Shown: positions 1 to 32,744 of the stretch, one piece after another
Layout of the letters: every line of letters begins with the position of its first letter
How positions within the stretch are numbered: position 1 is the first letter of the stretch
NCBI GenBank assembly: GCA_009783295.1
Contig: WRHK01000042.1
Span: 1 to 32,744, forward strand
DNA length: 32,744 nt
Reading direction: 5' to 3'
Origin: Promicromonosporaceae bacterium
Lineage (GTDB): Bacteria > Actinomycetota > Actinomycetes > Actinomycetales > Cellulomonadaceae
The notes under the pieces: model-generated
What the model saw: only the letters and a program-made list of their open reading frames with translations
What the model was told of the DNA's origin: nothing
Database searches by the model: none
Program-made: the position numbers and the translations under genes

Positions 1-1276
1 CCTCCGCCAGCATCGCGCGCAGCTCGGTCAGCTGGTCTTCCAGCTCCGTCTTCTGCACCCGGATGTCTTCCAGTTCGGCGCGGGCAGCCGCGAGGGTGCG
101 ACCGGTCTCGGCATGGGTCCGGGCGAGCATCGCCTGGGCGTGGTCGTCGATCTCCTGGCGCAGCTGGGCGGCCTCGGCGCGGGCCCGGGAGCGGACCTGC
201 TCGGCCTCGGCGCGGGCGGCGGTCAGGCCCTGTTCGGCCTCGGCGCGCGCCTGTTGGGCGGCGGCGAGTTCGTCGTCGCAGCGGGCCTGGGTGGAGCTGA
301 GCATCTCGGCCACCTGCCGCCCGGCGGCGGCCACCGAGTGGTCGGCGTCCAGCTGGGCGTCCTGGCGCAGCCGCGCGGCGTCGCGCTCGGCCTCGGCGCG
401 GGCGGTGGCCGCCTCGCGCTCGGCGGCGGCGATCATCTTCTCGATGCGCTCGCCGAAGGTCATCGACATGGTCACCTGGGGGACGGCCACCTCGTCCTCG
501 ACTGGCGCCTGCCAGTCCGCTGACAGCGGGTCTGCAATGGCTGGCAGGTCGGACAGCGAGTCCGCCTCGTTCACGGCCTCGACGGCGGGGGATTCGTTGT
601 CCCAGGTGTCGGCCTCGATGGCATCGACCGGGTCGACCGCGTTCGCGTCGCTGCCGGGGTCGGCGCCAGGGTCAGGGTTGCTGTCTGGGTCGCTGCCCGG
701 GTCGGCCGTTCCTTCCGCCTCTGCGGATGGCGCCTCTCCAGATGGCGTCGCGGCGTCAACGGGCTGAGGCTCGGCGTCTGCGGAAGGCACCTCGGCGCCT
801 GCGAACGACGCCTCGCCTGGCTCGGCGAAGGCCTCGGGTTCAGCGAATGCCTCAGGCTCAGGGGACGTACCCGGTTCCGTGGAGGGGAACCAAGCGGCGG
901 TCCCCTCGGCCTCCGGGGCCGGGGCGGCGGGGGTCACGGCGTCGAGCGCCTCGTGTAGGGAGAACAGCTGGGTGGCCTCAACATCGGGGGAGTCGTCCGC
1001 GCCGGCCGGGGTCGACGGCGGGGTGAACGCCTGCCCCGGGCCGTTGTCCGGCTCCGCAGAGCCGCCCTGGGTGGAATCTGTCGTCTGGGTAGGGTCTGCC
1101 GCCTGCTCGGCGGCGGCGGCGGCGCGGCGCGCGCGCAGTCCACCAAAGACCGAGCGGCGGGCGGGCGGGGCGGTTGCCGCCGTCGCCGGGGCCGGCTCGG
1201 TGGCCCCTTCTTGGGCGACGATGTCGTCGAACGCGGGCGCCTCGGTCGGTTGGTCTTGCGGTTCAAGCCAGCTCAT
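1..1276 (-). CDS. Coiled-coil protein, acidic linker plus Ala/Glu/Arg-rich helix (partial, 3' end outside window)
   Basis: The frame is open from an ATG at 1276 to the window edge, about 425 residues with no stop. Residues 1-60 are basic/Ala-rich. Residues about 60-250 are a low-complexity acidic linker rich in Pro, Ala, Glu and Asp. From about residue 265 (TFGERIEKMI) to the edge it is a continuous heptad-like helix of Ala, Glu, Arg and Gln. This resembles actinobacterial polar-growth coiled-coil proteins (DivIVA/Scy/FilP-like) in composition only; I see no DivIVA N-terminal motif. Its ATG overlaps the TGA of the upstream gene by 4 bp (ATGA, 1273-1276), so the two are probably translationally coupled. 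The neighbour carries the same GER.E.M motif before its own coiled coil, so the pair look like paralogues. Role in cell shape or division is inference. Confidence 0.75.
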   Translation of the reverse strand, partial: MSWLEPQDQPTEAPAFDDIVAQEGATEPAPATAATAPPARRSVFGGLRARRAAAAAEQAADPTQTTDSTQGGSAEPDNGPGQAFTPPSTPAGADDSPDVEATQLFSLHEALDAVTPAAPAPEAEGTAAWFPSTEPGTSPEPEAFAEPEAFAEPGEASFAGAEVPSADAEPQPVDAATPSGEAPSAEAEGTADPGSDPDSNPDPGADPGSDANAVDPVDAIEADTWDNESPAVEAVNEADSLSDLPAIADPLSADWQAPVEDEVAVPQVTMSMTFGERIEKMIAAAEREAATARAEAERDAARLRQDAQLDADHSVAAAGRQVAEMLSSTQARCDDELAAAQQARAEAEQGLTAARAEAEQVRSRARAEAAQLRQEIDDHAQAMLARTHAETGRTLAAARAELEDIRVQKTELEDQLTELRAMLAE

Positions 1277-2055
1277 CGCTCGCCCCCTTCGTCGTGGGCT
1301 GGTACCTGGCCGAGGCCCAGCCGCTTGCGCAGTGTCTCAAGTTGCAGGGCCACCTGGTCGCGGCGGGCCACGAGGTCGCGGGTGGTGCGTTCGGCCTCTG
1401 CCCTGATCCGCGCGGTCTCGGCGGTGGCCGCGGCCACCATCGAGTCGGCGGCGGCCCGGGCGGCCTGGAGGGCGGAATCGGCGTCGGCCTGCGCATTGCG
1501 CCGCAGTTCTTCGGCCTCCGCGACGGCCTGTGCCTGGATGGTGGCCGCCTCGTCGTGGAGGGACTGGGCCCGGCCGGTCAGCTTGTCGGCCTCCAGGCGG
1601 GCCTCCTCGATGAGGCGCTGGGCCTTGACCTCGGCGTCGGCCACCGTGTGCTTCGCCTCGTGTTCGGCCACTCGCTGGGAGTCGGCCACCTGGCGGCCAA
1701 CGTCGCGCACCATCGCCTCGGCGGCCTCGTCGGCCGCCTTGCGGGTCTGGGCCTGGTAGTCATCGGCCTCGGCCCTGATGCGGGCGGCCTCTGCGGTGGC
1801 CGCCTCGATGGTCGTGGTCGCCTGGACCTGCGCCTCGGACACCTTGGTGGCGGCGTCGCGGTGGGCATCCGTCAGGAGGGCGGCGGCCTTTGCGCGGGCC
1901 TCGGCGACGGCGTCTGCGGCCTCGGCGGAGGCCAGGGAGACCATCCGCTCCATGCGTTCGCCGTAGCTGGTGGGGGCGGGGGCCTCGGGCATGGCCGCCT
2001 CTGTGGGGTCGGCCAGGGCCGCTTCGGCGGGGCGCTCAGCCATCTCGTCGTGCAC
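1273..2055 (-). CDS. Ala/Glu-rich coiled-coil protein, paralogue of the downstream gene
   Basis: About 260 residues. I chose the GTG at 2055 because GGGAG lies 6 nt upstream; an in-frame ATG at 2043 is the alternative. A short Pro/Ala-rich head is followed by SYGERMERMV and then an almost uninterrupted coiled coil of Ala, Glu, Arg and Gln to a basic C-terminus (LRKRLGLGQ). No enzyme motif or membrane segment is seen. Composition and layout recall cytoskeletal coiled-coil proteins of actinobacteria, but the family is not identified. The stop overlaps the start of the next minus-strand gene by 4 bp. Codons such as TTT, GAA and ACA are more frequent here than in genes right of about 3.9 kb. Confidence 0.75.
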   Translation of the reverse strand: MHDEMAERPAEAALADPTEAAMPEAPAPTSYGERMERMVSLASAEAADAVAEARAKAAALLTDAHRDAATKVSEAQVQATTTIEAATAEAARIRAEADDYQAQTRKAADEAAEAMVRDVGRQVADSQRVAEHEAKHTVADAEVKAQRLIEEARLEADKLTGRAQSLHDEAATIQAQAVAEAEELRRNAQADADSALQAARAAADSMVAAATAETARIRAEAERTTRDLVARRDQVALQLETLRKRLGLGQVPAHDEGGER

Positions 2056-2501
2056 GGTTGACTCCCAAACTTCCGATGACACGGGCAACGCGCTAACGCT
2101 ACCTTGGGCCGCGGGCGCCTTGCTGCCGCAGTGGCCCGAGCGCACGCCCGGGTGGCACCTCGTTGCGCCTCTCGTGTCCCAGATGACACCCGAACCGCGG
2201 CCGCCCGCGTTCCCGTGGCTGGGCAGGGGATGCCGGGCCGGGGCGGTTTAGCGGCGCCGTGACCTCGCCCGATGTCGAGGAGCGCCGCCAGAGCCGCCCG
2301 GCGCCCTCGTCTCCGTAAACGTTTTCGTGAAATCGTTCACAAGCCGCCTTTTGGCGACGAGGAAACGCGCAAAGTGCGTCCTTTTTAGCCATTTGTACTG
2401 CCTCAGCGAGCGGCCGCCCAGGGGAGCGCCTAACAATGGCTGGGTCAGCAGCGGATCGGGGACGATCCAGCGGCAATGAAGCCCCAGAAAGTAGTGTCAA
2501 C
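2056..2501. promoter_or_regulatory. Divergent intergenic region with AT-richer core and two small palindromes
   Basis: This 446-bp gap separates the minus-strand coiled-coil pair from the plus-strand unknown gene. The segment 2310-2400 is clearly less GC-rich than its surroundings. It holds the 8-bp palindrome AAACGTTT (2317-2324) and the inverted repeat GTGAA-ATCG-TTCAC (2327-2340). Such palindromes in a divergent gap suggest operators and promoters, but I cannot assign a regulator. Short ORFs in the gap lack supporting signals. Confidence 0.4.
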
Positions 2502-3188
2502 ATGAGTCTGATTGCACCCGAACGGATCGGTGTCACCTCCGTCGGCGCGGCGCGCTATCTCTCGCCCGGCGTGAAGATGACCCGCTGCCCCAGCCACGTC
2601 ACCTCCTTTGACGAGTTTGTGCTCGGCGGCACCGCCGAAGGCACCGAGATTGAGGGCTGCGCGGTGGCGGCAACCATCGCCGGGGTCACCCGCCGTGGCG
2701 TCATCGAGGACGGCCGCTGGCAGGTGTCGTTTGAAAGCGGCGCCCTCGACCGGCAGGTCTCAGGCGTCGCCAAGATCAGCATCTCGCTGCGCGACCGCTG
2801 GCACAACGAGATCACCGTCACCGAGACCGTGGTGGTCGAGGAGTTCGTGGACGCCTTCATCGAGATCGACGAACACTTCACCCTGCGCGGAAGCCTCGGA
2901 GACCCGGAGGCCGAACTGCGCATCGCCGGCGAACTCGAGCTGGGCACTCACACCCTGGGTCGGGCGCTGATCGTCAACCTGGTCCGCGACGACGAGGCCC
3001 ACACGGTGGCCGCCCGCGGCCTGGTCACCCCAGGCTGGCAGCATGGCGAATGGCGGGCGCGGTTGCCGCTGCACGGGGTGCGCCCCGGCGCCTACCGCCT
3101 GGAGGCGATCCTCACCGACCAGGCGTGCGACGCCCTGACGCGGCAGACAATCGGCAACCCGTTCCATTTGGGCCAGGCGGCGACCTAG
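2502..3188 (+). CDS. Unknown beta-rich protein upstream of purL
   Basis: About 228 residues from the ATG at 2502; the frame is open upstream to an ATG at 2436 but that extension is Ser/Asn-rich and unconvincing. I do not recognise the family. The body alternates short hydrophobic strands with polar turns, and two segments (about residues 30-115 and 120-225) could be two beta-sandwich (Ig-like) domains. No signal peptide, membrane helix or catalytic motif is evident, so it is probably cytoplasmic. It ends 10 bp before the purL ATG and is in the same direction, but a TAGACT box at its stop codon suggests purL also has its own promoter. It shares the codon style of the left 3.9 kb (TTT and GAA used). 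Start is uncertain. Confidence 0.65.
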
Positions 3189-3191
3189 ACT
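3186..3191 (+). promoter_or_regulatory. -10 box (TAGACT) for a leaderless purL transcript
   Basis: TAGACT fits the actinobacterial TANNNT -10 consensus and ends 7 nt before the purL ATG at 3199, the spacing expected when transcription begins at the start codon. No convincing ribosome binding site precedes the ATG. Confidence 0.5.
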
Positions 3192-3198
3192 TTGGGGC

Positions 3199-5493
3199 AT
3201 GTCTGCCCGCCCAGTAGTTGACACCGTCGAGAACGCCGCCGCCACCCCCGACGAGGCGCAGCCGTTTGCCGAACTTGGGCTCAAGCCCGACGAGTACCAG
3301 CGCATCCGCGAAATCTTGGGGCGCCGCCCCACCGCCGCCGAGCTGGCGATGTATTCGGTGATGTGGTCGGAGCACTGCTCCTACAAGTCTTCCAAGGTTC
3401 ACCTGGCGCGCTTTGGCGAGCGCCTGACCGAGGAGATGCGGCGGCACCTGCTGGTGGGCATGGGACAAAACGCCGGCGTGGTCGACATCGGGGACGGCTG
3501 GGCGGTCACCTTCAAGGTGGAGAGCCACAACCATCCGTCGTTCGTGGAGCCCTACCAGGGGGCGGCCACCGGGGTGGGCGGCATCGTCCGCGACATCATC
3601 TCGATGGGCGCCCGCCCGATTGCGGTCATGGATCAGCTCCGCTTCGGTGATGTTGCCCACCCAGACACGGCCCGCGTGGTGCACGGCGTGGTCTCTGGCG
3701 TCGGTGGCTACGGCAACTGCCTGGGCCTGCCGAACATCGGCGGCGAGCTCGTGTTTGACGGCTCCTACCAGGGCAACCCCCTGGTAAACGCCCTGGCCAT
3801 CGGCGTACTGCGCCACGAAGACATCCACCTGGCCAACGCCTCTGGCGTCGGCAATCAGGTGATCTTGTTCGGTGCCCGCACCGGCGGCGACGGCATCGGC
3901 GGCGCCTCGATCCTCGCGTCCGACACGTTCTCGTCGACCGGCCCGACCAAGCGCCCCGCGGTGCAGGTCGGCGACCCCTTCGCCGAGAAGGTGCTCATCG
4001 AGTGCTGCCTCGAGCTCTACGCGGCCAAGGTCGTGGAGGGTATCCAGGACCTCGGCGCCGCCGGCATCTCCTGCGCCACCTCGGAGCTCGCCTCCAACGG
4101 TGAGGGCGGCATGCACGTGTTCCTCGACGACGTGCTGCTGCGCGACCCGTCGCTCAACGCGGGCGAGATCCTCATGTCGGAGTCGCAGGAGCGCATGATG
4201 GCCGTCGTCACGCCGGCCAAGCTCGACGAGTTCATGGCGATCACCAAGAAGTGGGACGTCGAGACGTCCATCGTCGGCGAGGTCAACAGCTCCGGCCGCC
4301 TCACCATCGACCACCACGGCCAGCGCATCGTCGACGTCGACCCCCGCACGGTCGCGCACGAGGGCCCCACCTACCACCGCCCGTACGCCCGCCCGGCGTG
4401 GCAGGACGCGCTCGTCGCCGACACGACGGCGTCGCTCGCCCGCCCGGAGAGCGCCGAGGACCTCAAGGCCACCGCGCTGCGCCTGCTCGCCTCGCCCAAC
4501 CTCGCCAGCAAGGCGTGGGTCACGGACCAGTACGACCGGTTCGTCCAGGGCAACACCGCCCTCGCCCAGCCCGACGACGGCGGCGTCGTCCGCGTCGACG
4601 AGCAGACCCACCTCGGCGTCGCGCTGGCCACCGACGCCAACGGCCGGTACGCCAAGCTCGACCCGCGCACCGGTGCCCAGCTCGCGCTCGCGGAGGCCTA
4701 CCGCAACGTCGCCGTCGCCGGCGCCACGCCGATGGCCGTGACCGACTGCCTCAACTTCGGCTCGCCCGAGAACCCCGACTCCATGTGGCAGCTGGTCGAG
4801 GCGATCGAGGGCCTCGCCGACGCGTGCCAGGAGCTGGCCGTGCCCGTGACCGGCGGCAACGTGTCGCTCTACAACGAGACCGGCGAGCCCGGCCTCATCG
4901 ACTCGGCCATCCACCCCACCCCCGTGGTGGGCGTGCTCGGCGTGCTCGACGACGTCCGTACCGCCGTCCCCTCGGGCTGGCGCTCGGCCGGCCTGTCGGT
5001 ACTGCTGCTCGGCGCGACGGCCGACGAGCTCGACGGCTCCGCGTGGGCCGACGTCGTCCACCAGCACCTCGGCGGCGTGCCGCCGCGCGTCGACCTTGAC
5101 GCTGAGAAGGCGCTCGCGTCGGTGCTCGTCGGTGCCCGGACGGCCGGTCTCGCGGCGGCCGCGCACGACCTCTCCGAGGGCGGCCTGGTCCAGGCGCTCG
5201 TCGAGTCGTCGCTGCGCTACGGCGTCGGCGTGACGGCCTCGGTGGCCGGCATCGCCGAGCGCGACGGCGTCACCCCGTTCACTGCGCTGTTCAGCGAGAC
5301 GACGGCGCGCGCGCTGGTCGCCGTCGACCCGGCCCGCGAGGCCGAGCTGTTCGCTGCCGCCCAGGCGGCGGGCGTCCCGGTGCTCGCGCTGGGCACGACT
5401 GGCGGCGACGGCGTCGTCGTCGACGACGTGACGATCTCCCTGGCCGAGGCCCGCGAGGCCCACGAGGGCACGCTGCCGAACCTGTTCGGCTGA
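3199..5493 (+). CDS. purL: Phosphoribosylformylglycinamidine synthase subunit PurL
   Basis: 764 residues, the usual length of the small PurL of Gram-positive bacteria. It converts FGAR to FGAM in de novo purine synthesis using ATP and ammonia delivered by PurQ in a PurL-PurQ-PurS complex in the cytoplasm. Visible motifs: [10 protein letters not shown] near residue 55 (catalytic His), ESHNHPS near 112 (Mg/substrate loop), GGDGIGGAS near 232 and SVSLYNETG-type glycine-rich segment (GGNVSLYNE) near 553. No purQ or purS is present in the window, although they normally lie next to purL. Odd feature: codons for about the first 225 residues use TTT, TCT, GAA, TTG and GTA, while the rest almost never does (see findings). 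The protein itself looks intact across the change. Confidence 0.97.
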
Positions 5494-5505
5494 TCCGGCC
5501 GCTCG

Positions 5506-5552
5506 AAGGTCGAGCCTGTCGAGACCCCTGAGGTCTCGGCAGGCTCAACCTT
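5506..5552. terminator. Bidirectional terminator built from a REP-like inverted repeat
   Basis: Stem 5506-5526 pairs with 5532-5552 around the 5-nt loop CCTGA, with only two imperfect pairs. It lies between the convergent purL and esterase genes (5493 and 5555) and is followed by TTTCT on the plus strand. Each arm is a copy of a GGTCGAGCCTGTCGAGACC-like unit, a type of intergenic palindrome I recall as frequent in Micrococcales. Confidence 0.8.
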
Positions 5553-5554
5553 TC

Positions 5555-6511
5555 TCACCGCTTCTGGGCGAGCAGCCAGTCGCTGAGCGTCGCCGCGAAC
5601 CCCGTGCTCCACTGCGGCACGTGGTCGGCGTGGTGCATCGTCCACAGGTCCACCTGGGTGCCGTCGGCGCACGACCACGAGGTCTCGTCGGTCTCGGTGC
5701 CCCGGAGGTTGCCGACCAGGTCCACGGACGGCCCCGGCGTCGACGTGGCGCCGCACGCGTCGAGGGTGCGCCAGTCCTGGACGGTCTGCACCGCGCCCGG
5801 GTAGTGGGCGCCCGTCGCGCCGTCGCCGCCGTCGTAGTGGATGGTGCCGTCCTCGTCGCCTTGGAGCTGCAGCACCGTCACCTTCCGTGCGGGCTTGCAG
5901 GTGGACGGGTCGTCGGTCATCTCTCCGGCGATCGAGACGACGGCCGTGACCTGGTCGGCGTGCTCGCACGCCATGCGCAAGGCCATGAACCCGCCGTTGG
6001 AGTGCCCGACCACGTAGACGCGGCTCGTGTCCACGGCGTACTGCTTCTCGACGGTGCTGATGACCTTCGAGAGGTAGCCCGAGTCGTCGACGCCGCTGGC
6101 CTGGAAGTCGCAGCACGCGGCGGTGGCGTTCCAGAACCGCTCGCCCTGGGCGTCCTTGGTGCCGTCCGGGTAGGCGAGCAGGAACCCCCTGTCGTCGGCC
6201 TGCCGGGCGAGCCCCGTCCAGTTGACGAAGTCACCGCCCGACGACGAGTACCCGTGCAGGGCCACGACCAGCGGCACCGGGGTGCTCTTGGTGTAGCCGC
6301 GCGGCACCTCGAGGGAGAAGGGCCGACCGCCCACCTGGACCCGGCCGGAGGCGCCGGGCTTCACCGTGGCGCCGGACGACGCGGCACCGGCGCCGCCGGA
6401 GCACGCCGCGAGGACCGCGAGCAGCACCGCGCAGATCATGACACGTATCACTTGTCGGAGGGAGGGCATGCGCGTCATCCTCGTGCGCTCCGGCGCGGAG
6501 CGCCAGATCAT
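5555..6511 (-). CDS. PHB-depolymerase/feruloyl-esterase-like lipoprotein (alpha/beta hydrolase)
   Basis: 318 residues from the ATG at 6511 (AGGAAG about 9 nt upstream); ATGs at 6478 and 6469 would give a more typical short signal peptide. The N-terminus has a hydrophobic stretch ending in the lipobox LAAC (Cys at residue 37), so the protein should be secreted and lipid-anchored. The catalytic serine is in GHSNGG; VALHGYSSSG is the oxyanion-hole region; candidate acid and His are in GDEDGTIHY and HHADHVPQW. This set matches the PHB depolymerase-type esterase family (LpqC-like), which hydrolyses polyester or feruloyl esters. Four or more cysteines in the mature part may form disulfides. Convergent with purL and divergent from the small membrane gene at 6569. 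Substrate unknown. Confidence 0.85.
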   Translation of the reverse strand: MIWRSAPERTRMTRMPSLRQVIRVMICAVLLAVLAACSGGAGAASSGATVKPGASGRVQVGGRPFSLEVPRGYTKSTPVPLVVALHGYSSSGGDFVNWTGLARQADDRGFLLAYPDGTKDAQGERFWNATAACCDFQASGVDDSGYLSKVISTVEKQYAVDTSRVYVVGHSNGGFMALRMACEHADQVTAVVSIAGEMTDDPSTCKPARKVTVLQLQGDEDGTIHYDGGDGATGAHYPGAVQTVQDWRTLDACGATSTPGPSVDLVGNLRGTETDETSWSCADGTQVDLWTMHHADHVPQWSTGFAATLSDWLLAQKR

Positions 6512-6545
6512 TCGCAGGATCTTCCTGAGGGGTGACCAGGGCTTC

Positions 6546-6551
6546 TAGAGT
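6546..6551 (+). promoter_or_regulatory. -10 box (TAGAGT) before the small membrane protein gene
   Basis: TAGAGT matches TANNNT and ends 5 nt before an in-frame ATG at 6557. If transcription starts there, translation could begin leaderless at 6557 or from the GGAGG-led ATG at 6569. Confidence 0.4.
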
Positions 6552-6568
6552 GAGACATGGAGGCCCCG

Positions 6569-6958
6569 ATGACGCCCGCACTGCAACTGATCATCGCCGC
6601 CGTGTCAGCGTGGGTGCTGGTCGGCGGGACGGTGTTCCTGTTCGCTGCCCTCCACCGGCGCAAGCAGCGCCGCGCCCGCGCCCGCAAGGACGCCGAGCGC
6701 GAGCCCCTGGACACCCTGGTGCTGCAGGTGCGGCTGGGTCAGATGGCCGCGGAGCTCCAGGCGCTGGCCGACTCACGAGGCTTCGCCGTCGCCCACCACA
6801 CGCGAGCCGCCCAGGCCGCCTACGACGCCCTGCTCGCCGAGGCCTGCCGCCGCGCCGGCCTGCCGGTCGAGACCCCGCGCCGAGCGACGGAACGCGCGAC
6901 GGAAGAGGAACGCCTCCGCGAGGAGCTGGAGCTGGCCAGCCGAGGCTGGAGCTGGTGA
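6569..6958 (+). CDS. Small single-pass membrane protein, unknown function
   Basis: 129 residues from the ATG at 6569, chosen because GGAGG lies 5 nt upstream; an ATG 12 nt earlier (6557) sits right after a -10-like box and is a real alternative. Residues about 3-27 form one transmembrane helix, followed by a strongly basic stretch (RRKQRRARARK) that should stay in the cytoplasm, then a soluble helical domain of about 80 residues. No enzymatic motif is visible and I do not recognise the family. It is transcribed divergently from the esterase and converges with icd. The 3' flank is the repeat cluster at 6983-7114. Confidence 0.65.
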   Translation: MTPALQLIIAAVSAWVLVGGTVFLFAALHRRKQRRARARKDAEREPLDTLVLQVRLGQMAAELQALADSRGFAVAHHTRAAQAAYDALLAEACRRAGLPVETPRRATERATEEERLREELELASRGWSW

Positions 6959-6982
6959 CGACCCCGCCACGACCCCGACCCC

Positions 6983-7114
6983 GCGAGTTAGAGCCCGCAC
7001 CCGCGAGATAGAGCCCAAGCGGGCGAGATAGAGCCCGCACCCGCGAGATAGAGCCGGTAAGGGCTCTATCTCGCGGACGCGGGCTCTAACTCGCGCTCCG
7101 GGGCTCTATCTTGC
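6983..7114. repeat. Seven-unit 14-bp repeat cluster, 4 direct then 3 inverted, 20-bp period
   Basis: The unit GCGAG(A/T)TAGAGCCC starts at 6983, 7003, 7023 and 7043 (the last lacks the final base). Its inverse GGGCTCTATCTCGC follows at 7061, 7081 and 7101. Spacing is exactly 20 bp inside each half, with 6-bp variable spacers. The central pair forms a perfect 15-bp stem (7041-7055 with 7062-7076) with a 6-nt loop, and the outer units pair with one mismatch each, so the whole block can fold into one long hairpin or cruciform. It lies between the convergent genes ending at 6958 and 7178. Confidence 0.9.
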
Positions 7115-7121
7115 GGGCAGA

Positions 7122-7147
7122 GACCGGCGCCCGAGCAGGCGCCGGTC
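7122..7147 (-). terminator. GC-rich hairpin downstream of icd
   Basis: GACCGGCGCC (7122-7131) pairs perfectly with GGCGCCGGTC (7138-7147) around a 6-nt loop, 31 bp past the icd stop. No U-tract follows, as is common for actinobacterial terminators. Confidence 0.65.
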
Positions 7148-7177
7148 AGACCGAGCGCCGGCTCACCGCCAAGCGCG

Positions 7178-9577
<2,400 letters not shown>

Positions 9578-9603
9578 CGTCCCCACGAGGTCGTGAGGCC
9601 TCA

Positions 9604-9722
9604 GGTCATGAGTTCCGACGCCAAGCCCCGGCTCGTCGGACGGCAACCCCCCGCGCGGGTGGGTGCCCCGGGTGAGGACCAGGTTTGGCCGCGTTCTGCG
9701 GTGAGACAACACGCGAACCCGC
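9604..9722 (+). ncRNA. SAM-IV-type S-adenosylmethionine riboswitch
   Basis: The sequence matches, from memory, the conserved core of the actinobacterial SAM-IV riboswitch: GGTCATGAGT at the 5' end, an AAGCCCCGGCT loop, CGGCAACCC, then GGTGCCCCGGGTGA and GACCAGGTT. P1 pairs GGTC (9604) with GACC (9677-9680); the hairpin CCGACG/CGTCGG (9615-9639) closes the AAGCCCCGGCT loop. The aptamer is followed by ACCCGC/GCGGGT (9717-9734), a hairpin just 5' of the GGAG ribosome binding site at 9741. That layout fits control of transcription or translation of the downstream gene by SAM. The 3' boundary of the pseudoknot region is approximate. Confidence 0.85.
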
Positions 9723-9750
9723 CGCGCTGCGGGTGAGAACGGAGCCCGTC

Positions 9751-10875
9751 ATGCCCAGCCGTGCCCTGCCCCACTCCGCCCGCACCGTCCGCGAGCGCCG
9801 CCCCGTCGTGCTCGGGGTCGACCTGACGACGGCGGGCGCCCGCGCCCACCGCACGCCAGGTGCGGCGGTGCCGCGCCCGTTCGACGGCGAGCGGTTCACG
9901 CGCCTGGTCCGCACCGCCGACAAGGGCCTGCTCGACCTGGTGGTGCTCGACGAGCCCTTCCTGCTGCACCCCGGCCGGAGCCGCATGAGCGGCCGGCTGG
10001 ACGGTGCCGTGGCCGCGGCGCGCGTGGCCCCGCTGACGTCGGGCATCGGGCTGGTCGCGACGCTCGACACGATGCATCTGGAGCCGGCGCACGTCGCCGC
10101 GGCGATCGCCGCCGTGGACCGGGCGAGCAGCGGCCGTTCCGGCTGGCAGGTGGGCTGCCCGGCGGGGGTGTCGCCCACGGACGACCGCTGGCCCGCGAAG
10201 GTGGCCGCCGACGTTGCCCGCGTGGTGCGGGTGTGGGGCAACGAGGGCGACTCGGGGAGCGTGACGCTCGACGCCGAGGGCCGGGTCCGCGTCGACCACG
10301 ACGGCATCCGCTTCGCGGTGCGCCCTGCGCCGACGACGCACACTGCGCTTCCGCAGGGCCGCCCGCCGGTGGTCATGCGCGTGTACGACGAGCGGTGCAG
10401 CGGCGCCGCGGGCGCGAACGCCGATGTCGTGCGCATCGTCACCGCCGACCCGGAGCGTGCCCGTCAGCTCCGCGCAGCGGTGGCCGACGCCGCGGCGGCC
10501 GCAGGTCGTGACCCGCGCGCGGTGCGCGTGCTGACGGAGGCGTACGTGGTGCTGGCCGCGAACCGGGACGCCGCCGAGGCGCGCCTGGCGATGCTCGAGG
10601 CGCTCGAGCCCGGCGGCGTGGGCGGCGGGTCGCTCACGGTCGCGGGCACGCCCGCCCAGCTGGCCGGCGTCGTCCAGGAGTGGGTCGACGCCGGTGCCAC
10701 CGACGGGTTCCTGCTGCGGCCCGCGGCGCTCGACGCCGACCTCGAGGCGGTCGTGTCGGGCCTGGTGCCGATCCTGCAGCAGCGCGGCCTGTTCCGCCTC
10801 CAGCGCGACCCGGGGGCCACCCTGCAGGAGTCGCTCGGCCTCGGTCCCGAGCGCGAGCTCCTCGCGACCGGGTAG
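9751..10875 (+). CDS. LLM-class flavin-dependent oxidoreductase under SAM riboswitch control
   Basis: 374 residues from the ATG at 9751, which has GGAG 6 nt upstream. The alternative TTG at 9685 would lie inside the riboswitch and is rejected. The layout fits the luciferase-like monooxygenase superfamily (NtaA/SnaA/DszA-like): an early strand with FDGERFTRLVRTADKG, LLDLVVLDEPF, RVAPLTSGIGLVATL, the HLEPAHVAAAIAAVD helix and a C-terminal VAGTPAQLAGVVQEW-DGFLLRP segment. Such enzymes use reduced flavin and oxygen on varied substrates, including sulfonates and other organosulfur compounds. Control by a SAM sensor argues for a role in sulfur scavenging or methionine supply. The usual long insertion region is short, and the substrate cannot be read from the sequence. 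Confidence 0.85.
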   Translation: MPSRALPHSARTVRERRPVVLGVDLTTAGARAHRTPGAAVPRPFDGERFTRLVRTADKGLLDLVVLDEPFLLHPGRSRMSGRLDGAVAAARVAPLTSGIGLVATLDTMHLEPAHVAAAIAAVDRASSGRSGWQVGCPAGVSPTDDRWPAKVAADVARVVRVWGNEGDSGSVTLDAEGRVRVDHDGIRFAVRPAPTTHTALPQGRPPVVMRVYDERCSGAAGANADVVRIVTADPERARQLRAAVADAAAAAGRDPRAVRVLTEAYVVLAANRDAAEARLAMLEALEPGGVGGGSLTVAGTPAQLAGVVQEWVDAGATDGFLLRPAALDADLEAVVSGLVPILQQRGLFRLQRDPGATLQESLGLGPERELLATG

Positions 10876-10876
10876 G

Positions 10877-10882
10877 TAGGGT
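10877..10882 (+). promoter_or_regulatory. -10 box (TAGGGT) for leaderless start at 10889
   Basis: TAGGGT ends 6 nt before the ATG at 10889, the leaderless spacing. It follows the LLM stop codon by one base, so the next gene may have its own promoter as well as readthrough. Confidence 0.45.
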
Positions 10883-10888
10883 CGCCGT

Positions 10889-11410
10889 ATGGCGACGGTG
10901 CTCCCCTTCGACGGTCACGTGCCCGAGGTCGACCCGACGGCGTGGATCGCGCCCACGGCCACCCTGATCGGACGGGTGCGCATCGGCCCCCGCGCGAGCG
11001 TCTGGTACGGCGCGGTGCTGCGCGGCGACATGGACCAGATCGTGCTCGGGGAGGGCAGCAACCTCCAGGACAACGTGGTGGTCCACACCGACACGGGCGT
11101 GCCGACGCTGATCGGTGCGGGCGTCGGCGTCGGGCACGGGGCGATCGTCCACGGAGCCACGGTGGGCGACGGCGCGCTCGTGGGCATGGGCGCCACGCTG
11201 CTCAACCGGTCCGTGGTGGGCGAGGGCGCGTTCGTCGCGGCGGGTGCCCTGGTGCGCGAGGGCCAGGAGGTCCCGGCCCACCACCTGGCCGTGGGCGTCC
11301 CCGCGAAGGTGCGCGGCGAGCTGGACGACGCCGGCCGCGAGCGGGTGCACCGCAACGCGCTGGAGTACCAGGAGCTGGCGGCCCGCCACCGCGCGGCGAT
11401 GGGTGGCTGA
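10889..11410 (+). CDS. Gamma-carbonic anhydrase-like left-handed beta-helix protein
   Basis: 173 residues of hexapeptide repeats ([LIV]GxGxxVG-type turns) from about residue 20 to 130, then a C-terminal helix. This is the trimeric gamma-class fold. The putative zinc ligands are His66, His83 and His88, and the conserved R45-G-D47 and Q60-D61-N62 are present, so metal binding and carbonic anhydrase activity are possible. Many relatives are annotated only as gamma carbonic anhydrase family or acyl/acetyltransferase-like proteins, and activity is not assured. It starts 13 bp after the LLM gene on the same strand. A bidirectional hairpin follows. Confidence 0.88.
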   Translation: MATVLPFDGHVPEVDPTAWIAPTATLIGRVRIGPRASVWYGAVLRGDMDQIVLGEGSNLQDNVVVHTDTGVPTLIGAGVGVGHGAIVHGATVGDGALVGMGATLLNRSVVGEGAFVAAGALVREGQEVPAHHLAVGVPAKVRGELDDAGRERVHRNALEYQELAARHRAAMGG

Positions 11411-11430
11411 GCCCGCCGAAGCTTCCTGTT

Positions 11431-11497
11431 CAGGTCGGCGGGAAGAGATCAGTTCGGCGGCCCGGAACCGCCGATCCGATCCGCAACCACCGACCTG
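11431..11497. terminator. Bidirectional hairpin between convergent genes
   Basis: Outer arms CAGGTCGG (11431-11438) and CCGACCTG (11490-11497) are perfectly complementary. They enclose an inner CGGCGG/CCGCCG hairpin (11455-11473). The element sits between genes ending at 11410 (+) and 11499 (-). Confidence 0.5.
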
Positions 11498-11498
11498 A

Positions 11499-12197
11499 TC
11501 ACGAACCGGAGGGCGAACGCACCGTCCCGAACGTCAGCTCGCGCCGCACCCGGAACCCCAGGCGGTCGTACAGCACCCGCGCCGGGTTCGCCGCGGTCGT
11601 GTGCAGGTAGACCCCGTCGCCGCGCTCGCGGATGTGGTGCGCGACGTCGCGCACCAGCCGCGCCGCGAACCCCTGCCCCCGGTAGGCGGGGTCGGTCGCG
11701 ACGGCACTGATCTCGGTCCAGCCGGGCGGCCGGGTGCGCTCGCCGGCCATGGCCACGAGCGCGCCGTCGCGCCGGATGCCGACATACCGCCCCATGACGT
11801 GCGTGCGCGGCAGGAACGGCCCGGGCTGGGTGCGGGCGATGAGGTCGAGCATCTCGGGCACGTCGTCGGCGCCCAGCTCGACGGCCTCGGGGTCCGCCCG
11901 CGTCTCCAGGCGGTCGGTCTCCACGAGCTGGACGCCCGCGAGCGTGAAGGTGACCTCCCAGCCGGGCGGCAGCGCGACGTCGTCGGGCGGCAGCGCGAAG
12001 TCCGCGCCCGGGCCCACCAGGTCGACGATCGCCGCCCAGACGCCGGGGGAGTGCCAGTCGCGCACGGCGGTGAAGGAGCAGACGTCGGGCTGGAAGCGCC
12101 GCGCGTCGCCGTCGCCGACCGCCAGGTGTGCCAGCGGGCCGGTCAGCGCGGCCCACACGGCGTCGTCGAGGATCTCTTCGTTCGGTGCGCCACTCAT
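11499..12197 (-). CDS. GNAT-family N-acetyltransferase
   Basis: 232 residues. The C-terminal half carries the GNAT acetyl-CoA site: VATDPAYRGQGFAARLV (motif A, R-G-Q-G) and a following NPARVLYDRLGF (motif B). The N-terminal half is a less conserved domain, as in two-part actinobacterial acetyltransferases annotated as FR47-like. It transfers an acetyl group from acetyl-CoA to an unknown amine. I used the ATG at 12197; a GTG one codon earlier (12200) lies 5 nt after a TAGCAT box (12206-12211) and may be the leaderless start. The formate/nitrite transporter lies 19 bp upstream on the same strand. Confidence 0.88.
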   Translation of the reverse strand: MSGAPNEEILDDAVWAALTGPLAHLAVGDGDARRFQPDVCSFTAVRDWHSPGVWAAIVDLVGPGADFALPPDDVALPPGWEVTFTLAGVQLVETDRLETRADPEAVELGADDVPEMLDLIARTQPGPFLPRTHVMGRYVGIRRDGALVAMAGERTRPPGWTEISAVATDPAYRGQGFAARLVRDVAHHIRERGDGVYLHTTAANPARVLYDRLGFRVRRELTFGTVRSPSGS

Positions 12198-12216
12198 CAC
12201 CGGTGATGCTAAGCGC

Positions 12217-13116
12217 TCATTGGACGCCGTCGGACAGGCCGTCGCCCTGCTTCCAGGGCAGCGTCCCGCGCTGCGACACCCACAGGCCCATGGCGGTGAA
12301 CACGAGCGCGCCGACCACGTTGCCGACCAGGACGGGGATCTCGTTGGTGAGCCACCAGTCGCCGAACGTGATGGGTGCGCCCACCAGCATGGCGGACGGG
12401 ATCACGAACAGGTTGACCACCGAGTGCTCCCACCCGAGGGCGAAGAACAGGAAGATCGGCATCCAGATGGCGGCGATGCGCGCGCCGGTGGAGCGCGTGG
12501 TCATGCCCATGACGGCGCCGAGCGAGACCAGCCAGTTGCACAGCACCGCGCGCAGGAACACGAGCGCCAGCCCGGTGCCGGTGCCGAGCGCCTGGTAGCC
12601 GAGCGTCTTGTGCTCGGCGAGCTCGATGATCCAGTGGATCAGGGGGGTGTCGTAGCTGTGCCCCATGTCGGAGGCCGTGGCCCAGAAGGCGAACGCGAAG
12701 AGCCCGCAGCCGACGACGTGCCCCCCAACCGCCACGAGGATCGTGCGGAGGGTGTCTCGCCCGGTGGCCCGCTTGCGCCACCACGCGAGGGGCACCAGGC
12801 CCATCGACGACGTGACGAGCTCGAGCCCCAGCAGGATCACGACGACGAACGCGATGGGGAACACGAACGCCCCGAGCACCGGGACGCCCGTCTGCGTGAT
12901 GACGGTCCCGGCCAGCATGACGACGGCGCCGAACACGAACGACCCGAGCACCGCCTGCACGAACACCTTGCCTGAGGTGCGGTGGGCCTTGTAGGCGCCG
13001 GACTCCACCATCCGGTCGACGACGTCGGTGGGCACGCGGTCGCGGGCGGCCTCGGGCAGTCGGTCGGGGTGCTGCACGGGCGCGGCGGCGCCCTCGGGGG
13101 TCAGGACAGGGGACAC
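12217..13116 (-). CDS. Formate/nitrite transporter (FNT) family protein
   Basis: 299 residues from the GTG at 13116, chosen because GAGG is 5 nt upstream and the family N-terminus fits; the same frame stays open far upstream as a shadow of the opposite RNB gene. An N-terminal cytoplasmic tail of about 50 residues is followed by six hydrophobic segments. FNT hallmarks are RAVLCNWLVSLGAVMG and FALGWEHSVVNLF. FNT pentamers conduct formate, nitrite or hydrosulfide across the membrane; which one here is unknown. A perfect TGGTAAGACCA operator overlaps the likely promoter (13142-13158). Divergent from the RNB gene; GNAT follows 19 bp downstream and may be co-transcribed. Confidence 0.9.
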   Translation of the reverse strand: MSPVLTPEGAAAPVQHPDRLPEAARDRVPTDVVDRMVESGAYKAHRTSGKVFVQAVLGSFVFGAVVMLAGTVITQTGVPVLGAFVFPIAFVVVILLGLELVTSSMGLVPLAWWRKRATGRDTLRTILVAVGGHVVGCGLFAFAFWATASDMGHSYDTPLIHWIIELAEHKTLGYQALGTGTGLALVFLRAVLCNWLVSLGAVMGMTTRSTGARIAAIWMPIFLFFALGWEHSVVNLFVIPSAMLVGAPITFGDWWLTNEIPVLVGNVVGALVFTAMGLWVSQRGTLPWKQGDGLSDGVQ

Positions 13117-13141
13117 GACTGCCTCGGGCTCTCGCGGGTGT

Positions 13142-13154
13142 GTGGTAAGACCAC
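13142..13154. promoter_or_regulatory. GntR/FadR-type operator GTGGT-AAG-ACCAC at the FNT promoter
   Basis: A perfect 5+3+5 inverted repeat lies 26 bp upstream of the FNT GTG. On the minus strand it touches a TACAGT -10 box (13153-13158). The core TGGTNNNACCA is the known operator type of FadR-subfamily GntR repressors (FadR, PdhR, LldR). Repression by binding at the transcription start is inferred. Confidence 0.6.
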
Positions 13155-13257
13155 TGTAGCCGGATGGTTGCCGCGGTGCATCACCGGGCGCCAGGCGGTC
13201 GATGCGGCCGGGAGCGCCGTCCGGCGCCGTCGCCGCGCCGTCTGCGCTGCTCGGCCC

Positions 13258-13263
13258 TAGTGT
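13258..13263 (+). promoter_or_regulatory. -10 box (TAGTGT) for leaderless RNB gene
   Basis: TAGTGT ends 6 nt before the GTG at 13270. There is no purine-rich ribosome binding site, so a leaderless transcript is likely. Confidence 0.5.
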
Positions 13264-13269
13264 CGGGAC

Positions 13270-14748
13270 GTGCCCACCCGTCATCTGAGCCTGTCCTCGA
13301 CCACCTCGGAGGAGGTCCGTTCCGCGCTCGCGGCGCTGCGTGCGGAGATCGGCCTGCCTGCGATGTTCCCGCCCGCCGTGCTCGACGAGGCCAGGGCCGC
13401 CGCGCAGCGCGAGATCACGCGCGACCGCCAGGACCGCCGGGACGTCGAGTTCGTGACGATCGACCCGCCCGGCTCGATGGACCTCGACCAGGCCGTGCAC
13501 GTCGCGTCGTCGGGCGACGGGTACATCGTGCGGTACGCGATCGCCGACCTCGCGGCGTTCGTCACACCGGGCAGCCCGCTCGACCTGGAGGTCAACCGCC
13601 GCGGCACCACGGTCTACGGGCCCGACACCCGCACGCCCCTGCACCCGCCCGTGCTCTCGGAGGGCGCCGCGAGCCTGCTCCCCGACGAGGACCGCCCCGC
13701 GGCCCTGTGGACCATCGGCCTGGACGCGCACGGCGAGATGACGTCGGCCAGCGTGGTGCGCGCGCTCGTGCGCTCGCGCGCGCGGCTCACGTACGGCGAG
13801 GTGCAGTCCGCGCTCGACGCCGGCACCGCCCCGGAGTCGCTCCAGCTCCTGGCCGACGTCGGCCGGCTGCGCGAGGAGCGCGAGCGCGACCGCGGCGGCG
13901 TCTCCCTCGACGTCCCCGAGCAGGAGGTCGGCGAGCACGACGGCCGGTTCAGCCTCGCGTTCCGCCGCACCCTGCCCGTCGAGGGCTGGAACGCCCAGAT
14001 CTCCCTGCTCACGGGCATCGCCGCCGCGCGCATGATGCGCGAGGCCGGGGTGGGCATCTTCCGCACGCTCCCGCCCGCCGACCCGCGCGACCTCGCCCGC
14101 CTGCACCGCACGGCCACGGCGCTCGGCATCGAGTGGCCCGACGACGAGCCCTACGCCGCGCTGCTGGGCCACCTCGAGTCGCGCAAGCCCGCGCACGCGG
14201 CGTTCCTCAACGAGGCCACCACGCTGTTCCGCGGGGCCGACTACGTCGCGTTCGGCGTCCCGGGCGACGACGGCACCACCGTCCGCCTCCCGGCCCCGGG
14301 GGAGGACAGCCTCGTGCGGCACTCGGCGATCGCGGCCGAGTACGCGCACGTCACGGCCCCGCTGCGCCGCCTGGTCGACCGGTACGGCACCGAGGTGTGC
14401 CTGGCGCACTCCGCGGGCCGCGACGTGCCCCGCTGGGTCGCCGACGCCCTGCCCCGCCTGCCGCGCACCATGGCCTCGACCGGCCACACGGCGGCGTCGT
14501 TCGAGCGCTCGTGCGTCGACATCGTCGAGGCGGCGCTGCTCCAGGGGCGCGTCGGACAGCAGTTCGACGGCGTCGTCGTCGAGGTCGAGGACCACCACGG
14601 CAAGCCCACCAACCGCGGCGAGGTGGTGCTGCGCGACCCCGCCGTGCGCGCCCGCGTCGACGGCGACGACCTGCCGCTGGGCCGGCGCGCCAAGGTCACG
14701 CTCGCCGAGGCGTCGATCCCGGGCCGCTCGGTCCGCTTCACGCTCTGA
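13270..14748 (+). CDS. RNB-domain exoribonuclease (RNase II/R family, short actinobacterial form)
   Basis: 492 residues, GTG start. The RNB catalytic centre is visible as [18 protein letters not shown] at about residues 62-79 (Asp residues bind Mg), followed by [12 protein letters not shown] and the [16 protein letters not shown] segment; a [11 protein letters not shown] motif lies near residue 364. These enzymes degrade RNA 3' to 5'. The protein lacks the N-terminal cold-shock domains of RNase R, and its C-terminal part (about 430-492) is only a short basic beta-rich tail, so it is the compact form common in actinobacteria. Its stop overlaps the next start (TGATG), implying coupled translation. 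It is divergent from the FNT gene. Confidence 0.92.
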
Positions 14749-15119
14749 TGCCGCCACGTCGCCGCACCGACCCCGCGGCCGGGCGCGCTGCGGTGCAGGC
14801 CTGGCTGCGCGGCGCGGCGGAGCGCCCGCAGCGCACGGCGGCGGTGCGCTTCACGCTCGAGGAGCTCGCGGACGTCGCGCCCGGGAGCTCCGTCGAGGTG
14901 CGCGTCCCGCCCGCCGGTGCCGTCCAGGCGGTGCAGGGCCCGCGTCACACGCGCGGCACGCCGCCCAACGTCGTCGAGACCGACGTCGAGACCTGGCTGG
15001 CCCTGGCGACGGGCCGCCTGACGTGGGCGGACGCCGTCGCCGAGGGTCGCGTGCGCGCCTCTGGGGAGCGCGCCGACCTGTCGGCCTACCTCCCGCTGCA
15101 GGCGGCCCGCGCCCGCTGA
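14748..15119 (+). CDS. Sterol-carrier-family-like small protein
   Basis: 123 residues; the ATG at 14748 overlaps the RNB stop by one base. The order of segments ([23 protein letters not shown], a [33 protein letters not shown] region and a short tail) resembles actinobacterial proteins of the bacterial SCP-2/sterol carrier type, in which the W-L-x-L-x-T-G segment is conserved. These bind lipophilic ligands or serve as accessory domains; the function here is unknown. In related genomes, as I recall, this gene often precedes purF, as it nearly does here. Assignment is by motif memory. Confidence 0.75.
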
Positions 15120-15146
15120 GCCGGTCAGCGCCCCCGCGGCCGCGGC

Positions 15147-15152
15147 TACCCT
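15147..15152 (+). promoter_or_regulatory. -10 box (TACCCT) for leaderless start at 15160
   Basis: TACCCT ends 7 nt before the GTG at 15160. No ribosome binding site is seen. Confidence 0.5.
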
Positions 15153-15159
15153 GGGCCTT

Positions 15160-15501
15160 GTGAGCACCGAGCAGCCCGCCCCCGAGCAGCCCGCAGAGCA
15201 GCCCGCCGACGACGTCGAGATCCGGTCCTTCGTCGACCCGGCGACGGTGCGGCGCGCCCCGCGGTACAAGCCGTTCTTCATCGTCGGCGTGGTCGCGGGC
15301 ATCGTCATCGGCCTGGCGTTCGGCGAGCACCTGCTCAACACCTTCGTGCCGGGCCGCGACCTGCCGCTGGGCAAGCCCGGCGTGTGGCTCACCGTCGTCG
15401 TCATGGGCACCACCGCGCTGACCACGCTGATCACGGGCGTGCTCCTCATCACCATCGACCGCCGCTCGATGCGTCGACATGACGCCAAGCGGGGCGTGTG
15501 A
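15160..15501 (+). CDS. Small membrane protein with two transmembrane helices, upstream of purF
   Basis: 113 residues, GTG start. A Glu/Gln/Pro-rich cytoplasmic tail of about 40 residues is followed by two hydrophobic helices (about residues 44-66 and 78-100) and a short basic C-terminus (DRRSMRRHDAKR). The pattern suggests a two-pass inner-membrane protein with both ends in the cytoplasm. I do not recognise a named function. It ends 10 bp before purF, so it may be co-transcribed with the purine genes. Confidence 0.8.
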   Translation: MSTEQPAPEQPAEQPADDVEIRSFVDPATVRRAPRYKPFFIVGVVAGIVIGLAFGEHLLNTFVPGRDLPLGKPGVWLTVVVMGTTALTTLITGVLLITIDRRSMRRHDAKRGV

Positions 15502-15511
15502 TACTTGAGGC

Positions 15512-17059
15512 ATGCCTCTGCGCCCTGACGGACGCCTCAACCATGACCTGATGCCCGGCGAGAAGGGACCCCAGGACGCCTGCGGGGTCTTCGGAGTCTG
15601 GGCCCCCGGCGAGGAGGTCGCGAAGCTCGCGTACTTCGGCCTCTACGCCCTCCAGCACCGCGGGCAGGAGTCCGCCGGCATCGCCACCTCGAACGGTGAG
15701 CAGATCCTCGTCTACAAGGACATGGGCCTCGTGTCCCAGGTCTTCGACGAGACGTCGCTCGGCGCCCTCCAGGGCCACATCGCCGTCGGGCACTGCCGGT
15801 ACTCCACCACGGGTGGAGTGACCTGGGAGAACGCCCAGCCGACGCTCGGTGCTACCGCGTCCGGCACCGTGGCCCTGGGCCACAACGGCAACCTCACCAA
15901 CTCCGCGGAGCTGGTGAACCTCGTCGCAGAGCGCTACGGCGCCCAGCGCCGCGGCGAGCTCGCGCGCGGCAACACCACCGACACGGCGCTGGTCACGGCG
16001 CTGCTCGCCGGCGACGCCGACCACACGCTGGAGCAGACCGCCCTCGAGGTGCTGCCCCGCCTGCGCGGCGCGTTCTCGCTCGTCTTCATGGACGAGCGCA
16101 CGCTCTACGCCGCCCGCGACCCGCAGGGTGTGCGCCCGCTGGTGCTCGGCCGCCTCGAGCGCGGCTGGGTGGTCGCCTCCGAGACGCCGGCCCTCGACAT
16201 CGTGGGTGCGTCGTACGTCCGCGAGGTCGAGCCGGGCGAGCTCATCATGATCGACGGCGACGGCCTGCGCTCCACGCGCTTCGCCGAGGTCAAGCGCGCC
16301 GGCTGTGTCTTCGAGTACGTCTACCTGGCCCGCCCCGACACCGTCATCTCCGGCCGGTCCGTGCACGCGGCCCGCGTCGAGATGGGCCGTGCGCTGGCCA
16401 AGGAGCACCCCGTCGACGCCGACCTGGTCATCCCCACCCCGGAGTCCGGCACGCCGGCGGCCGTCGGGTACGCCCAGGAGTCGGGTATCCCGTTCGGGCA
16501 GGGCCTCACCAAGAACGCGTACGTGGGCCGCACGTTCATCCAGCCGTCCGACACGCTGCGGCAGCTGGGCATCCGCCTCAAGCTCAACCCGCTGCGCGAG
16601 GTCATCCGCGGCAAGCGCCTGGTCGTGGTCGACGACTCGATCGTGCGCGGCAACACGCAGCGCGCCCTGGTGCGCATGCTGCGCGAGGCCGGCGCGGCCG
16701 AGGTGCACATCCGCATCTCCTCGCCCCCCGTGAAGTGGCCTTGCTTCTACGGCATCGACTTCGCCTCCCGCGCCGAGCTCATCGCCAACGGCCTGGCCGT
16801 GGACGAGATCGGCCAGTCGCTGGGTGCCGACTCGCTCGGCTACATCTCCCTCGACGGCATGATCGCCGCGACCCGCCAGGCGGAGTCGCAGCTGTGCACG
16901 GCGTGCTTCACCGGCAAGTACCCGATCGAGCTGCCGCCCGCCGACCAGCTCGGCAAGCACCTGCTCGAGCAGGAGGAGCTGCCGCTGGGTGCGCCCGAGG
17001 ACGGCCTGCACACGCTGTCCGTCGCCTCGGGCGGCGCCGGAGCCCTCGCCCACCCGTGA
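15512..17059 (+). CDS. purF: Amidophosphoribosyltransferase
   Basis: 515 residues. It makes 5-phosphoribosylamine from PRPP and glutamine, the first step of purine synthesis. The N-terminal glutaminase begins at Cys24 (DACGVFGVW), implying removal of a 23-residue propeptide as in the Bacillus-type enzyme. The PRPP loop is RLVVVDDSIVRGNT near residue 370. Cysteines in AGCVFEY, PCFYGID and QLCTACFTGKYP match the four ligands of the Bacillus-type [4Fe-4S] cluster. ATG at 15512 follows GAGG closely; a GATACT box 6 nt before the ATG could also serve a leaderless transcript. purM follows after an 81-bp hairpin-rich spacer. Confidence 0.97.
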   Translation: MPLRPDGRLNHDLMPGEKGPQDACGVFGVWAPGEEVAKLAYFGLYALQHRGQESAGIATSNGEQILVYKDMGLVSQVFDETSLGALQGHIAVGHCRYSTTGGVTWENAQPTLGATASGTVALGHNGNLTNSAELVNLVAERYGAQRRGELARGNTTDTALVTALLAGDADHTLEQTALEVLPRLRGAFSLVFMDERTLYAARDPQGVRPLVLGRLERGWVVASETPALDIVGASYVREVEPGELIMIDGDGLRSTRFAEVKRAGCVFEYVYLARPDTVISGRSVHAARVEMGRALAKEHPVDADLVIPTPESGTPAAVGYAQESGIPFGQGLTKNAYVGRTFIQPSDTLRQLGIRLKLNPLREVIRGKRLVVVDDSIVRGNTQRALVRMLREAGAAEVHIRISSPPVKWPCFYGIDFASRAELIANGLAVDEIGQSLGADSLGYISLDGMIAATRQAESQLCTACFTGKYPIELPPADQLGKHLLEQEELPLGAPEDGLHTLSVASGGAGALAHP

Positions 17060-17067
17060 CCCACCCC

Positions 17068-17125
17068 GGTGGTCGAGCCCGTCGCGACCACCATCCGACG
17101 ACCGATGGTGGTTCCGACAACCACC
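17068..17125 (+). promoter_or_regulatory. Alternating hairpin segments between purF and purM (attenuator-like)
   Basis: Four segments alternate in sense: GGTGGTCG (17068), its complement CGACCACC (17085-17092) within ACCACCATC, GATGGTGGTT (17104-17113) and AACCACC (17119-17125). They allow hairpins 1:2 (17068-17092) and 3:4 (17107-17125), or the exclusive 2:3 hairpin (17087-17112, 9-bp stem). The set ends 6 nt before the GGGAG ribosome binding site of purM. The geometry is that of an attenuator or translational switch; alternatively it is a decayed REP-like element. Confidence 0.5.
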
Positions 17126-17140
17126 GGCCAGGGAGACATC

Positions 17141-18262
17141 GTGACCAGCAGTGACCCGACCACCGGCCTCACCTACGCCTCTGCGGGCGTCGACACCGAG
17201 GCGGGTGACAAGGCCGTCGAGCTGATGAAGGACGCCGTGCGCCGCACGCACGGCCCGGCGGTGCTCGGGGGCGTGGGCGGGTTCGCCGGCCTCTTCGACC
17301 TGTCGGACTTCGCGCAGTACCGCAAGCCGCTCCTGGCGACGTCGACCGACGGCGTGGGCACCAAGGTGGCCATCGCGCAGGCGATGGACAAGCACGACAC
17401 CATCGGGTTCGACCTGGTGGGCATGGTCGTGGACGACATCGTGGTGGTGGGCGCCAAGCCGCTGTTCATGACCGACTACATCGCCACCGGGCGCGTGGTG
17501 CCGGAGCGCATCGCCGACATCGTGCGCGGCATCGCGCAGGCGTGCGAGGTCGCCGGCACAGCCTTGGTGGGCGGGGAGACGGCGGAGCACCCCGGCCTGC
17601 TCGCCCCCGACGAGTACGACGTCGCGGGCGCCGCGACCGGCATCGTCGAGGCCGACCGTGTGCTGGGCCCGGACCGGGTGCGCGCCGGCGACGTGCTCAT
17701 CGCCATGGCCTCGTCGGGCCTGCACAGCAACGGCTACTCGCTGGTGCGCGCCGTCGTGAAGCACGCCGGATGGGAGCTGGACAGGCACGTGGACGAGCTG
17801 GGCCGCACCCTCGGCGAGGAGCTGCTCGAGCCGACGCGCGTCTACGCGTCCGACGTGCTGGCCCTCGCGGCCGACGACGCCGCGCAGGTCCACGCGTTCA
17901 CGCACGTCACGGGTGGCGGGCTCGCCGCCAACCTGGCACGCGTGCTGCCCACCGGCCTGGTGGCGACGGTCGACCGCGCGTCGTGGCAGGTGCCCGCCGT
18001 GTTCGGCATGGTCCGCACGCTGGGCCAGGTGCCGACGTCGGACATCGAGGGCACGCTGAACCTGGGTGTGGGCATGGTCGCGGTGGTGGGTGCCGAGGGC
18101 GCGGACGCCGCGCTGGCGCGCCTGGCGGCGCTGGGTGTCCCCGCGTGGGAGCTCGGCACGGTCGCTGCGCTGGACCCGGACGCGTCCCGCGAGGGGCTCG
18201 TCGCCGGCACCAAGGGTGTGGACGGCGGCGCCGTCCGGCTGGTCAACGACTACCGGTTCTGA
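17141..18262 (+). CDS. purM: Phosphoribosylformylglycinamidine cyclo-ligase (AIR synthetase)
   Basis: 373 residues from the GTG at 17141, chosen because AGGGAG lies 5 nt upstream; the open frame back to 17069 is Thr/Pro-rich and lies over hairpins. It closes FGAM to AIR with ATP, the step after PurL. Conserved segments: YASAGVDTEAGDKAV near residue 12, TSTDGVGTKV near 70, GFDLVGMVVDDIVVVGAKP near 90 and VGGETAEHPG near 143. Directly downstream of purF with an unusual structured leader, and followed by a strong terminator. The purF-purM pair plus purL in the same window makes a local purine cluster without purQ/S/N/H. Confidence 0.97.
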   Translation: MTSSDPTTGLTYASAGVDTEAGDKAVELMKDAVRRTHGPAVLGGVGGFAGLFDLSDFAQYRKPLLATSTDGVGTKVAIAQAMDKHDTIGFDLVGMVVDDIVVVGAKPLFMTDYIATGRVVPERIADIVRGIAQACEVAGTALVGGETAEHPGLLAPDEYDVAGAATGIVEADRVLGPDRVRAGDVLIAMASSGLHSNGYSLVRAVVKHAGWELDRHVDELGRTLGEELLEPTRVYASDVLALAADDAAQVHAFTHVTGGGLAANLARVLPTGLVATVDRASWQVPAVFGMVRTLGQVPTSDIEGTLNLGVGMVAVVGAEGADAALARLAALGVPAWELGTVAALDPDASREGLVAGTKGVDGGAVRLVNDYRF

Positions 18263-18268
18263 CCGTCG

Positions 18269-18301
18269 AACAGGGGCCCGGGCGTTGCCCGGGCCCCTGT
18301 T
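18269..18301 (+). terminator. Strong terminator after purM
   Basis: A perfect 15-bp stem (18269-18283 with 18287-18301) with a GTT loop, 7 bp after the purM stop. Confidence 0.85.
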
Positions 18302-18322
18302 GCGAGCTGGTGATGCGCTGCG

Positions 18323-18523
18323 TCAGCGCTCGTCGTCGTCCCACCGGGAGTACGTGTTGTCGTAGTCCTCATCGCGCGGAGAGAACCGGTCCTCGGTGGC
18401 CACGTCGGTGTGCCCGCTTCCCCGCAGCTCCACCTCCAGGGCGTGGTAGTTCGTCGCGGGGCTGAAATACTTCAGCTCGCGAGCAACCTTGGTCTGCTTT
18501 GCCTTCTGACGGCCGCGGCCCAT
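18323..18523 (-). CDS. DUF3073 family protein
   Basis: 66 residues beginning MGRGRQKAKQTKVARELKYF, the strongly conserved N-terminus of DUF3073, a small basic actinobacterial protein often found near purM and bldC. The C-terminal half is acidic (EDRFSPRDEDYDNTY). GGGGGAG lies just upstream of the ATG. Function unknown; the charged, partly disordered character suggests nucleic-acid or ribosome association, which is inference. Divergent from bldC. Confidence 0.93.
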   Translation of the reverse strand: MGRGRQKAKQTKVARELKYFSPATNYHALEVELRGSGHTDVATEDRFSPRDEDYDNTYSRWDDDER

Positions 18524-18815
18524 GGCTCCCCCTCAACGTGGAGCGGGGCGGCAACGTCTCAGACGTGCGGCCCCGGATCAAGTGCGTGTCTGTTCAGTTG
18601 CCAACGGTACACGTCCGTGAGGCATTCCCTCCACTCCGTGATCCGAATCTGGCCGTGGGGCGCGTCTCGCTGGGCCCGGACGCCTCCGGGACGGCCCGGT
18701 CAGGGGTCGTTCCTCGCGGATTTCATCCGGCAGTCAAGTCGCACATAACGGCCACGGCGCGACAATGGGGGAGCGTGATCGTGGACCCCCCCCACCGAGC
18801 CTTGGAGGTATGGAG
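18524..18815. other. Divergent intergenic region between DUF3073 and bldC
   Basis: 292 bp with no supported ORF. The AT-richer part at 18590-18620 (with TTGCCA near 18600) is the likely promoter zone. GGAGG at 18804-18808 is the bldC ribosome binding site. I saw no long inverted repeat. Confidence 0.4.
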
Positions 18816-19025
18816 ATGTCGCTCGACGAGGAGCCCGGCCGTCTGCTGACGCCGTCTGAGGTGGCGGAGAAGTTCCGCGTCGACCCGAAGACGGTGACCC
18901 GGTGGGCCAATGCCGGGTGGCTCTCGACGGTCCGCACCCACGGCGGCCATCGCCGCTATCGGGAGGCCGAGGTGCTGCGCAAGCTGGCCGAGAACACGAG
19001 CGACGCGTCGGACGCGCAGCACTGA
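18816..19025 (+). CDS. bldC: BldC-type MerR-like DNA-binding developmental regulator
   Basis: 69 residues, the length of BldC. The single winged-helix domain contains LLTPSEVAEKFRVDPKTV, TRWANAGWL and TVRTHGGHRRY, closely matching the Streptomyces protein, which binds head-to-tail on direct repeats to control development genes. It has no effector domain. I chose the ATG at 18816 because GGAGG is 7 nt upstream; the ATG at 18810 is only 1 nt from it. In a non-sporulating micrococcal host its targets are unknown. A hairpin terminator follows and the next genes converge. Confidence 0.95.
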   Translation: MSLDEEPGRLLTPSEVAEKFRVDPKTVTRWANAGWLSTVRTHGGHRRYREAEVLRKLAENTSDASDAQH

Positions 19026-19038
19026 CGGACGCTCGCCC

Positions 19039-19064
19039 GCCGCGCGCGGACCATCGCGCGCGGC
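19039..19064. terminator. Bidirectional hairpin between bldC and the DUF3618 gene
   Basis: GCCGCGCGCG (19039-19048) pairs perfectly with CGCGCGCGGC (19055-19064) around a 6-nt loop. It sits between convergent stop codons. Confidence 0.7.
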
Positions 19065-19420
19065 TACTTGCGCGCGCTGCGCGTGATGATGATCGCGAGC
19101 GTCGCCACGACGCCGGCGGCGATGCCCAGCAGCACCAGCGCGTTGCGTGACCGCTTGCGCTCGGCCGGAAGCCCGCCGCCCGTGAGGAACGTGCCGGCGT
19201 CCTGCGCCGCGGTGCGGCCCGCCACCTTGACGCGGTTGGCCTGGTACGACGGCGACAGCCGGGTCGACAGGGCGTCGATCGTCCGGCCCAGCTCGGCGCG
19301 GGTGCGCTCGACCTCGGCGCGCAGGTCCGTCGCCGACGGGTCCTTGCCCGTGGGGACGGCGCCCTTGCCGGCGGCCGTGCCGTCGGCGGTGCGGGGGAGT
19401 CGGTCCTCGGCGGCGGTCAC
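19064..19420 (-). CDS. DUF3618 family membrane protein
   Basis: 118 residues from the GTG at 19420, preceded by AAGGAG at 8 nt; this start overlaps the upstream stop by 4 bp (GTGA). Residues about 30-58 carry the DUF3618 signature (DLRAEVERTRAELGRTIDALSTRLSP), and one transmembrane helix lies near the C-terminus (LVLLGIAAGVVATLAIIIT) with a basic end. The family is found in actinobacteria in an envelope-associated pair with a DUF1469/holin-like protein, exactly as here. Likely a tail-anchored membrane protein; function unknown. Confidence 0.88.
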   Translation of the reverse strand: MTAAEDRLPRTADGTAAGKGAVPTGKDPSATDLRAEVERTRAELGRTIDALSTRLSPSYQANRVKVAGRTAAQDAGTFLTGGGLPAERKRSRNALVLLGIAAGVVATLAIIITRSARK

Positions 19421-19833
19421 AGCTGCTGCTCCTTGGCGGTGGTGGACGCGAGGCCGGCGCGGACGGCGGCGATGTCGCTCTTGACGCGGTCGACCGACTC
19501 CGGCTTGGTGGAGGCCCGCTTGAGCAGCCGGACGCCGACCGCGACCATGGCGCCCGCCACGAGGAACCCGGCCGCACCGATCACCAGCGCGGAGAGCCAC
19601 AGGGGCCACGCCTCGCCCAGCCCCAGCACCGCGGCCCAGATCAGCACGCCCACGGCGTACAGCACGATGACGGCGGCGGCCGCGAACAGGCCGATGCCGA
19701 TGCCGGACGTCTTGGCCTTGGAGGCCATCTCGGCCTTCGCCAGCGCGATCTCTGCGCGCACGAGGCGGGTGGTCTGCTCGGAGAGCTGTTCCACCAGCCT
19801 GCCCAGGGTGGGCTCGTCCTCCCGGTCGCTCAT
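19417..19833 (-). CDS. Phage-holin-superfamily (DUF1469) membrane protein
   Basis: 138 residues from the ATG at 19833 (GTG at 19839 is possible). A cytoplasmic amphipathic helix with TLGRLVEQLSEQTTRLVRAEIALAKAEM is typical of the family, followed by two transmembrane helices (about residues 46-72 and 78-103) and a charged C-terminal helix. Despite the name the family is chromosomal and envelope-associated, not a phage lysis gene. It is co-translated with the DUF3618 gene (4-bp overlap). The pair lies downstream of the tRNA cluster on the same strand. Confidence 0.88.
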   Translation of the reverse strand: MSDREDEPTLGRLVEQLSEQTTRLVRAEIALAKAEMASKAKTSGIGIGLFAAAAVIVLYAVGVLIWAAVLGLGEAWPLWLSALVIGAAGFLVAGAMVAVGVRLLKRASTKPESVDRVKSDIAAVRAGLASTTAKEQQL

Positions 19834-19914
19834 GTTCACACTCAACCTGCATCGCCGGTTCGCGGCAATTCCAGAGGTCAGGCGCGGCGCCGGCGGATCG
19901 GCCCCGGCAACGAC

Positions 19915-19948
19915 GAAGGCCCCGGATCCTGGCGGATCCGGGGCCTTC
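19915..19948 (-). terminator. Terminator after the tRNA cluster
   Basis: A perfect 15-bp stem (19915-19929 with 19934-19948) with a TGGC loop, starting 6 bp past the tRNA-Phe 3' end. Confidence 0.8.
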
Positions 19949-19953
19949 CGAGG

Positions 19954-20026
19954 TGGCTCCGAGGGGCGTCGATCCCCTGACCTCACGATTTTCAGTCGTG
20001 CGCTCTACCAACTGAGCTACAGAGCC
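19954..20026 (-). tRNA. tRNA-Phe (GAA)
   Basis: 73 nt. The cloverleaf is readable on the minus strand: acceptor GGCTCTG pairs with CGGAGCC, D-arm AGCTCAGTTGGTAGAGC, anticodon loop CTGAAAA with anticodon GAA, and T-loop GATCGAC. CCA is not encoded. Last gene of the Glu-Asp-Phe cluster. Confidence 0.95.
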
Positions 20027-20107
20027 TCGAACACGGACGCCCGGGGTGCCGTTGGACGACTCACCGGGCGCTCTGTGCTCGAAATCGATGCTTCCGCACC
20101 GATGGAG

Positions 20108-20181
20108 CGACCCTGACGGGACTTGAACCCGCGACCTCCGCCGTGACAGGGCGGCGCGCTAACCAACTGCGCTACAGGGCC
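20108..20181 (-). tRNA. tRNA-Asp (GTC)
   Basis: 74 nt. Acceptor GGCCCTG pairs with CAGGGTC (one G-U), D-arm AGCGCAGTTGGTTAGCGC, anticodon loop CTGTCAC with anticodon GTC, T-loop GTTCAAGTC, discriminator G. CCA is not encoded. Confidence 0.95.
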
Positions 20182-20283
20182 TTGACCCGACTGCGATTCG
20201 CTCGCTTGGGCCGGGTAGAAGCGTACCCCAGGACCGCCGGAAACCCGAAATCGGCCCCTGACCTGCGGTGATGCTTCTCCGAG

Positions 20284-20356
20284 TACCCCCAACGGGATTC
20301 GAACCCGTGCTACCGCCGTGAAAGGGCGGGGTCCTGGGCCGCTAGACGATGGGGGC
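20284..20356 (-). tRNA. tRNA-Glu (TTC)
   Basis: 73 nt. Acceptor GCCCCCA pairs with TGGGGGT, D-arm TCGTCTAGCGGCCCAGGA, anticodon loop CTTTCAC with anticodon TTC, T-loop GTTCGAATC. First gene of the minus-strand Glu-Asp-Phe cluster. Confidence 0.95.
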
Positions 20357-20439
20357 AGGACGTGCGCCATCCTACCGGCGCTCCCGGAGCCTGCCGGAAT
20401 CGGCGCAGACGGCCTCGGGCAAGCGGCTGACAGGGCAGG

Positions 20440-20802
20440 ATGAGCCAGATGATGGACTTCTCGCGCGCCGACTTCGAGGCGGCCGTCGCCGACGCCCTCG
20501 ACACCGTGCCGCCGGACCTCACGGCCATGATGGACAACGTCGTCATCCTGGTCGAGGACGACGCACCGGCCGACGACCCCGAGCTGCTCGGCCTCTACGA
20601 GGGCGTGCCGCTCACGGAGCGCGACCTCGGCTGGGCGGCCGGCTCGCTGCCCGACCGCATCACGATCTACCGCAACCCCACGCTCGCCATCTGCGACACC
20701 CGCGACGACGTCGTCGAGGAGGTCGCCGTCACCGTGGTGCACGAGATCGCCCACCACTTCGGCATCGACGACGAGCGCCTGCACGAGCTGGGCTGGGACT
20801 GA
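20440..20802 (+). CDS. Metallopeptidase family protein (minimal zincin)
   Basis: 120 residues from the ATG at 20440; ATGs at 20449 and 20452 are better spaced from the AGGA at 20437-20440 and may be the true start. The C-terminus holds HEIAHHFGIDDERLHELGW, the HExxHxxGxxD zinc-binding motif of the minimal metallopeptidase family formerly called DUF1025. The N-terminal part (FEAAVADALDTVPPDL, NVVILVEDD, LLGLYEGVPLTER) matches the same family. Cytoplasmic; the substrate is unknown. It begins just after the divergent tRNA cluster and ends at a shared hairpin with galE. Confidence 0.92.
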   Translation: MSQMMDFSRADFEAAVADALDTVPPDLTAMMDNVVILVEDDAPADDPELLGLYEGVPLTERDLGWAAGSLPDRITIYRNPTLAICDTRDDVVEEVAVTVVHEIAHHFGIDDERLHELGWD

Positions 20803-20809
20803 CGCGGCC

Positions 20810-20838
20810 CCCGGCCCCGTCAGGGGCCAGGGGCCGGG
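20810..20838. terminator. Bidirectional hairpin between metallopeptidase and galE
   Basis: CCCGGCCCC (20810-20818) pairs with GGGGCCGGG (20830-20838), between convergent genes ending at 20802 and 20842. Confidence 0.7.
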
Positions 20839-20841
20839 AGG

Positions 20842-21864
20842 TCAGGCGTCCGGGAACCCGCCCGGGTTGGTGGACTGCCACCGCCACGTGTCGGCGCACA
20901 TCTCGTCCACCGTCCGGGTGGCCTCCCACCCGAGCTCGGCGCGGGCGCGGGCCGGGTCGGCGTAGGTGACCGCGAGGTCGCCCGCGCGGCGGGGGCCCAT
21001 CCCGTACGGGAGGTCGTGGCCCACGGCGCGCTCGAACGCGTGCAGCAGGGCGAGCACGGACGTGCCCGTGCCCGTGCCGAGGTTGAAGGCGCGGGACGGC
21101 TCGTCCATCGCGTCGAGGTGCTCCAGCGCGGCCACGTGGCCTTCGGCGAGGTCGACGACGTGGATGTAGTCGCGCTCGCCCGTGCCGTCGGCGGTGGGGT
21201 AGTCGTCGCCGTGGACGGTGAGCTTGTCGCGGCGGCCCACGGCCACCTGCGACAGGAAGGGCATGAGGTTGTTGGGGATGCCGTTCGGATCCTCGCCGAT
21301 GAGGCCCGACTCGTGCGCCCCGACCGGGTTGAAGTAGCGCAGCAGCGCCACCTTCCAGCCCTCGTTGACGGCGGCGACGTCGGCGAGGATCCGCTCGATC
21401 ATCACCTTCGTCTGGCCGTACGGGTTGGTGGAGCTGAGGAACTCCCAGTCCTCGCGGTACGGCACGGGGGCGTGCGGCCCGTACACGGTGGCCGACGACG
21501 AGAAGACGAAGCGGTGCACGCCGTGGCGCAGCATCGCCTCGACCACCGCCAGCGTGGAGTCGAGGTTGTTGCGGTAGTACATGGCCGGCTTGGCGACCGA
21601 CTCGCCCACGGCCTTGTAGCCCGCGAAGTGGATGACGGCGTCCACCGGCTCGGCGGCGAAGAGGGCCTCGGTGGCGGCGGCGTCGGTCAGGTCGACCTCG
21701 TGCACCGTGACCGGGCGGCCCGCGAGCTGCTCGATGCGGGGCAGCACGCTCCGCTTCGAGTTGGAGAAGTTGTCGGCGATGACGACGTCGTGCCCCGCGG
21801 CGACGAGGGACAGGACGGTGTGGGAGCCGATGTACCCGGCTCCGCCGGTGACCAGGACGCGCAT
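20842..21864 (-). CDS. galE: UDP-glucose 4-epimerase
   Basis: 340 residues. It interconverts UDP-glucose and UDP-galactose with bound NAD+, for the Leloir pathway and cell-wall glycans. The N-terminal Rossmann motif is MRVLVTGGAGYIGSH, and the SDR catalytic pair is in NPYGQTK (Tyr and Lys, near residue 150) with an upstream FSSSATVYG. C-terminal substrate segments include RDYIHVVDLAEGHV and FNLGTGTGTSVL. The ATG at 21864 is 7 nt after a TAGGGT box on the minus strand, so the mRNA may be leaderless. The frame runs on upstream into low-complexity shadow sequence. Confidence 0.96.
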   Translation of the reverse strand: MRVLVTGGAGYIGSHTVLSLVAAGHDVVIADNFSNSKRSVLPRIEQLAGRPVTVHEVDLTDAAATEALFAAEPVDAVIHFAGYKAVGESVAKPAMYYRNNLDSTLAVVEAMLRHGVHRFVFSSSATVYGPHAPVPYREDWEFLSSTNPYGQTKVMIERILADVAAVNEGWKVALLRYFNPVGAHESGLIGEDPNGIPNNLMPFLSQVAVGRRDKLTVHGDDYPTADGTGERDYIHVVDLAEGHVAALEHLDAMDEPSRAFNLGTGTGTSVLALLHAFERAVGHDLPYGMGPRRAGDLAVTYADPARARAELGWEATRTVDEMCADTWRWQSTNPGGFPDA

Positions 21865-21871
21865 GCGCCCC

Positions 21872-21877
21872 ACCCTA
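21872..21877 (-). promoter_or_regulatory. -10 box (TAGGGT) for leaderless galE
   Basis: On the minus strand TAGGGT ends 7 nt before the galE ATG at 21864. Confidence 0.45.
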
Positions 21878-21928
21878 GCGAGCCGGGGAAGGCTCTCCAG
21901 GACGGGGCGCTTGCGCTTGCAGGCGTTG

Positions 21929-23251
21929 TCAGCCGGTGTACTCCCAGTGCCACGGCTCGGGCTTGCCGGCGCCGGGCTGGGCCCACGCCGGGTTGACGAA
22001 CCCGAACTTGCCGGCGTTCTCGGCCATCCAGCGGTAGGTCTCGCTGCCGAACGAGGCGATGCCGGAGCCGAGGTCCACCGCGACCCCGAACCCGTGGTTC
22101 GACGTGCCGGGGGTGGCGGCCCAGAAGCCGCGCGCACGCTTCACCGCGACCTGGTCGGCGTACGAGCGGTACGAGTCCGTGATGCCGATGTCGGAGCCGA
22201 ACCGGGCGCGGAACGCCTGGTTGAGGTGCTCGAGCTGGATCGCGGCGTCGGCGCGCAGCATGCTGCCCGGCGACCACGGGATGGCCCGCAGCAGGCTGGC
22301 CGGGATCTGGCCGTTGCCGTACTGCTTGGCCTGGTCGGCGAGCGCCTGGAGCTGGGCGCGCTCGGCGGCGGCCTGCGCGGCGGCCTTGGCGGCCGCCTCA
22401 GCGGCGGCCTTCTCGGCGGCGGCGCGGGCCGCGGCCTCCTCGGCCGCCTTCTTCGCCGCGATCTCCTCGGGCGACGGCGGGGCCGGCGTCACGGAGACGG
22501 TGGCGGCGGGCGTCGAGGTGATGAGCTTGGCGAGCGCGGCGGTCTGCTGTGTCAGAGCGGCCGCGACGGTCTCGGGCGCCGCCTCGGTGGCGGTGCTCTT
22601 GGAGGCCTTTGCCGCGGCGGTGAGGGCGGCGTCCGCGGCCGCGGTGACGGCCTTGGGTGCGGCGGCCTTGTCGCCCGCCACGACGGCGATGCTCGTCGCG
22701 TCGCCGGACTCCGTGGGGGCGTCCGTGGTGGGCGCGGTGGCCGCCGGCGTCAGCTGGCCGGTGGCGGCGGGCGTCAGCTGGCCGGTGGCGGCCGGGGTCT
22801 TCGTGCTCGACGCGAGGGGCGTCGGCTCCGGCAGGGTGACCGCGGCGCGGCGCACGAGCTCGCGGACCACGGCGGTGGCCTGCTGGATCTTGGTCACCTG
22901 GTCGCCCTGGGCGCGGGCGCCCTCGGTGGTGACGTGGTCGGCCTCCATGAGGGTGCCGGCGGCCTGGGAGAGGGCGGCCTCGACCTTGGGAGCGGTGGCG
23001 GGCGTGGCGTGCACGGCCTCGTCGGCGCCCGCGAGGGTGGCGGTCCCGGAGACGGTCACGGCCTGGGGGCCGGGCGTCGCGGTGGCGCGGTGGGCGTGCG
23101 GGGTGGTCGGGGCGGTGGGGACCGTGGTGACGGTCAGCGCGGCCGCGGCGACTGCCGCGAGGCCCGTGGTGACGGCGTGCACGCGCGGAGTGCGTCGGGC
23201 ACGCGCCGACGGCCGGTGCATGGATGCACGGGTCGGATGCTGCTGGGGCAT
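21929..23251 (-). CDS. Secreted M15-family D-alanyl-D-alanine carboxypeptidase with long Ala-rich stalk
   Basis: 440 residues from the ATG at 23251, preceded by GAGGAG. A basic N-terminus and Ala/Val-rich hydrophobic segment (about residues 25-50) form a signal peptide or anchor. A long Ala/Thr/Pro-rich region (about 50-300) follows, including tandem PAATGQLT copies and an AAEKAAAEAAAKAAAQAAAE coiled coil. The C-terminal 120 residues are the VanY-type peptidase: TDSYRSYADQVAVK, SNHGFGVAVDLG (His386, Asp393 zinc ligands) and a terminal EPWHWEYTG (His435). It should trim peptidoglycan stem peptides outside the cell. A perfect 18-bp palindrome lies 24 bp upstream. Confidence 0.9.
   Translation of the reverse strand: MPQQHPTRASMHRPSARARRTPRVHAVTTGLAAVAAAALTVTTVPTAPTTPHAHRATATPGPQAVTVSGTATLAGADEAVHATPATAPKVEAALSQAAGTLMEADHVTTEGARAQGDQVTKIQQATAVVRELVRRAAVTLPEPTPLASSTKTPAATGQLTPAATGQLTPAATAPTTDAPTESGDATSIAVVAGDKAAAPKAVTAAADAALTAAAKASKSTATEAAPETVAAALTQQTAALAKLITSTPAATVSVTPAPPSPEEIAAKKAAEEAAARAAAEKAAAEAAAKAAAQAAAERAQLQALADQAKQYGNGQIPASLLRAIPWSPGSMLRADAAIQLEHLNQAFRARFGSDIGITDSYRSYADQVAVKRARGFWAATPGTSNHGFGVAVDLGSGIASFGSETYRWMAENAGKFGFVNPAWAQPGAGKPEPWHWEYTG
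22743..22797. repeat. Tandem repeat of about 24 bp inside the M15 peptidase gene
   Basis: Two near-identical 24-bp copies plus a partial third encode PAATGQLT repeats in the stalk. They are in frame, so length variation would not break the gene. Confidence 0.7.
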
Positions 23252-23274
23252 TTCGCTCCTCGGTCGTGGCTGAT

Positions 23275-23292
23275 GTGGTTTGACCAAACCAC
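23275..23292. promoter_or_regulatory. Perfect 18-bp palindrome upstream of the M15 peptidase gene
   Basis: GTGGTTTG-AC-CAAACCAC has 8-bp arms and a 2-bp centre, too tight for an RNA loop, so a DNA operator is more likely. It lies 24-41 bp upstream of the peptidase ATG. A second perfect palindrome, CACCTAGGTG, lies at 23325-23334. Confidence 0.6.
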
Positions 23293-23399
23293 GGGGCCGC
23301 ATACCGAGGGGCTGCGCGTTATGTCACCTAGGTGGGCGCGCTCAGAGCGCGTGAGTAGCGGCACCCGGTGTTCGGGTGGCGCTGGTTGATCGAGCGGGT

Positions 23400-23443
23400 G
23401 TCGTCACGAGGTGACGACTGCGAGGCGTGTCGTCACGACACGC
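23400..23443 (-). terminator. Two tandem hairpins after the GDPD gene
   Basis: GTCGTCAC/GTGACGAC (23400-23418) and GCGTGTCG/CGACACGC (23425-23443) are both perfect, each with a 3-nt loop. They begin 12 bp past the GDPD stop on the minus strand. Confidence 0.65.
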
Positions 23444-23455
23444 GGCGCGGCGGCG

Positions 23456-24208
23456 TCAGGCCGAGTGCGCGTGCCGTCCCGCGAGCCAGCCGACCAGGCG
23501 GTCGGGGCGGTCGGTGATGATCGCGTCCACGCCCGCGGCGACCAGGGCCTCCCACTGGTCGACGTCGTCGGCCGTCCACACCATCACCTGGAGGCCGGCG
23601 CGGTGCAGCACGCCCACCAGGCCTGTGTCGGCCAGGACCATCTCGACCGACGGGTTGCACGTCATGACGCCCAGCTGGGCGCACAGGTCGGGGAGGGGCT
23701 CGTGGCGCTGCTCGATGAGCCAGCCGCGGCGCACGCCCGGCGCGGCGGCGCCGAGCGCCATCACCGTCTCCGGGTAGAACGACTGCACGATCACGCGGTC
23801 GGCGAGGCCTGCGGCCACGATCGACGACGTGACGCGCTCGGCGTCGTCGGGCGACCAGACGTCCTTGAGCTCCAGCAGCAGGTCCATGCCGGGCCGCTCC
23901 ACCAGGAACGTGAGCAGCTCGCCCAGCGTGGGGATGCGCTGGCCGCCGTACGCGGGGGAGAACCAGGACCCGGCGTCGAGCCGGCGCAGCTCGGCGAGCG
24001 TGCTGCCCACCACGGGGCCGGCGCCGTCGGTGGTGGCGTCCACGGTGTCGTCGTGGATGACGACGATCTCGCCGTCGGCGGCGAGCTGGATGTCGCACTC
24101 GACCATCGCGGCGCCCGCGCGCCACGCCGACTCGAAGGCGGCCATGGTGTTCTGGGGGGCGACGGAGGAACTCCCCCGGTGGGCGACGACGGCGGGGAGG
24201 TGGGTCAC
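23456..24208 (-). CDS. Glycerophosphodiester phosphodiesterase family protein
   Basis: 250 residues from the GTG at 24208 (AGG 8 nt upstream). It hydrolyses glycerophosphodiesters from phospholipid turnover to glycerol-3-phosphate and an alcohol. The family signature is clear: VVAHRGSSSVAPQNTMAAF (His10, Arg11), ECDIQLAADGEIVVIHD (Glu, Asp and His of the metal site near residues 43-60), a central LLLELKD strand and the C-terminal VMVWTADD and AIITDRPD. No signal peptide is seen, so it is probably cytoplasmic. Divergent from the membrane-lipid-related pair at 24279. Confidence 0.93.
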   Translation of the reverse strand: MTHLPAVVAHRGSSSVAPQNTMAAFESAWRAGAAMVECDIQLAADGEIVVIHDDTVDATTDGAGPVVGSTLAELRRLDAGSWFSPAYGGQRIPTLGELLTFLVERPGMDLLLELKDVWSPDDAERVTSSIVAAGLADRVIVQSFYPETVMALGAAAPGVRRGWLIEQRHEPLPDLCAQLGVMTCNPSVEMVLADTGLVGVLHRAGLQVMVWTADDVDQWEALVAAGVDAIITDRPDRLVGWLAGRHAHSA

Positions 24209-24278
24209 GCCGCCATCCTGGCACTGCGGACGTGCCGCCGCAGGCGCGTGCCCCGGGGCCCCGGTGTTGACTGCGGGC

Positions 24279-24872
24279 ATGAGCCCCGCCGACCCCGCCG
24301 ACCCGGTCACCGTGTCGATCCACCGCGTGGTCAGCCCCGAGCGCGTGCCGGAGGTGACCGCGTGGGTGCAGGACGGCGTCAACCTCGCCAACCGCTGGCC
24401 CGGGTTCCTCGGGTCGGGGTGGATCCGGGCCGCCGAGGGGTCCGGCGACTGGTACATGCTCTACCGGTTCGCCGACGCCGGACGGCTCGCCGCGTGGGAG
24501 CAGTCGGACGAACGCAGCGCCTGGCTGGCGCGGGGCACGGGACTGGTCGAGGAGCAGCGCGTCCAGCGACGCACCGGCATCGAGGGGTGGTTCGACGCCC
24601 CCGCGCGCCAGGACCAGCCGTCTGGCCCGCCGCTGCTGCCCGCGCCGCCGCGGTGGAAGCAGGCGACCGTCATCTGGCTGGCGTTCTTCCCGGTCAACCT
24701 GACGTTCACGTGGCTGTTCGCGCTGGCCGTGCCCGCGTTCGCGACGTGGCCGCTGCCGCTCCGCGTGCTGGTCACCACGGTGGTGCTCACGCCGATCATG
24801 AGCTACTGGGTGCTGCCGTGGATGACGGGGCGGCTCAGTGGCTGGCTGCACCGGGCCACGAAGCCCGGATGA
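24279..24872 (+). CDS. ABM-like domain fused to two transmembrane helices
   Basis: 197 residues. Residues about 8-100 look like an antibiotic-biosynthesis-monooxygenase (ABM, ferredoxin-like) domain: VSIHRVVSPERVPEVTAWVQ, PGFLGSGWIR, WYMLYRFADAGRLAAWEQS, ERSAWL. After a Pro-rich linker, two hydrophobic helices follow (about residues 127-150 and 155-180), a layout common in actinobacteria. ABM domains can bind small aromatic compounds or haem, but no activity can be assigned. The stop overlaps the start of the DUF2156 gene by 4 bp (ATGA), so the two are probably made together. No clear ribosome binding site precedes the ATG. Confidence 0.8.
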   Translation: MSPADPADPVTVSIHRVVSPERVPEVTAWVQDGVNLANRWPGFLGSGWIRAAEGSGDWYMLYRFADAGRLAAWEQSDERSAWLARGTGLVEEQRVQRRTGIEGWFDAPARQDQPSGPPLLPAPPRWKQATVIWLAFFPVNLTFTWLFALAVPAFATWPLPLRVLVTTVVLTPIMSYWVLPWMTGRLSGWLHRATKPG

Positions 24873-26572
24873 GTTTCACCGTCCCCTCATGCAACGCCAC
24901 CGATACTCCCAAGGTGACCGCACCCAGGACCCGGAGTGCCTACGACCCGCTGCCGGGCCGTCGCCGCCGCGAGCGCGTCCGGTTCTCCGCGTCGACCGTC
25001 GTCGCCGTGCTCGGGGTCATCGGTCTGCTCTCCGCGATCTCGCGTCCGTTCCGGCACCGGCTGCACGCCGTGCTGTCGGTGCTGCCGAGCGTCGTGCCGC
25101 TCACCGCCGCGACCACGCTGGTGCTCGTCTCCGTGGGGCTGCTGCTCATGGCGCGCGGGCTGCGGCACGGCCAGCGGCTCGCGTGGGGGTCGACGCTCGC
25201 GCTGCTCGTGGCCTCGGCGGTGCTGCACGTGCTGCGCGGGTTCGACGTCGAGGAGGCGGCGATCGCGACGGCGGGGGCCGTCTGGCTCGCCACCCAGAGG
25301 GCGTCGTTCGCCGTGCTGCCCGCCAAGGCCACGGTGCGGCGGGCCGTGGGGCTCGGCGTCACCGCGGCCGTGGTGGGCACCGTCATGGGCCTTGTCATCC
25401 ACTGGGTCGAGCCGCGGCCTCGGCTCGACGTGATCGACCGGTTCGTCACCCCGCTGGCGGTCGTGGCCGTCGCGGCGCTCGGGGCGGCCGCGGCGTGGGT
25501 GCTGCTCTCGCCCAAGATCGCGCGGCGGCTCACCACCGACCAGCACCGCGAGGAGCGGGAGCGGGCGCGCGCCGTCGTCGAGCAGTACGGCTCCGGCACG
25601 CTCGACTGGTTCGCGCTGCGGGACGACAAGGACTGGTTCTTCGCCGGGCGGTCCTTGGTGGCGCACGCCGTGCGCGGCGGGGTGTGCCTGGTCTCGCCGG
25701 ACCCCATCGGGCCGGCGGAGGAGCAGGTGGCCGTGTGGTCCGAGTTCCTCGCCTACGTGGAGGAGCACGGGTGGTCCGTCGCCGTGCTCGGCGCCCGGCC
25801 CGAGCGTCTGCCCCTCTACGAGGCGAGCGGGCTGCGGCCCGTCTACCTGGGCGACGAGGCGATCCTCGACTGCCGCGACTTCTCGCTCGCAGGGTCGCGC
25901 TTCAAGTCGCTGCGCCAGTCCGTCGAGCGCGTGCGCCGCGCAGGGTGCACGACGACGTTCCACGACCCCGCGACAATCGGCCCCGAGCTGCGGGCCGAGC
26001 TCGAGGCGCTGCGCGGGCAGAGCCGCCGCGGCGAGGTGGAGCGCGGGTTCTCGATGACCCTCTCGCGGCTGTTCGACCCGCAGGACTCCGGGTTCCTGCT
26101 CGCCGTGACGCGGAACGCCGACGGCCGCGTCGACGCGTTCCTGCAGTGGGTGCCCGCGCCGGGCATCGACGGGTGGTCGCTCGACATCATGCGCCGCCGC
26201 ATCGACGACGACGTCGCGAACGGCGTGATCGAGGCGACCATCGTCGCGACCGTCGAGGAGGTCGCGGCCCGCGGGCGGTCCACGCTGTCCCTCAACTTCG
26301 CCCCCATGCGGTCCGTGCTGGAGGGTGTCGCGGGGGAGGGCCGGCGGCTGGCCGACGTCACCCGGCCGATCCTGGTCCAGCTGTCGCAGCGCACCCAGAT
26401 GGCGACGCTCGCGGCGTTCAACCGGAAGTTCCGGCCTACGTGGGAGCCGCGATACGTGGTGCTCGACTCGGTCGAGTGGGTGGCCGCGCAGAGCCTGGTC
26501 ATGGCGGATGCCGAGGGCATGACCGAGATCCCGGTGATCGGGCGGTTCCTGGGGCGGGCGGCCGCCGCATAG
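24869..26572 (+). CDS. MprF-like protein with phosphatidylglycerol lysyltransferase (DUF2156) C-terminal domain
   Basis: 567 residues; ATG overlaps the previous stop. The N-terminal half has about six hydrophobic segments (residues 40-220); the C-terminal half (about 230-560) resembles the LPG_synthase_C/DUF2156 domain of MprF and LysX, with WFALRDDKDWFFAGRSLVAH, GGVCLVSPDPIGP, GARPERLPLYEASGLRPVYLGDE, LRQSVERVRRAG and LNFAPMRSVLEG. MprF-type enzymes move an amino acid from aminoacyl-tRNA to phosphatidylglycerol, changing membrane charge. The gene ends 1 bp before the tRNA-Lys fragment at 26574, so before the element inserted it abutted tRNA-Lys. Substrate (Lys, Ala or other) is not known. 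Confidence 0.85.
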   Translation: MSFTVPSCNATDTPKVTAPRTRSAYDPLPGRRRRERVRFSASTVVAVLGVIGLLSAISRPFRHRLHAVLSVLPSVVPLTAATTLVLVSVGLLLMARGLRHGQRLAWGSTLALLVASAVLHVLRGFDVEEAAIATAGAVWLATQRASFAVLPAKATVRRAVGLGVTAAVVGTVMGLVIHWVEPRPRLDVIDRFVTPLAVVAVAALGAAAAWVLLSPKIARRLTTDQHREERERARAVVEQYGSGTLDWFALRDDKDWFFAGRSLVAHAVRGGVCLVSPDPIGPAEEQVAVWSEFLAYVEEHGWSVAVLGARPERLPLYEASGLRPVYLGDEAILDCRDFSLAGSRFKSLRQSVERVRRAGCTTTFHDPATIGPELRAELEALRGQSRRGEVERGFSMTLSRLFDPQDSGFLLAVTRNADGRVDAFLQWVPAPGIDGWSLDIMRRRIDDDVANGVIEATIVATVEEVAARGRSTLSLNFAPMRSVLEGVAGEGRRLADVTRPILVQLSQRTQMATLAAFNRKFRPTWEPRYVVLDSVEWVAAQSLVMADAEGMTEIPVIGRFLGRAAAA

Positions 26573-26573
26573 C

Positions 26574-26621
26574 GGTGCCCCGGCAGGGGCTCGAACCCTG
26601 GACCCGCGGATCAATAGTCCG
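26574..26621. repeat. Left attachment repeat: truncated tRNA-Lys 3' half
   Basis: Covers acceptor 3' strand, T-arm and anticodon-stem 3' strand of the minus-strand tRNA. It cannot fold as a tRNA because the 5' half is missing, and the anticodon-loop bases differ from the right copy at two positions (26612, 26615). Confidence 0.88.
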
Positions 26622-26895
26622 TCACGGCGGGTGAAATAGCGCGAAGCGCAGTGGAGGATCAGGCGGCATAAAGGGCGTGTGACCAGCACTAACGGTAGGC
26701 CTGGTAAGCCGGTCGTGAAGCCAGGAGCAGCCGCACGAAGCGTGGTCTTGCTACACGTCTGCTACATATCCCCGTCTACCCCGACGTGTGCGGTTGCTTA
26801 TGGCTACTGTGGCGCTCGATACCGCAACGCCCAGGTGACACCGCAGGAGCGCGAAGGGCGGACGAGAACGCAGGACGAGCCGTGCAGGAAGAGCC
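26622..26895. other. Left end of the element, non-coding
   Basis: 274 bp with no supported ORF. It contains the left arm-type site and a possible promoter zone around 26792-26823 (TTGCTT, 18 bp, GATACC) before the nucleotidyltransferase gene. The end AGGAAG (26887-26892) is the ribosome binding site of that gene. Confidence 0.4.
26749..26766. repeat. Left arm-type integrase site
   Basis: TGCTACACGTCTGCTACA matches 17 of 18 bases of the site at 29753-29770 in the same orientation. Each is itself two TGCTACA copies 11 bp apart, typical of tyrosine-integrase arm sites. Confidence 0.65.
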
Positions 26896-27405
26896 GTGAT
26901 CCCCGACCTTGACCCACTCACCGGGTACCTGCCTTATGTCAGCGACGATCCATACACGACGACGATCCAGGAGGTTCACGACCGATTCGCGACCAACGAC
27001 CGGCGCCGGCGCGTCTGGGACATGTTCGAGCTGTGGGTGGAGGCGCTCGACGACGTCGGACTTCGCGGACCGTTGCGGTTGAGCGGAAGCTACGTCACAG
27101 GCAAGGAGATGCCCGGTGACCTGGATGTCGCCGTCTACGTCAGTCCCTCCGATTACGTTCTTGCCGAGAAGGTGACAACGTCCGCCGCGCACTTGTGGAC
27201 GTGGCACAGTTTGGCTCGGTTCCAACCGAGCTCCGGCTGGGTGTCGTTGGGGGACACCCGTATCCAGCCAGCACTCGGACTGGTGGACGCGTTCTGGGTG
27301 CCAGAGGGACCACACGGGCGGTTGTTTGCGCAAGGATGGACGTCTGAGTTTGTGAACAAGGTTGCCACGGGAGTTCGCAAGGGTTGGCTGGAGGTGGAGC
27401 GGTGA
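26896..27405 (+). CDS. DUF6932-like minimal nucleotidyltransferase
   Basis: 169 residues, GTG start with AGGAAG about 4 nt upstream. The polymerase-beta-type nucleotidyltransferase motif is LSGSYVTGKEMPGDLDVAV: Gly64-Ser65, then Asp75 and Asp77, with Asp131 a candidate third carboxylate. The N-terminus (IPDLDPLTGYLP, then RFATNDRRRRVWDMF) matches my memory of DUF6932 proteins, which begin IP.FD..G.LP and carry GSFVT..E.P.D.DV. Such proteins are related to MNT/AbiEii-type toxins or antitoxins. The metal-binding residues are intact, so it may be active. The stop overlaps the partner gene by 4 bp (GTGA). Codons with T or A in the third position are common. Function is inferred only. Confidence 0.8.
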   Translation: MIPDLDPLTGYLPYVSDDPYTTTIQEVHDRFATNDRRRRVWDMFELWVEALDDVGLRGPLRLSGSYVTGKEMPGDLDVAVYVSPSDYVLAEKVTTSAAHLWTWHSLARFQPSSGWVSLGDTRIQPALGLVDAFWVPEGPHGRLFAQGWTSEFVNKVATGVRKGWLEVER

Positions 27406-28415
27406 GCGCGACCGAGTTCCAGCAGGGCTACGAGAGCCTCTTGCGTGACGCCATCCGTGAGACGGTGCTGAACGCCCGAGACGCCGACGCAGACGCGGCT
27501 GCCTTCTGGTGGGGGGCCCTGAGTGGCCTCGTCCGGTCTGAGCGTGACGAGCAGATCCTGCGGGAAGAGACGGCTCCGACGCAGGTAGAGCTCGACCTCC
27601 ATCTGACTGGTGAAGGCGTAACGGGACACGCTACGAAGGCCAACGACCTTGCAGTGCTGATCAAGAAGCTTTCCGAGTCCACGAAGTTCGTCGCGCGAGA
27701 GATCGCTGGCGCCCGGAAGTGGTCCGAGAACCTCCTCGTTGAGGGAGTCGCTCCGGGTTCTGTGCGCGTCGTGATTCGAGCGCCGGAGTTGCCCGCCGAA
27801 CCGGGGCAGCTGGACGTCGATCCAGGTGAGTCCGCCGACTCGAAGGCATTGCGGCGAGTTGCGTCGCTCTTGACTCTGGCATCGAGCGACGACCTCGCCG
27901 GCGGCGACGATCCGCTCGCGGCCGCGGTCCAAGGCCTGCCGAAGCCTGCGCGGGAGAGCTTGCGGCTCGCCGCCCAAACCGTGGTCGACGCTCGGTGGGA
28001 AGTAGACGGAACAGTACGACGGTGGCGCGAGCCAGAGGTGCAGCTTCGGATCACGTCGCGAGGCGCGAAGCACTTGCGAGACACGCTCGGGCAGAAGGTC
28101 TCGAAGCCAGAGCGCGTCTCGTTCGTCGGGACTCTGGACGGCTTCCGGAGATCGGTTGGCGTTGCGTTCCTGCGGCCCGACGGCGAGGGAGCAGCGCAGA
28201 GTGTCGCAGTCGCCGACGCCGGGCTGTTCATCAAGGTCGCGCGGCTCGCTGCAGAAGAGGATCTGCCAGTGCGGGCCGCCGTCGAGGTCTGGCAGGCCAT
28301 GCGCAAGAACGGGCAGCCGGGTCGGGTATCGCGCCGGCTCATCCATATCGAGGCACTCGGATCTCAGGAGACGCTCGGCGCAGCGCGGTCAGGCATCGTC
28401 TCTGACGCGGAGTGA
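27402..28415 (+). CDS. Unrecognised 337-residue partner of the nucleotidyltransferase
   Basis: 337 residues from the GTG at 27402, preceded by GGAGGTGGAG; start and upstream stop overlap (GTGA). I recognise no family. The N-terminal third is helical and charged (YESLLRDAIRETVLNARDADADAAAFWWGALSGL). A strand-rich middle (VELDLHLTGEGVTG to VRVVIRAPELP) and a helical segment (residues about 145-200) follow. The C-terminal part (about 235-320: RVSFVGTLDGFRRSVGVAFL to RVSRRLIHIEAL) looks like a small beta-barrel. No membrane helix, signal or catalytic motif is evident. Tight coupling to the nucleotidyltransferase suggests a two-protein toxin-antitoxin or defence module, with this protein as target, effector or inhibitor. 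That is inference. Confidence 0.75.
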   Translation: MSATEFQQGYESLLRDAIRETVLNARDADADAAAFWWGALSGLVRSERDEQILREETAPTQVELDLHLTGEGVTGHATKANDLAVLIKKLSESTKFVAREIAGARKWSENLLVEGVAPGSVRVVIRAPELPAEPGQLDVDPGESADSKALRRVASLLTLASSDDLAGGDDPLAAAVQGLPKPARESLRLAAQTVVDARWEVDGTVRRWREPEVQLRITSRGAKHLRDTLGQKVSKPERVSFVGTLDGFRRSVGVAFLRPDGEGAAQSVAVADAGLFIKVARLAAEEDLPVRAAVEVWQAMRKNGQPGRVSRRLIHIEALGSQETLGAARSGIVSDAE

Positions 28416-28436
28416 GGGAGAGCATCCAACGGCGCC

Positions 28437-28568
28437 GTGCACGGCACGACCGGCGCGATCATCGCCGGCATCGCCGGCGCCGTCGGATCCGTCGTGGCGA
28501 CCATCGCCGGCGGCCTCGGCGTCGCCTACCGCCCGCAGCTCGATGCCGCGACGACCCCCGAAGGCTGA
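28437..28568 (+). CDS. Tiny hydrophobic protein (43 aa)
   Basis: GTG start at 28437; residues about 3-30 (TTGAIIAGIAGAVGSVVATI) form one Gly/Ala-rich transmembrane or membrane-active helix, followed by a polar tail. GAGGGAG lies about 15 nt upstream, far for a ribosome binding site. It begins 21 bp after the partner gene and its 3' end overlaps the next ORF in another frame. It could be a holin-like or toxin-like peptide; it may also be chance. Confidence 0.45.
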   Translation: MHGTTGAIIAGIAGAVGSVVATIAGGLGVAYRPQLDAATTPEG

Positions 28569-28683
28569 CCCGCGGCCGGCGCACTGGTACTCGCTCGACG
28601 GTACGCGAGTCGACGGCTGGCAGTGCTCCTGCGGGTTCTTCTTCGCCACCGAGCCGGCCGCGCGGCAGCATCCCTGCCGCTGA
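28543..28683 (+). CDS. Tiny Cys/His protein (46 aa), possible zinc ribbon
   Basis: ATG at 28543, overlapping the 43-aa ORF by 26 bp. Cys28, Cys30, His43 and Cys45 (WQCSCGFFF ... RQHPC) could bind one zinc. The N-terminus is basic and Pro-rich. It ends 8 bp before a strong terminator, which supports it as the last gene of the plus-strand run. Function unknown. Confidence 0.5.
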   Translation: MPRRPPKADPRPAHWYSLDGTRVDGWQCSCGFFFATEPAARQHPCR

Positions 28684-28691
28684 ACGAGGAT

Positions 28692-28725
28692 CGCCCCCGC
28701 TCACCCTCACGGGTGGGCGGGGGCG
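28692..28725 (+). terminator. Strong terminator of the nucleotidyltransferase operon
   Basis: A 15-bp stem (28692-28706 with 28711-28725, one G-U) with a TCAC loop, followed by GTTTCGTC. A similar hairpin with the same trailing sequence occurs at 29349-29386. Confidence 0.85.
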
Positions 28726-28757
28726 GTTTCGTCATGCCCGGGTGATCAGTTGGGGCG

Positions 28758-28788
28758 GGCCCCCGCTACGACGGTCGTATCGGGGGTC
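28758..28788 (-). terminator. Hairpin downstream of the secreted-protein gene
   Basis: CCCCCGCTACGAC (28760-28772) pairs with GTCGTATCGGGGG (28774-28786) with one mismatch and extends by two pairs. It lies 57 bp past the stop of the minus-strand gene ending at 28845. Confidence 0.5.
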
Positions 28789-28844
28789 TTCGCGTCGCCG
28801 AGGTCTCGCGGAGAGGGCTCCGATCGACGTCCCTTGGTCCGTGC

Positions 28845-29165
28845 CTAGTTCAGGCAGTCGGTCCAGCCGATGTTGACGTACAGGGCCGTGGCGACCTGGT
28901 GGTTGCACGGGGTCACCCCGCCGGTCGTGTTCAGCACCCACTGCGGGGCCGGGTAGCCGTCCAGGTTGGTCGGGAACAGGGTGCAGTTGGCGCCGTCGGG
29001 GGTGACTGTGCCGTCGACGTGGATGTGGGGCCACTCGGCCAACGTGACGATGCACGCGGAGCCAGGCGTTGCGGCCGAGGCGGACGTGGCGAGGACGATT
29101 CCGCCAACGATGGACGTGCCTGCGACCAGCGCGAGAGATGCGCCGAGCGCGAGTGTTTTGCGCAT
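28845..29165 (-). CDS. Small secreted four-cysteine protein
   Basis: 106 residues from the ATG at 29165 (AGGA 8 nt upstream). A classical signal peptide (MRKTLALGASLALVAGTSIV, then a hydrophobic core ending ATSASA) should be cleaved near residue 31. The 75-residue mature part has four cysteines (first at residue 38; NCTLF, PCNHQ and the C-terminal DCLN), enough for two disulfides. Trp and Asn are frequent. I do not recognise the family. It is the only minus-strand gene in the element and sits between two terminators with its own upstream palindrome (29251-29267). Confidence 0.7.
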   Translation of the reverse strand: MRKTLALGASLALVAGTSIVGGIVLATSASAATPGSACIVTLAEWPHIHVDGTVTPDGANCTLFPTNLDGYPAPQWVLNTTGGVTPCNHQVATALYVNIGWTDCLN

Positions 29166-29250
29166 GAGTCGATCCTGTTCGGTGAGTGGGACGGCACGTA
29201 AAGAGCGCGCAACGATGCGCGGTCGCGGCGATGTCCGCGGTGCCATTTCC

Positions 29251-29267
29251 TGACCCAGAAAGGGTCA
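29251..29267. promoter_or_regulatory. Inverted repeat upstream of the secreted-protein gene
   Basis: TGACCC-AGAAA-GGGTCA is a perfect 6+5+6 inverted repeat about 86 bp upstream of the ATG at 29165. It could be an operator or a short hairpin; no regulator is known. Confidence 0.35.
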
Positions 29268-29348
29268 CCCGTCATCTCGGGGTCAGCAACCCGAACACCA
29301 TGACGGCTGGTCAGGCGGCATGGACTCCCGAGCGCCGCAGAACGACGA

Positions 29349-29386
29349 CCGCCCCCGCTTCACCCTCATGGTGTCGGCGGGGACGG
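29349..29386 (+). terminator. Second, imperfect copy of the element's terminator
   Basis: The arms at 29349-29364 and 29370-29386 are imperfectly complementary. Bases GCCCCCGCTTCACCCTCA and the trailing GGTTTCGTCATG closely repeat the block at 28694-28736, so one was probably copied from the other. No plus-strand gene is seen immediately upstream. Confidence 0.5.
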
Positions 29387-29421
29387 TTTCGTCATGACCA
29401 GGCCGGTGCGATGCTCGGGGC

Positions 29422-29739
29422 ATGCGTACACGTGCAGGCCGTGCGGCCGAGGCAGGGATCGATGCGGCGACGTCGGGCATCATCAAGGGAATCGCGAAGC
29501 TGGACGAGAAGGTCGGCTCGCCGCGTCCCGACCTCGTGAAGATGGCCGCGCAGCTGCAGCGTGCGCTCGAGGAGCGCCGCGTCACGGCGGCCAACTGGGA
29601 GGCGAAGCGGCCCGGCGGGTCAATGGCGCGCTCGTTCGCCAAGCAGGTCGTCGACCTCGAGACGAAGGTGGCGAAGGCGCAGGAGAAGCTCGCTGCCTGG
29701 GATGCCGCGCATCCTGACGACCCGACGCGTGAGGACTGA
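29422..29739 (+). CDS. Helical 105-residue protein, unknown function
   Basis: ATG at 29422; no good ribosome binding site. The sequence is almost wholly helical and charged, with a Gly/Ala-rich start and a coiled-coil-like C-terminal part (FAKQVVDLETKVAKAQEKLA). There is no membrane segment or motif I recognise. It is the last ORF of the element, 13 bp before the right arm-type site, a position where small phage-derived or accessory proteins are often found. The opposite-strand frame is also open but lacks signals. Confidence 0.55.
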   Translation: MRTRAGRAAEAGIDAATSGIIKGIAKLDEKVGSPRPDLVKMAAQLQRALEERRVTAANWEAKRPGGSMARSFAKQVVDLETKVAKAQEKLAAWDAAHPDDPTRED

Positions 29740-29752
29740 CCCGAGGGGTCGC

Positions 29753-29770
29753 TGCTACACATCTGCTACA
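29753..29770. repeat. Right arm-type integrase site
   Basis: TGCTACACATCTGCTACA, 17/18 identical to 26749-26766 and in the same direction, 49 bp inside the right attachment repeat. Confidence 0.65.
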
Positions 29771-29818
29771 CAAAGCCAGGACCCAAAGCAAAGCAAAGGC
29801 AAAAGTACCTGGTCAGAA

Positions 29819-29895
29819 TGGTGCCCCGGCAGGGGCTCGAACCCTGGACCCGCGGATTAAAAGTCCGCTGCTCTGACCAACTGAGCTACCGAGGC
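29819..29895 (-). tRNA. tRNA-Lys (TTT), intact, with encoded CCA; right attachment repeat inside
   Basis: 77 nt including CCA (29819-29821). Acceptor GCCTCGG pairs with CCGGGGC, D-arm AGCTCAGTTGGTCAGAGC, anticodon loop CTTTTAA with anticodon TTT, T-loop GTTCGAGCC. Its 3' 48 bp repeat at 26574-26621, so the 3' half was supplied by the element on insertion and keeps the tRNA functional. Confidence 0.94.
29820..29867. repeat. Right attachment repeat within tRNA-Lys
   Basis: 46 of 48 bases match 26574-26621; the two differences fall in the anticodon loop. The crossover therefore probably lies in the 38-bp perfect block (29820-29857). Confidence 0.88.
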
Positions 29896-29947
29896 ACCCC
29901 CGAGGTTACGGCATCGGGCCTGACGGCTGGCGCCTCGTCGGGGCAGG

Positions 29948-31444
29948 TCAGCCCACGAAGAGCTCCAGCGCCTTGTCCACCGTCAGCCACAGGCCGTACG
30001 CGAGGCCTCCCGCCACGACCACCCACAGAGCCACCGGGACCGCGCCGCCGAGCCTCCGGGCGCGGTCCTGTGCGGCGGGGCGCCGGGTGGACTCGAGGCG
30101 CACGCCGTCGGCGGCGAGGCTGCCCTCGCGCTCGTGCCAGCGCTTCGACACGGGCTTGATCAGCAGGTTGGCGACGAACCCGACCGCGAGCACCCCCACC
30201 ATGACCAGCAGCGACACCGAGTACAGGTCGGAGCCCGAGGCCCCGGACGCCTTCTGGCGGTCGGCGATGGAGTTGACGATGAGCGGCCCGGCGATGCCCG
30301 CCGCCGACCACGCGGTGAGCACGCGCCCGTGGATGGCCGACACCTGGTACCCGCCGAACAGGTCCTTGATGTACGCGGGCAGGGCGGCGAACCCGCCGCC
30401 GTAGAAGCTGATGATCACCGCCGCGAACAGCACGAACAGCGGCACCGACGCCGTGCCCACCTGGGAGAGCAGCAGGTAGGCGATCGCCCCGACGCCCAGG
30501 TACATGACGTAGATGCGCTTGCGGCCCATCCAGTCGGACAGCGACGACCAGCCGAACCGGCCCGCCATGTTGCACAGCGACAGCACGCCCACGAACCCGG
30601 CGGCGACCGTCGCGGTGACGGCCGGGAAGAAGTCCTGCACCATCGGCGCGGCCTGCTCCAGGATGCCGATGCCCGCGGTGATGTTGCAGAACATCACCAC
30701 CCACAGCAGCCAGAACTGCGGGGTGCGGATCGCGTTGCGGGCCGACACGTTCGCGGTGGTGACCAGCGCCGACCTCTGCACGGTGGGCGGCTCCCAGCCC
30801 TCGGGCCTCCAGCCGGGCTCGGGCACCCGCATGGTCGCGATGCCGGCCACCATGATGACCAGGTCGATCGCGGCGAGCGCCAGGAACGTCGCCACGATGG
30901 GCGTGAGCGGGCTGTTGGCGAACGTGGCCAGCAGGCTCGACGTCAGCGGCGAGGCGACCAGGGCGCCGCCGCCGAACCCCATGATCGCGAGGCCGGTGGC
31001 CATGCCCGGCCGGTCGGGGAACCACTTGATGAGCGTCGACACGGGCGACACGTACCCGATGCCCAGGCCGATGCCTCCGATGCCGCCGTACCCCAGGTAC
31101 AGCAGCCACAGCTGCTCGGTGGCCACGCCCACCGACCCGACGCCGAACCCGACGATCCAGAACACGGTGGCCAGCGCCATCGCCTTGCGCGGCCCCACCT
31201 TCTCCACCCAGGTGCCGCCGAACGCGGCCGACAGGCCGAGCATGCCGATGGCGATCGAGAAGATGAACCCGATCTGGGTGTGGGAGGCGTCGAACCGCTC
31301 CATGAGCGGGTTCTTGAACACCGAGAACGCGTAGACCTCACCGATGGCGAGGTGGATGGCCAGGGCAGCCGGCGGGATGAGCCACCGGTTGTACCGGGGC
31401 GGGGCGACCGACCGTTCGCGGTCCAGGATCGACAGGATGCTCAT
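29948..31444 (-). CDS. OFA-type major facilitator superfamily transporter
   Basis: 498 residues from the ATG at 31444, chosen because AAGGA lies 6 nt upstream; an ATG 6 nt earlier has no spacing. Twelve or so hydrophobic segments; early AIGEVYAFSVFKNPL and the loop GTWVEKVGPRKAMAL fit the oxalate/formate antiporter-like branch, as do the mid-protein NMAGRFGWSSLSDWMGRKR and FYGGGFAALPAYIKDLFG. A charged linker and one extra C-terminal helix (VALWVVVAGGLAYGLWL) follow. Members move monocarboxylates or dicarboxylates; the substrate here is unknown. It is the first gene right of the tRNA-Lys and diverges from the ABC gene. Confidence 0.92.
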   Translation of the reverse strand: MSILSILDRERSVAPPRYNRWLIPPAALAIHLAIGEVYAFSVFKNPLMERFDASHTQIGFIFSIAIGMLGLSAAFGGTWVEKVGPRKAMALATVFWIVGFGVGSVGVATEQLWLLYLGYGGIGGIGLGIGYVSPVSTLIKWFPDRPGMATGLAIMGFGGGALVASPLTSSLLATFANSPLTPIVATFLALAAIDLVIMVAGIATMRVPEPGWRPEGWEPPTVQRSALVTTANVSARNAIRTPQFWLLWVVMFCNITAGIGILEQAAPMVQDFFPAVTATVAAGFVGVLSLCNMAGRFGWSSLSDWMGRKRIYVMYLGVGAIAYLLLSQVGTASVPLFVLFAAVIISFYGGGFAALPAYIKDLFGGYQVSAIHGRVLTAWSAAGIAGPLIVNSIADRQKASGASGSDLYSVSLLVMVGVLAVGFVANLLIKPVSKRWHEREGSLAADGVRLESTRRPAAQDRARRLGGAVPVALWVVVAGGLAYGLWLTVDKALELFVG

Positions 31445-31563
31445 GGGCATTCCTTCCGACGGAGCGTGGTGGGGCTCACCGTGCTCTGGTTGCGCGACCA
31501 TAGGCCGGGCCGTCGACGGGGCGGCGCGGGCCTGGCGCGAAGTGTCCGTCGGGCCGGGAGCCC

Positions 31564-31569
31564 TAGGCT
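31564..31569 (+). promoter_or_regulatory. -10 box (TAGGCT) for leaderless ABC gene
   Basis: TAGGCT ends 6 nt before the GTG at 31576. Confidence 0.5.
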
Positions 31570-31575
31570 CACGTC

Positions 31576-32268
31576 GTGAGCGACGCCGAAGCCCCGCCCC
31601 TCGTCCGGGTCGCCGGGGCAACCCGCACCCATGGCACCGTCCAGGTGCTCGCGCCGACGTCGTTCGAGGTGGCGCCGGGGCGCGCGGTCGTCGTCGTCGG
31701 GCCCAACGGGTCCGGCAAGACGACGCTGCTGCGGCTGGTGGCCGGGGCGGACCTGCCGACGTCGGGCACCGTGACGGCCCTGGGGACGACGGCGTTCGAG
31801 GCCCGGCTGACCCGGCGCGACGACCTGGTGGTGCTGCTCGACGGGCTGCCCACCTACCCGGACCTCACGGTCGAGGAGCACCTCGAGCTCGTCGCCTCCG
31901 CGTGGCGCAAGCGGCACGTGCTGGGGAACCGCCCGGCGCCGCCGGTCGACGAGGCCCTGGAGGCCGCGGGCCTGACGCGCGTGCGCGACCAGTACCCGGG
32001 CGAGCTGTCGTCGGGCGAGTCGCAGATGTTCGCGCTCGCGTGCACGCTCTACCGGCCGGGCGCGCTGGTGGTGATCGACGAGCCCGAGCAGCGGCTCGAC
32101 GTCCGCTGGCGCGCGCTGGTGCGTGGTCTGCTGGTCGAGGCGCTCGACTCCGGCCGCGCCCTGGTGGTGGCCACGCACGACCTCGACCTGCGAGCCGCCC
32201 TCACCGCGCCCGGCCCGGACGGGCGGCCGCGCGGCGCCGAGGTGGCGCTCGCGGCGCCGACGCGATGA
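31576..32268 (+). CDS. ABC transporter ATP-binding protein
   Basis: 230 residues, GTG start. Walker A is GPNGSGKT (residues 42-49), the signature is LSSGE (144-148), Walker B is LVVIDEP (164-170) and the H-loop is ATHD. The Q-loop region (VVLLDGLPTYPDL, near 84-96) lacks an obvious glutamine, which is unusual and may mean altered coupling. Its stop overlaps the next ATG by 4 bp, and the next gene is a membrane protein, so this is the ATPase of a two-gene ABC system. The substrate is unknown. Confidence 0.93.
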   Translation: MSDAEAPPLVRVAGATRTHGTVQVLAPTSFEVAPGRAVVVVGPNGSGKTTLLRLVAGADLPTSGTVTALGTTAFEARLTRRDDLVVLLDGLPTYPDLTVEEHLELVASAWRKRHVLGNRPAPPVDEALEAAGLTRVRDQYPGELSSGESQMFALACTLYRPGALVVIDEPEQRLDVRWRALVRGLLVEALDSGRALVVATHDLDLRAALTAPGPDGRPRGAEVALAAPTR

Positions 32269-32744
32269 GCGGCACCCCGGCCGGGGCCGGCGCCTACCAG
32301 GTGTGGCGGCGGCCGCTGGTGCGGCGCCAGCCGCTGAGTGTCATGAACGGCACCGGGTACGTGGTCTACGTCGTGGTGATCGTCGTGGGCGTGTACGGGT
32401 CGATGGTGTGGCGGTACCTCACGTCGCTGGGGCTCGGCGGGGCGGGCCGGTGGCCCATGGGCCGGGTCGTGGTGCTGGCGGTGGGCGTGCTGGCCGTGCT
32501 CGGGGTGCTGGCGGCGCGCAACGGGGCGCCGCTGTGGGTGTCGCGGCGCGAGACCGTGTTCGCGCTGAGCGGGCAGTTCACGCCCCGCGTGGTGCTGCGC
32601 GGGCGGGCCTCGATGCTGCTGGTCAGCACGGCGCTCGTGGGCGCGCTCGCCGGGGCGGCGGCTGCTGCGGGCGGGGGGACCGGCGCGGCGACGGCGACCT
32701 GGGCGGTGGTCGCGGCGGCGCTCGCGAGCGTGCCCGTCGCCGTG
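32265..32744 (+). CDS. Polytopic membrane protein, likely ABC permease (partial, 3' end outside window)
   Basis: 160 residues are visible, open to the window edge. A cytoplasmic basic N-terminus (YQVWRRPLVRRQPLS) is followed by hydrophobic segments at about residues 31-50, 65-85, 112-130 and 140-160. The ATG at 32265 overlaps the ATPase stop. I recall actinobacterial DUF6297-type proteins with a similar place and N-terminus, but this is weak. It is the probable permease of the adjacent ATPase. Confidence 0.8.
   Translation, partial: MSGTPAGAGAYQVWRRPLVRRQPLSVMNGTGYVVYVVVIVVGVYGSMVWRYLTSLGLGGAGRWPMGRVVVLAVGVLAVLGVLAARNGAPLWVSRRETVFALSGQFTPRVVLRGRASMLLVSTALVGALAGAAAAAGGGTGAATATWAVVAAALASVPVAV

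Follow-up and report, generated by a model that had tools for sequence, protein, structure and literature searches.

A 3.3-kb integrase-less element in tRNA-Lys is probably the remnant of a temperate actinophage that left a conserved gene pair behind

Mycobacteriophages that use tRNA-Lys and have predicted arm-type sites include Pixie (PMC3203893), Boilgate and Fionnbharth (PMC10865867); the accessible text of the latter paper reports five differences in the core of the Boilgate attP. Cis-mobilizable elements (CIMEs) form a different class, which has kept its att sites and lost its integration genes; in the accessible text of PMC5704250 they are decayed ICEs or IMEs. For the PADLOC candidate PDC-M63, the accessible part of PMC12409345 reports one test, in which PDC-M63AB gave no defence. 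Here we compare these systems with a 3.3-kb element in tRNA-Lys(TTT) of an actinobacterial draft assembly; the window is the whole 32,744-nt contig that was analysed, G000 is the genome of this contig, and other G numbers are relatives or phage contigs. The three mycobacteriophages resemble the system proposed here in their tyrosine integrase, tRNA-Lys attB and predicted arm-type sites flanking the core, but they are complete phages, and the likeness concerns site layout. The element resembles a CIME in retaining attL and attR without integration genes, but it appears to be phage-derived and its mobilisation is putative. No description of the element or of its TGCTACAC arm sites was found among the literature matches listed (for example, the best 10 of 683). 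The features are as follows.

24869–26572, plus strand: mprF-like gene (LPG_synthase_C) in the left flank, outside the element
26574–26621, minus strand: distal att copy, the 3′ part of tRNA-Lys including the anticodon stem-loop
26622–26748, no strand: spacer between core and arms, with homology to its counterpart in the G008 element and, more weakly, in prophage G585
26749–26767, plus strand: left arm-type site pair, TGCTACAC-GTC-TGCTACA
26896–27405, plus strand: cargo gene 1, DUF6932 (PF22014), 169 aa, with a nucleotidyltransferase-like GS...DxD motif, a relative of PADLOC PDC-M63A
27402–28415, plus strand: cargo gene 2, a 337-aa partner of no known family
28416–28570, plus strand: 5′-truncated small hydrophobic gene, holin-like by position and by eye
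28567–28683, plus strand: remnant of a small Cys-rich gene (WQCSCGFFFATEPAARQHPC) with no clear start
28692–28742, plus strand: terminator-like hairpin
28845–29165, minus strand: small protein of 106 aa with, by eye, a signal-peptide-like N terminus; no family
29334–29402, plus strand: second, diverged copy of the terminator region
29422–29739, plus strand: 105-aa ORF, no family
29753–29771, plus strand: right arm-type site pair, TGCTACAC-ATC-TGCTACAC
29819–29895, minus strand: intact tRNA-Lys(TTT) (ARAGORN), the proximal att copy

The two copies of the 48-bp direct repeat (26574–26621 and 29820–29867) are 96% identical. ARAGORN found a single tRNA-Lys(TTT), at 29819–29895, and no intact tRNA at the left copy, which bears out the preliminary description of a tRNA-Lys repeat with an intact tRNA on one side only. 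The distal copy differs from the intact one at 2 of 48 positions, both within the anticodon loop. Pairs of TGCTACAC sites lie inside both ends, as that description had also proposed in arguing for site-specific insertion, and the 18-bp TGCTACACRTCTGCTACA is present at 26749 and 29753. GC content is 66.7% inside the element compared with 73.0% in the left 10 kb and 73.7% on the right, and in a sliding-window analysis of tetranucleotide usage the five most deviant windows fall inside it. Folding of the left end as a single strand gave no signal (four folds, z-scores −0.93 to 0.52), and a promoter scan found nothing.

With N at its variable base, TGCTACACRTCTGCTACA occurred in 2 of 221 genomes of the family, G000 and G008; a looser pattern, GCTACACN{2,3}CTGCTACA, was found in 1 of 396 genomes of the order, G000 alone, G008 lying outside that sample. 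A search of the 221 genomes with left-end DNA returned one match, the element itself, and the G008 match needed a longer query. The exact 18-mer was present in 13 stretches of viral contigs, and the two examined (L050 and L062) lie at tRNA-Lys-type att sites; its 28 stretches in genome contigs, none with an actinomycete title, were taken as chance. Two further contigs, L209 and L210 (GC 53–55%), matched one pattern only. The element in G008 spans 1.7 kb, lacks an integrase and has the same ends around other cargo. The two elements are alike at their ends, with 77 of 127 columns matching in the left spacer (score 96; best of 200 shuffles 44 and 51) and 25 of 29 positions in the right arms, but the next 120 bp inward are not alike (49% and 44% at the two ends), and blastn matched the terminator and the ends alone. 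G008 has a single left arm site.

Relatives that combine a tyrosine integrase with these arm sites, which the preliminary description had pointed to as a check, were found among phages: G585 in tRNA-Lys, and G582/G584 and G583 with other tRNA cores. G585 (IMGVR_UViG_3300020598_000039) is a metagenomic prophage in tRNA-Lys(TTT) on a 31.9-kb contig, and its tyrosine integrase lies directly inside the left pair of TGCTACAC sites; in G582/G584, G583 and G585 alike, the integrase 3′ end follows the left arm pair. Core-to-arm distances are 84/159 bp in G585, 84/158 in the window and 83/157 in G008, and the ends of the element match those of this integrase-encoding phage. The two share their tRNA-Lys(TTT) target, the arm pairs with their spacing, and the terminator, which is 84% identical over 51 columns to window positions 28692–28741; the left spacer also scored above its shuffles (52; best of 200, 38). 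ABM (72% identical, 116 aa) and, by eye, GDPD genes lie beside the left att of G585, as in this genus, although in the other order. By eye, the terminator of G585 is preceded by a small Cys-rich gene and, before that, a hydrophobic gene, the order seen at 28416–28742. Neither the hydrophobic and Cys-rich proteins nor the DUF6932 pair matched G585 by tblastn at E ≤ 0.1. Since the terminator is the only internal sequence match, the parallel between the genes is one of order and type, and the parent phage would be a relative of G585 rather than G585 itself. G585 differs from the element in having its own integrase and, by eye, phage structural genes, and its anticodon loop is identical in both att copies. 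In another contig, G586, a left-type att with arms is present, whereas the integrase sits at the opposite contig end, a layout unlike this one; G586 was not counted as support.

The claim that the element lacks an integrase was upheld by profile searches and by tblastn. Searches of Pfam, PHROGs and PADLOC assigned none of the six encoded proteins to an integrase family, and four integrases of the matching kind, used as tblastn queries, gave no trace of one (best E 0.42). Eleven PF00589 matches in the same genome, searched as candidate helpers, had no paired arm sites in their 2.7–3.5-kb loci. Close relatives of the matching (A3-type) integrases were absent from 11 genomes of the genus, some of them incomplete, at E ≤ 1e-35. 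A3-like integrases occur in 32 of 221 family genomes, with paired arms in 0 of the 10 loci read, and five regions read around phage integrases 29–40% identical to that of G583 had no paired arm sites.

The right half of the element contains damaged residual phage genes. The hydrophobic gene, whose phage nature is read from its position, lacks about 44 codons relative to a copy on contig C5 of the same genome, and its homology to C5 begins at 28426, 11 bp past the gene-2 stop; no prophage was evident around the C5 copy, and the C5 protein matched no phage record. The Cys-rich gene is 82% identical over 150 bp to a copy on contig C34 of the same genome, which lies in a phage lysis region, after a hydrophobic gene and an Amidase_2 lysin and beside tail-like ORFs. 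The terminator hairpin recurs in G585 and in the G008 element, and also in the tRNA-Tyr regions of both G008 and G010. The 106-aa and 105-aa proteins had no match among phages.

We also characterised the cargo pair. Gene 1 matched PDC-M63A in PADLOC (E 9.3e-8), as did 4 of 4 aligned homologues, and is in this respect akin to PDC-M63; unlike there, the second gene matched no PADLOC model, and the same holds for all five aligned gene-2 proteins and for five more partner proteins. We chose GTG as the gene-2 start, with which gene 2 overlaps the gene-1 stop. The GS...DxD motif of gene 1, which we take to be that of the nucleotidyltransferase fold, is conserved, with G64, D75, D77 and D131 invariant in two alignments of four rows each and residue 65 either S or G. 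The AlphaFold model of gene 1 was useless for fold (mean pLDDT 43), and its PDB profile match, 4ebj, was weak (E 0.087); the gene-2 model had a mean pLDDT of 63, with no PDB match at E ≤ 0.001, and no gene-2 relatives were found in genome contigs. The pair is conserved on actinobacterial plasmids and phages. It adjoins a tyrosine integrase in viral contigs L179–L183, sharing the integrase's orientation in L179, L181, L182 and L183 but not in L180, and in Gordonia phage Holliday the immunity repressor directly precedes it. Such positions commonly harbour exclusion and defence genes, which makes the pair a reasonable test target. Of the possible new defence module in the preliminary description, what holds is that the two genes form a conserved pair found on both phages and plasmids; its defence role stays putative, and a defence or exclusion function expressed during lysogeny is plausible.

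We consider the 3.3 kb to be probably the remnant, after internal deletion, of a G585-type temperate actinophage. The preliminary description had left the choice between satellite and remnant; the truncated late-type gene, the late-gene remnant and the late-operon terminator in the right half make the remnant the better fit. The parent phage would have used a lambda-like tyrosine integrase to enter tRNA-Lys(TTT) at its anticodon-loop region, rebuilding the tRNA at the right end and leaving the 48-bp copy at the left. A later deletion may have removed everything from the integrase to the inside of the holin-like gene, sparing both att and arm sites and leaving the DUF6932–partner pair, the truncated end of the late operon and the genes beyond the terminator. 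Such a relic would be of the cis-mobilizable type, and its arms might be recognised in trans by a phage that encodes a matching integrase. Excision should be inefficient, since the presumed overlap is no longer identical in the two copies; given also the lack of a close matching integrase in the 11 genus genomes, the element is probably locked in place. Against this reading stand the lack of further sequence matches to G585 inside the element and the C5 copy, which has no evident prophage around it and a protein without phage matches. In addition, the cargo pair lies on the plus strand, whereas the integrase direction here would be minus, and a plain deletion fails to explain this because the pair follows the integrase direction in L179, L181, L182 and L183. 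Finally, recent mobility would be another way to account for two species having the same ends with cargo ORFs intact.

An alternative that we regard as unlikely is that the element is a true satellite or non-autonomous cassette that keeps only att and arm sites and is moved in trans by a G585-like phage integrase. It is consistent with two species each carrying an element that lacks an integrase, with ends in common but cargo of its own, with right arms better kept between these elements (25/29) than the adjoining spacer (24/45), and with the existence of matching integrases on phages; moreover, att-retaining elements without integration genes are described as cis-mobilizable in the accessible text of PMC5704250 and PMC3146451. 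Arguing against it are the truncation of a late-type gene at the cargo border, anticodon loops that differ between the att copies of G000 and of G008, whereas those of G585 are the same, the single left arm site of G008, and the lack of a close relative of the matching integrases in the 11 genus genomes searched. Packaging and replication families were also absent from the six proteins. A more specific form, in which G000 and G008 carry members of a family of minimal TGCTACAC-ended satellites, equipped for mobility with att and arm sites alone, that use G585-like integrases to bring different cargo into tRNA-Lys, is somewhat more doubtful still; if true, the changed anticodon loop would be a tolerated mismatch, not decay.

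The tRNA-Lys target is shared with elements in G004 and G005 that carry an integrase, an HTH regulator and a phage capsid gene, with Prim-Pol in G005, but derivation from a decayed PICI-like satellite of this kind is very improbable. Those elements have no TGCTACA sites, their distal repeat ends before the anticodon loop, and blastn of our element against them gave a best E of 0.015 at the DNA level. Nor, unlike in G004 and G005, did we recognise in it the integrase, regulator or replication- and packaging-related genes of a phage satellite. A chance tRNA-like repeat or an assembly artefact is scarcely credible: the assembly is a draft of 119 contigs, but the repeat lies within a single 32.7-kb contig with flanks conserved to relatives and an end geometry common to phages.

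An empty tRNA-Lys site exists in G001, with a GDPD gene within about 130 bp and no second copy found in 14 kb. The empty site predicted earlier, with the mprF-like gene next to tRNA-Lys, was not seen: this gene is absent from the spot in G001, G005 and G008, and the mprF homologues of G004 and G001 are elsewhere. About 9 kb separate tRNA-Lys from GDPD in G010, which was not counted as an element because no second tRNA copy was found.

The remnant reading suggests how a phage gene pair may persist in a bacterial genome after the prophage itself is lost. Such relics may be recognised where a tRNA core is accompanied by arm-site pairs at a constant spacing but by no integrase, and the DUF6932–partner pair emerges as a conserved, mobile and uncharacterised module.

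The tRNA-Lys repeat, the arm-type sites at both ends and the lack of an integrase given in the preliminary description were all recovered. The window contains a single intact tRNA-Lys(TTT), on one side of the 3.3-kb element; on the other side its 3′ part is present again (48 bp, 96% identity). Inward of both copies lie paired TGCTACAC sites, the left pair starting 127 bp from the left copy and the right pair ending 48 bp before the right copy. None of the six element-encoded proteins matched an integrase family. GC content is 66.7% inside the element compared with 73.0 and 73.7% outside, and the top five tetranucleotide outliers in sliding windows all fall inside it. A terminator-like region is present in two diverged copies; its hairpin was also seen in tRNA-Tyr regions of two other genomes, G008 and G010.

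24869-26572, mprF-like gene left of the element (PF09924, E 2e-62)
26574-26621, second copy of the tRNA-Lys 3′ part
26896-27405, plus strand, gene 1 of the cargo pair (DUF6932, E 1.1e-17)
27402-28415, plus strand, gene 2 of the cargo pair
28676-28742 and 29334-29402, copies of the terminator-like region
29819-29895, minus strand, intact tRNA-Lys(TTT)

We searched IMG/VR with two patterns, each combining an arm site and a tRNA core (13 stretches each), and both were matched by three contigs, G582, G583 and G584. G582 and G584 carry the same integrase, as printed, and an attP core that looks Ala-like by eye. The attP order in all three is paired arms, tRNA-type core, about 130 bp, paired arms and then a tyrosine integrase gene, 3′ end first. 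Looser patterns (5 stretches each) brought in the prophage IMGVR_UViG_3300020598_000039 (G585), which lies at tRNA-Lys and is the key relative. Relatives with a tyrosine integrase and the same arm sites, which the preliminary description had suggested looking for, are found in G585, G582/G584 and G583. A further phage contig, G586 (L216, L217), has a tRNA-Lys-type att with paired arms at one end and an integrase at the opposite end.

The G585 contig, 31.9 kb long, carries an intact tRNA-Lys(TTT) at the right end; at the left end are an ABM gene (72% identity over 116 amino acids) and, by eye, a GDPD gene. Its integrase (PF00589, E 4.1e-22) lies directly inside the left arms, and its arm–core–arm distances are 84 and 159 bp, compared with 84 and 158 bp in the window element and 83 and 157 bp in a G008 element. 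Near its right end, a hydrophobic gene and a small Cys-rich gene (by eye) are followed by a terminator, a series common to G585 and the window; the terminator is 84% identical to window positions 28692-28741 over 51 columns, and the window's hydrophobic and Cys-rich proteins had no tblastn match in G585 at E ≤ 0.1. Another contig of the window's own genome, C34, has an Amidase_2 lysin and a hydrophobic gene without a Pfam match, then a Cys-rich gene homologous to that of the window (82% over 150 bp), with tail-like ORFs beside them. Because of this context we read the window genes as phage late genes, the hydrophobic one being 'holin-like' by position and eye. It is about 44 codons shorter than an intact copy on contig C5, whose surroundings contain no evident prophage, and the C5 homology starts 11 bp past the cargo gene stop. 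In our reading, a deletion brought the left end and cargo up against the end of a late operon.

The tRNA-Lys locus varies across the genus. In G005 and G004 it carries elements of 8.2 kb (L039, 5703-13977) and 9.1 kb (L040, 4345-13554), both with an integrase, an HTH regulator and a phage capsid gene, and in G005 also a Prim-Pol; neither contains TGCTACA sites. They resemble capsid-forming PICIs, here in an actinomycete. The G008 element (L038, 5928-7643, 1.7 kb) encodes a SHOCT-domain protein and a small membrane-like ORF, with no integrase seen. Its ends match those of the window element, with a single arm site on the left: 77 of 127 left-spacer columns are alike (alignment score 96, against at most 44 in 200 shuffles), as are 25 of 29 positions in the right arms. 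The 120 bp inside the left and right arm pairs are not alike (49 and 44%, against a mean of 47% and a maximum of 53% in left-spacer shuffles).

In G001 a GDPD gene lies within about 130 bp of tRNA-Lys and no second repeat copy was found at the locus: this site is empty. The preliminary description had predicted an empty site with the mprF-like gene adjoining tRNA-Lys, an arrangement that was not seen. That gene is absent from this spot in G001, G005 and G008, and its homologues in G004 and G001 sit elsewhere. In the window it lies between the conserved flank and the left att, its ATG overlapping the stop of an ABM-type gene, and it was probably acquired separately, next to the tRNA hot spot.

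Between the two att copies of the window element 2 of 48 positions are mismatched, and both fall in the anticodon loop of seven bases (probability about 0.02 for randomly placed differences). In G008 most differences between the copies are in the loop, where one base has been lost, and one position differs outside it; the G585 copies are identical in the loop. Lambda-type integrases are sensitive to overlap mismatches. PMC10865867, which takes up mismatches, reports a tRNA-Lys phage whose core has five differences and suggests that integrases of this kind may vary in how far they tolerate mismatches. We therefore think that the element is probably locked in place, although the heterology may have been inherited from attP. 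Relatives of the G583/G584 integrases were not found in the 11 genus genomes, some of them incomplete, at E ≤ 1e-35 and were present in 32 of 221 family genomes; no paired arms occurred at the 10 loci read among the latter. One G583/G584-like integrase (G013:C2:92563-95804; L190, L032) has a tRNA-Lys-like match some 2.4 kb away, with no GCTACA sites in the locus as read, and is possibly part of a tRNA-Lys element with different arm sites.

Gene 1 has a conserved GS...DxD motif, which we take to be that of nucleotidyltransferases, and one more invariant Asp; the motif and a weak PDB match (E 0.087) suggest a nucleotidyltransferase-type protein. Gene 2 had no family match and no fold match at E ≤ 0.001. 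PADLOC called gene 1 PDC-M63A-like and none of 10 scanned partner proteins. Defence by PDC-M63AB was tested in one paper that we found, PMC12409345, which reports no evidence of such activity.

Relatives of gene 2 occur on 4 plasmids, one phage and 4 viral contigs; of 396 order genomes, 11 have one at E ≤ 0.001, the window's own among them (four of the 11 weaker than 1e-5). With profiles partly built from the same loci, gene 2 was present at 16 of 20 examined loci and gene 1 adjoined it in 14 of the 16 (exceptions, L085 and L086). After the pair, each of the viral contigs L179-L183 has a tyrosine integrase (PF00589), which in L180 is on the opposite strand. An HTH-type gene before the pair has weak support, below Pfam cut-offs, in L179 and L180 and none in L182 or L183; the preceding gene in Gordonia phage Holliday is annotated as an immunity repressor. 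In L183 (3956-5418) the DUF6932 gene stands before the integrase with a partner that is only very distantly related (E 4.9e-5 against the profile of gene 2), hinting at divergence or exchange of the partner.

Of the two origins initially considered, satellite or remnant, we favour the second: the element is most likely what is left of a prophage of the G585 type and carries a conserved phage and plasmid module. The uncharacterised cargo pair is the part of the element most worth testing.
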